IMG/VR virus record: IMGVR_UViG_3300037084_000036
Location: 1-37,652 of that record
DNA length: 37,652 nucleotides
Reading direction: 5' to 3' (one strand)
Source of the DNA: a virus
The first letter of the stretch is position 1; each line of letters opens with the position of its first letter. Under the pieces are notes generated by a model. The model made no database searches and had not been told where the DNA came from. It saw only the letters and a program-made list of their open reading frames with translations. Positions 1 through 37,652 of the stretch are shown in pieces. Position numbers and translations under genes: made by a program.

Positions 1-14
1 CCACGGTCCTGGTC

Positions 15-293
15 GTGTGGAACGGTCGCGGTAGTCGCCTGATCGACGCCCGGGCCGCGCAGCGGATGCAGACCGGCGCGGAGAAGGTCGACGAGACCAT
101 CCTGTGGACCGTCTACGGATCGCCCGAGCGCTTCATCGCGCGCCCCTGCATGACCCATGGCGGCATCACGCCGATGCCGGTGCACTTGGAGGCCCCGACG
201 CTCGAAGGCCTGCGGGCGCAGCTGCCGCGCGGCCTGACGCGCACCGATCGGCTGCCCGACGATGCGCCCGTTCTGATCGAGACCTGGGAGTAA
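15..293 (+). CDS. Small phage hypothetical protein, paralogue of the gene at 336-617
   Basis: Reading is open from the window edge, so the 5' end may be cut; GTG at 15 is the only in-frame start visible and gives 92 residues, close to the 93 of its paralogue. The C-terminal half matches the protein at 336-617: both have [IL]WT[VI]Y, then [IV]ARP, a 'P[VM]HL' block, 'LP[RN]GLTR.DR' and a terminal [VI][LI][IL]ETW. The two genes face each other across a 42-bp gap. No catalytic motif is visible and I do not recognise a function. Being a phage paralogue, it argues that the left edge is phage rather than host DNA. Confidence 0.6.
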   Translation: MWNGRGSRLIDARAAQRMQTGAEKVDETILWTVYGSPERFIARPCMTHGGITPMPVHLEAPTLEGLRAQLPRGLTRTDRLPDDAPVLIETWE

Positions 294-302
294 GTCGCTC
301 TA

Positions 303-332
303 GCAGATGCTATGGCAGATGCTATGGCAGAC
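303..332. repeat. Short 12-bp tandem repeat between convergent genes
   Basis: GCAGATGCTATG occurs twice head to tail (303-314 and 315-326) and starts a third time as GCAGACGCC. It fills most of the gap between the two convergent paralogues. There is no hairpin with a T-tract here, so I do not call it a terminator. Confidence 0.6.
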
Positions 333-335
333 GCC

Positions 336-617
336 CTACACCCAGGTTTCGAGGATGACCGGATCGTCGGCCGGCTGACGGTCCAGGCGCGTGAGCCCGT
401 TCGGCAGCATGAGGCGCAAGCAGTCGAGGGTGTGCGCCATCAGGTGCATCGGCAGTCCCGAGGTCTTCGGCCGGATGACGTACGGGCGCGCGACGAACCA
501 GTCGGGAAAGTCGCGCGGGTGCTGGTAGATGGTCCAGATCAGCAGCTGACCCAACGACGCCGCCGACTGCTGCAGCTGCTCGGCGTAGTGCGGATCGATC
601 GCGATGCTGCCCTTCAT
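336..617 (-). CDS. Small phage hypothetical protein (paralogue of 15-293)
   Basis: 93 residues from the ATG at 617, which overlaps the stop of the DUF5131 gene in an ATGA arrangement; that coupling decides the start over a longer reading of the same frame. The protein shares the 'WT[VI]Y ... ARP ... GLTR.DR ... ETW' pattern with the rightward gene at the window's left edge. It is the last gene of the leftward early operon. No known domain, signal peptide or membrane segment is visible. The function is unknown. Confidence 0.7.
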   Translation of the reverse strand: MKGSIAIDPHYAEQLQQSAASLGQLLIWTIYQHPRDFPDWFVARPYVIRPKTSGLPMHLMAHTLDCLRLMLPNGLTRLDRQPADDPVILETWV

Positions 618-1474
618 GCGGCACCAAACGCGGGATACGCTTTCCACTCGCGGCCGTCGAGTTTCGAGCCGCCCTTGCCGACCGGATCGTGTATTGCGAC
701 CCACTGCGTGCCGGTGGTGTCGGCTGGCGCTTCGTGAAACAGCGGATTGTTGTAAGCGATTCCCCACTGTTTGAAAAACAGCGGCACCTTCTGCGCGACG
801 CACTGATCGCGGACCTCGCGCGCCCAGTCGGCCTGCATCGGCCGTGCGCCTGGACCTGACTCGCCGCCGAGAATGACCCAGTGAATCCCGGTCAAATCCA
901 TCGGACCAACGCTATCGATCAAAGGCTCGATCGAGAGAAAGCGGATGGTCGCCGGCACCGCTCGCAGGGTCGCGATCCGATGCACGCAGTCGGCACGCTC
1001 GACCGTGGCGCCGATCCACACGTTCGGCGGGAATTGGGTGAACTCGCCATGGAAGCTGCGGCAGCGTTCCAAGAATGGCGCGATGTTCTCGGGCCGTTTG
1101 GTGAGCACCTGATACTGGTGTCGGGTATTCGCCATGATCTCGAGCGCTTCGCGGCGCCACTGGTCTTTCGCGCTTTCGTGGAAAAAATCGCTCATGGAAT
1201 TGACGAAGATCAGCGACGGCTTTTTGATCTTGAGCGGCTTGACCATCGCCGCGGCCGTCGCCTGATTGATGCGACCGGTCCAGACGGGCGACTTGTTCAC
1301 CACCTTGACCACGCCGTGGTAACTCTCGACACCAAACTCCTGCAGCCGCTGCGCCGTGCGCATTGCGTAGCAGTTCGTACACCCGGCCGAGTGGATCGTG
1401 CAGCCGACAAAGGGATTCCAGGTGTGCTCGGTCCACTCGATCCCGGTGGTGCGCGTCGATTTTTCGTTCTTCAT
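614..1474 (-). CDS. DUF5131 / phage Gp37-Gp68 family (three-Cys-motif) protein
   Basis: 286 residues if started at the ATG at 1474, which has GGAG nine bases upstream; an in-frame ATG at 1489 would add five residues but has no good Shine-Dalgarno. The N-terminus carries 'GIEWTEHTWNP..GC', then a cluster CTIHSAGCTNCYA (C-x6-C-x2-C) typical of this family, followed by 'FVNSMSDFFHE', 'QVLTKRPEN', 'WIGATVE' and 'GGESGPGARPM'. The family is widespread in phages; the Cys cluster resembles radical-SAM Fe-S sites, but its biochemical role is not settled to my knowledge. Family members are often found near a methyltransferase-like partner; the methyltransferase-like gene here lies far away at 31465-32244. 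Confidence 0.93.
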   Translation of the reverse strand: MKNEKSTRTTGIEWTEHTWNPFVGCTIHSAGCTNCYAMRTAQRLQEFGVESYHGVVKVVNKSPVWTGRINQATAAAMVKPLKIKKPSLIFVNSMSDFFHESAKDQWRREALEIMANTRHQYQVLTKRPENIAPFLERCRSFHGEFTQFPPNVWIGATVERADCVHRIATLRAVPATIRFLSIEPLIDSVGPMDLTGIHWVILGGESGPGARPMQADWAREVRDQCVAQKVPLFFKQWGIAYNNPLFHEAPADTTGTQWVAIHDPVGKGGSKLDGREWKAYPAFGAA

Positions 1475-1508
1475 TGTGCTAGGCTCCATGTCGTTTAGGT
1501 AACTCGAA

Positions 1509-1545
1509 AGCCGCGCTGGCCTCCACCAGTCGCGGCTATTTTTTT
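1509..1545 (+). terminator. Intrinsic-terminator-like hairpin on the + strand, opposite the early operon
   Basis: AGCCGCG (1509-1515) pairs with CGCGGCT (1531-1537), extended by CTGG/CCAG with one bulge, and is followed by A and seven T (1539-1545). The T-tract is on the + strand, whereas the surrounding genes are read leftward, so it would stop rightward (antisense) transcripts. Read leftward the hairpin is followed only by TTTCGAG, so termination of the operon itself would be weak. It lies between the stop at 1560 and the start at 1474. Confidence 0.6.
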
Positions 1546-1559
1546 CCCTCGAATCAGGA

Positions 1560-2930
1560 TCAGTTCAGATCCCGACGCGCCGCCGCCGGCGCTTCCAGCT
1601 TCTTGCCGTTGATCGCCTGCAGCACCGCGGCGATCCGCAGATCCCGCGCATCGATCACCGCCTGCATCGACTTTTTCACGTCGTCGCCCTTGGTCTCGGC
1701 CATCGCCCTTCGCTGCCGCGTCTGCGTTGCCTTGAGCGCCGCCAGCGTTCCTTCGAGACCGCGACCGATCAGCGCCATGGTCTGCACCGGCATTTGTTCC
1801 TCGGCTTTGGCGCCGATCGGCATCACGATAAAGAGCGCGCCCGGCTCGCCCAAAAACGTGATGACCACCGGAGTCTTTTCTCCCTCGCCGACGAATGGCG
1901 TCAGACCCTTGCACTCGAATTTTGCACCAATCACCGCCGCTTGCTTGACGTACTCCGCCGCCAAGCTGTTGCCCGAGAGCGCGGCGCGTTCGCCGCCGGT
2001 CAGCACCGAGCCGGCCGCCTCGATCACCTTCTGATACTCGGGGAACTTGCCGTCGACTACGCGCATCCGGAAGGTCGCGAAATCTTCGCGATCCTTGACG
2101 ATCGCGTAGCCATGTCCAGGCGCGTAGCCGATCTGCACCAGGTCGGAGACTTCATCGTCGGGACCGGACTTCGTTTTCGCAAGCACGCCGAGCGCCAGGG
2201 CGAGCTCGTCGCGCGGCAGGATCACGCCCGCCGTCAGCCAGTTGTTCAGCACCTGGTCTTTTTCGGCCGGCGTCGAATGCAGGAGCAGCGTGTGCCCGTT
2301 GGTCGCGACCGCGCGGATTTCCTTCTGGTGCGAGATCAGGTACACGCCCACCAGATTCGCGCGCACTTCCTTTTTCGGCGCGACCATCAAACAGGCCTCG
2401 AGCACCGAGCGGCGAAACGTGAGCCAGGAAATATCCTTCGGCGATTCGACCACCTTCTTGCCCTCCACGACCGACGACGCCGGCGCCGGCAGCGCCTTCA
2501 TGGTCGGCGGTAGCAGTCCGCCTTGGATCTCCAGCAGCCGCGCCTTGAGGCTCGCGACTTCGTTGCGCGATTCGGCAAAATGCTTGACGCGAATCTGGAA
2601 CTCGTCTCGCAGCGCGCTCGCCGCCGACTTCGTTTGCACCAGCCGCCAATCGTCGATGACGTCCAGGCCTTTGGCGCGGATATCCTCGTACGCTTTGAGG
2701 TCGCCCGCGTTGCGGCGGTCGGCTGACTCCAGCATTTTCAGCAGTTCCTCGACCTTAGTAAACGAGCCGAGCGAACGGACCACGCCCGCAAGGTCCGCAG
2801 GCCTGATGGCGAAATCGTTCTGGATATCGGCCAGGTCTTTCGCGGTGAACTTCGCCCGGATCGCCGCCGCCTTCACGGCAATAGGATCGGGCTTCGGCGC
2901 TTTGGCCGACTTCTGTTTTGTCGATTTCAT
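1560..2930 (-). CDS. DNA polymerase III beta sliding-clamp-like protein with novel N-terminal region
   Basis: 456 residues from the ATG at 2930, preceded by GAGTTACCT as at other starts in this operon. Residues about 168-306 follow the middle domain of bacterial DnaN: 'NLVGVYLISHQKEIRAVATNGHTLLLHS' aligns with the beta-clamp 'ATDGHRLA' region (ATNGH at 209-213), then 'VILPRDELALAL' and 'VDGKFPEY' (about 292-299). A shortened third domain ends in 'FIVMPI' (about 367-372), as the DnaN C-terminus does with VVMPM. The first clamp domain is not recognisable; residues 1-165 are a charged, helical and probably coiled-coil region I cannot assign. The role could be a replication processivity factor or an interference protein acting on the host clamp; that is inference. 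No phage polymerase, helicase or primase is seen nearby. Confidence 0.75.
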   Translation of the reverse strand: MKSTKQKSAKAPKPDPIAVKAAAIRAKFTAKDLADIQNDFAIRPADLAGVVRSLGSFTKVEELLKMLESADRRNAGDLKAYEDIRAKGLDVIDDWRLVQTKSAASALRDEFQIRVKHFAESRNEVASLKARLLEIQGGLLPPTMKALPAPASSVVEGKKVVESPKDISWLTFRRSVLEACLMVAPKKEVRANLVGVYLISHQKEIRAVATNGHTLLLHSTPAEKDQVLNNWLTAGVILPRDELALALGVLAKTKSGPDDEVSDLVQIGYAPGHGYAIVKDREDFATFRMRVVDGKFPEYQKVIEAAGSVLTGGERAALSGNSLAAEYVKQAAVIGAKFECKGLTPFVGEGEKTPVVITFLGEPGALFIVMPIGAKAEEQMPVQTMALIGRGLEGTLAALKATQTRQRRAMAETKGDDVKKSMQAVIDARDLRIAAVLQAINGKKLEAPAAARRDLN

Positions 2931-2952
2931 AGGTAACTCGTCGTTTTTTATC

Positions 2953-3008
2953 GATGCGAAATCCGCATCCCGCAGCACCCTCGAAAAGCCGAAGGCGCTG
3001 CAGGCTGC
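2953..3008 (-). repeat. Intergenic double-hairpin repeat, copy 1
   Basis: GATGCG-AAATC-CGCATC (2953-2969) is a perfect 6-bp stem. It is followed by a second imperfect hairpin starting GCAGCACCCTCG and closing with GGCGCTGC. The element lies between two leftward genes and ends at the stop of the exported-protein gene. Near-identical copies sit at 3931-3985 (both hairpins) and 3694-3736 (second hairpin only). There is no T-tract; it may be an RNA-processing or stability element (inference). Confidence 0.75.
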
Positions 3009-3467
3009 TTACATCCGGCTCTTACTCGGATCGGCCGCGTTCACGTGTGGCGCGATGCTCAGCGCGCCCGAGTCGCTGTCGACGTATTGAAAGATCGACA
3101 CCGTCCAGCCGTCGCGCTCCCAGGTTCGCACCTGGTCGCGAAACTGCGCGCCGAACCCGTTCTGCATGGGCAGCGTGCCGGACGTCGTCGGCTTGCCCCA
3201 CTTGCGCGTCGCCGCCGCCGCGATCGTGTCGAACTGGTAAGGCTTAAATTCGACGTCGATTCGCTGCACCGTTCCGTCGGCCGCGATCGTGACTTTGGAA
3301 AAGACCGTGAGCCCTTCGAGCTCGGTGGCTCCGGTCGGCTCGTCGACGCCGAGCGCGGCCAGCTTGCCCGGGGAGTTCCACTCGCCGAGCGTCACGCCCT
3401 TGAAGTCAAGGGCCATCGCCGGTTGCACCGCGAGCAGCGCAACCAAAACCGAAATACGTATGTTCAT
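3009..3467 (-). CDS. Small exported (periplasmic) hypothetical protein
   Basis: 152 residues. The N-terminus 'MNIRISVLVALLAVQPAMALDF' is a signal peptide with a likely cleavage after AMA. The mature part has 'GVTLGEWNSP' and 'RKWGKPT', features of small periplasmic proteins in which a conserved 'KYG.P/KWGKP' segment occurs. It sits in the leftward early operon between the clamp-like gene and a 65-residue unknown, flanked by hairpin repeat copies 1 and 2. A secreted product in an early phage operon could alter the lysogen's envelope (superinfection or lysogenic conversion); this is inference. No homologue with a known function is recognised. Confidence 0.75.
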   Translation of the reverse strand: MNIRISVLVALLAVQPAMALDFKGVTLGEWNSPGKLAALGVDEPTGATELEGLTVFSKVTIAADGTVQRIDVEFKPYQFDTIAAAATRKWGKPTTSGTLPMQNGFGAQFRDQVRTWERDGWTVSIFQYVDSDSGALSIAPHVNAADPSKSRM

Positions 3468-3473
3468 GTCAAC

Positions 3474-3671
3474 TCACTCCGCCTGGATTTGGACAAAAAG
3501 GGGTAACGTCAGGTTGTCGGCCGTCGGCGCGACTTCCCGAGGGACGTACGTCCACACGACCGGTGGCTGGATGAGCGACGCGCCCAGGTCGAGATCCAAT
3601 TGCTGCATTTCCTGAATGCGGGCATGGAGCTCGATCAGCTTGCGAATCGACGTGTACGCGGTGTCACACAT
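3474..3671 (-). CDS. Small hypothetical protein
   Basis: 65 residues with ATG at 3671 and an AAGGAGGAATTTC-type Shine-Dalgarno just upstream (seen as gaaattcctcctt on the + strand). The sequence has an amphipathic helix 'TSIRKLIELHARIQEMQQLDLDL' split by a Pro-rich stretch and no Cys cluster or membrane segment. The stop is six bases from the next start. No family is recognised, but the strong ribosome binding site and tight spacing support a real gene. Confidence 0.65.
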   Translation of the reverse strand: MCDTAYTSIRKLIELHARIQEMQQLDLDLGASLIQPPVVWTYVPREVAPTADNLTLPLFVQIQAE

Positions 3672-3693
3672 GAAATTCCTCCTTGTTGGCGGC

Positions 3694-3736
3694 CATCCCG
3701 CAGCACCCTCGAAAGCCGGAGGGCGCTGCGGGCTGC
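3694..3736 (-). repeat. Intergenic hairpin repeat, copy 2 (short form)
   Basis: CAGC-A-CCCTC pairs with GAGGG-C-GCTG around a GAAAGCCG loop, the best-paired version of the second hairpin. The first GATGCG hairpin is absent here. The C-to-G changes on opposite stem arms relative to copies 1 and 3 (GAGGG against GAAGG) affect pairing, so the structure may be selected. It lies between the genes at 3474-3671 and 3739-3909. Confidence 0.7.
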
Positions 3737-3738
3737 GT

Positions 3739-3909
3739 TCACGCCTTGGTGTAGACGTTCAGCGCGACAGAAACGTCGCCGACCTTGATCGCGCCGCGCG
3801 TGCTCGCGACGATGATCGTTTTCCCGCTCGAGCTCGGCCCGAATCGCTTGCTCAAGTCGATCGTGATCGTGAGGCTATTGCCGCTCACTTTCGTGGTGAC
3901 GTTGTCCAT
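3739..3909 (-). CDS. Small hypothetical protein
   Basis: 56 residues from the ATG at 3909; GGAG lies six bases upstream within GGAGTTACCTATG, which rules out the ATG four codons earlier as the main start. The sequence is rich in beta-strand-forming residues ('NSLTITIDLSKRFGPSSSGKTIIVAS', shown in part) and has 'GKTIIVAS' without a true P-loop. I see no membrane segment. The function is unknown. Confidence 0.65.
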   Translation of the reverse strand: MDNVTTKVSGNSLTITIDLSKRFGPSSSGKTIIVASTRGAIKVGDVSVALNVYTKA

Positions 3910-3930
3910 AGGTAACTCCATCTTTTTTCC

Positions 3931-3985
3931 GATGCGAAATCCGCATCCCGCAGCACCCTCGAAGGCCGAAGGCGCTGCAGGCTGC
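3931..3985 (-). repeat. Intergenic double-hairpin repeat, copy 3
   Basis: Same order as copy 1: GATGCG-AAATC-CGCATC (3931-3947), then the CAGCACCCTCG hairpin closing with GGCGCTG and a trailing CAGGCTGC. By eye it matches copy 1 over about 55 bases except for an A-run change (GAAAAGCC against GAAGGCC). It lies between the genes at 3739-3909 and 3989-4210. Confidence 0.75.
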
Positions 3986-3988
3986 GCT

Positions 3989-4210
3989 TTACGCGCTCTG
4001 CATGTTGGCCGTGATCGCCTTGATCGCCTGGCGCGCTTCGGCCTTGACGGTCGACGATTTCGACGCCGCGAGGATCTGGTTCTGGCGCGTGATGTGGGCT
4101 TTGTAGGCGGCCATCGAGCGGACCTTGGCTTGTGCGGCGGTCGGCTTCACCGACTTGACGGCGACGGTGGATTTGGCTGAGGTCTTGACGGTCTTTTTGC
4201 TGCTTTTCAT
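3989..4210 (-). CDS. Small Lys/Ala-rich basic hypothetical protein, first gene of the leftward early operon
   Basis: 73 residues, ATG at 4210, with CCGGAGTCCCAC directly upstream as the Shine-Dalgarno; an almost identical GGAGCCCAC precedes the gene at 37250-37531. About one quarter of the residues are Lys or Arg ('MKSSKKTVKTSAKS', 'SSTVKAEARQAIKAITANMQSA'), suggesting a nucleic-acid-binding helix-rich protein, but no family is recognised. It is the first gene after the divergent control region, so it is likely expressed first. Confidence 0.7.
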   Translation of the reverse strand: MKSSKKTVKTSAKSTVAVKSVKPTAAQAKVRSMAAYKAHITRQNQILAASKSSTVKAEARQAIKAITANMQSA

Positions 4211-4253
4211 GTGGGACTCCGGTTTAGGTAGATAGTGCTTGTTCCGAGGTAAG

Positions 4254-4265
4254 ATAATAGCAGCA
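4254..4265 (-). promoter_or_regulatory. Putative leftward early promoter, extended -10 TGCTATTAT
   Basis: On the minus strand TTGCTGCTATTAT gives an extended -10 (TGC-TATTAT, hexamer 4254-4259). No good -35 is present at 17 bp (ACGTTT). It lies 44 bp upstream of the start at 4210. The GCTGCTA part recurs at two other promoter-like sites in this window (4374-4385 and 37565-37576), suggesting a shared operator overlapping the -10. Confidence 0.45.
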
Positions 4266-4373
4266 AAAAGAAATGAAAACGTGTGCTAAATCAACAATCT
4301 AGCTATTTCTGCTGCTTTTATTTGGCGTTGGGATTCTTTACCCCTGGGAAGGGCGCCGTGTGGGACTTTTGTC

Positions 4374-4385
4374 AGCTGCTAGAAT
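4374..4385 (+). promoter_or_regulatory. Putative rightward promoter, extended -10 TGCTAGAAT
   Basis: AGCTGCTAGAAT contains TGC-TAGAAT (hexamer 4380-4385) and matches AGCTGCTAAAAT before the 37531 start in 11 of 12 bases. No good -35 is at the usual distance, so it may need an activator or rely on the extended -10. It would drive the winged-helix gene and possibly the genes beyond. Confidence 0.35.
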
Positions 4386-4528
4386 CCGCCGAAAACCGCC
4401 TGGGACGCTCTGAGGCGGCACTTTGCCGATGGGGCGTTGGGTTGGTATGCCCGGCATGCCGAACGCCGTTTAAAAGGGGATCAAAATTGACCGCTGAGTT
4501 AACAGTGTGGGGCTCTTTTGGTGGGGAA

Positions 4529-4960
4529 ATGCTTGACAAACCGCTAGCGCCGCAAATGGCGCTGGTACTGTCGGCCGTGCGGCAATTTCCAGGCGCAACG
4601 CTCTACGAGCTCTCGCTGCATGCGCTGATTCCGCGTCCGATTCTCTCGCGACGTCTCGCGGATCTCGAGCGCTCCGGTCACGTCGCTAAAGACACGCTGC
4701 GCGGTTACCATGCAGTCCCGATCACACCGGCGGATTTCCCGCCGCACGGATCGGAGCTCCACATGCAATGGGAACACGTCAACGCCATGACCTTCGAGAG
4801 CGCGACGCATCGAGTGCGCAAACTCGGCGATCACTGGTTCGCCGAACGCAAAGCGGATCCGCCGGTGCACGCGGCCAAAATCGGCGGCTCGTTCGACACC
4901 CAGGAAATCGCGCAGTCCGCTTGCGAGGCGGACGCGTATCGCGTCGCGAGCGGTCGCTGA
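4529..4960 (+). CDS. Winged-helix DNA-binding protein, likely phage regulator
   Basis: 143 residues from ATG 4529 (GGGGAA immediately upstream). TTG at 4487, with AAGGGG seven bases upstream, and GTG at 4505 are plausible longer starts. Residues about 5-55 form a winged-helix pattern: 'QMALVLSAVRQFPGATLYELS', then 'PILSRRLADLERSGHVAKD' as recognition helix and turn, like MarR/ArsR-type readers. The remainder ('HRVRKLGDHWFAERKAD') is unfamiliar. It is the first rightward gene after the divergent control region and is the best candidate in the window for a transcription switch; no CI-like repressor is recognised. Confidence 0.7.
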   Translation: MLDKPLAPQMALVLSAVRQFPGATLYELSLHALIPRPILSRRLADLERSGHVAKDTLRGYHAVPITPADFPPHGSELHMQWEHVNAMTFESATHRVRKLGDHWFAERKADPPVHAAKIGGSFDTQEIAQSACEADAYRVASGR

Positions 4961-5208
4961 TGGATAACCGCATCAACGGCAACCTGCGAAAGTTGGCAGG
5001 TCACCTCCACTACGACGATGGAAATTTGACCATCGATCCGACCGGCGCATTCCGCACGCTCACGATTTACGGCATCAAATATTCGGTCGAGTTCTTCCGC
5101 TTCTTCGGCGAGGCATCGATCGGAAAACACTTCGAATTGATCGGTCGCGCCGGCGGCAATGTGACGATCGCCGAAATCGACCTGTTGCACGTCGACGGAG
5201 ACGGCTAG
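4960..5208 (+). CDS. Small hypothetical protein
   Basis: 82 residues; its ATG overlaps the previous stop (TGATG), so it is translationally coupled. The sequence contains 'LTIYGIKYSVEFFRFFGE' and 'GKHFELIGRAGGNVTI', suggesting a beta-strand-rich fold, without recognised motifs. It ends by overlapping the next GTG start by one base. The function is unknown. Confidence 0.7.
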   Translation: MDNRINGNLRKLAGHLHYDDGNLTIDPTGAFRTLTIYGIKYSVEFFRFFGEASIGKHFELIGRAGGNVTIAEIDLLHVDGDG

Positions 5209-5414
5209 TGGCGTCTGTCGCTCTTGTCGAAATTCCCTGCCAGCAATTGAACGAGTCGGCCGAGCCGACGCAGCTGCAGATCGACACGGCTCGCTGCACG
5301 CGCTGCATCGCCGAGCTCCAGGGAATTATCGCTCGAAAAAACCAGCTCATTTTCGAGCTCACCGCGCAGCTGCTCGAAAAAAAGACTCAAAAAGACTCCC
5401 ACCTGAATGGCTAG
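5208..5414 (+). CDS. Small coiled-coil hypothetical protein with a CxxC pair
   Basis: 68 residues from GTG 5208, sharing a base with the previous TAG. A single 'CTRC' lies in the middle, followed by a predicted helix 'IIARKNQLIFELTAQLLEKK' suited to a coiled coil. The 3' end overlaps the RusA gene by eight bases. A dimeric Zn-hook-like arrangement is possible but speculative. Confidence 0.6.
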   Translation: MASVALVEIPCQQLNESAEPTQLQIDTARCTRCIAELQGIIARKNQLIFELTAQLLEKKTQKDSHLNG

Positions 5415-5862
5415 CGTCACCTGCGAATTGCCGTGGCCGCCGTCGGCGAATCACGCGTGGCGTGCAGTCGATGGAAAAGTGCATCGATCGGAGCCGTATC
5501 GCGACTACAAAAAAGCAGTCGGCGATTCGGTGCTCGAGCAACGTGTGCGACGTCACTGGACGACTGATCGGCTCGCGATTGGTCTCGTGTTTTATCCACC
5601 CAATGCGCGCACGTTCGATATCGACAATCGCGTCAAGACCGTGCTCGATTGCTTGATGCACGCCGGCGTGATCCTCGACGATCGATTCGTCGATGTGATC
5701 GTGTTGGCACGCGGCAGCGTGCAAGCGCCACACGGCGCAGTGCTCGCGCACATCCAAGAACTGTCGACGCTCGACGTGCAGTTCTCAGCAATCGTTGATG
5801 CGCTGACGCCAACACGTCGCGACGCGCGCGCGTATGATCGCGGCGTGACGATCGATCGATAG
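5407..5862 (+). CDS. rusA: RusA-family Holliday junction resolvase
   Basis: 151 residues, slightly longer than E. coli RusA (120). The N-terminal 'LPWPPSANHAWRA' matches the family 'P.PPS.N' strand. The acidic catalytic block 'RTFDIDNRVKTVLDCLMHAGVILDDRFV' (shown in parts: DIDNRVK, LDCL, ILDD) has the Asp residues and Lys that bind metal in RusA. The enzyme cleaves four-way DNA junctions in the cytoplasm during phage recombination or before packaging. The C-terminal 25 residues, rich in Arg and Asp, are not conserved in the family as I know it. Confidence 0.93.
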   Translation: MASVTCELPWPPSANHAWRAVDGKVHRSEPYRDYKKAVGDSVLEQRVRRHWTTDRLAIGLVFYPPNARTFDIDNRVKTVLDCLMHAGVILDDRFVDVIVLARGSVQAPHGAVLAHIQELSTLDVQFSAIVDALTPTRRDARAYDRGVTIDR

Positions 5863-5887
5863 CAGCAACTGTTCGACTGTTCAATCT

Positions 5888-6337
5888 ATGCCGACGATGC
5901 CGAAGATCCACCGACCACCAGGTTCGGTAATCACACCAACGCTGCGCGCGCTGTTCGATCGACAACGACGCGGCACGCGCACCGATCAGGGCTACGGCAA
6001 CCGCTGGCTACGCGCGCGCGCGCGGTGGCTCAACGATCATCCGCTCTGCGTGTTCGACGAACGTCGCGGTCTATACGTGATCGCCAACGTCGTCGATCAC
6101 ATCATCCCGCACCGCGGCGATCAGGTTCTGTTCTGGGATGAAGACAACTGGCAGTCGCTGTGCACCTACTGCCACAACAGCACCAAGCGGCGCATCGAAC
6201 TCGCGCAACGTCGGCTCGACGAGCTCGCGGCGCTGGGGCGCGTCCACGGTGGCGGCCCTGGGGGGGTTAGAACTAGAAAAGCGATCCTTGTGGAAGCGCG
6301 TCCTGTGGCAAATTTTTGGCGTCGCGAAATTGGATAG
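5888..6337 (+). CDS. HNH endonuclease next to terminase
   Basis: 149 residues. The HNH core is 'VVDHIIPHRGD' (His-His pair), then 'DNWQSLCTYCHNSTKRR' with the Asn/His and CxxC. The usual first Cys pair is reduced to one Cys in 'HPLCVFDE'. An HNH protein directly before terS is typical of HK97-like cos phages, where it assists terminase cleavage of the packaging site. After the core, the reading frame crosses seven G (6260-6266) and its stop lies at the edge of nine G (6337-6345); the C-terminal 35 residues are therefore less certain. Confidence 0.88.
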   Translation: MPTMPKIHRPPGSVITPTLRALFDRQRRGTRTDQGYGNRWLRARARWLNDHPLCVFDERRGLYVIANVVDHIIPHRGDQVLFWDEDNWQSLCTYCHNSTKRRIELAQRRLDELAALGRVHGGGPGGVRTRKAILVEARPVANFWRREIG

Positions 6338-6370
6338 GGGGGGGGTCGATCAAATTGACGGGGCGGGGTC

Positions 6371-6853
6371 GTGGTAGCGGGCCGAAAGCCGAAACCCAGC
6401 TGGCTCAAGGTGGTCACTGGCAATCCCGGCAAGCGCAAACCCAACCTCTCTGAGCCGATCCCGACGCAAGGGATTGGTCCGCCGCCTGAATTCGTGGGCA
6501 AGTCAGCCGACGCGATGCGGGGCGTCTGGCTCGAGATGGTCAACGCGGCACCAGCTGGCCTGCTCACGATCCTCGATCGCTCGATCCTCGAAATTTTCTG
6601 CCGCGCAAAGGTGCGCTACCTCGAGGCCTGCGAGAAGTTGGACACCTACGGCCCGGTGATCAAATCGCAGGTGCAGGGGGTGTGGCAGCAGTCGCCGTAC
6701 TACTCGATCATGAAGGCCGAGGCAAAAATGATGCACTCTTGCATGGTCGAAATGGGCTTCAGTCCGTCGTCGAGGTCGCGTGTCAGCATCGCCCAAAAGC
6801 GCAAAGGCAAGTCGGAAACCCCGTTCGACGATCTCAAGGAGCTCGGGGACTAA
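6371..6853 (+). CDS. terS: Terminase small subunit, P27 family
   Basis: 160 residues from GTG 6371. The start 'AGRKPKPSWLKVVTGNPGKRKPN' (quoted in part) is the hallmark of P27-type small terminases. It is followed by 'AMRGVWLEMVNAAPAGLLTILDR' (in part) and the helical middle 'YLEACEKLDTYGPVI'. It binds the packaging site and loads TerL. A 73-bp overlap with the GTG start of terL follows. The C-terminus 'KRKGKSETPFDDL' is usual for the family. Confidence 0.9.
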   Translation: MVAGRKPKPSWLKVVTGNPGKRKPNLSEPIPTQGIGPPPEFVGKSADAMRGVWLEMVNAAPAGLLTILDRSILEIFCRAKVRYLEACEKLDTYGPVIKSQVQGVWQQSPYYSIMKAEAKMMHSCMVEMGFSPSSRSRVSIAQKRKGKSETPFDDLKELGD

Positions 6854-8531
6854 AGACTATATCCTCACGGCGATCGCGTACGCCGAGGATGCCATTGACG
6901 ATACCCGCGGCGAGTGCTACGGAAAGTGGATCCGGCTGGCCGCGAAACGCTTCATGCGCGACCTCGCCGCCACCCAAACCAAGCGGCCGCCGTTCCTCTG
7001 GTCGGCCAATTCCGCGATCAAGGCCTGCAAATTCATCGAGCGGCTGCCGCACGTCGAGGGCACGTGGTCGACCGAAACGATTTGCCTCGAGCCGTGCCAG
7101 TGCTTCTTCGTCGTGCAGCTGTTCGGCTTCCGCCGCCACGACGGCGCGCGCCGCTTCACCACGGCGCTGTTCAGTGTCGCGCGCAAGAACGCCAAGTCGA
7201 GTCTCGCGGCGGCGATCCTGCTGTACGTGTTCTGCATGGAGCCCGAGCACGGCCCGCAGGTGCTCTCGGCCGCGACCACCGGCGACCAGGCGCGCATCGT
7301 GTTCAGCATTGCGCGGCGCATGGTGCTGCAGAACTCCGGATTGCAATCGAGCTTCACGCTCGAGGCCTTCGCGAACTCGATCGTGCGCTACGAGGCGGGC
7401 GGGATCTTCCGGCCGATCAACTCGAAGGCCTCGACCCAGGACGGATTGAACCCGTCGGCGCTCGCATTCGACGAGCTGCACGCGCACAAAACCCGCGACC
7501 TCTTCGACGTGCTGCGCTCGGCCGCCGGCGCGCGCCGCGACCCGCTGTTCTTGTACACCACGACGGAGGGCTACGAGACACCCGGACCGTGGCCCGAGAT
7601 CCGCCACTACGCACAGCAGATTCTCAACCGCGTGCTCGAGGGCGATCACATGCTGGTGATCTACTACGCGATCGACGATGACGATGACGACTTCGATCAG
7701 TCGAAGTGGGTCAAGGCCAACCCGATGCTCGGCGTCTCGGTCGCGCTCGAGAAAATGCAGGAGTATGCGAGCGAGGCGCGCTCGCAGCCCGGCGCGCTCT
7801 CGGAATTCCAAATCAAGCGGCTCAATCGGCGTGCATCCGCCGCCACCGGCTGGGTGGACCTGCGGCGCTGGCGCAAATGCTCAGGCCCCGTCGATCTCGA
7901 CGCGCTGGTCGGCTATCCCTGTTGGGGTGCGCTCGATCTCGCGAGCACGCGCGACATGAACGCCTGGCGCTTGCTGTGGCTGAAGGACGATGTGTACTAC
8001 ACGTGGGGCCGCTATTGGGTTCCGGCGCTCGCCGTGCAACAGCGCACCGAGCGCCGATCGGTGCCGTACGCGGGCTGGGTTTCGGCCGGTTTTTTGACGC
8101 AAACGGAGGGCGACGTCGCCGATTATCGAGTGATCCGCGACGAAGTTGTCGCCGATTGGGAGCGCTTCTCGCCGTCCAAAGTAGCGTACGATCCGTGGAA
8201 CGCGACGCAGCTGGCGCTCGAATTGGCCGAGGCCGGCATCGAGATGGAGAAGTTTATTCAGGGCCCGCGATCGTACCAACCCGCGATGCAGGCCTGCGAA
8301 ATCGCCTACGTTTCGGGCAAGCTGCGGCACGCAGGGAACCCGATTCTTTTGTGGAACGCCGCTAACCTGGTGCCTCGCTATGACAGCAATCGCAACTCAG
8401 CACCCGACAAAAAACGCAGCGCCGAAAAGATCGACGGCATGGTCGCGCTCCTGATGGCGTTCGGGCTGTCAGCGGCCGAGCCCGGCGACGAAGACGCGGC
8501 CGGCTTCTTCGGCCAGGCGATCGTCGGATGA
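6780..8531 (+). CDS. terL: Terminase large subunit (HK97/Terminase_1 type)
   Basis: 583 residues from GTG 6780, the only start before the conserved part, giving an unusually long overlap with terS. Walker A is 'SVARKNAKSS' (about 132-141), Walker B 'LAFDEL' (about 227-232) and the coupling motif 'LYTTTEG' (about 258-264). The nuclease domain shows 'ALDLAST', 'AYDPWNA' and 'KIDGMVAL' near the end. A run of acidic residues (YAIDDDDDDFD) sits between the domains. The enzyme packages and cuts the genome at the portal. Confidence 0.96.
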   Translation: MSASPKSAKASRKPRSTISRSSGTKDYILTAIAYAEDAIDDTRGECYGKWIRLAAKRFMRDLAATQTKRPPFLWSANSAIKACKFIERLPHVEGTWSTETICLEPCQCFFVVQLFGFRRHDGARRFTTALFSVARKNAKSSLAAAILLYVFCMEPEHGPQVLSAATTGDQARIVFSIARRMVLQNSGLQSSFTLEAFANSIVRYEAGGIFRPINSKASTQDGLNPSALAFDELHAHKTRDLFDVLRSAAGARRDPLFLYTTTEGYETPGPWPEIRHYAQQILNRVLEGDHMLVIYYAIDDDDDDFDQSKWVKANPMLGVSVALEKMQEYASEARSQPGALSEFQIKRLNRRASAATGWVDLRRWRKCSGPVDLDALVGYPCWGALDLASTRDMNAWRLLWLKDDVYYTWGRYWVPALAVQQRTERRSVPYAGWVSAGFLTQTEGDVADYRVIRDEVVADWERFSPSKVAYDPWNATQLALELAEAGIEMEKFIQGPRSYQPAMQACEIAYVSGKLRHAGNPILLWNAANLVPRYDSNRNSAPDKKRSAEKIDGMVALLMAFGLSAAEPGDEDAAGFFGQAIVG

Positions 8532-9895
8532 GAACCGCCGCGCAGCCTGCTTGGCGGAAAAAGACCGCCGAATTTTTCAATAGCTTCTTCGACTACGGCG
8601 GCGGCGCGCTGTCGGGCGGCTTCTATCCGGTCGCCGCCGGCGGCCAGGCGCGGCCACCGGTCAACGCCGCTCGAGCGGGCACCGGGCAGATCATCACGCC
8701 GAACGCGGCGCTCGCGCTCGCTACCGTGTGGTCATGCGTGTGGCTGATCGCCGACACGATTTCGACGCTGCCGTTCATCCTCAATCGAAAGGGCCCGGGC
8801 AACGTGACCTTCGGCGAGCCGGCGCTCGACGTGCCGCTGTACACGGTGTTGCACGACCAGCCGAATCAGAACATGTCCTCGTGCAGCTTCTGGAAAGTCA
8901 TGATCGCGTCCGAGCTGCTGTGGGGAAACGGCTACGCGAGGAAGACGCTCAACAGTCAGAACCAGGTGATCAACATCGATCCGATCCGTCCGGAGTATGT
9001 CGTGCCGTATCGGCTCGAGATCCCGAACACGAACCCGAAGCAGTACGAGATCCGCTACAAGTACTACTCGCCGCTCGAGACGCAGGACTTTCCCGCCAAT
9101 CAAATTTTCCACTGGCGAGATCGCACCATGGACGGCCTGGTCGGCCTCTCGCGCATCGAGTACGCGCGCAACTCCCTCGGGATCTCGAAGGCGGCCGACG
9201 AAGCGACCTCGCAGGCCTTCAAAAACGGGATGCGCACCGGCGGCTTCATCCAGTCGGAAAAGTACTTGAAGAAAGAGCAGCGCGACATGCTGCGCGACGA
9301 CCTCAAAAAATTCACGATCTCGGGGCCGGAGTCGGGCGGCCTGATGGTGCTCGAGGGCGGTCTCGACTTCAAATCGATCACCATGAACCCGCAGGACGTG
9401 CAGCTGCTCGCCTCGCGACAGTTCTCGGTCGAAGACGTGTGCCGCTGGTTCAGCGTTCCGCCGGTGCTGGTCGGGCACGCCGCCGCCGGCGTCACGGCCT
9501 GGGGCTCGGGCATCGAGCAGCTGCTCTTGGGCTGGCTGTCGCTGTCGCTGCGTCCGTACGTGCGCGGGCTCGAGCAGGAGTGCGGCCGCTCGCTGATCGC
9601 CACGCCGCAGAAATCGTCGCTGTATCTGACGATCGACACCGACGATCTGCTCGGCGCCGACTCGGCCGCGCGCTCCGCGCTCTGGTCAACGCTCTCGCAA
9701 AACGGGATCATGACCCGCAACGAGATCCGCGCCAAAGAGGATTTAGCCCCGATGCCGGGCGGCGACATTCTCACCGTGCAATCGAACTTGGTTCCGCTGG
9801 AAAAGCTGGGTGAGACGCCGCCGGCGCCGACACCGCCGCCGCAGCACATCTTCAACTTTCCGCCGATCGGTCAGCCCAAGGAAACGCCGCCATGA
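8528..9895 (+). CDS. Portal protein, HK97 family
   Basis: 455 residues, ATGA overlap with terL. Family features are 'ALATVWSCVWLIADTISTLP', 'LLWGNGYA', 'IFHWRDRTMDGLVGLSRI' (in part), 'FKNGMRTGGF' and 'VEDVCRWFSVPPVLVG'. The C-terminus is Pro-rich. It forms the dodecameric DNA channel at one capsid vertex and docks TerL and then the connectors. Confidence 0.96.
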   Translation: MRTAAQPAWRKKTAEFFNSFFDYGGGALSGGFYPVAAGGQARPPVNAARAGTGQIITPNAALALATVWSCVWLIADTISTLPFILNRKGPGNVTFGEPALDVPLYTVLHDQPNQNMSSCSFWKVMIASELLWGNGYARKTLNSQNQVINIDPIRPEYVVPYRLEIPNTNPKQYEIRYKYYSPLETQDFPANQIFHWRDRTMDGLVGLSRIEYARNSLGISKAADEATSQAFKNGMRTGGFIQSEKYLKKEQRDMLRDDLKKFTISGPESGGLMVLEGGLDFKSITMNPQDVQLLASRQFSVEDVCRWFSVPPVLVGHAAAGVTAWGSGIEQLLLGWLSLSLRPYVRGLEQECGRSLIATPQKSSLYLTIDTDDLLGADSAARSALWSTLSQNGIMTRNEIRAKEDLAPMPGGDILTVQSNLVPLEKLGETPPAPTPPPQHIFNFPPIGQPKETPP

Positions 9896-10575
9896 AGCTC
9901 AAACATCGCCAGGTCCCGTTCCTGTTCAAAAAGATCAAGGACGATGGCACCTTCGAGGGCTACGCCTCGACGTTCAATAACGCGGACCAGATGCGCGACG
10001 TTGTCGTGCCGGGCGCGTTCGCCGCATCGCTCGCGAAGTGGAAGACCGACGACGCCATGCCGCCGATTCTCTGGCAGCACGACAGCCACTCGCCGATCGG
10101 CTACACGACCGACATCGCCGAAGACGGCAAGGGCCTGGCCGTCGCGGGCCAGCTGCTCATCAATGACGTGCAGCAAGCGAAAGAGGCGCACGCACTCGCC
10201 AAGGCGAAAGTGGTCCGCGGCCTGTCGATCGGCTATGACCCGGTCACCGAGGAATACGACGGCGCGACCAACGTCAATCGCCTGATCGCGCTCGATCTGT
10301 GGGAGTACTCGTTCGCGACGTTCCCCGCGAACACCGAGGCGACCATCACATCGGTCAAATCATTATTGGCGGCCGGCAGCTTGCCGTCGCTCGCAGACTT
10401 CGAAGATTTCCTGCGCGAGGCAGGGAGTTTTTCTCGAACCCAGGCCAAAGCGATCGCCAGTCGCGGCCTGCGGGTTTTGCTGGAACAGCGTGATGCTGAC
10501 GGGGCAAACATCGACTCGAAAGAGACCGATGCGATCCTGGCGATGATCCGCGACAACCCCCTCAAACTCTCGTAA
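9892..10575 (+). CDS. Prohead maturation protease, HK97 U35 family
   Basis: 227 residues; ATG overlaps the portal stop. The fold is indicated by 'FEGYASTFNNADQMRDVVVPGAF' (in part), catalytic His63 in 'LWQHDSHSPIG' and Ser112 in 'VRGLSIGY'. It cleaves the capsid delta domain during maturation. The C-terminal 60 residues ('SFSRTQAKAIASRGLRVLL') are the scaffold-like tail commonly found in this family. Confidence 0.94.
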   Translation: MKLKHRQVPFLFKKIKDDGTFEGYASTFNNADQMRDVVVPGAFAASLAKWKTDDAMPPILWQHDSHSPIGYTTDIAEDGKGLAVAGQLLINDVQQAKEAHALAKAKVVRGLSIGYDPVTEEYDGATNVNRLIALDLWEYSFATFPANTEATITSVKSLLAAGSLPSLADFEDFLREAGSFSRTQAKAIASRGLRVLLEQRDADGANIDSKETDAILAMIRDNPLKLS

Positions 10576-10587
10576 GGAAATCCCCTC

Positions 10588-11937
10588 ATGTTCATTCCCC
10601 AGGCTCGAAAAATTATCACGCGCGGCGTGCTCGATTGGGACGGCAACGTCCTCGAACAAGATTTCTACTGGTATCGCGGCAAGCTCGCGCTGTGCGACGC
10701 CCCCTCGGGCGAGGCGCTGCGCGCCGCGATCCGAGAGGCGCTGACCGCACACGGCGCAGAGATCAAAGCCGTGCTCGCCAAGTACGACGACGATTTCAAA
10801 AAATTCGGCAGCGTGCAGGACGGTACGAAAGACGCGATCGCTAAGCTCAACGCCGACGGCGCGAAAATCGTGGCCGACCACGCGAAGGCAGTTGAGGAAA
10901 AGCAGGCGCTCGACCGGCGCATTCTCGATCTCGAGCAGAAGCTGCTGGCGCGCGGCCCGGGCGGCGGCGGAAGCAGAGGCAAGAACGCCGGCGAACTATT
11001 CATCGAGTCGACCGAGCTCAAGGAGTTCGCGCCGAAGGGCCGCAGCGCCAAGGCCACGAGCGCGCCGTTCAAGTTGAAGACGATCACGAGCATCCCGTTA
11101 TCGGGCGGCGGCGGCATCATTCCCGAGTACTTGCCGGGCGTCGTTGTGCCGAACTTCATGCCCTTGACCGTGCGGGATCTGCTGGACGTCGGCACTACCG
11201 AGTCGAATCTCATCGAGTGGGTGCGGGAATTGGTGTTCACCAACGCGGCGGGGGTCATTTCCGAAGGCGCCCTCAAGCCCGAGTCGAACCTGACCTATGA
11301 GCGGTTGAATGTGCCGGTCGAGACGATCGGGCACTGGATCAACGCATCGAAGCAGGTCCTCGCGGACTTCAAGCAGCTGGCGACGCTGATCAACGGCCGC
11401 ATGACCTTCGGCCTCAAGCTCGCCGAGGAACAGCAGATCCTCATGGGCGACGGTGTCGCGGGCAACCTGCAGGGGATCGTCCCGCAGGCAACGGACTATA
11501 GCGGCGCGCACGCGGCCGAGTACGACACCCGCATCGACGTGATTCGCCACGCGATGCTGCAAGTGCAATTGGCCTTCTATCCGACCACGGGCATTGTCAT
11601 GAGCCCGACCGACTGGCACTCGCTCGAACTGACGAAAGACACGCTGCATCGCTACATCTACGCGAGCCCTGGCATGGCCACGCCGGCGATGCTGTGGGGT
11701 GTGCCGGTGGTGCAGAGCTATTCGTTCGAGCCGGGCGACTTTTTGGTCGGCGCGTTCAAGTTGGCCGCCACGCTGTTCGATCGCGAAGAAGCGCAGATCC
11801 TGGTATCGACGGAGAACCAGGACAATTTCATTCGCAACATGGTCACGATTCTGTGCGAAGAACGCTTGGGGCTCGCGGTCACGCGGCCGGCGGCGTTCGT
11901 CTATGGATCGTTCCCGGCGGGCACCAGCAACACGTAA
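10588..11937 (+). CDS. Major capsid protein, HK97 fold
   Basis: 449 residues with AAGGAAA upstream of ATG 10588. Residues about 40-125 are a charged coiled-coil delta domain cleaved by the protease. The mature part begins after a Gly-rich 'GPGGGGSRGKN' linker and has 'GGGGIIPEYLPGVV', 'TVRDLLDVG', 'NLTYERLNVPVETIGHWI' and 'AEEQQILMGDG', followed by 'ATPAMLWGVPVVQS' near the end; all are conserved HK97 capsid blocks. The first 35 residues ('RGVLDWDGNVLEQDFYWYRG') precede the delta domain and look like an added short module. Confidence 0.95.
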   Translation: MFIPQARKIITRGVLDWDGNVLEQDFYWYRGKLALCDAPSGEALRAAIREALTAHGAEIKAVLAKYDDDFKKFGSVQDGTKDAIAKLNADGAKIVADHAKAVEEKQALDRRILDLEQKLLARGPGGGGSRGKNAGELFIESTELKEFAPKGRSAKATSAPFKLKTITSIPLSGGGGIIPEYLPGVVVPNFMPLTVRDLLDVGTTESNLIEWVRELVFTNAAGVISEGALKPESNLTYERLNVPVETIGHWINASKQVLADFKQLATLINGRMTFGLKLAEEQQILMGDGVAGNLQGIVPQATDYSGAHAAEYDTRIDVIRHAMLQVQLAFYPTTGIVMSPTDWHSLELTKDTLHRYIYASPGMATPAMLWGVPVVQSYSFEPGDFLVGAFKLAATLFDREEAQILVSTENQDNFIRNMVTILCEERLGLAVTRPAAFVYGSFPAGTSNT

Positions 11938-12043
11938 GGCTCAAGGCGCGGGCGGCGTGTGCCCCGGCACGCCGACCCACAAGCTAAGCGCGGTCCCGGG
12001 GCGACCTAAAAAACTGTACGTATCGTTAATTCGGAGTCCATCC

Positions 12044-12385
12044 ATGCCGCAGTGTCGAGCGCTGAAAACATTCAAGGGTCGTTACGGGCTGCTCCGGAGC
12101 GGCCAGATCTTTTCGGCGGAGAAGGGCTACGCGGACGCGCTCAAGCAGAAAAGCATGATCGTGATCCTGCCCGATGATCCGCAACCGCAGCGCGTCCAGG
12201 CCTTCCAGCGTGCGCCGCTCACGCAGCACGCCGGGGCGCCGTCGGCAAGCCCGCCGCCGCCGGTAGCCCAAGACATGGCGGGCCCCAAGGACGATGGCAA
12301 GGCGAGACCGTCTGCATCATCGCGTCGGGCCCCAGCCTCACGCCGCAAGACGTCCTCACGTCACGAGCGTGCCAGCGCACCATAG
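12044..12385 (+). CDS. Small structural-module protein; C-terminal half probably off-frame
   Basis: 113 residues from ATG 12044, with GGAGTCCATCC upstream. The first 45 residues ('ALKTFKGRYGLLRSGQIF') look like a small phage protein that often follows the capsid gene. From about residue 65 the sequence is Pro/Ala and then Ser/Arg-rich, and the last 28 residues are read over DNA whose -1 frame encodes the conserved start of the next gene. So the true product may be shorter, or joined to the next gene by a frameshift. An 106-bp gap before it holds a GGCGTG/CACGCC hairpin (11954-11973). Confidence 0.65.
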   Translation: MPQCRALKTFKGRYGLLRSGQIFSAEKGYADALKQKSMIVILPDDPQPQRVQAFQRAPLTQHAGAPSASPPPPVAQDMAGPKDDGKARPSASSRRAPASRRKTSSRHERASAP

Positions 12386-12876
12386 TCGTCAACACGAGCT
12401 TTCGCGCCGCGCCATGGGCGGACGCGCTCTATGCTTGCGACGATCAATGGTGGATCCACTATTTCCCCGAGATCGCGACCGTGTTCCATGGCGAGAAGTG
12501 GACCGTGTCGGCGCGCGCCCGCGATCAATTCGATTTGCACTGGATCTATGGCATGGACAAGCCGGGCCTGTCGACGAACCCGACGATGATCCACACCGGC
12601 AAAAATTCCGGTTACCAGGCGATCGGCCTGGCCGCGCTGTTCGGTTGCACGCGCATCCTGCTGCTCGGGTTCGATTTCCAACGCAGCGGCGGCAAGACGC
12701 ACTGGCACGGCGACCATCCGCGCGGCCTGGGGAACGGCGGCATGTACCCGACCTGGGTCGCGGCCATGAACAAGCTCAGCGTCGATCTCGAGGCCGCCGG
12801 CGTCACCGTCATCAACTGCTCGCCCAAGACCGCGCTACAGTGTTTCGCGCGCCAACCGATCGGAGACTGCGTATGA
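12301..12876 (+). CDS. MptE/DUF115-like putative sugar-transferase (first of two), start codon missing
   Basis: Conserved sequence starts at 12301 with 'GETVCIIASGPSLTPQDV', continues 'ALYACDDQWW', 'GLSTNPTMIHTGKNSGYQA' (in part) and 'LLLGFDFQRSGGKTHWHGDHP' (in part), and ends at 12876. These are features of the MptE-like/DUF115 group (annotated in some phages as 'norphogenetic protein'). The frame has no ATG, GTG or TTG between the stop at 12175 and GTG 12481, which lies inside the domain. Removing one A from GGCAAGG near 12300 would give ATG GCA GGC GAG from ATG 12294, and a -1 shift would join it to the previous gene. So it is either frameshifted or affected by an indel. The substrate is unknown. 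Confidence 0.75.
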   Translation, partial: GETVCIIASGPSLTPQDVLTSRACQRTIVVNTSFRAAPWADALYACDDQWWIHYFPEIATVFHGEKWTVSARARDQFDLHWIYGMDKPGLSTNPTMIHTGKNSGYQAIGLAALFGCTRILLLGFDFQRSGGKTHWHGDHPRGLGNGGMYPTWVAAMNKLSVDLEAAGVTVINCSPKTALQCFARQPIGDCV

Positions 12877-13052
12877 AATTGCTGAACACCAGCGTCGGAC
12901 ACCGCGAGCTCGATGAGGTCCTGGCACAGGAACTCGTGGTGCGGATCCGCCTCTCGCGCGTGTTTGTGTTTCGGATCTGGCTCGGCGTGCGCCTGGTGCG
13001 CTTCGGCATGTGGGTGATCGGCGGCCGCGTCGAAGTGCTGGACGAGTCTTGA
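12873..13052 (+). CDS. Small hypothetical protein, basic and hydrophobic
   Basis: 59 residues; ATGA overlap with the previous gene and TTGA overlap with the next. The middle 'RIRLSRVFVFRIWLGVRLV' is strongly basic and hydrophobic, suggesting membrane-surface association rather than a clean transmembrane helix. Tight coupling on both sides supports a real gene. The function is unknown. Confidence 0.6.
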   Translation: MKLLNTSVGHRELDEVLAQELVVRIRLSRVFVFRIWLGVRLVRFGMWVIGGRVEVLDES

Positions 13053-14230
13053 AAAAGTATCCGCAAATACTTTCCGAAGACCAAACCCTCGAGCTCGCGG
13101 CCACGCGCTCGATCGCGCGCTTCGGCGACGGCGAGTGGCGCTGCGCGGTCGAGAACGGCTGCACGTCGCAGCGCTTCGATGCCAATCTCGCGCGCGAGCT
13201 CCAAATGATCGCGCTGCACCCCGGGGATTGCATCGTGTGCCTGCCGAACATCTTCAACGGCTGCCCGCGCAAGGAGCAGTGGCTGCGGTACGCGGAGGAA
13301 CGCTACGTCAAGTACTGCGGCGCGGCCGTCTATGGCAGCGCCTTCATCACGCGGCCCGATAACGCGCCGTGGATCGACACGCCGAAATATTGGGACCAGG
13401 TCCGCGACCTGTGGCGCGGCAAGGACGTGATCCTCGTCGTCGGCGATAAAAAATCGATCACCGTCGAAATGCTCGAGGGCGAGGCGCACAGCGTCACCAC
13501 GGTCTCCGGGTCGCGCCAGCATGCGTATGCGGAAATCGATCTGCTCGAGCGCGAGGTCGAGGTCCTGGCCTCGGGCCTCCACGATCGCATCGTGCTGCTG
13601 TGCCTGGGCGCGACGGCGACCGCGCTGGCCTATCGGCTCTCGTGGAAGGGGATTCACGCGCTCGATCTCGGTCACATCGGGATGTTCATGCGGCACGCCG
13701 GCGCGTACCTCTACCAGGTCAACGATCTGACCAGCGCGCCGTACCGGCAGCAGCTGGCGCAGCTGCATCGCAAACGCAGCTGGGGCGCCGACGGCGCGAA
13801 ACATGCCGAGGCGGTCGAGGCCTTCGCGACCGGTCTCGAGGCCGAGACGTTGCTCGATTACGGCTGCGGCGAGGCGAAGCTCGCGGCCGCGCTGCCGGCG
13901 TTCCGGTGGCAGAACTACGATCCCGGCGTCATGGCGCACGCGAAAATGCCCAAGCCCGCCGACCTGGTCGTGTGCACGGACGTGCTCGAGCACGTCGAAC
14001 CCACCAAGCTCACCGCGGTGCTCGATCATTTGTGGCGCCTCGCCGCGCGCGCCGCCTACTTCGTGATCTCGACCAAGCCAGCGAACGCAGTCTTGCCCGA
14101 CGGCCGCAACGCCCACCTGATCGTCGAGCCGGCCGACTGGTGGCTCACCGAACTGCGGCGCATCGGCTGGTCGGTCGAGGGTGCGCAGGCCACAGGCAAG
14201 GAGCTTCGCGTATGGCTGCGCAAGACGTAA
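13049..14230 (+). CDS. GT-D glycosyltransferase fused to SAM-dependent methyltransferase
   Basis: 393 residues from TTG 13049 (TTGA overlap with the previous stop); the frame is open 13 codons upstream but the coupling favours TTG. Domain 1 (about 1-235) fits GT-D/DUF1792: 'SIARFGDGEWRCAV' with the DxE motif at 27-29, 'YGSAFITRPDN' and 'DVILVVGDKKSI'. Domain 2 (about 262-393) is a class I methyltransferase: 'LLDYGCGEAKLA' (motif I, about 268) and 'VVCTDVLEHVEP' (about 307). GT-D enzymes transfer sugars to glycoproteins or polysaccharides; a fused methyltransferase could cap the sugar. The target is not known from sequence. Confidence 0.82.
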   Translation: MKKYPQILSEDQTLELAATRSIARFGDGEWRCAVENGCTSQRFDANLARELQMIALHPGDCIVCLPNIFNGCPRKEQWLRYAEERYVKYCGAAVYGSAFITRPDNAPWIDTPKYWDQVRDLWRGKDVILVVGDKKSITVEMLEGEAHSVTTVSGSRQHAYAEIDLLEREVEVLASGLHDRIVLLCLGATATALAYRLSWKGIHALDLGHIGMFMRHAGAYLYQVNDLTSAPYRQQLAQLHRKRSWGADGAKHAEAVEAFATGLEAETLLDYGCGEAKLAAALPAFRWQNYDPGVMAHAKMPKPADLVVCTDVLEHVEPTKLTAVLDHLWRLAARAAYFVISTKPANAVLPDGRNAHLIVEPADWWLTELRRIGWSVEGAQATGKELRVWLRKT

Positions 14231-14841
14231 AACGCGTGACCGTGCTCGGCGGCGGCTGGTCCGCGAGCCAACTCGATTTGCGCAAGCTGCCCGGCTTCGT
14301 GATCGCCGTGAACGATGCGGCCATCTATGCGCCGCGCGTCGACGCGGTCGTGTCGATGGATCGGATCTGGACCGAGCGGCGATTCGGCTCGATATCGCGG
14401 TTTGGCAAACCCGTTTGGCTGCGTCGCTCGACCATGAAGAACGTCAAGGCCGACGGCCTCGAGCACGTCCACCTGTTCGACTGCGACCACACGTCGACCA
14501 CACTCACCGACGAACCCGGCTGCCTCAACGGCACGCACTCGGGGTTCTGTGCGCTCAATCTCGCCTATCAGATGCGCCCGGCCGAGCTCTACCTGGTCGG
14601 CTTCGACATGAAGCGCGGACCGAAAAACGAGGCGCACTGGTTCCCGCAATATCCCTGGGTGGAAGGCCACGCCACCGGGGATAAGCGCCTGGCCGAGTGG
14701 GGCGCGCAGTTCGACACCGCCGCCCAGCAGCTGCGCGCCGTGGGGATCTCGACGTGGCTCTGCGGCTCGAGCTCCGCCGTGCATGCGTTCGGCCGCATCA
14801 GTCGCGCCGATCTCGAGGCGACCGCGCAATGCGCCTCGTGA
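14212..14841 (+). CDS. MptE/DUF115-like putative sugar-transferase (second paralogue)
   Basis: 209 residues; ATG 14212 lies inside the 3' end of the previous gene. 'VTVLGGGWSASQLDL' resembles the nucleotide-binding start of the first copy, and 'GTHSGFCALNLAYQMRPAELY' with 'LVGFDMKRGPKNEAHWFPQYP' (in parts) match its 'TGKNSGYQAIGLA ... LLGFDFQR ... HWHGDHP' block. So the two genes are divergent paralogues. DUF115-type proteins include Maf proteins of flagellin glycosylation, which makes sugar transfer likely but unproven. It lies within the cassette between capsid and connector genes. Confidence 0.75.
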   Translation: MAAQDVKRVTVLGGGWSASQLDLRKLPGFVIAVNDAAIYAPRVDAVVSMDRIWTERRFGSISRFGKPVWLRRSTMKNVKADGLEHVHLFDCDHTSTTLTDEPGCLNGTHSGFCALNLAYQMRPAELYLVGFDMKRGPKNEAHWFPQYPWVEGHATGDKRLAEWGAQFDTAAQQLRAVGISTWLCGSSSAVHAFGRISRADLEATAQCAS

Positions 14842-15227
14842 GGTGCCCAAAATGCAATGAAGACCGGCCAATGCCGAAGAACTGGACGCGCATGTCGCTG
14901 GCTCGGCGAGCCGCGAGGCTTTGCGTCAGCTGCGCCCACACGAAGCATGGGATGAGCAGGACGCGCCTTCACAAAGAGTGGGAGTGGATGCGCAGCCGCT
15001 GTGGCGTGACGGCGTGCTGCAACCCGTCGGCGAAAAAATACTACGTGGATCGCGGGATAAAGATTTGCGCGGAGTGGGACAGCTTCGAAACATTTGCGGC
15101 GTGGGCTCTCTCGCACGGCTATGCAGACCACCTCACGATTGACCGCAAACGTTCGAATCTCGATTACGAGCCGTCCAATTGTCGATGGGTCACCATGGAG
15201 GATAACCTTCGGAATCGAGCCGCGTGA
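14829..15227 (+). CDS. HNH/AP2-type homing-endonuclease-like protein with N-terminal zinc ribbon
   Basis: 132 residues from ATG 14829, overlapping the previous gene by 13 bases. It has 'CPKC' (about 6-9) and 'CVSC' (about 32-35), likely one zinc site. Then comes the layout common in small phage nucleases: 'LHKEWEWMRSRC', 'YYVDRGIKICAEWDSFETF', 'LTIDRKRSNLDYEPSNCRWV' and 'NLRN'. Such genes are often freestanding mobile elements. It interrupts the sugar-transferase run and could have arrived separately. No intron is apparent. Confidence 0.75.
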   Translation: MRLVRCPKCNEDRPMPKNWTRMSLARRAARLCVSCAHTKHGMSRTRLHKEWEWMRSRCGVTACCNPSAKKYYVDRGIKICAEWDSFETFAAWALSHGYADHLTIDRKRSNLDYEPSNCRWVTMEDNLRNRAA

Positions 15228-15943
15228 GAAAACTCACGCTGTGTTTCCCCTATTATTGCAACGCGGGAATGCTGCGGCTCCAGTTCGAGCGGATACGGGC
15301 GTACGGCGCCGATGTGCTCGAGCAGCTGGCGGTGATCGTGGTCGACGACGGATCGCCGGACGGCGACGCACAGGGCGAGCCGATAGGCTGCCCGCTGACC
15401 ATCTTCAAGATCGGGGTCGACGTGCGCTGGAACCAGGACGCGGCGCGCAACATCGCAGCGCACCACGCGACCACGCCGTGGCTGCTCCTGACCGATATCG
15501 ATCACATCGTTCCACACGCAACGATGGCGGCCATCCTTGGCACCGAACGGCCGGCCAAGCACGTCTACCGCTTCGAGCGGCGCACGCTCGAGCGCGACGG
15601 CGACCTGTCGAGGTACAAACCGCACCCGAACAGCTGGCTGATGACGCGCGCCCTCTTCGAGAAGATCGGCGGCTACGACGAACGCTATGCGGGCTTCTAC
15701 GGGACCGATGCGGAATTTCGCGATCGGGTGAACCAGCACGCCAAAATCGTGATGCTGCCGCAGTGGCTGATCAGGGTTCCCCGTACCGTCGTGCCCGACG
15801 CCTCGACCACCACCTACGGGCGCAAAGAGCCGATGGATGCCTTCGGCATGCCGCGCGTCACCGCGGCCCGCGCCCTCGAAGGCGCCTGGACGCCGCGCCG
15901 GCTCACGTTCCCCTATAGGAAACTTTTCGAGTCGCCGTGCTGA
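15224..15943 (+). CDS. GT2-like (GT-A fold) glycosyltransferase
   Basis: 239 residues, GTG 15224 in a GTGA overlap. 'LAVIVVDDGSPDG' is the nucleotide-sugar binding strand of family 2 transferases, 'LLLTDIDHIVP' provides the metal-binding DxD, and 'ALFEKIGGYDERYAGFYGTDAEF' (in part) is the acceptor-side loop seen in chondroitin-type and galactosyl transferases. It is a soluble enzyme without membrane segments. It probably modifies a phage or host glycan together with its neighbours; the acceptor cannot be read from sequence. Confidence 0.88.
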   Translation: MRKLTLCFPYYCNAGMLRLQFERIRAYGADVLEQLAVIVVDDGSPDGDAQGEPIGCPLTIFKIGVDVRWNQDAARNIAAHHATTPWLLLTDIDHIVPHATMAAILGTERPAKHVYRFERRTLERDGDLSRYKPHPNSWLMTRALFEKIGGYDERYAGFYGTDAEFRDRVNQHAKIVMLPQWLIRVPRTVVPDASTTTYGRKEPMDAFGMPRVTAARALEGAWTPRRLTFPYRKLFESPC

Positions 15944-16653
15944 CAACCTTTGTCTGCTGGAAGTGGACGCCGGCGCGCGGCTATCGATCGAAGTTCGGCC
16001 CGGCCACGGTCAACGTGCTGCACAGCATGCTCACGCGCCATTACCATGCGCCGTTCGAACTGGTGTGCATCACCGACGATGCGGTCGGGATCTCGCCGGA
16101 TGTGCGGATCATCAAACTGTGGAGCGACTACGCGAATGTCCCCAGCCCTCACGGACGCGGAAATCCAAGCTGCTATCGACGCCTTCGAATGTTCTCTCGT
16201 GAGGCAGCTGGCTTCCTCGGTCCCCGGTTCGTTTCGCTCGATCTCGATGTCGTTATCGTCCGCGACATCACCGGGCTATTTGCTGAAGATCTCGATTTCA
16301 AAATCTACGGCGACACCGCGCGCGGCACCCCCTATAACGGCTCACTGATCCAGCACAAAGCCGGAACCCGGCCCCAACTCTGGGAACAATTCGACCCGCT
16401 GACTTCGCCGCTCCTGGGGCTCAAGGCGCACTACATTGGCAGCGACCAGGCGTGGATCGGGGTGTGCCTGGGACCCAACGAGCCGAAATTCACGGAGCGC
16501 GACGGCGTATATTCCTACCGCAACCAGATCGCGCCGCGGCATGGTGGACATCTGCCGACCAACGCTCGAATGGTCATCATGCACGGCCACGTCGATCCCT
16601 GGGAGCCGCACATGCGACGCAAGCACAGCTGGATCATGGAGCACTACCGATGA
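15937..16653 (+). CDS. GT8-like (GT-A fold) glycosyltransferase
   Basis: 238 residues from GTG 15937, overlapping the previous gene by seven bases. 'FVSLDLDVVIVRDITGLF' holds the DxD metal site, preceded by a 'CITDD' strand and 'CYRRLRMFS'. It is followed by 'GTPYNGSLIQHKAG' and 'YIGSDQAWIG' and a late 'IMHGHVDPWEP'. The pattern is that of GT-A enzymes related to GT8 or capsular transferases. It is the last gene of the cassette and overlaps the connector gene start by four bases. Confidence 0.8.
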   Translation: MLTTFVCWKWTPARGYRSKFGPATVNVLHSMLTRHYHAPFELVCITDDAVGISPDVRIIKLWSDYANVPSPHGRGNPSCYRRLRMFSREAAGFLGPRFVSLDLDVVIVRDITGLFAEDLDFKIYGDTARGTPYNGSLIQHKAGTRPQLWEQFDPLTSPLLGLKAHYIGSDQAWIGVCLGPNEPKFTERDGVYSYRNQIAPRHGGHLPTNARMVIMHGHVDPWEPHMRRKHSWIMEHYR

Positions 16654-17159
16654 ACTCACCGCGCGGCCAGTACATCTCGCTCGATGACGCCAAGTTCCAG
16701 CTGTCGATCGACCTGGGCAACACCTATTGGGATTCGCGCATCGAAGACCTGATCGGCGCCGCGATCGATTGGGCCGAGAACTTCACGCAGCGCTCGCTCG
16801 CCGAGCTCGTGGAGCTCAACTCCCCGAGCGATTCGAATCCGCAGCCCGCCCCGGACCCCAAGGACTCGCCCAGCTGGATCGATCCGTATCCCGCCGCGCT
16901 CGATGTCACCAACATCGTCAACGGCCCGGGCGTGCAGGCCTGGTACGGCTGGGAAGGCTGGACGCAGGAAACCTGGCTCGCGTATTGGGCGAATAACCCG
17001 ATGCTCAAAGATCAATCGCAGCCGCTGCGCCGCGACGTCAAAGCCGCGATCCTGCTGTACATGGAGTCGCTGTTCGATCGCAACACCGACAACTTCGAAC
17101 TGATCGAGACGCGCTGCGAGTCGATGCTGTTCCCGTACCGCGTCGGGATGGGCGTATGA
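16650..17159 (+). CDS. Head-tail connector (gp6-like adaptor)
   Basis: 169 residues, ATGA overlap with the last transferase. 'YISLDDAKFQLSID' and 'DSRIEDLIGAAIDWAENFTQRSL' (in part) match the gp6/YqbG-like connector family, and 'RRDVKAAILLYMESLFDR' the second helix pair. The segment 'NSPSDSNPQPAPDPKDSPSW' is an insertion. Twelve copies would extend the portal ring below the capsid. Confidence 0.85.
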   Translation: MNSPRGQYISLDDAKFQLSIDLGNTYWDSRIEDLIGAAIDWAENFTQRSLAELVELNSPSDSNPQPAPDPKDSPSWIDPYPAALDVTNIVNGPGVQAWYGWEGWTQETWLAYWANNPMLKDQSQPLRRDVKAAILLYMESLFDRNTDNFELIETRCESMLFPYRVGMGV

Positions 17160-17260
17160 AACTCGCGCTTGAAATTTTCGGCTACGGGGTAGGGGCGCTT
17201 GTCGTCATTGGGATCATCCTCTTGATCATCGCCGTGTTCTTCACGGACTACAGCAAATGA
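17156..17260 (+). CDS. 34-residue single-span membrane peptide inside the head-tail operon
   Basis: ATG 17156 overlaps the previous stop (ATGA) and the TGA at 17258-17260 overlaps the next ATG. After 'MKLALEIFGYG' comes a continuous hydrophobic segment 'VGALVVIGIILLIIAVFF' and a short polar tail. Coupling on both sides supports translation. A similar small membrane peptide lies at 23029-23142. The function is unknown. Confidence 0.6.
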   Translation: MKLALEIFGYGVGALVVIGIILLIIAVFFTDYSK

Positions 17261-17469
17261 GCGGCTGCGGCCTGTGCGGCAAGGTCCGCGCCCACCTGCC
17301 GGCAGCGATCCGCGCGCGCCTGGCCGTCGTCGAAGCGCGCTTGCAAGCGAAGAAAAAACGGCTATCGTCTCCGTCAAACACCACCACGGCGCCCACCGGC
17401 CGCGCCGCTTCGCCACCACAATTGCCGACAATTCCGTCGGGTGGCGACGGCGCGGAGGCGGCCAAGTAA
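17257..17469 (+). CDS. Small hypothetical protein with CGLCG motif
   Basis: 70 residues, ATGA overlap. The N-terminus 'MSGCGLCGKVRAHLP' has a CxxC, followed by a basic helix 'AIRARLAVVEARLQAKKKR' and a Thr/Pro/Ala-rich tail. No family is recognised. Its stop is directly adjacent to the next ATG. Confidence 0.65.
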   Translation: MSGCGLCGKVRAHLPAAIRARLAVVEARLQAKKKRLSSPSNTTTAPTGRAASPPQLPTIPSGGDGAEAAK

Positions 17470-17883
17470 ATGGGCGCCGGGGTTCGCCGTCGGCAGATCC
17501 GCCCCACCATGTCGGGCGAACTGCGCCACGTCGGCAATCTCGAAGTGCGCGCCGGCGGCCTCGATGCGTCGGGCACGCCGTCGCAGGACTTTGTGCTGTG
17601 GGCCGAGAACGTGCTGTTCGCGATTGACGACTGGAAGTCGCCCGAGACGTTCCAGGCGCAGCAGGTCGAGGGCCAGCAGACCACTCGCATCCGGATCCGC
17701 TATCGGCCGGGCGTCCTTGCAGGCATGCGGCTGGTGTACTGCACGAACCCCGGTCAATCGCCGGCGATCTTCGAGTACTACGAAATCACTGGCCTCACGC
17801 GCGACATCACGCTGCGCGTCGAGATCCAGCTGAATTGCATCAAGCGCGACGCCGCCGGCTTTCGCGCGGGAGCCACCCCGTAA
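17470..17883 (+). CDS. Head closure / head-tail adaptor (SPP1 gp16-like)
   Basis: 137 residues. 'RHVGNLEVRAGGLDASGTPSQDFVLW' (in part) followed by 'QQTTRIRIRYRPGV' and 'FEYYEITGLTRDITLRVEIQL' (in parts) is the beta-rich pattern of head-tail joining proteins. Position directly after the connector and before the gp10-like protein agrees with HK97 and lambda order. The function is to close the DNA exit channel. Confidence 0.85.
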   Translation: MGAGVRRRQIRPTMSGELRHVGNLEVRAGGLDASGTPSQDFVLWAENVLFAIDDWKSPETFQAQQVEGQQTTRIRIRYRPGVLAGMRLVYCTNPGQSPAIFEYYEITGLTRDITLRVEIQLNCIKRDAAGFRAGATP

Positions 17884-18320
17884 TGGCCGCCTCGTCCACG
17901 CTCGAGGGCGTCGCCGCACTCACCGCGCAGCTGCAGGCCTTGGGCAAGCTCGAGGACGGTCTCGCGTTGAAACGCGCCTGCAAGGCCGGGATCAAACCCG
18001 CGCTGCTGCGCGCCCAGGAGCTCATCGCGGTGGGCACAATTCCGTTTCGCACCTATGACGGATTGCTGGTCGCGCCGGGCTTCGCGAAGCTGAGCTTGCG
18101 CACCATCTCAACCATCAATTCGGCGAAGAACGTTGCGAGCGGTATTTTGGGCGTGCGGCAGCGGGCCTACTACGCGACTCAGTTCCTCGAGTTGGGCACG
18201 CGCAAGATGGCGGCCCAGCCGTGGCTGCGGCGCTCGCTTCTCGAGACGCGCGATGCCTGCGAGGAAGCGTTCCGCGCGAACCTGCTCAAGTCGGTCTTGA
18301 AAGCGGCGAAAGGCCAATGA
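17883..18320 (+). CDS. HK97 gp10-like tail completion protein
   Basis: 145 residues, ATG sharing one base with the previous TAA. 'TLEGVAALTAQLQALG' with 'CKAGIKPALLRAQELIAVG', then 'YYATQFLELGTRKMAAQPWLRRSL' (in part) matches the gp10 family, where the 'fvE.Gt....aqPfLrpAl' block is diagnostic. It joins the head connector and tail tube. Confidence 0.9.
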   Translation: MAASSTLEGVAALTAQLQALGKLEDGLALKRACKAGIKPALLRAQELIAVGTIPFRTYDGLLVAPGFAKLSLRTISTINSAKNVASGILGVRQRAYYATQFLELGTRKMAAQPWLRRSLLETRDACEEAFRANLLKSVLKAAKGQ

Positions 18321-18721
18321 CGCTCGAGCAAGGCATCCTGCAGTTTCTCTCAGGCGTCGCACCCGTGACGGCGGTCGTGGGCACCAACCTTTATGGGCTG
18401 ATCCGCGAGCGGCTGCCGCCCCAGGTCGCGCAGCTGCCGGCCGTGATGGTCCAGCGCACCACGACGCTGCGCGATGTGCTGTTCTGTGGCACCGACACGC
18501 TGGTCTCGACCGACATGCAGGTGGACTCCTACGCCATGACCGGCGACGATGCGTGGGCGCTGGCGAAGGCGCTGCGCAAGGCGCTCGTCGATTTCACCGG
18601 CAATTTCGGCGAGGTCGCGATCGACACGGTGCACCTGACCAACGAGTTTCCGATGACCGATCCCGAGCCCGGGATCATTCGCATAGTTCAGCTGTACAAC
18701 ATTTGGTATCAGGAGGATTGA
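18317..18721 (+). CDS. Tail terminator / completion protein (gp11, DUF3168-like)
   Basis: 134 residues, ATGA overlap. 'GILQFLSGVAPVTAVVGTNLYG' (in part), 'RLPPQVAQLPAVMVQRTTT' and 'DSYAMTGDDAWALAKALRKAL' (in part) follow the DUF3168 layout. It caps the tail tube before joining to the head. Confidence 0.85.
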   Translation: MTLEQGILQFLSGVAPVTAVVGTNLYGLIRERLPPQVAQLPAVMVQRTTTLRDVLFCGTDTLVSTDMQVDSYAMTGDDAWALAKALRKALVDFTGNFGEVAIDTVHLTNEFPMTDPEPGIIRIVQLYNIWYQED

Positions 18722-18725
18722 AACG

Positions 18726-19157
18726 ATGGACACCCCTAGCTCAGCTTTCGTTGGTAAAGTTTTTTTGGAGGTCGGCAACGGCGAGTCGCCCGAGACCTTC
18801 TCTCGCTATTGCGAGGTTGCCGACATGTCCGGCATCGGCACCAAGAACGATCAGGTCGATGTCACCACGTTCTGCTCCAACGGCTTCAAGGAGTATGTCG
18901 CGGGCCTCTCCGACGGCAGCGAAATGTCGTTTGGTGCGAACTTCTCGATGGACGAGCCCATTCAAGAGCAGCTGATGGACGACGTCGACGACAAGAATCG
19001 CCGCAACGTCCAGATCGTGGTCGAGGGCTCATCGCCGCCCTACATTTTCCACGCCGAGCTCGCGATGCTCTCGTACGATTTCGTGCCGAGCGTCAGCAAG
19101 CAAAACACCATCAAGTTCACCGGTAAGTCCACCGGCCGACTCGCGCGCACGTCATGA
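18726..19157 (+). CDS. Major tail tube protein
   Basis: 143 residues with a strong AGGAGG nine bases upstream of ATG 18726, fitting a highly made protein. 'FLEVGNGESPETFSRYCEV' and 'DQVDVTTFCSNGFKEYVAGL' (in part) are typical of siphovirus tube proteins ('e.t...~g.~~y~~gl.d'). The stop overlaps the chaperone start. No Ig-like C-terminal decoration domain is present. Confidence 0.9.
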   Translation: MDTPSSAFVGKVFLEVGNGESPETFSRYCEVADMSGIGTKNDQVDVTTFCSNGFKEYVAGLSDGSEMSFGANFSMDEPIQEQLMDDVDDKNRRNVQIVVEGSSPPYIFHAELAMLSYDFVPSVSKQNTIKFTGKSTGRLARTS

Positions 19158-19444
19158 GTGAGCTCGATTTCAAAGCGAACGAGATCTCGATTCGCGGGCG
19201 CACCTATCGCGTGCGGGAATTATCGGGCGCCGAGATGGCCGAAGTGCGCCGGCTCATCAACCACGGCGAGCAGCACCGCTCGGAGCCGTACGTCGCGTGG
19301 AAATGCACTCTCGAGCCGCCTGTCGCGAGCGAGGCAGCCGCGATGGCGCTGCCGCAGATCGTGGTCGACAAGGTGAGCGCCGAAGCGTTTCGCTTGACCA
19401 AGCTCGATGATCCCAAGGAGGGCGAGCCGGCAAAAAACGCTTAA
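19154..19444 (+). CDS. Tail assembly chaperone, short form (gpG-like)
   Basis: 96 residues, ATGA overlap with the tube gene. 'EISIRGRTYRVRELSGAEMAEVRRL' (in part) is typical of gpG-like chaperones that bind the tape measure. The last codons contain the slippery heptamer A AAA AAC at 19432-19438, just before the TAA, allowing a -1 shift into the downstream frame. Confidence 0.9.
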   Translation: MSELDFKANEISIRGRTYRVRELSGAEMAEVRRLINHGEQHRSEPYVAWKCTLEPPVASEAAAMALPQIVVDKVSAEAFRLTKLDDPKEGEPAKNA

Positions 19445-19806
19445 CGCCCCAGGAGCTCTTCGAGCATCGGCTCGCGGCATTGTTGGGGCGCTCGATCGTT
19501 GAGATCGGGCGGCTGACGCATCGCGAGACCGAACGCTGGAAATTGTACTGGCGCGAGGAACCGTGGGGACCGATGCGCGATAACACGCACGCCGCGATGA
19601 TCGTCACGGAACTGCTAAAGCCTCATCTCAAGGAGGGCGCGAAAATTTCCATCGACGATTACCTGTTGAAGCTCCCCGAGGATCGCGACGCCGAGGCCGC
19701 GAGCATCCTCGTCCAGAAGCTCGACTACGCCGCCTACCAGGAACGCCGCGCCGCGCGCCGCGCCGCGCGCCAGGTCACCCAGGCCGCAAAAGGGAAACGC
19801 CGATGA
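19154..19806 (+). CDS. Tail assembly chaperone, -1 frameshift fusion (gpGT-like)
   Basis: Predicted join of 19154-19438 and 19438-19806, giving about 217 residues. The downstream frame continues from 19438 as 'RLTPQELFEHRLAALLGRSIV' (in part) with no start until 19480, and ends 'RRAARRAARQVTQAAKGKRR'. The T-domain contains 'WKLYWREEPWGPMRDN', seen in phages of this type. The stop overlaps the tape measure ATG. A strong downstream pseudoknot is not obvious by eye. Confidence 0.85.
19432..19438 (+). other. Programmed -1 ribosomal frameshift site
   Basis: A AAA AAC is in the correct X XXY YYZ register relative to the gpG-like frame (GCA AAA AAC GCT TAA). It is two codons before the stop, exactly where the second frame opens. 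This is the classical lambda gpG-T arrangement. Confidence 0.9.
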
Positions 19807-22391
19807 CCGATCTCGCCGCACTCGTCGTTCGGATGCAGGCTGACAACAGCCAGTACATCAAGGCGCTCGACCAGGCCACCAGCAAGCTCCAGTCCTTCTC
19901 GAAAGATTCGAACGAAGCGCTCGCAGGGCTTGCCGATAAAATCGGCAGCGCCTTCGCCGTCGGCAAGATCGCGGAGTTCGCCGCCTCGAGCATCGAGAGC
20001 GCGGCCTCGCTCGAGCGGCTGTCGCAATCCGCCGGCGTGTCGGTCGAAGGTCTCTCCGCGATGACCCTCGCGGCGGCCGCCTCCGGACTCTCGCAGGACG
20101 AGCTCGGCCAGTCGCTCAAAAAGCTGAACGTCAATATCGCCGAAGCGGCCGGCAGCGCCAGCAGCAAAGCCGGCGTCGCGTTCCGCGCACTCGGCATCGA
20201 CGTGAAAAACGCCGACGGCTCGATCAAGGACGCCGGCCAGATCCTGCCCGAGATCGCGAACAAGTTCGCGCAGATGGCCGACGGGCCCAACAAGACCGCC
20301 TTCGCCGTGCAGCTGCTCGGCCGTCAGGGCCAGGCGCTCATCCCGGTGCTCGACCAGGGCGCCGCAGGCCTCGCCGCTTTCAAGGCGCAAGCCGAGGCGG
20401 CCGGTATCGTCATGTCGGGGCAGCTGGCGGCTGCCGCCGAGGAGTTCTCGCAGAAACTCTCCATCGCCAAAGCGACCGCCGTCGACGGCCTGGGGATCGC
20501 GATCTCCGCGCAGTTGCTGCCGGTTCTCAATTCGTTGGTCTCGAGCTTCGAGGCGAACGGCACGGGCGGCGAGAAGTTCCGCGTCATCGCCGAGGAAATC
20601 ACCACCGCCGTGCAGCTGGTCGCGAGCGTCGTCATCGAAGCGGTCGCGCAGTTCCAGAAGTGGGGGACGGCGATCGGTGCGACGGCGGCCGCCGCGGTCC
20701 AGGCCGCGCAGGGCAACTTCACCGAGGCCGCCGAGATTTGGAAGCAGGGCGCGGCCGACAACGTCGCCACCGAAAAAGCCGCAACCGATGCGCTCGCCGG
20801 TCTCTGGCACCAACAGACCGCGACCGAGATCGCGGCCGCGAAAGAGGCCTTCGACGCCAAAGAGGCGCTGAACAAGGGCAAAGGGTCAGGACCGAATCTC
20901 GAGGCGGCCGAAGCGGGAGCCGCCGGCGCCAAGGAGCTCGAAAAGTATCGCGACGGCCTGAAAGATCAGGCCTCCGCGTTCGACCTGGGCGGCGCCGCCT
21001 TGACCGCGTACAAGTTGAAGTTCGGGCCGCTCGCCGACGCGATCAAAGCCGCCGGCGCCGAAGGGCAGAAGATCGCGAAAGAAGCGCAGTCCTGGGCCAA
21101 CAAGCTGCAGCTCGAGGTCGATACCAAAAAAACCGACGCGACCCGGGTCGCGCTCGAAAATCAGGTCCAAGCGTTCGGCCTCGGCCGGCTCGCGGCCGAG
21201 CAGTACGCGATCACCACCGGCGAGCTCGGCAAAGCCTTCGACCGGATGGGCACGGCCGGCAGGGACGCCCAGAAGAATATTCTGTCGCTCAAAGCCGCGC
21301 AGATCCGGCAGGAGGATGCCGCCGGCATCACACAGCTCGACAACGAAGCCCTGAAACTCGCCGGGCATTTGCATGAGGCCGCCATGTCGTCGCTCGAGCT
21401 GCAGACGCGCCAACAGCGCGCGGACTACACCGCGACCGGCAATCAAACGGGCCTCGACGATCTCGACCGGCAGCAGCATCAGGTCGACCTGCAGGGGCTC
21501 ATCAACGATCTGAACCTGCGGGCCGATGCGATCAAGCAGCAGCTCGAGATCACCACGGCCGCGTTGGATGCCGAGGTCACCACCGGGCAGAAAACCGAAC
21601 TCGAGGGCCAGCAGGCGATCGCCGCGGCGCGCTTGCTCGCGCTCGGCCAGCTGCAGGCGATCGGCGCCCAGGAGCAGACCATCGCCAACGACGCCGGCGC
21701 GAGCAACGTCCAGCTCGTCGCCGGGGTGCAGAAATTTCAATCGAGCCTGGTCGCGCTGCAGGCGACCACGACGCAGCTGGAGAATTCGGTGCGCTCCGGA
21801 CTCGAGTCGGCCTTCGCCGATAACTTCTCGAAGCTCATCAGCGGCGCAGAGTCGTTTCGCAAGGCGCTGCGCTCGTTTTTTACCGACATCGAGAAGCAAC
21901 TCGACCAGCTGGTCGCGAAGGACTTCTCGCAGAGCGTCTTCGGCACGGGCGGCGCCGGCGGCGGCGTTGCGGGCGCGCTCGCCGGTATTTTTGGCGGCGG
22001 CCTCGGCGGCGGCGGGGCGGGCGGCATGAACGGCATCATGGGTTTGTTCGGCGGCGGCGGCGCGGGCGTCGCCTCGACCGGCGCGGCGGCGGCGGGCGTG
22101 AGTCAGGACTCGATCGCGAACTCGATCTCCGTCGCGCTGCCCGGGTTCGCGGAGGGCGGCACGCTCGGCGCGAATCGCTGGGGCATCGTCGGCGAGAAGG
22201 GCAAGGAGCTCGTCTATTCCGGCGCGCACAACATGAACGTGATCCCGGCCGCGTCGGGCAAGACGCAGAACGTCACCAACCATTTCACGATCCAAGCGCC
22301 GGGCGGCACGATCTCGCGGGCGTCGCAGATGCAGACCGCGGCGGCGGCCGCGCGCTCGCTCGCCCAGGCCAATAGGCGGAACAATCAATGA
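19803..22391 (+). CDS. Tape measure protein
   Basis: 862 residues; the length fits a tail of roughly 130 nm by the usual 1.5 angstrom per residue rule. The N-terminus 'DLAALVVRMQADNSQYIKALDQAT' (in part) is typical of TMPs. It is Ala/Gln/Leu-rich with long helices through about 700, then a Gly-rich stretch (about 715-760), and a C-terminal 'GFAEGGTLGANRWGIVGEKGKEL' (in part), a conserved TMP ending. It sets tail length and is ejected with DNA. Confidence 0.95.
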   Translation: MTDLAALVVRMQADNSQYIKALDQATSKLQSFSKDSNEALAGLADKIGSAFAVGKIAEFAASSIESAASLERLSQSAGVSVEGLSAMTLAAAASGLSQDELGQSLKKLNVNIAEAAGSASSKAGVAFRALGIDVKNADGSIKDAGQILPEIANKFAQMADGPNKTAFAVQLLGRQGQALIPVLDQGAAGLAAFKAQAEAAGIVMSGQLAAAAEEFSQKLSIAKATAVDGLGIAISAQLLPVLNSLVSSFEANGTGGEKFRVIAEEITTAVQLVASVVIEAVAQFQKWGTAIGATAAAAVQAAQGNFTEAAEIWKQGAADNVATEKAATDALAGLWHQQTATEIAAAKEAFDAKEALNKGKGSGPNLEAAEAGAAGAKELEKYRDGLKDQASAFDLGGAALTAYKLKFGPLADAIKAAGAEGQKIAKEAQSWANKLQLEVDTKKTDATRVALENQVQAFGLGRLAAEQYAITTGELGKAFDRMGTAGRDAQKNILSLKAAQIRQEDAAGITQLDNEALKLAGHLHEAAMSSLELQTRQQRADYTATGNQTGLDDLDRQQHQVDLQGLINDLNLRADAIKQQLEITTAALDAEVTTGQKTELEGQQAIAAARLLALGQLQAIGAQEQTIANDAGASNVQLVAGVQKFQSSLVALQATTTQLENSVRSGLESAFADNFSKLISGAESFRKALRSFFTDIEKQLDQLVAKDFSQSVFGTGGAGGGVAGALAGIFGGGLGGGGAGGMNGIMGLFGGGGAGVASTGAAAAGVSQDSIANSISVALPGFAEGGTLGANRWGIVGEKGKELVYSGAHNMNVIPAASGKTQNVTNHFTIQAPGGTISRASQMQTAAAAARSLAQANRRNNQ

Positions 22392-23032
22392 CGATCATTC
22401 CGGATCTCGCGGAGACCTTCCCGGGTTGCCCGACCTACGGGTTCATTCCCGAGCCGAACCTGCTGGTCAAGATCACGGCGCGCGAAGGCGGCTTCGAACG
22501 GCGCGACCGCAAGTGGTCGCGGTTCCTGTGGAAATATACCGGCGTGCCAATGGGCGACCAGCCGCAGGAAGACATTCTCGACATCTACGATTTCTGGCTC
22601 GCGATGGGCGCGACGTGGTCGGGCTTTCGCTTCAAAGACTGGATGGACTTTCAGTCGTGCCGCATCTCCCGCACGCCGGCGGCGACCGATCAGCCGCTCG
22701 AGGCCTCCGCCGACTCGCCGGCGAATTTCCAGCTGGTCAAGGAGTACACCACGAAAAGCGGCCGCACCACGCAGCTGCGCGAGATCACGCGGCCGATCGG
22801 ATCCACCATCATGATCGCGAACGATGTGGGCGCACCGCAAACCGATTGGACCTTGAACGAAGCGACCGGCGTCGTGTCGATCGGCGACGGTTTCGCGGGC
22901 ACGCCCACCAGCTGGGGCGGCCAGTTCGACGTGTGGGTGCGCTTCGACGCGCAGTTCAATCCCACGATCTCCAATCATGAAATCATGAGCGTCACCGTGC
23001 AGCTGGCGGAAATCCGGACGCCGCTCGCGTGA
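22388..23032 (+). CDS. Distal tail protein, DUF2460 (GTA gp12-like)
   Basis: 214 residues, ATGA overlap. 'ETFPGCPTYGFIPEPNLLV', 'ERRDRKWSRFLWKY', 'DFWLAMGATWSGFRFKDWMDF' (in part) and the ending 'VTVQLAEIRT' match DUF2460. In gene transfer agents and related siphoviruses the protein forms the distal tail ring directly after the tape measure. Confidence 0.93.
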   Translation: MTIIPDLAETFPGCPTYGFIPEPNLLVKITAREGGFERRDRKWSRFLWKYTGVPMGDQPQEDILDIYDFWLAMGATWSGFRFKDWMDFQSCRISRTPAATDQPLEASADSPANFQLVKEYTTKSGRTTQLREITRPIGSTIMIANDVGAPQTDWTLNEATGVVSIGDGFAGTPTSWGGQFDVWVRFDAQFNPTISNHEIMSVTVQLAEIRTPLA

Positions 23033-23142
23033 GACTGCTGCTCGACATCCTGTGCGGGCTCGGGCTGGTGCTGATCGTGGGCGCGTTCGTCGCCGCGGTG
23101 GCGTCGCTGTTCATCTTCACGAATTGGCGCGTCGGTCCGTGA
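23029..23142 (+). CDS. 37-residue single-span membrane peptide inside the tail operon
   Basis: GTG 23029 overlaps the previous TGA (GTGA) and its own TGA overlaps the next GTG in the same way. The peptide is almost one hydrophobic helix, 'LGLVLIVGAFVAAVASLFIF', with a short basic start and 'TNWRVGP' end. Coupling on both sides favours a real gene. It parallels the peptide at 17156-17260. The function is unknown. Confidence 0.55.
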   Translation: MRLLLDILCGLGLVLIVGAFVAAVASLFIFTNWRVGP

Positions 23143-24092
23143 AGACGATCCCGGCGCAGCTGCTCGCCGACTTGAAGGCCGATGCCACGTCCCTCGCGTT
23201 TCTCTGGACGATCCAGATGGGCAACGGCGAGATGATCCGCGGCACCGAGCACGATCGGGACATTACGATTCCGACCACCGGCGACTCGCCGGTCGACATC
23301 TTCGCCGGCACTTACTACGCGGTCGCGAACGTCACCGCCGGCGACGTCTCGAGCAACACCGACCTGTCGGTCGACAATTTGGAAGTGACCGGCGCTTTCC
23401 AGGGCGACACCGACGCGGATTCCCCGCCGCGCGGCAACACCGTGCTCGATGTGACGGTCGACGATATCGAAGCGGGCCTGCTCGACGAGGCGCCCGTGAC
23501 CGTGCTGGTATGCAACTGGATGGAGCCCGCCCACGGCTACTACATCATCAAGTCGGGTTTCTTGGGAACCATCAGCCGCGACAGCGACGGCAAGTACACG
23601 ACCGAAGTTCGAGGCCTCACGCAGCTGCTGTCGCAGACCGTGATCCGCACCTTTACCGCGTCGTGCAACGTGGTCGAGTTCGGCGACGCGCGCTGCAAAT
23701 TCAACGTGACTCCCCACATCATCACCGGCACGGTGGCGGAACCCGACACCCTGCAGCAGTTCTCCGTCGACCTGGTGCAGGGCTCGCCGCCGTCGGGCTT
23801 CAGCTACGTCGGCGGCAAGCTGACGTTCACCAGCGGCGCCAACGCCGGTTACTTTCGCGAGGTCAAGCTCGATCCCAATGCGAACGGCGGCGTGGTGCAG
23901 TTTTGGGATCAATTCCCGAACCCGATGGCGCCGGGTGATGCGTTCACGCTCAAGCCGGGCTGCGATCGCCAGCCGCTCACCTGCGGCAAGATCTACGGCA
24001 ACATCCTGAATATTCGCGCGTTCGGCCTGTACATCCCCGGCCTCGATTCGCTCACCGCCGGCCCGACGACCACCAGCGAGCTCGGCTCATGA
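23139..24092 (+). CDS. Baseplate hub protein, DUF2163/BR0599 (GTA gp13-like)
   Basis: 317 residues from GTG 23139. The N-terminal part 'TSLAFLWTIQMGNGEMIRGTEHDRDI' (in part) and 'NLEVTGAF' fit DUF2163. The C-terminal part 'CNVVEFGDARCKFN' and 'GCDRQPLTCGKIYGNILNIRAFG' (in part) is the BR0599 block with conserved Cys, which in GTA-like tails coordinates an Fe-S cluster or pairs as disulfides. Confidence 0.93.
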   Translation: MKTIPAQLLADLKADATSLAFLWTIQMGNGEMIRGTEHDRDITIPTTGDSPVDIFAGTYYAVANVTAGDVSSNTDLSVDNLEVTGAFQGDTDADSPPRGNTVLDVTVDDIEAGLLDEAPVTVLVCNWMEPAHGYYIIKSGFLGTISRDSDGKYTTEVRGLTQLLSQTVIRTFTASCNVVEFGDARCKFNVTPHIITGTVAEPDTLQQFSVDLVQGSPPSGFSYVGGKLTFTSGANAGYFREVKLDPNANGGVVQFWDQFPNPMAPGDAFTLKPGCDRQPLTCGKIYGNILNIRAFGLYIPGLDSLTAGPTTTSELGS

Positions 24093-24505
24093 TCACGCCC
24101 GACGCCCTGATCGCCCAGGCGCGCGAGTGGCTCGGCGTGCGCTTCTTGCACCAGGGCCGCACGCGGATGGGCTGCGACTGTTTGGGATTCATCGGCGGCA
24201 TGCTCGCCGAGCTCGGCTGCACGGTCGGCCTCGAGAACCTGCCGTTGAACTATGCGAGGAACCCGCAAGCACTGCTGGTCGATACCCTGAATCGCGTCAC
24301 GCACACGATCGAGCTACAGCCGGCCGCGCTGGTGCTGATCCAGTTCCCGAACACCAGCCACCCGTCGCACGCCGGCATCTTCACCGGCTCGACGCTGATC
24401 CACTGTTACCAGGGTGTCGGCCGCGTGGTCGAACACGGCTATCAGCGGCCCTGGATCAAGCGCACCGCCGGCTTCTGGGCGATCCCGATGGTGATGTATC
24501 TCTAA
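24089..24505 (+). CDS. NlpC/P60-family tail peptidase (GTA gp14-like)
   Basis: 138 residues, ATGA overlap. The probable catalytic Cys31 lies in 'MGCDCLGFIGG' and His94 in 'TSHPSHAGIF'; the third polar residue follows in 'TLIHCYQG'. Enzymes of this kind cut peptidoglycan peptides during entry. The order DUF2460, DUF2163, NlpC/P60, hub is that of RcGTA and its phage relatives. Confidence 0.92.
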   Translation: MITPDALIAQAREWLGVRFLHQGRTRMGCDCLGFIGGMLAELGCTVGLENLPLNYARNPQALLVDTLNRVTHTIELQPAALVLIQFPNTSHPSHAGIFTGSTLIHCYQGVGRVVEHGYQRPWIKRTAGFWAIPMVMYL

Positions 24506-24506
24506 C

Positions 24507-27500
24507 CTGGGCCAAGCAGCGCTGATCGTCGTCGGGACGGTCGTCGGCGCGTATTTTGGCAATCCCGAATTGGGTTTCGCGCTTGGGAGCCTGGCGGGCT
24601 CCGCGCTGTTCCCGACGCAGCTGCCGGCCGGCCCGCAACTCACCGACAACCGAACCACCACCAGCACCATCGGCGAACCCGTGCCGATCTTGGCCGGTAC
24701 CGCGTGCGTCTCGGGCACGGTCATCTGGCTCGCGCCGTACGTCGAGAGCGAAAACAACGTGGGCTCTAAAGGCGGTCCGCAACAGGAGCAGTACAGCTAC
24801 CAGCAGTCGATCGCGATCGGGTTTTGCGAGGCGATTAAGGACGGCGACACAGCGATCGCCGGCGTCTCGCGCATCTGGGAAAACGGCACGCTCGTATACG
24901 ACATCCGGCCCCAGCAGCCTGCGAGCACGGAGCTCGGGACGCTCGCCGAGACCGACGATCAATATGCAGATCGGCTCGCCGCTTCGGCGGTCTACGCCGA
25001 GACGTTTGTGCTGTATCTCGGCAGCGAAGATCAAATGCCGGACCCGACCATCGAAGCGCTCCAGGGCGTCGGCATGACGCCGGCGTTTCGCGGCCTCGCG
25101 TACATCGTTTATCCGCTGCGGCTGTTGCAGACCGCGCAGGCCTGGCGACATCCGAACTTCAAATTCGAGTGCTACCAAGCGGGCACCGGCCTGTGCACCG
25201 ACACCACGGAGTACTCGAACCATGTCCTCTATCCGTGGGCCGACATGGCGCTCAACGCCAACACCTACCAGATCACCAACATGGATTCGGCAGCGGTGAA
25301 CTTCGCCGCCTATGAGCCGACCGTCGGCACGATTTACCCGAGCCTGCCAGATGCCCTCGCGGCGGCCGCGACCTTCTACGGGCACTCGATGGACGTGCTG
25401 TTCGGCTACGCGATCACGCAGGGCAGCTGGGACCTCAACGTCATCGGCGGCCCGAGCTATGTCACGCGGCCGGCGCTCCCCGACCCGTGCGCGATCGATC
25501 TGCACTACGGCTTCCAGGCGCCCGCCGGCGGCTTCTACTCGGTCGACCAGCCGGGCGGCGGCGGCGGTCTGTACAGCATCCCCGGCAGTCAATGGTGGTA
25601 CGCGGGAACCGTCACGCTCACCCTGGGCGAACCGGGCTCCGACGACACCGCGCCGTCCTGGCCGTCCCCCTACACCCACGGCAGCCGCTACACGCCGGCC
25701 TTCTGGTTCGCGCAGATCACCGACCTGGTCATCACGGTGACGCGCTATCCGTCGCCGCCGGCAGACCCCTGCACCGGCTTGACGCCGGTCCCCGAGCTCT
25801 CGGGCTATGCGTTCAACGCCGAGGGCAACATCGTCAAGTGCGGCGCGTGGACCTATGACACGACAAAAAATTACAAGGTCCTGCAGCAGTGGAGCGGACC
25901 GCTCGGCGAGGGCGGCGATGAGCTTACCGTCGTCGTCAAGTACCCGCTCAATCCGTGCATCCCCGCCGGCGGCGCGGAGTATGACGATGAGGCGTTCTGG
26001 ACGGCGGCCTATGCGGCGGCCGTCGCCAACGGCCAGATGGCGGGCGGCCTGACCTACAACGAGGGCTATCCGGTCATTCAAGATTGGGGCTATGCGATCG
26101 ACGCGCAGGTGTGCGAAGGCGGCGGCGCGGCCGCGTCGGTCGGCGCGTTCATTGCGGCGATCTGTCAGCGCGCCGGCCTGACCGCGATCGACGTCAGCGA
26201 CATGAACGATATCTACATGGACGGGTACGCGATCTCGCAGGTGTGCAGCGCGACCAGCATCTTGACGCCGCTGCGCTCGATCGCCTTCTTCGATGCGGTC
26301 GACTCGGGCACGGTCTTGCGCTTCCAGTCGCGCGGCAAACCCATTGTCGCGACGTTCACCACGGACGATTTCGGCTGCTACGACGGCGGCGGCGCCGACG
26401 ATAAAGTTCCGCCTTCGATCACCGTGGCGCGCGCCGACGAGAGCACGCTGCCGCGCACTATCCGCCTGCACTATGTGGCGAGCTCGCGCGACTATGAGAG
26501 CGGCGAGCAGGACTCGCCGTTCCGCCTGACCTCCTCGTGCGTGAATGACGTCGACGTGCAGCTGCCGATGGTGCTCGGCGACACGCAGGCCATCCAGGCC
26601 GCCGAAGTGATCTGGGCCGACGCCTGGGCGCAGCAGAACGGCTACACGCTCGCCGTCGATCAGTCGTGGTCCGAGCTCGAGTGCGGCGATTGCATCGGCG
26701 TGCCGGTCGACGGCGTGATCCAGCGCATGCGCATCGCGAGCGATTCGAACGCCTCGGGGGTGCTGCGCACCATGAAGTGCGTAGCCGACGATGAGGGCGC
26801 GTACATCTCGTTCGCCGTCGCCAACGCGCCGCTGCGCCGGCCGCAGACCCTCACGCTGCTCTGTGGCACGCAGGTGGAATTTTTGGATCTGCCGGCCTTG
26901 CAGGACTCGGATTCCAATCCGGGTTTCTACATGGCCGCGCAGCGCACGGAGACCGGCAACCGCTGGAAGGGCTGCGTGGTCTATCAGTCGATCGACGGGG
27001 GCCTTACCTTCACGCCGCAATTCTCGCTGACGACTGAGGCGACGATCGGCACGTTGCAGGCGGCCATTCCAGCATCGCAGTGTTTCGTCTTCGACGATAC
27101 GACCGAGATTCTGGTGAACGTGCTGGACGCCACGTTCACCTTCGAATCGATCACCGACTCGGCCGTGCTCGCCGGCGGCAACGCGGCCGCGATGGGTGCG
27201 CCTGGCCGATGGGAAATTGTGCAGTTCGCGACCGCCGAGCTCGTCTCCCCGACGCAGTGGAAACTCACGCGGCTGCTGCGCGGCCGGCGCGGCACCGAGT
27301 ACGTGTGCGGTAGTAGCACACCCGGCGACACGCTCGTGATGCTCTCGACCGGCGACTTAAACCGCGTGCTGCTCTCCACCGCACAGATCGGCGCAAGTTT
27401 CATTTACAAATCGGTGTCGATCGGCGCGAGCTACGGCAGCGGCGTCGATACGCCGTTCGCCGGCCACGCCCAGGCGCTCATGCCCTTCTCGCCGGTCGAT

Positions 27501-27833
27501 CTGAAGGCCGAAGGGCAGACGAGCGGCAATATCCTCTTGAGTTGGACGCGGCGCGATCGCCTGGGCCGCACGTTGATGTCGGGTGTGGATATGCCGCTGT
27601 CCGAAGCGACGCTTGCTTTCCAGGTCGATATCCTGGGGGCCGGCAGTCCCGCCGTCGTGCTGCGCACGCTCACGACCAGCAGCACGTCGGTCGTGTACGC
27701 GCTCGCCGATTGGGAAGCGGACTTCGACACCCCGCCGGCGTCCCTCTTGCTTCACGTCTATCAGATGTCGGCCGTCGTCGGGCGCGGCATTCCGGCGATC
27801 GCCACCGTCACCCTAGAAGGTCACAGCATATGA
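24507..27833 (+). CDS. Large tail tip / host-specificity protein (GTA gp15-like, Phage-tail_3)
   Basis: 1108 residues if read from CTG 24507, one base after the NlpC stop. The N-terminus then is 'GQAALIVVGTVVGAYFGNP', which is how homologues of this family usually begin; ATG/GTG are absent there and TTG 24570 would cut it off. Features include 'LPAGPQLTDNRTTTSTIGEPVPIL' (in part), 'FFDAVDSGTVLRFQSRGKPI', 'TIRLHYVASSRDYESG' and a C-terminal fibronectin-like region ('NILLSWTRRDRLGR'). The GTA TIM-barrel hydrolase domain is not apparent; instead a Pro/Gly-rich region (about 320-420) is present. It forms the tail tip and contacts the fibre. Confidence 0.88.
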   Translation: MGQAALIVVGTVVGAYFGNPELGFALGSLAGSALFPTQLPAGPQLTDNRTTTSTIGEPVPILAGTACVSGTVIWLAPYVESENNVGSKGGPQQEQYSYQQSIAIGFCEAIKDGDTAIAGVSRIWENGTLVYDIRPQQPASTELGTLAETDDQYADRLAASAVYAETFVLYLGSEDQMPDPTIEALQGVGMTPAFRGLAYIVYPLRLLQTAQAWRHPNFKFECYQAGTGLCTDTTEYSNHVLYPWADMALNANTYQITNMDSAAVNFAAYEPTVGTIYPSLPDALAAAATFYGHSMDVLFGYAITQGSWDLNVIGGPSYVTRPALPDPCAIDLHYGFQAPAGGFYSVDQPGGGGGLYSIPGSQWWYAGTVTLTLGEPGSDDTAPSWPSPYTHGSRYTPAFWFAQITDLVITVTRYPSPPADPCTGLTPVPELSGYAFNAEGNIVKCGAWTYDTTKNYKVLQQWSGPLGEGGDELTVVVKYPLNPCIPAGGAEYDDEAFWTAAYAAAVANGQMAGGLTYNEGYPVIQDWGYAIDAQVCEGGGAAASVGAFIAAICQRAGLTAIDVSDMNDIYMDGYAISQVCSATSILTPLRSIAFFDAVDSGTVLRFQSRGKPIVATFTTDDFGCYDGGGADDKVPPSITVARADESTLPRTIRLHYVASSRDYESGEQDSPFRLTSSCVNDVDVQLPMVLGDTQAIQAAEVIWADAWAQQNGYTLAVDQSWSELECGDCIGVPVDGVIQRMRIASDSNASGVLRTMKCVADDEGAYISFAVANAPLRRPQTLTLLCGTQVEFLDLPALQDSDSNPGFYMAAQRTETGNRWKGCVVYQSIDGGLTFTPQFSLTTEATIGTLQAAIPASQCFVFDDTTEILVNVLDATFTFESITDSAVLAGGNAAAMGAPGRWEIVQFATAELVSPTQWKLTRLLRGRRGTEYVCGSSTPGDTLVMLSTGDLNRVLLSTAQIGASFIYKSVSIGASYGSGVDTPFAGHAQALMPFSPVDLKAEGQTSGNILLSWTRRDRLGRTLMSGVDMPLSEATLAFQVDILGAGSPAVVLRTLTTSSTSVVYALADWEADFDTPPASLLLHVYQMSAVVGRGIPAIATVTLEGHSI

Positions 27834-28879
27834 GCGGCACAGCAACCCCGAATCTCGGCCTCGAATATCTCTACTCCTCGCAGGAGGAACCCGAGGTCAA
27901 GATCAATGCCGCCTGGGACGCGATCGACGCCGCGGTCGGCGCGGGCGTCGGCATCGAGGTGAGCGAATCGGGCGACTCGCCGGCGGGCAACGTGCTGGGC
28001 GCGCGCCGCATCAAGTTCGTCGGCGCGACCGTCACGGAGGAAACCGATTCCGTCGCGGTTGTCACGATCGATACGAGCAGCGAGAGCGGCGGCTCGCCGA
28101 TCGAAGTCACGGACGGCACCACCAGCGTGACCGACGTGACGCTCATCACCGTCATGGGCGCCACCGTGTCAGAAGCGAGCGCCGGCCACGCGGTCATCGA
28201 GCTCGAGACGCCGAGCGAGATCGCGAGCGGCGGCGGCGGCAACGTCACGCCGGATAGTCACCCGGCCTCGCCGTCGGCGATGAATGACGAGTTCGAGGAA
28301 ACCGAAGTCGACATGAGCACCTGGGGCTGGGTCAATCAGAACGGCGCAACGGCCGTCACTGCGAACGGCTCGCTGGTCATGACCGGGGAACTGACCAACA
28401 CGTCGACGCGCGGCATGGAAATGCTGCTCCAGGATCTGCCCGGAGAGGACGCGACGTTTCTGATCAAGATCGCGTTCGCGGTCGCGACCAGCAACAACGG
28501 GGGCGGCCTGTGCCTGCGCGAGTCGGCGACCGGAAAGCTCATGCGCTTCGGCTCGGCCTTTTTCGGCTCCCCGTATTTCGACGTGTCGTCGTACACCAAT
28601 CCGAGCACCAACAACGCGGCGATCGATCAATATGCGTGGCCCTATTGGGTGCTCTACGGCCTCACGGAGTGGCTGTATTTCCAGATCGAAATCAGCGGCA
28701 CCAGCATTCTCTTGAGCGTGTCGCACACCGGGCTGCCGGGTTCGTTCCACTTGGTCACCACCGTTGCGTTCACGACGCCGTTCACCACGGCGCCCGATCA
28801 GATCGGCTACTTCGTCGAATCCTTCAGCGCCGCGAGCCAGGCGGCGGTGTTCAGCGACTATTTCCGGCGCACCGCATGA
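27830..28879 (+). CDS. Probable tail fibre / receptor-binding protein
   Basis: 349 residues, ATGA overlap with the hub gene. The N-terminus 'TATPNLGLEYLYSSQEEPEVKINAAWDAIDAAVG' (in part) is a known fibre-attachment motif (model 'pNl~l~~~~~~q~~k~vt~NeAl~~ld'). The middle contains beta repeats ('VTDGTTSVTDVTLITV'). The C-terminal 190 residues ('WGWVNQNGATAVTANGSLVM', 'GGGLCLRESATGKLM') resemble a jelly-roll lectin or concanavalin-like fold. Sugar binding would fit host recognition; it is inferred. Confidence 0.75.
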   Translation: MSGTATPNLGLEYLYSSQEEPEVKINAAWDAIDAAVGAGVGIEVSESGDSPAGNVLGARRIKFVGATVTEETDSVAVVTIDTSSESGGSPIEVTDGTTSVTDVTLITVMGATVSEASAGHAVIELETPSEIASGGGGNVTPDSHPASPSAMNDEFEETEVDMSTWGWVNQNGATAVTANGSLVMTGELTNTSTRGMEMLLQDLPGEDATFLIKIAFAVATSNNGGGLCLRESATGKLMRFGSAFFGSPYFDVSSYTNPSTNNAAIDQYAWPYWVLYGLTEWLYFQIEISGTSILLSVSHTGLPGSFHLVTTVAFTTPFTTAPDQIGYFVESFSAASQAAVFSDYFRRTA

Positions 28880-29022
28880 TCGAGCGCGACGACAACGGAC
28901 GGCTCGCCGGCTTCGAGCGCCTGTATCTCGAGTACCTGTGGCAGCTGGCGGCTGCGGTCGCGGGCGGATTTGCTGCAGGCGCGCTCGTCGGTTTTTTCGT
29001 CGGCCGATCGCTGCATTCGTAA
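28876..29022 (+). CDS. 48-residue small membrane protein
   Basis: ATG 28876 overlaps the fibre stop. After 'MIERDDNGRLAGFERLYLEYLW' (in part) comes a single Ala/Gly-rich membrane segment 'LAAAVAGGFAAGALVGFFVG'. It is the first of several small membrane proteins around the endolysin. The function is unknown; a holin-like or anti-holin role is possible. Confidence 0.6.
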   Translation: MIERDDNGRLAGFERLYLEYLWQLAAAVAGGFAAGALVGFFVGRSLHS

Positions 29023-29107
29023 AAGCCGGGACGCGCTTCTGCGACGGAGCGGGGCGGTGCGCTCAAAGTGCGCGCCGCATCCCACTTTGTCCCACCGGAG
29101 CCCATCC

Positions 29108-29308
29108 ATGCAGATCCCCGAGGAAATCGAAACCGAAGCGAACGCGCTCAAGGTCGGCATCGCCACCGCCGCGCGCACCGCCGAGACGAAGCTCGTCGCC
29201 GACGAAGCCATCGCGATCAACTGGCTGAAAACGCACAAGGCCCAGGTCATCGGCGCGTTGGTGTTCGTCGGCACGCTCATCGCCGTGTTCCTGATCGCGC
29301 GCAAGTGA
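29108..29308 (+). CDS. 66-residue membrane protein, possible holin
   Basis: ATG 29108 with GGAGCCCATCC upstream, nearly the same leader as before 12044. A charged helix ('ETEANALKVGIATAARTAETK') is followed by one membrane segment 'VIGALVFVGTLIAVFLIA' and RK at the end. It directly precedes the endolysin with a GTGA overlap, the usual position for a holin. One span would place it among class III-like holins, but identity is not certain. Confidence 0.65.
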   Translation: MQIPEEIETEANALKVGIATAARTAETKLVADEAIAINWLKTHKAQVIGALVFVGTLIAVFLIARK

Positions 29309-29838
29309 TCACGCAGAACGAGCTCGCCTTCCTCGCGCTGCTCTCGCACAGCGAGGGCTCCGACCGCGCGGCCGATCCGTATCGCGTGTGCTACGGCTAT
29401 CCCGAACCCTGGTCGCACACCATCGTGAGCCTGGCGCAGCATCCGGCCTGCCCGGCGGCCGATGGCTCGCCGCCCGAGTGGATCGGCCGTGAGGGTCACG
29501 TCGGCGAATCGTTGGCGAGCTTGGGTCCGCGCTACGCGCATAGCGTCTCGACCGCGGCGGGCCGATTCCAGATCAACAAACCCAGCTGGGAGGAAGGTGT
29601 CAGCGCGCTGCCGCTCATCCTCACCGACTTCGAGGCGGCCTCGCAAAATCGCTGGTGCATCTGGTGCTTCGAGGCCAAGGGCGCGCTCGAGCTCATCAAT
29701 TCCGGCAACATCCAACCGGCGATCGGCCGATTGCGCAACGTCTGGGCGAGCCTGCCGGGCGGCGACTCGGGGCAGCCTGAAGACAAACTCGCCGACCTGA
29801 TCGAGGTCTACACCGGCGCCGGCGGCGCATTGGCGTGA
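29305..29838 (+). CDS. Endolysin, lambda R-like lytic transglycosylase
   Basis: 177 residues from GTG 29305. 'AFLALLSHSEGSD' carries the catalytic Glu17, 'HSVSTAAGRFQINKPSWEE' (in part) matches lambda R 'STGAGRYQ...W', and 'GALELINSGNIQPAIGRLRNVWASLPGG' (in part) matches its C-terminal block 'RCSNIWASLPG'. No signal peptide is present, so it needs a holin for export. It cleaves the peptidoglycan glycan strand. Confidence 0.93.
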   Translation: MITQNELAFLALLSHSEGSDRAADPYRVCYGYPEPWSHTIVSLAQHPACPAADGSPPEWIGREGHVGESLASLGPRYAHSVSTAAGRFQINKPSWEEGVSALPLILTDFEAASQNRWCIWCFEAKGALELINSGNIQPAIGRLRNVWASLPGGDSGQPEDKLADLIEVYTGAGGALA

Positions 29839-30149
29839 ACAAGCAGGCTCGGCTCGACGCTGCCGAGATCTTCGACAGCTGGCGCGTCGTGCCTCGAATA
29901 TTTCTCTTCGGCTACAGCGGCCTGGTGCTGTGGCTCACGATCTATCTGCCACGAGAGTTTTTCGCGCTGCCGGCCGCCGAGCGCACCACGCAAGTGACGG
30001 CGTTCGCGGGCACGGTCCTCACGGCCGCTTATGGTGCGCTGCCCTGGGTGTATAAGATCTACGCCGACAACGGCCGCAATTGGGACGCCGGGCCACAGCC
30101 GCCGGCGGCGCGCGATGACGAACCCTATGTCGAAAAGGCGGCGGTATGA
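29835..30149 (+). CDS. Two-span membrane protein, holin candidate
   Basis: 104 residues from GTG 29835 (GTGA). Two hydrophobic segments are seen, 'IFLFGYSGLVLWLTIYL' (about 23-39) and 'VTAFAGTVLTAAYGALPWVY' (about 53-72), with a charged C-terminal tail rich in Asp/Pro. Its place just after the endolysin and before Rz-like genes makes it the best two-span holin candidate. Confidence 0.7.
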   Translation: MNKQARLDAAEIFDSWRVVPRIFLFGYSGLVLWLTIYLPREFFALPAAERTTQVTAFAGTVLTAAYGALPWVYKIYADNGRNWDAGPQPPAARDDEPYVEKAAV

Positions 30150-30529
30150 GCAGCCGCTGGCCGCCGACCCGGCCGAGCATCCCCGAAATCGAACTCTATC
30201 CGGCGTTCGACACGACGTTGACCAGCGGGCTCGACGAGACGGTGCGCAACTTAAAAACGCTGCGCCACCGCGCGCAGGGCGACGAGGAAGCGAACCGCTG
30301 GCAGCTGCAGGCCTTCGAGGATCTGCGGGCCGAGGTCTTGAGTTTGCGCGCCTCGCACGCGACGCTGGTCGAAGGGCTCAACAAAAAAGCTTCGCTCTCC
30401 GCCCAGCGGAAATTCGAGGCCGCGCTCACCGAGCGCATCGACAAGCGGATCGATATCATTCGCAACGTCGCCTGTTGGGCGATTGGCGTCCTGGTCGTGG
30501 TCATGGGTTTAATCAAGGTGATCAAATGA
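30146..30529 (+). CDS. Membrane-anchored coiled-coil protein
   Basis: 127 residues, ATGA overlap. A long helical region ('LDETVRNLKTLRHRAQ' to 'NKKASLSAQRKFEAALTERI', in parts) is followed by one C-terminal membrane segment 'VACWAIGVLVVVMGLIKVI'. The shape is like hemolysin XhlA-type lysis proteins, which are small with a coiled coil and a C-terminal span. I cannot assign it firmly. Confidence 0.65.
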   Translation: MSSRWPPTRPSIPEIELYPAFDTTLTSGLDETVRNLKTLRHRAQGDEEANRWQLQAFEDLRAEVLSLRASHATLVEGLNKKASLSAQRKFEAALTERIDKRIDIIRNVACWAIGVLVVVMGLIKVIK

Positions 30530-30882
30530 TGGAACGCACGCAGTGGATCCTCTTTTTTTCAATCGTCGGCTGCGCGCTCACCGCGGCCGCCATCGCGCTG
30601 CTGGTTTCGCTGCACAAGCGGCACGGCCACAGCGGCAACACGCCGGGCGACATCGGGCCGATCGCCACGTCGATCGATCGGGTGACAACCGCGGTGCGCG
30701 ACTCGCGCGTGGAAAGCGCGGCGGCCGCGCAGGGCATCCGCCAGCAGATGGACGTCGACCACGTCACCATCGAAAGCGAAATCAAGCACGTGAGATCGAC
30801 GCTCAACTGGGTCAAAGCGGTCCTGCAGCGCTGGTTCATGAAACACCCGGGCGAGCCGCCGTCCGATGAGAACAGGTCATGA
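30526..30882 (+). CDS. Membrane protein with N-terminal span and helical tail
   Basis: 118 residues from ATG 30526 (a second ATG follows directly). One membrane segment 'WILFFSIVGCALTAAAIALLVSL' (in part) is followed by a His-rich linker and a helix region 'MDVDHVTIESEIKHVRSTL'. The topology mirrors the previous gene, where the span is at the other end. ATGA overlaps on both sides place it in the lysis operon; the role is unknown. Confidence 0.65.
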   Translation: MMERTQWILFFSIVGCALTAAAIALLVSLHKRHGHSGNTPGDIGPIATSIDRVTTAVRDSRVESAAAAQGIRQQMDVDHVTIESEIKHVRSTLNWVKAVLQRWFMKHPGEPPSDENRS

Positions 30883-31397
30883 CGTCCCTGCAACGACTCG
30901 GGCTCGAGCTCGCCGGCGCCGTGCTGATGGTCGCGGCGTTCATCGGCTGGTGGCAGATGCACAACCACGCCGAACAGAAGATCGGGGCGACTCAGTGCAT
31001 CATTTCAACGACCGAGGTCAAAGCGACGGCGCTCGCGACCGACACCGGGATCGAAGCGGCCCAGGCCGCGCAACTGAACGAGGTAGTGAAAACCTATGCG
31101 ACGCAACTGGCTGATTCTGCTGCTACCAACAGTGCTCTCGCTGACCGCGTGCGCGACTACGCGTTACGTTCCGGCGCCGTGTGCCATTCCGGACCCGCTG
31201 CCGCCGGCGGCAGCGCCGACCGAGGATTACCCGCAAGCCAAACAGCGGATGCTGCTCGACCTTCCCGACTTGCCGCCGACACGGACGCCCTCCTCAACGC
31301 CTGCGACGCCGACCACGACAAAGTGATTCTGCTGACCAACGCGTACAACGATTGGCGCGATCGAATGATCGCGGCGGGAAAATCCGGGGGACCGTAA
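30879..31397 (+). CDS. i-spanin, Rz-like
   Basis: 172 residues. A signal-anchor 'LGLELAGAVLMVAAFIGWW' (about 7-25) is followed by a periplasmic helical region ('EAAQAAQLNEVVKTYATQL', 'NSALADRVRDYALRSG') and a less ordered Ala-rich part. It contains the Rz1-like gene in another frame. Spanins fuse inner and outer membranes in the last step of lysis of Gram-negative cells. Confidence 0.88.
   Translation: MTSLQRLGLELAGAVLMVAAFIGWWQMHNHAEQKIGATQCIISTTEVKATALATDTGIEAAQAAQLNEVVKTYATQLADSAATNSALADRVRDYALRSGAVCHSGPAAAGGSADRGLPASQTADAARPSRLAADTDALLNACDADHDKVILLTNAYNDWRDRMIAAGKSGGP
31096..31326 (+). CDS. o-spanin lipoprotein, Rz1-like, nested in the i-spanin gene
   Basis: 76 residues, entirely inside the Rz-like gene in another frame. 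'MRRNWLILLLPTVLSLTAC' is a lipoprotein signal with lipobox LTAC and Cys19. The mature part is Pro-rich ('PAPCAIPDPLPPAAAP', 'LPPTRTPSSTPATP'), as o-spanins are. This embedded layout is that of lambda Rz/Rz1. Confidence 0.92.
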   Translation: MRRNWLILLLPTVLSLTACATTRYVPAPCAIPDPLPPAAAPTEDYPQAKQRMLLDLPDLPPTRTPSSTPATPTTTK

Positions 31398-31405
31398 AAG
31401 GAAAC

Positions 31406-31429
31406 GGGGCGCTTGCAACGGGGCGCCCC
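31406..31429. terminator. GC hairpin between convergent operons, weak terminator candidate
   Basis: GGGGCGC (31406-31412) can pair with GCGCCCC (31423-31429), and the 12-mer CGGGGCGCCCCG (31419-31430) is itself palindromic. It sits between the end of the rightward late operon (31397) and the end of the leftward operon (31465). There is no T-tract on either side, so intrinsic termination is doubtful. Confidence 0.35.
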
Positions 31430-31464
31430 GGGGCCGCATGGGCCCACACCGGTCCCGAACTTAC

Positions 31465-32244
31465 TTAGCGGCTGCTGCGTCCGCCGCTTTTTCCCGAGCG
31501 AGAGTTTTGGCGCTCGGCGGCTGGTGACGTAGCTGCTCCTTGGTTTTTTTTCCGGCCACGGCGGCCGGCTTCGGTCGTTTGTTGCTGACGGGGGGGGGTG
31601 TCGGGGTTAATGCCATCGCGGATCTCCTTCGATCGTGGTTGTGCGGCGCGCTCGAGCACCGCGGCGTAATGGGTCATGCAGTCCCCATGACCGCAATAGT
31701 ACCCCGTCCAATCGGTGAGCTCGTAGCCGAGCGGCGCCGCCAGGCGCTCGAGATTCCAGCGGGCGACGCCCAAGTACTCGGGATACATCGCGCTGTTGCC
31801 GAACTTCTGCACCGCGGGGCGCAGGCTCTCGACGTCCCACCCGCCGGTCAATTTCAGCTTCATCCGTACGCCGTCGTTGACCACGACGCCTAAGCGCTGC
31901 GGCCACGGCCGCTCGGAACCGAAAAAAGCCGCGAGCACTTTCCACGGCTCGCCGTACGGATCGAGATCCACGAAGTTGACGGCCAGGTGCGCGCCGGCGC
32001 CGGCGGCGAGTGACTTCACGCAGTCCGATTCGTACACCGCCCAGGTCGGGCGCTGCACGGCGAGCCGTTCAGCCTTTGCCGCCTTTTCCTCGAACGCGAT
32101 CCCCTGCAGGATCTCGCTGTACACCCGCTTCCAGATTTGTCCCAGCCCAGCGTGCGTTTCCAGCACGATCGGGTTCGGGATTTTTTTGAGCAGACTCCAC
32201 CGGAGCGAGGTCTTCCGGTCCAGCGTCGTGTTGTCCTTTTTCAT
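31465..32244 (-). CDS. SAM-dependent methyltransferase-like protein
   Basis: 259 residues from ATG 32244, preceded by AAGGTG; the frame is open further but upstream codes for ParB. Motif I-like 'PIVLETHAGLGQIWKR' and motif IV-like 'AVNFVDLDPYGEPWKVL' (similar to DPYG/DPPY sites) indicate a Rossmann methyltransferase. 'YCGHGDCMTHYAAVLERA' follows near the end. The last 55 residues are basic and low-complexity and begin at a run of nine C (31590-31598 on the + strand as G); a one-base change there would give a more protein-like tail ending at 31461. The substrate (DNA, RNA or protein) is unknown. It is coupled to a ParB-like gene, a pairing often linked to DNA modification in phages. Confidence 0.7.
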   Translation of the reverse strand: MKKDNTTLDRKTSLRWSLLKKIPNPIVLETHAGLGQIWKRVYSEILQGIAFEEKAAKAERLAVQRPTWAVYESDCVKSLAAGAGAHLAVNFVDLDPYGEPWKVLAAFFGSERPWPQRLGVVVNDGVRMKLKLTGGWDVESLRPAVQKFGNSAMYPEYLGVARWNLERLAAPLGYELTDWTGYYCGHGDCMTHYAAVLERAAQPRSKEIRDGINPDTPPRQQQTTEAGRRGRKKNQGAATSPAAERQNSRSGKSGGRSSR

Positions 32245-32866
32245 GTAAATACACCTTGCAGATGGCGAGCAGCGCATCGCCGCGCGCAGCCGTGCCCGTG
32301 GCCGCCAGCGCGCGTTCAATCAAGTTCATGTCCGCGACCGCGATCACCGCCTTGACCACGGGCAGGCCTTTCTGCAGCAGCTCCTCGCCGGTCTTGCTGG
32401 CGCTCGCGAGCGTCGCGCCTTCGGCCTGGTCGCGCAGGTCGTCGAACAGCTGGTTCAATGAACCCGATCCCAACTCGAGATCGTGCAGGAGCTCGGTCAG
32501 CTTCTCGCCGTCCATCACCGCCATGCCCGCCATCGGATCGAGCGAGGCGAGCGCGGCGCGTTCCTCGTCCTCGGTCAACTCGACGTAGCTCACCGGGATC
32601 AGGGGCTCGCCGCGCGCGGCGGCCGCCGCCACCCGCAGATGCCCGTCGATCAGGTGGCCGGTCGTGCGGTTGATGACCGGCTTCTGGATCCAGCCGATGG
32701 TCTCGAGCGAATCCTCGAGCGTTTCGCGCTGCAGCTTCGGATGCACGCGCCAGTTGAGCGGGTTCGCCGTGATCGCGGACGGATCGGCCTGGCCGTCGGC
32801 TACGATGCGATTGCGCCAGCCGGACGGCTGCGCCAGGTCGTGTGGCACGCGAGCGGCGCGCTTCAT
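32069..32866 (-). CDS. ParB/sulfiredoxin-fold nuclease-like protein
   Basis: 265 residues from ATG 32866 (ATGA overlap). 'LNWRVHPKLQRETLEDSLETIGW' (in part), 'KPVINRTTGHLIDGHLRVAAAA' (in part) and 'VSYVELTEDEERAALASLDPM' are the ParB-N core, with the DGH.R motif. 'LIERALAATGTAARGDALLAICKVYL' (in part) is a common C-terminal block. After that, about 58 residues overlap the start of the methyltransferase gene in another frame and look off-frame, so an overlap of 176 bases is unusual and hints at a former fusion. Confidence 0.82.
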   Translation of the reverse strand: MKRAARVPHDLAQPSGWRNRIVADGQADPSAITANPLNWRVHPKLQRETLEDSLETIGWIQKPVINRTTGHLIDGHLRVAAAAARGEPLIPVSYVELTEDEERAALASLDPMAGMAVMDGEKLTELLHDLELGSGSLNQLFDDLRDQAEGATLASASKTGEELLQKGLPVVKAVIAVADMNLIERALAATGTAARGDALLAICKVYLHEKGQHDAGPEDLAPVESAQKNPEPDRAGNARWAGTNLEAGVQRDPAGDRVRGKGGKG

Positions 32867-33474
32867 GGCGTGATCTGCGCTTCGACCCACACGCGCATGC
32901 AGTGGTAGCGTTCCTCGTCCGTCACGCGGCGATAACAAAAATCGTCGTCATTCATGAACTCGATCTCCTGCACCAGAGCCGGCGCGATGCCGAAGGCCTT
33001 CGCGATACCGTCCGGGTCCTCCGGATCGAGCTTGAGCATGTCGATACCGCGCTGCCGTCCCACGCTGCCGATCGCGCAGACCTCGGCGCCCTCGATCAGC
33101 GCACCGGCGATCAGGCGCTTCTCGGACAGCGCATCGAGCGCGGCCAGCAGTTCTTTGAGGAACGCTTGCCCGCGTCTGCCGCGGATCGCCCGGTTCACGG
33201 CGCCGCGCCACAGGTCGATGTTCTCGCAATCGTCGGAATAACCGGATCTGCTCATAGCGCTAACTCCTTTTGCCGGCAGCGCTCTTGAAGGCCTCGGCCA
33301 GTGCTCGGAGGTTTCGGGCGGCATCAACATGGCTTGCAGCATGCGGTGCGCGCACTCGCTACAGACGCCGCGGCGGGTGTCGTGGTTGACCGCGACCCAG
33401 TGACAGGCGCCGCCCATCGCGTCGTCGCAGGCGTGCAGGTCATCGCAGCCACAGCCGATGCACGCGACCACCAT
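32863..33474 (-). CDS. Zinc-ribbon protein in frame with a conserved phage hypothetical; internal start at 33255
   Basis: 203 residues if started at ATG 33474. The N-terminal part 'CIGCGCDDLHACDD' to 'RRGVCSECAHRM' has a Cys cluster and is usually a separate small phage protein. The C-terminal 130 residues ('SRSGYSDDCENIDLWRGAV', 'RGRRGQAFLKELLAALDAL', 'EVCAIGSVGRQRGIDM') are another widespread phage protein of unknown role. No stop separates them, but AAAAGGAG lies eight bases before ATG 33255, so the second part is probably also made alone (32863-33255). Confidence 0.75.
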   Translation of the reverse strand: MVVACIGCGCDDLHACDDAMGGACHWVAVNHDTRRGVCSECAHRMLQAMLMPPETSEHWPRPSRALPAKGVSAMSRSGYSDDCENIDLWRGAVNRAIRGRRGQAFLKELLAALDALSEKRLIAGALIEGAEVCAIGSVGRQRGIDMLKLDPEDPDGIAKAFGIAPALVQEIEFMNDDDFCYRRVTDEERYHCMRVWVEAQITP

Positions 33475-33527
33475 CAGCGGCCGCTCGCGGCGGCGCCGGT
33501 TCGGGGAAACTTGCAGCACGGCGCCCA

Positions 33528-33776
33528 CTAAAGTGCATCCGGGCGATGCAGATTCGGCGGCTCGGCGTGCAGCAGCTGCGGCTGCAGCGGATGACCAAAG
33601 GTCAAGATCTGGTGCCAGATCCGGCCATGCACCAGCAGCTGCCAGCGCTCGCGCCAGGTGAGCGACCAGCAGCACGTCACCGTGCCATCGGCGGCGACGT
33701 GCGCGGGCATGGCGACGTATTCCGGCTGATGCTCCGCAATGATGGTGGTGCGGCCGGGGAAGTCGGTTAGCTGCAT
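33528..33776 (-). CDS. Conserved small phage protein
   Basis: 82 residues, ATG 33776, with AAAAGGAGCACCAAACC upstream. 'MQLTDFPGRTTIIAEHQPEYVAMP' (in part) and 'CCWSLTWRERWQLLVHGRIWHQ' (in part), then 'LTFGHPLQPQLL', are familiar from many temperate phages of Gram-negative bacteria, always without known function. It is the first gene of the leftward ParB-containing operon. Confidence 0.8.
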   Translation of the reverse strand: MQLTDFPGRTTIIAEHQPEYVAMPAHVAADGTVTCCWSLTWRERWQLLVHGRIWHQILTFGHPLQPQLLHAEPPNLHRPDAL

Positions 33777-33800
33777 GGTTTGGTGCTCCTTTTGCCGTAG

Positions 33801-33835
33801 CTGGTTGGATATACAGTGCCCGGGGAAGAACGCAA
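33801..33835 (-). promoter_or_regulatory. Leftward promoter with overlapping LexA-like box
   Basis: On the minus strand TTGCGT (33830-33835), a 16-bp spacer and TATATC (33808-33813) make a sigma-70-like promoter for the gene at 33776. CTGTATATCCAACCAG (33801-33816) fits the LexA layout CTGT-N8-ACAG with one mismatch and covers the -10. This suggests SOS control of the ParB operon; it rests on one mismatched site only. Confidence 0.45.
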
Positions 33836-33858
33836 TAGGAAGCCCGTAGCGCCGACTT

Positions 33859-33890
33859 GGGGGGTGGGGGCGGTAGGGTGGTAGGGGGGG
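33859..33890 (+). other. G-quadruplex motif
   Basis: Four G-runs of 6, 5, 3 and 7 bases (33859-33864, 33866-33870, 33876-33878, 33884-33890) are separated by loops of 1, 5 and 5 bases. This meets the G3+N1-7 rule on the + strand. It lies between the leftward promoter and attP. Confidence 0.6.
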
Positions 33891-34001
33891 TGCCGGGTGT
33901 TACCGGAGGGCGCGCGGCTTTGCGCCTTGGATGGTGCGCCCTGGGCGTGCTTGTGGCGTGAGGGCGGCCGGGGGGTGCGCCCTGGCGTGAAGTCCGGAAA
34001 C

Positions 34002-34239
34002 TGTCCCAACCCCCCTGGGACAATGGGACAAGTGGGAAAAATGGGCGCGTGTAAGTGGTTGAAAAGTGGCTCCCCGGGACGGATTCGAACCGCCGACCAA
34101 CGGATTAGCAGTCCGTTAGGATTTTGAGATTTTTGAAGGGGTTGAGCGCAATTCTGTCCCATCTGGGAGCCCAACAAAGCCGCCCCGGTTACGGTTGGCC
34201 CCGAGCCGTGGGACAGCGCGCCCATGTGGGACTTTGGTC
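34002..34239. other. attP: Phage attachment site region (attP) with tRNA 3'-half core and arm repeats
   Basis: The core, 34067-34116, read on the minus strand, is a tRNA 3' half: anticodon stem-loop ACGGA-CTGCTAA-TCCGT, a 5-base variable region, a T-arm with GGTTCGAATCC, the acceptor strand CCGGGGA, G and CCA. No D-arm or 5' acceptor strand follows, so it is not a working tRNA gene. The sequence TGGGACA or its complement flanks it: 34002-34008, 34016-34022, 34024-34030 on one side and 34155-34161, 34209-34215, 34227-34233 (TGGGACT) on the other, as expected for integrase arm sites. The anticodon reads GCU, but the short variable loop is not that of a normal tRNA-Ser. Confidence 0.75.
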
Positions 34240-34254
34240 CGTTGGCGCGGCCGT

Positions 34255-34479
34255 TCATTCGCGCACCTTCGTTATTTCCATCCGCACACGCTTGCCAGTT
34301 GGCGTACGGACAAAGATCGCCGCGCCGTAGCCGTAGCTCTCGATCTGTCCGCGCCGCAAGCGGTCTCCGTGGTCCCAAGTGACCTCGGTGCCTATCGGGT
34401 AGTCGATCTCCATTTGCTTGGCTGCCTTGTGCTGTAGTAGCACGGCGTGTGCGAGGAGCTTTTTGGTTTTGGTGGTCAC
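34255..34479 (-). CDS. Small hypothetical protein
   Basis: 74 residues from GTG 34479, which overlaps the previous TGA (GTGA); a TTG at 34500 in the same frame is less likely. 'IDYPIGTEVTWDHGDRLRRGQIESYGYG' (in part) looks like a small beta-barrel of the KOW/SH3 or PUA kind, with 'IFVRTPTGKRVRMEI' after it. It is the last gene of the leftward array and ends near attP. The function is unknown. Confidence 0.65.
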   Translation of the reverse strand: MTTKTKKLLAHAVLLQHKAAKQMEIDYPIGTEVTWDHGDRLRRGQIESYGYGAAIFVRTPTGKRVRMEITKVRE

Positions 34480-34856
34480 CCGAGAATCCAGCGCGTGCAA
34501 TAGCCGCTGAAGGGGAGCGCCGCTTTGCCGTACTGCGAGGCGAACCAGTCCGCCATCGTCAGCGCGTTCTCGAATCCATCGCGGCGCGCGAAGTCATCGG
34601 CCATCCATGACGCCAAACCTATACCCCGAATCTTGACCTTGCCGCGCGCCGGATCAATCTCAACTGCGAAACAGTCGGACACGGTCCCGGTCGCAAGCAG
34701 GCGCGTCGCCTTGGTGCGAAGTCCGGTGTAGAGCTTAACCGTCTCGCCGAGCCGGGGCACGCGCCCGTCCTTGCGGTGCAGCCGGATCGTTTGCCGTTTC
34801 GCGCCGGTTGCAACGCTCTCGGCGAACTGCCGTTTGAAATTAAACACGACCGTCAT
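34476..34856 (-). CDS. ASCH/PUA-like domain protein
   Basis: 126 residues, ATGA overlap with the LysM gene stop. 'FNFKRQFAESVATGAKRQTIRLHR' (in part), 'RVPRLGETVKLYTGLRTKATRLL' (in part) and 'FENALTMADWFASQYG' follow the ASCH layout, where a Lys/Arg-rich pocket binds RNA or modified nucleotides. Similar genes are common in temperate phages. The role is unknown. Confidence 0.7.
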   Translation of the reverse strand: MTVVFNFKRQFAESVATGAKRQTIRLHRKDGRVPRLGETVKLYTGLRTKATRLLATGTVSDCFAVEIDPARGKVKIRGIGLASWMADDFARRDGFENALTMADWFASQYGKAALPFSGYCTRWILG

Positions 34857-35032
34857 CGCACCGGCTCCGCTCGCAGCGGCGGGAGCTCGAGCACCTGGCC
34901 CGGGTAGATCAAATCCGGATTCTTGATCTGTGGGTTGGCCTGCAAGATGTCGAACCAGGCGAGCGGATCGCCGAGCTCGCGGCTCGCAATGCTCGCGAGC
35001 GTGTCGCCAGCTTGGACGGTGTAGGTAGCCAT
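34853..35032 (-). CDS. 59-residue LysM-domain protein, copy A
   Basis: The protein is one LysM unit: 'YTVQAGDTLASIASRELG', 'WFDILQANPQIKNPDLIYPG' and 'QVLELPP'. There is no signal peptide or other domain. It is 78 percent identical (46 of 59 by eye) to copy B just upstream, and its ATG overlaps copy B's TGA. The sequence also recalls short tail proteins of the gpX type, which have a LysM-like fold, so a structural or peptidoglycan-binding role are both possible. Confidence 0.8.
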   Translation of the reverse strand: MATYTVQAGDTLASIASRELGDPLAWFDILQANPQIKNPDLIYPGQVLELPPLRAEPVR

Positions 35033-35211
35033 CAGCGCACCTGCTCCGCTCGGCGCGGCGGGAGCTCGAGCACCTGGCCCGGGAAGATCAATTCCGGATT
35101 CCCGATCTGCGGGTTGAGACCCCAGATGTCGGGCCACGCGAGCGCATTGCCGAGTTCGCGCCTCGCAATGCTCGAGAGCGTATCGCCGGCTTGGACGGTG
35201 TAGGTAGCCAT
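35032..35211 (-). CDS. 59-residue LysM-domain protein, copy B
   Basis: ATG 35211 overlaps the stop of the GIY-YIG gene (TGATG). The sequence runs 'MATYTVQAGDTLSSIARREL', 'WPDIWGLNPQIGNPELIFPG', 'QVLELPPRRAEQVR'. It is a tandem duplicate of copy A with the same length and the same start and stop junctions. The duplication is recent enough that most of the DNA still aligns. Confidence 0.8.
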   Translation of the reverse strand: MATYTVQAGDTLSSIARRELGNALAWPDIWGLNPQIGNPELIFPGQVLELPPRRAEQVR

Positions 35212-35645
35212 CAGCGCACCGGCTTCACTTTTGAGCCGAGCTCGAACTGCCCGGCGGTGCTCAGATCAACCTGATCGAAATGGGCATTGATCAGACGGCA
35301 GGCTTGACCGAATGCTTCGCCGCGGTCCATGTCCATATTTTGCCCGCGACTTCCACGAGGCATCGGGCCTTTTCGATCTTGGATATTGAGCAGCGGTTTC
35401 TCGCGCAAAATCGCGCGGCGTTCGTGGTGGCGTGCGTCCCCTCTGGACTCGAAGCGCTGTATGTGAATGACCCGCGCTCGATCAAAAAAAACAGATGATC
35501 CAGCGTGAGTCTCGAGCCGGCTAAGCACAGAGTTGCTTATTCCCACGTAGATCAATCGGCCGACGTCATCGAAGACGCGGTACAGACAAAAACGGTAGGG
35601 AGATCTGGGCGGAAGTCTCACCGCGCGTAACTCCGACTCGTTCAT
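35211..35645 (-). CDS. GIY-YIG nuclease-domain protein
   Basis: 144 residues from ATG 35645 with GGTGCGCTG upstream; the same frame runs on to 35879 without a stop, so a 222-residue fusion is an alternative. 'FCLYRVFDDVGRLIYVGISNSVLSRLETH' (in part) holds the two GIY-YIG strands (Y-R-V/ Y-V-G) and the conserved Arg; 'ESRGDARHHERRAILREKPLLN' (in part) supplies the Glu and Asn. The C-terminus ends VKPVR like the integrase. Such enzymes cut DNA; here it could be a homing nuclease or defence component. Confidence 0.78.
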   Translation of the reverse strand: MNESELRAVRLPPRSPYRFCLYRVFDDVGRLIYVGISNSVLSRLETHAGSSVFFDRARVIHIQRFESRGDARHHERRAILREKPLLNIQDRKGPMPRGSRGQNMDMDRGEAFGQACRLINAHFDQVDLSTAGQFELGSKVKPVR

Positions 35646-35879
35646 CAGCGCACCGTCTTCGCCTTGAAGGCCGGGTCCGCGTGTAGCGCTCGCATGCGCG
35701 CGGCGAGTTCGACGATCCACCGGCTTGGCTGGATAGCGGCAGGAATACGGGCAGCCCGGTCCGTGTATTTTTCGGAGGTGCTGCACCTGGCTCTCAAGTT
35801 CAATCGCCTTGGCGCTCCCGGTCGGGCGACGGTACCGAACTTCCTCGCGCCCATCAGGCCATGTGTAAACGACCTCCAT
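35645..35879 (-). CDS. Small phage hypothetical protein, probably frameshifted
   Basis: ATG 35879 opens 'MEVVYTWPDGREEVRYRRPT' and continues with 'AIELESQVQHLRKIHGPGCP' (in part), which looks genuine. After about residue 45 the frame becomes Arg-rich, while the +/-1 frame reads 'SRWIVELAARMRALHADPAF' (in part) and stops at 35645 with KTVR-TGA in the junction pattern shared by its neighbours. So one base was probably gained or lost near 35720-35750, or two genes overlap here. In the first frame it joins the GIY-YIG gene. Confidence 0.5.
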
Positions 35880-36031
35880 CAGCGCACCGGCTTGAGCGTT
35901 TGCGCTCGCACGTAGCGCACCAGCATCCCGGCGTCGTGGCCGAGCACGTTTATCAGGCGCTCGCGGCCCCGCTCGAGGTTGCGGCTAGAGCGCGCGATTG
36001 CGCCCTTAGGCGTCCAGCGGCGCGCGGCCAT
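35879..36031 (-). CDS. 50-residue ORF carrying a duplicated integrase C-terminus
   Basis: Read from ATG 36031 it starts 'MAARRWTPKGAIARSSRNLE' and ends 'NVLGHDAGMLVRYVRAQTL' plus KPVR. The last 23 residues equal the end of the integrase, including the LGH motif and the active-site Tyr. At DNA level 35877-35950 and 36274-36347 agree in 67 of 74 bases by eye. It cannot be a working recombinase; it may be a by-product of unequal recombination that kept an open frame. Confidence 0.7.
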   Translation of the reverse strand: MAARRWTPKGAIARSSRNLERGRERLINVLGHDAGMLVRYVRAQTLKPVR

Positions 36032-36276
36032 CAGCGCCACGTCACTGCCACTGCAACCGCCTCTGATACCCGCACGCGGTCTAGCAGATAGCAGCCGCGC
36101 ACGCCGTCAAGCCAGATGACGGCGCTGTGCCCGCTTAGCACTTCGGCGGCGCTGCGCGTTTTGGTCTGCAGCTGCTCGCCGTTGTCCCTGGTCAGCACGA
36201 CATCGCAGCCAACCGGATTGACGGCGTTCCACGCATCGCACTCCGCCTGGAGTTTTGCCACCTTGCGCGCGCCCAT
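36031..36276 (-). CDS. Small hypothetical protein
   Basis: 81 residues from ATG 36276, which overlaps the integrase stop. 'GARKVAKLQAECDAWNAVNPVGCDVVLTR' (in part) and 'HSAVIWLDGVRGCYLLDRV' resemble a small phage protein of unknown role seen beside integrases. Its end differs from the -KPVR pattern (AVAVTWR). No motif for function is visible. Confidence 0.7.
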   Translation of the reverse strand: MGARKVAKLQAECDAWNAVNPVGCDVVLTRDNGEQLQTKTRSAAEVLSGHSAVIWLDGVRGCYLLDRVRVSEAVAVAVTWR

Positions 36277-37253
36277 CAGCGCACCGGCTTCAAGGTCTGC
36301 GCGCGCACATAGCGCACCAGCATGCCGGCGTCGTGGCCGAGCACGTTGTGCGTTGCATCGCTCGCGGCCTTCGGGCGAAGCTCGCGGAATTTGAACGCCG
36401 CGCCGAAGCGTTTCATGGCGCACTGCAGACCGTCCATCGTGTAGGGACGTCCCGCCGCGCTCACGAACACGTGCTCGCAGGTGGACCGCGCCAGCGCGAG
36501 ATCCACGAAGTGTTTAAGCCGCGGGCTCCAGCTGATCTTGCGCAGCTTGCCATCCTTCGACTGGCGGAGCTCGATCCCAAAGTCGGTAATGTTCGCGCGC
36601 TGCAAGATCCGCAAGTCGCCCTGGCGCAGGCCGGTCAGGTACGCGACCGCAAAGAGCTCCGCGAGGCACGGCGGCGCGCGGTCGAGCTCCGCGCTCAAGA
36701 CCTCGTCCGGCACGTAGACCTTGCTCGGGGTTTCCTTGTTGCGCCGCACGCCGTAGCACGGATTCGTGCCGCACCAGCCGAAGCGCATTCCCCAGGAAAT
36801 GATCGCGCCCAAGGTCGCGCGCTCGCGATTGCCGCCGATCGGCGCGCCCTCGACTTTGCGCAGCTGCAGGTACTGCGCGACGTGCGTCGCCTCGAGCGTG
36901 TTCAGCAGCATGTGCCCGAAGTGGTGCTGCAGGCGGCCGTTGATCTGGCGCAGATACTCGGGCTGCGTCGCGGGCTTCAATTCGCCGAGCGCGCGCGCCA
37001 CGTACAGGATCATCAGCTGCCCATAGGTCGCGGGCCGGTCCGACGTGTAGACCTGGAGCGCCGTGTACAGCGCGGCCGCGCCTTCGTCGACGCGCGTCAA
37101 CGGTAGGTCTTTGCCTTCGTGCCGGTAGTAGTAGCGGCCGTGCTTTTCGCGGACCTTTGGCGGCAGGTGCTTGACCACCGTCGGCTTCGGCAGCGTCGGC
37201 TTGGGCGCGACCGGGAACAGAATGATTTTGCTGTCGTCGTCGTTGATGCTCAT
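36276..37253 (-). CDS. int: Tyrosine-type phage integrase
   Basis: 325 residues from ATG 37253 (ATGA overlap with the upstream gene); ATG 37262 would add three residues. The arm-binding/core-binding part runs to about 175 ('RYYYRHEGKDLPL', 'TATYGQLMILYVARAL' region). Catalytic residues are Arg210 in 'AYLTGLRQGDL', Lys in 'QSKDGKLRKISW', the box II 'FRELRPKAASD' where the usual His is Arg290 and Arg293 is kept, His307 in 'NVLGHDAGM' and Tyr315 in 'LVRYVR'. The missing His is usual in one integrase subgroup. It should integrate the genome at the tRNA whose 3' half is in attP, 2.2 kb downstream. Confidence 0.92.
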   Translation of the reverse strand: MSINDDDSKIILFPVAPKPTLPKPTVVKHLPPKVREKHGRYYYRHEGKDLPLTRVDEGAAALYTALQVYTSDRPATYGQLMILYVARALGELKPATQPEYLRQINGRLQHHFGHMLLNTLEATHVAQYLQLRKVEGAPIGGNRERATLGAIISWGMRFGWCGTNPCYGVRRNKETPSKVYVPDEVLSAELDRAPPCLAELFAVAYLTGLRQGDLRILQRANITDFGIELRQSKDGKLRKISWSPRLKHFVDLALARSTCEHVFVSAAGRPYTMDGLQCAMKRFGAAFKFRELRPKAASDATHNVLGHDAGMLVRYVRAQTLKPVR

Positions 37254-37531
37254 TTGACGCACCCGTGCATTTTGCCGATCTTCCGGTTGAGGATATCGAG
37301 CTCTTTTTGCGCACGCGCCCGGGATCGCGCGAGCGCCTTGCCCTGTTTCGCGGTGCGCAGCGGCGGCTCGCCGTTCGCCAGCCGAATCACGCCGCGCGAG
37401 AGTGAGCCGCCGCCGGCGGCGCGCAGCTGCTCGGCGAGCTCCTTGGGCAAATGCACCATGGAACGCACGCCGGGCGTGTCCGCTGTGAGAGGCGGACGGC
37501 CGCGCCTGGGTTTGATGGGTAACTCCGTCAT
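37250..37531 (-). CDS. Ribbon-helix-helix-like small DNA-binding protein, possible integrase regulator
   Basis: 93 residues, ATG 37531, with GGAGCCCAC upstream. An Arg/Pro-rich start ('KPRRGRPPLTADTPGV', an AT-hook-like stretch) precedes 'RSMVHLPKELAEQLRAAGGG' and 'SLSRGVIRLANGE', which fits a beta strand and two helices. A basic coiled tail follows ('ARSRARAQKELDILNRK'). It is co-transcribed with int and may act as an excisionase or as its own repressor; this is inference. Confidence 0.65.
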   Translation of the reverse strand: MTELPIKPRRGRPPLTADTPGVRSMVHLPKELAEQLRAAGGGSLSRGVIRLANGEPPLRTAKQGKALARSRARAQKELDILNRKIGKMHGCVK

Positions 37532-37564
37532 GTGGGCTCCGTTTTTGTTTGAAACCGAGACCCT

Positions 37565-37599
37565 ATTTTAGCAGCTTAATTCCGCGATTAAAAGCAGCA
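37565..37599 (-). promoter_or_regulatory. Putative int-operon promoter with repeated GCTGCT operator
   Basis: On the minus strand AGCTGCTAAAAT gives an extended -10 (TGC-TAAAAT, hexamer 37565-37570), 34 bp before the start at 37531. A second copy, TGCTGCTTTTA, lies at 37589-37599, about one helical turn times two upstream, and matches 4310-4320 exactly in inverse orientation. The same GCTGCTA overlaps the promoters in the 4.2-4.4 kb control region. No repressor can be assigned. Confidence 0.45.
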
Positions 37600-37652
37600 C
37601 AAATTTACGGCCGTGACTTGGGAAGCAGCGGCGTGACGTTTTTTTTGGGCGC

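Follow-up and report, generated by a model that had tools for sequence, protein, structure and literature searches.

How do small genes that are unrelated to one another come to meet, end to start, through nearly the same short sequence? The question is raised by a small family of temperate phages in which the interval from the integrase gene to the attachment site carries unrelated small genes. The window analysed here, the stretch of DNA under study, is IMG/VR virus record IMGVR_UViG_3300037084_000036, positions 1-37,652 (37,652 nucleotides), and IMG/VR contains six further members of the family. These six were the only relatives recovered by scans that used the integrase alignment, the integrase C-terminus and attP, and by the same scans no family members were found in species-level bacterial genomes.

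Layout of the array and its joints

The array genes lie on the minus strand, in the order integrase, ORFa, ORFb, c1, c2, GIY-YIG, LysM1, LysM2, 126-aa gene, 74-aa gene and attP-like core. The tyrosine integrase gene (36276..37253; PHROG 1 integrase, E 2.4e-27) closes on the codons AAG CCG GTG CGC TGA, encoding KPVR-stop, and joint 1, to ORFa (36273..36291), is an exact 18-mer. ORFa (36031..36276) encodes a small protein of 81 aa (phrog_9165, E 1.2e-10; about 39% by tblastn) whose family occurs in Pseudomonas phages such as F116. It meets ORFb at the weak joint 2 (36031..36040), where only GCGCTGATGG (10 nt) is in common. ORFb (50 aa; 35879..36031), the last 23 codons of which duplicate the integrase C-terminus, joins c1 with one mismatch (joint 3; 35876..35894). 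c1, with about 54 codons (MEVVYTWPDG...KPV; 35718..35879), ends at a broken joint, AAGCCGGTG (35718-35726), and is followed by c2 (35645..35717), which its reading frames identify as the 3ʹ part of a gene read in a different frame; c2 ends in KTVR-stop and had no match in the family searches.

Joint 4 (35642..35660; one mismatch) leads into the gene for a GIY-YIG domain protein of 144 aa (35211..35645; PF01541, E 8.4e-5; phrog_16880, E 1.9e-14), which ends KPVR-stop at an exact 18-mer, joint 5 (35208..35226). Two LysM proteins of 59 aa each follow, the first ending QVR-stop (35032..35211; PF01476, E 1.7e-10) and the second PVR-stop (34853..35032; PF01476, E 2.2e-11), with joint 6 between them (35029..35047; two mismatches, 18-mer match at 35030). 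Joint 7 (34850..34868), between the second LysM gene and the gene for the 126-aa protein (34476..34856; phrog_8581, E 9.6e-6; one relative annotated as an ASCH-domain protein), has three mismatches and an ATGA overlap in place of TGATG. At the 3ʹ end of the 126-aa gene, where it meets the 74-aa gene, the motif is absent. The last cargo gene (34255..34479) encodes the 74-aa protein, ending KVRE-stop. At the far border stands GGTGCGC (34261..34267), followed by ACCAAAGTCCCACA. Beyond it, a sequence like the 3ʹ half of a tRNA-Asn gene (34067..34117) is the probable attP core, a role suggested by its conservation in relatives L012, L013, L015 and L016. At the anticodon-loop position the window reads CTGCTAA versus CTGTTAA in these four, as in tRNA-Asn; tRNA and Rfam scans of the window gave no matches.

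The joint reads GAAGCCGGTGCGC-TGATG-G and consists of copies of (AAGCC)GGTGCGC-TGATG, in which ...(KP)VR-stop overlaps the next ATG. With up to three mismatches allowed, the 18-mer matches the window six times, always in the array (34851, 35030, 35209, 35643, 35877 and 36274), versus 0.09 matches expected in shuffles. Four of these copies have at most one mismatch (none at 36274 and 35209, one at 35877 and 35643), and the motif is absent from the rest of the window outside the array. The original prediction counted seven joints between 34854 and 36291. Six of them hold, four with at most one mismatch and two with 2-3, but the seventh (36031) shares only 10 nt; two partial copies had been overlooked (AAGCCGGTG at 35718-35726 and GGTGCGC at 34261-34267), and the array, although present where it was placed, runs on to about 34255.

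Five array ends match AAGCCGGTGCGC in their last four codons at 10 or more of 12 positions, compared with none of the ORF ends outside integrases and array among 172 mechanically called ORFs of the window and relatives, some counted twice. Among 222 ORF ends from the window, the relatives and unrelated phage loci, VR ends are confined to integrases, array genes and two ORFs of L010, a contig included since it contains the 18-mer. Not every copy is independent. The two LysM genes are tandem duplicates of one another, and the copy at 35877 falls in a 75-bp repeat of the integrase 3ʹ end.

The weak copies at 36031 and 34261 are each near the chance expectation. Chance or faulty assembly is nevertheless a negligible explanation for the whole, already refuted for the strong copies by the six matches versus 0.09 expected. 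Moreover, a separate contig, L011, carries the same array with 0 differences over 35057-36512, which makes an assembly artefact unlikely. The array is thus real and common to the window and L011, though L011 shows the locus in no further state. Over 2596 bp the two differ at 9 positions, all in the integrase (36513-37104), with no difference in the neighbouring 1456 bp of array; the boundary of these differences may be that of a recent exchange.

Integrase tails and the states of the locus

The source of the joint can be traced through the relatives. The integrases of all six have the KPVR C-terminus (one is known at least that far, in the same alignment), which traces the joint to the tail of the integrase itself, as had been proposed from the window. 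Codons for KPVR and the bases after the stop vary among relatives (TGAGG in L014; TGACT in L015 and L016), and L014, L015 and L016 have no cargo ahead of the attP-like sequence. L014 (integrase 74% identical) has another tRNA-like end, GGTTCGATCCCTACACGGCCCACCA, after the integrase (6987-7150 of that contig), which suggests an attachment-site switch within the family.

Two further relatives show the locus in other states. L012 is an empty site, in which the integrase ends ...AAGCCGGTGCGC-TGATGCCCTACCAAAGTCC... and attP lies 0.2 kb further on, with no cargo. In L013, the integrase ends ...AAGCCGGTGCGG-TGATGGCC. Two genes of 91 and 71 aa come next, ending RVR-TGATG and VVR-TGATG and showing no DNA match in the window; beyond them lie GGCCTACCAAAGTCC and the attP of L012. 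L012 and L013 differ by a clean 490-bp two-gene block with a copy of GGTGCG(C/G)TGATG at each side, between flanks identical at 386/417 and 207/222 positions (93%). The block would be a gain in L013 or a loss in L012. At the L013 cargo joints only a 12-nt core is shared by position, the upstream bases matching at 7-8/12. The tail of the second L013 gene ends ...CCGGTG-GTG-CGCTGATGGCC, which L012 has in single copy; an inserted gene thus repeats the 3ʹ end of the gene upstream of it, as also at joint 3 of the window. The window's far border likewise falls at GGTGCGC, and the adjacent 14-mer ACCAAAGTCCCACA, in common with L012, was reached by 0/2000 shuffles.

Three distinct states are therefore on record: empty, two genes, and about nine genes and remnants. 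At the borders of L012, L013 and the window, the same short sequence adjoins differing DNA on one side, and exchange breakpoints coincide with it in the one comparison available, L012 with L013. These results agree with the original prediction that different phages would carry different genes at the joint and that breakpoints would align with it. The prediction of a recombination linker survives within the family, on the strength of the different genes and coincident breakpoints, but not as a general linker, and part of the array is plain duplication.

That part is evident in two places. The LysM gene and its joint are duplicated in tandem with a period of 179 and 85% identity, and ORFb contains a second integrase tail as a 75-nt repeat, 91% identical. 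Could the array then have arisen by duplication in place, with the integrase 3ʹ end and the LysM gene copied and the copies diverged or overwritten, in the absence of exchange between phages? The 75-nt and 179-bp repeats are duplications, as this explanation holds, yet it is quite unlikely, because L013 has other genes at the same place, differing cargo between joints of related phages is already suggested by L012 and L013, and relatives of the cargo genes turn up separately in unrelated phages. The second integrase tail also speaks against it. Over 23 codons it differs from the resident tail at 7 nt, all synonymous, and the similarity stops upstream, whereas a dead local copy should gain amino-acid changes. 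The donor was for this reason more likely another phage with a working integrase, a judgement that draws on few sites: over the last 24 codons, the ORFb tail is identical at 62/72 nt to each of L012 and L013, compared with 58 and 59 for the resident tail. ORFb is thus probably a remnant of another integrase.

Remnants of another kind surround the broken joint. c1 has a relative in LR756511, a large uncultured phage; that ORF stops after CPYFYRTVK at the same place as c1, and the window reads CPYSCRYPA, then AAGCCGGTG, then the 3ʹ remnant of a different gene, in a different frame. The c1/c2 boundary looks like a joint broken by deletion.

The reading that best accounts for the locus, with a probability of roughly 0.6, is that the stretch from the integrase stop to attP is a cargo locus built or changed by recombination at repeats of the integrase tail, the stop/start overlap being kept. 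Recombination at the tail is supported by its being native to the integrase, by its bounding both the two-gene insertion/deletion and the tandem duplication, and by the second, longer tail within the array; the short core shared by the L013 cargo joints, one weak joint, one joint lacking the motif and the lack of a recognised phage annealing recombinase among the 20 main ORFs count against it. The swapping of genes is suggested by comparison of the three locus states.

Rival readings of the joints: translation and site-specific recombination

Each intact cargo joint has a stop/start overlap (TGATG, ATGA or GTGA); overlaps of the TGATG type occur widely among prokaryotes, where the genes so joined are usually coupled (PMC6728339). 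The shared ribosome binding site of the original prediction dwindles to GGTG, a weak element and the only Shine-Dalgarno-like one at the joints. Pairing with 16S rRNA is predicted at -6 to -9 kcal/mol at motif joints, compared with a background median of -4.6, and the array products are probably translated by termination-reinitiation behind the preceding gene.

GGTG-spacer-TGATG may simply be a good reinitiation signal on which unrelated genes converged through selection for translation, after ordinary illegitimate recombination. The distance from GGTG to ATG is suitable at most joints, the pairing lies above background and coupled TGATG overlaps are common (PMC6728339). Even so, this origin of the shared sequence is unlikely: upstream bases differ at other TGATG overlaps in these phages, the identity reaches AAGCC, which pairing does not need, and neither the 75-nt second integrase tail nor the coincidence of the L012/L013 breakpoints is explained.

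Matches outside the family bear on the same point. The original prediction proposed that the 18-mer be sought in other phages; outside the family, IMG/VR holds five exact matches only, all in unrelated contexts and at chance level, and a widespread phage linker is rejected. Two of the five, in the unrelated phage contigs L005 (232-249) and L010 (3291-3308), are also KPVR-TGATG gene joints, which could favour selection for translation; they may be due to chance or may reflect a good coupling signal. No relatives of the cargo genes bearing the joint elsewhere were found in IMG/VR, and a DNA search of named phages and plasmids gave no match.

The row of gene-plus-joint units behind an integrase gene also resembles a site-specific cassette system, in which the phage integrase or another recombinase would cut at the joint, as in integrons. 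Such a system is highly improbable, since the joint lacks an inverted repeat, its folding does not exceed that of shuffled sequences (z -0.46 to +0.86), several of its copies are imperfect, and its best match to the attP region (12/18) is reached by 9% of shuffled attP. An integron cassette proper was rejected, as the folding inverted repeat of the attC type is absent. Repeated elements between small variable genes also recall the PeSLs of T4-like phages (Arbiol 2010; Comeau 2014; both as cited in PMC4503421), which are reportedly early promoters with stem-loops between such genes and have been proposed to serve in shuffling. No sigma-70-like promoter was found in 34000-37652, and no hairpin at the joint. 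With no hairpin, attP-like or promoter signal at the joint, integron cassettes and PeSLs fail as classes.

Proposed growth of the array and comparison with known phage mosaics

Under recombination at the integrase tail, a cargo gene entering downstream of the integrase would gain a copy of the tail at its 3ʹ end, and each entry would therefore leave a new repeat. Unequal crossing-over between the repeats of co-infecting or resident relatives could then add, duplicate or delete whole genes. As the repeat contains the stop and the next ATG, with the weak GGTG, reinitiation is probable and exchanges at the repeat would remain expressible. No dedicated recombination system was found. Among the 20 main ORFs, PHROGs recognised no phage annealing recombinase; two separate ORFs (window 1560-2978 and 5407-5862) match RusA-like Holliday junction resolvase families. 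Phage-encoded Rad52-like recombinases drive exchange between diverged phage sequences (PMC3945230), and an annealing-type function could derive from an unrecognised gene, the host or another prophage.

The principle is already known. In mycobacteriophage Island3, the 3ʹ end of gene 67 recurs in gene 68, Brujita having that sequence in single copy, and recombination between the repeats was inferred (PMC3029335, Fig. 5C). As here, one of two close relatives has a gene that the other lacks, and its 3ʹ end copies that of the preceding gene; Island3, however, has one gene and a repeat of roughly 50-60 bp, whereas the present array has several genes, with a short integrase-derived repeat at most joints, adjoining attP. 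Lambdoid phages have short conserved boundary sequences, or linkers (Susskind and Botstein 1978; Clark et al. 2001; both as cited in PMC3029335), and there too a short common sequence at mosaic joints permits homologous exchange of modules. Those sequences lie at equivalent places in different phages, whereas here one sequence stands in tandem at one locus, inside coding ends.

Other systems are more distant. The start-associated sequences of cluster K mycobacteriophages, a 13-mer (GGGATAGGAGCCC) that is built around AGGAG and precedes the start codon, extend over the right half of the genome (PMC3203893). The array joint differs in sequence and is confined to one locus, and no array joint sequence has an AGGAG-containing 13-mer a few bases before the start. 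Termination-reinitiation pairs (PMC6728339) have the TGATG overlap but lack an extended sequence common from gene to gene. What is new is a multi-gene array whose joint has a traceable source.

Common sequences at the joints of phage mosaics have been sought for decades and are not identifiable at most of them (PMC3029335). Here, one short, traceable sequence occupies most cargo joints; the breakpoints of a relative fall on it, and it keeps the overlap of stop and start. This makes the linker model directly testable with repeat-bounded genes in a laboratory phage. A tentative possibility is that the locus tags itself: each captured gene would receive the integrase tail and become the next site of exchange, giving an open-ended, translationally coupled array that needs no dedicated recombinase. 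If true, the locus would work like a cassette array lacking any dedicated recombinase.
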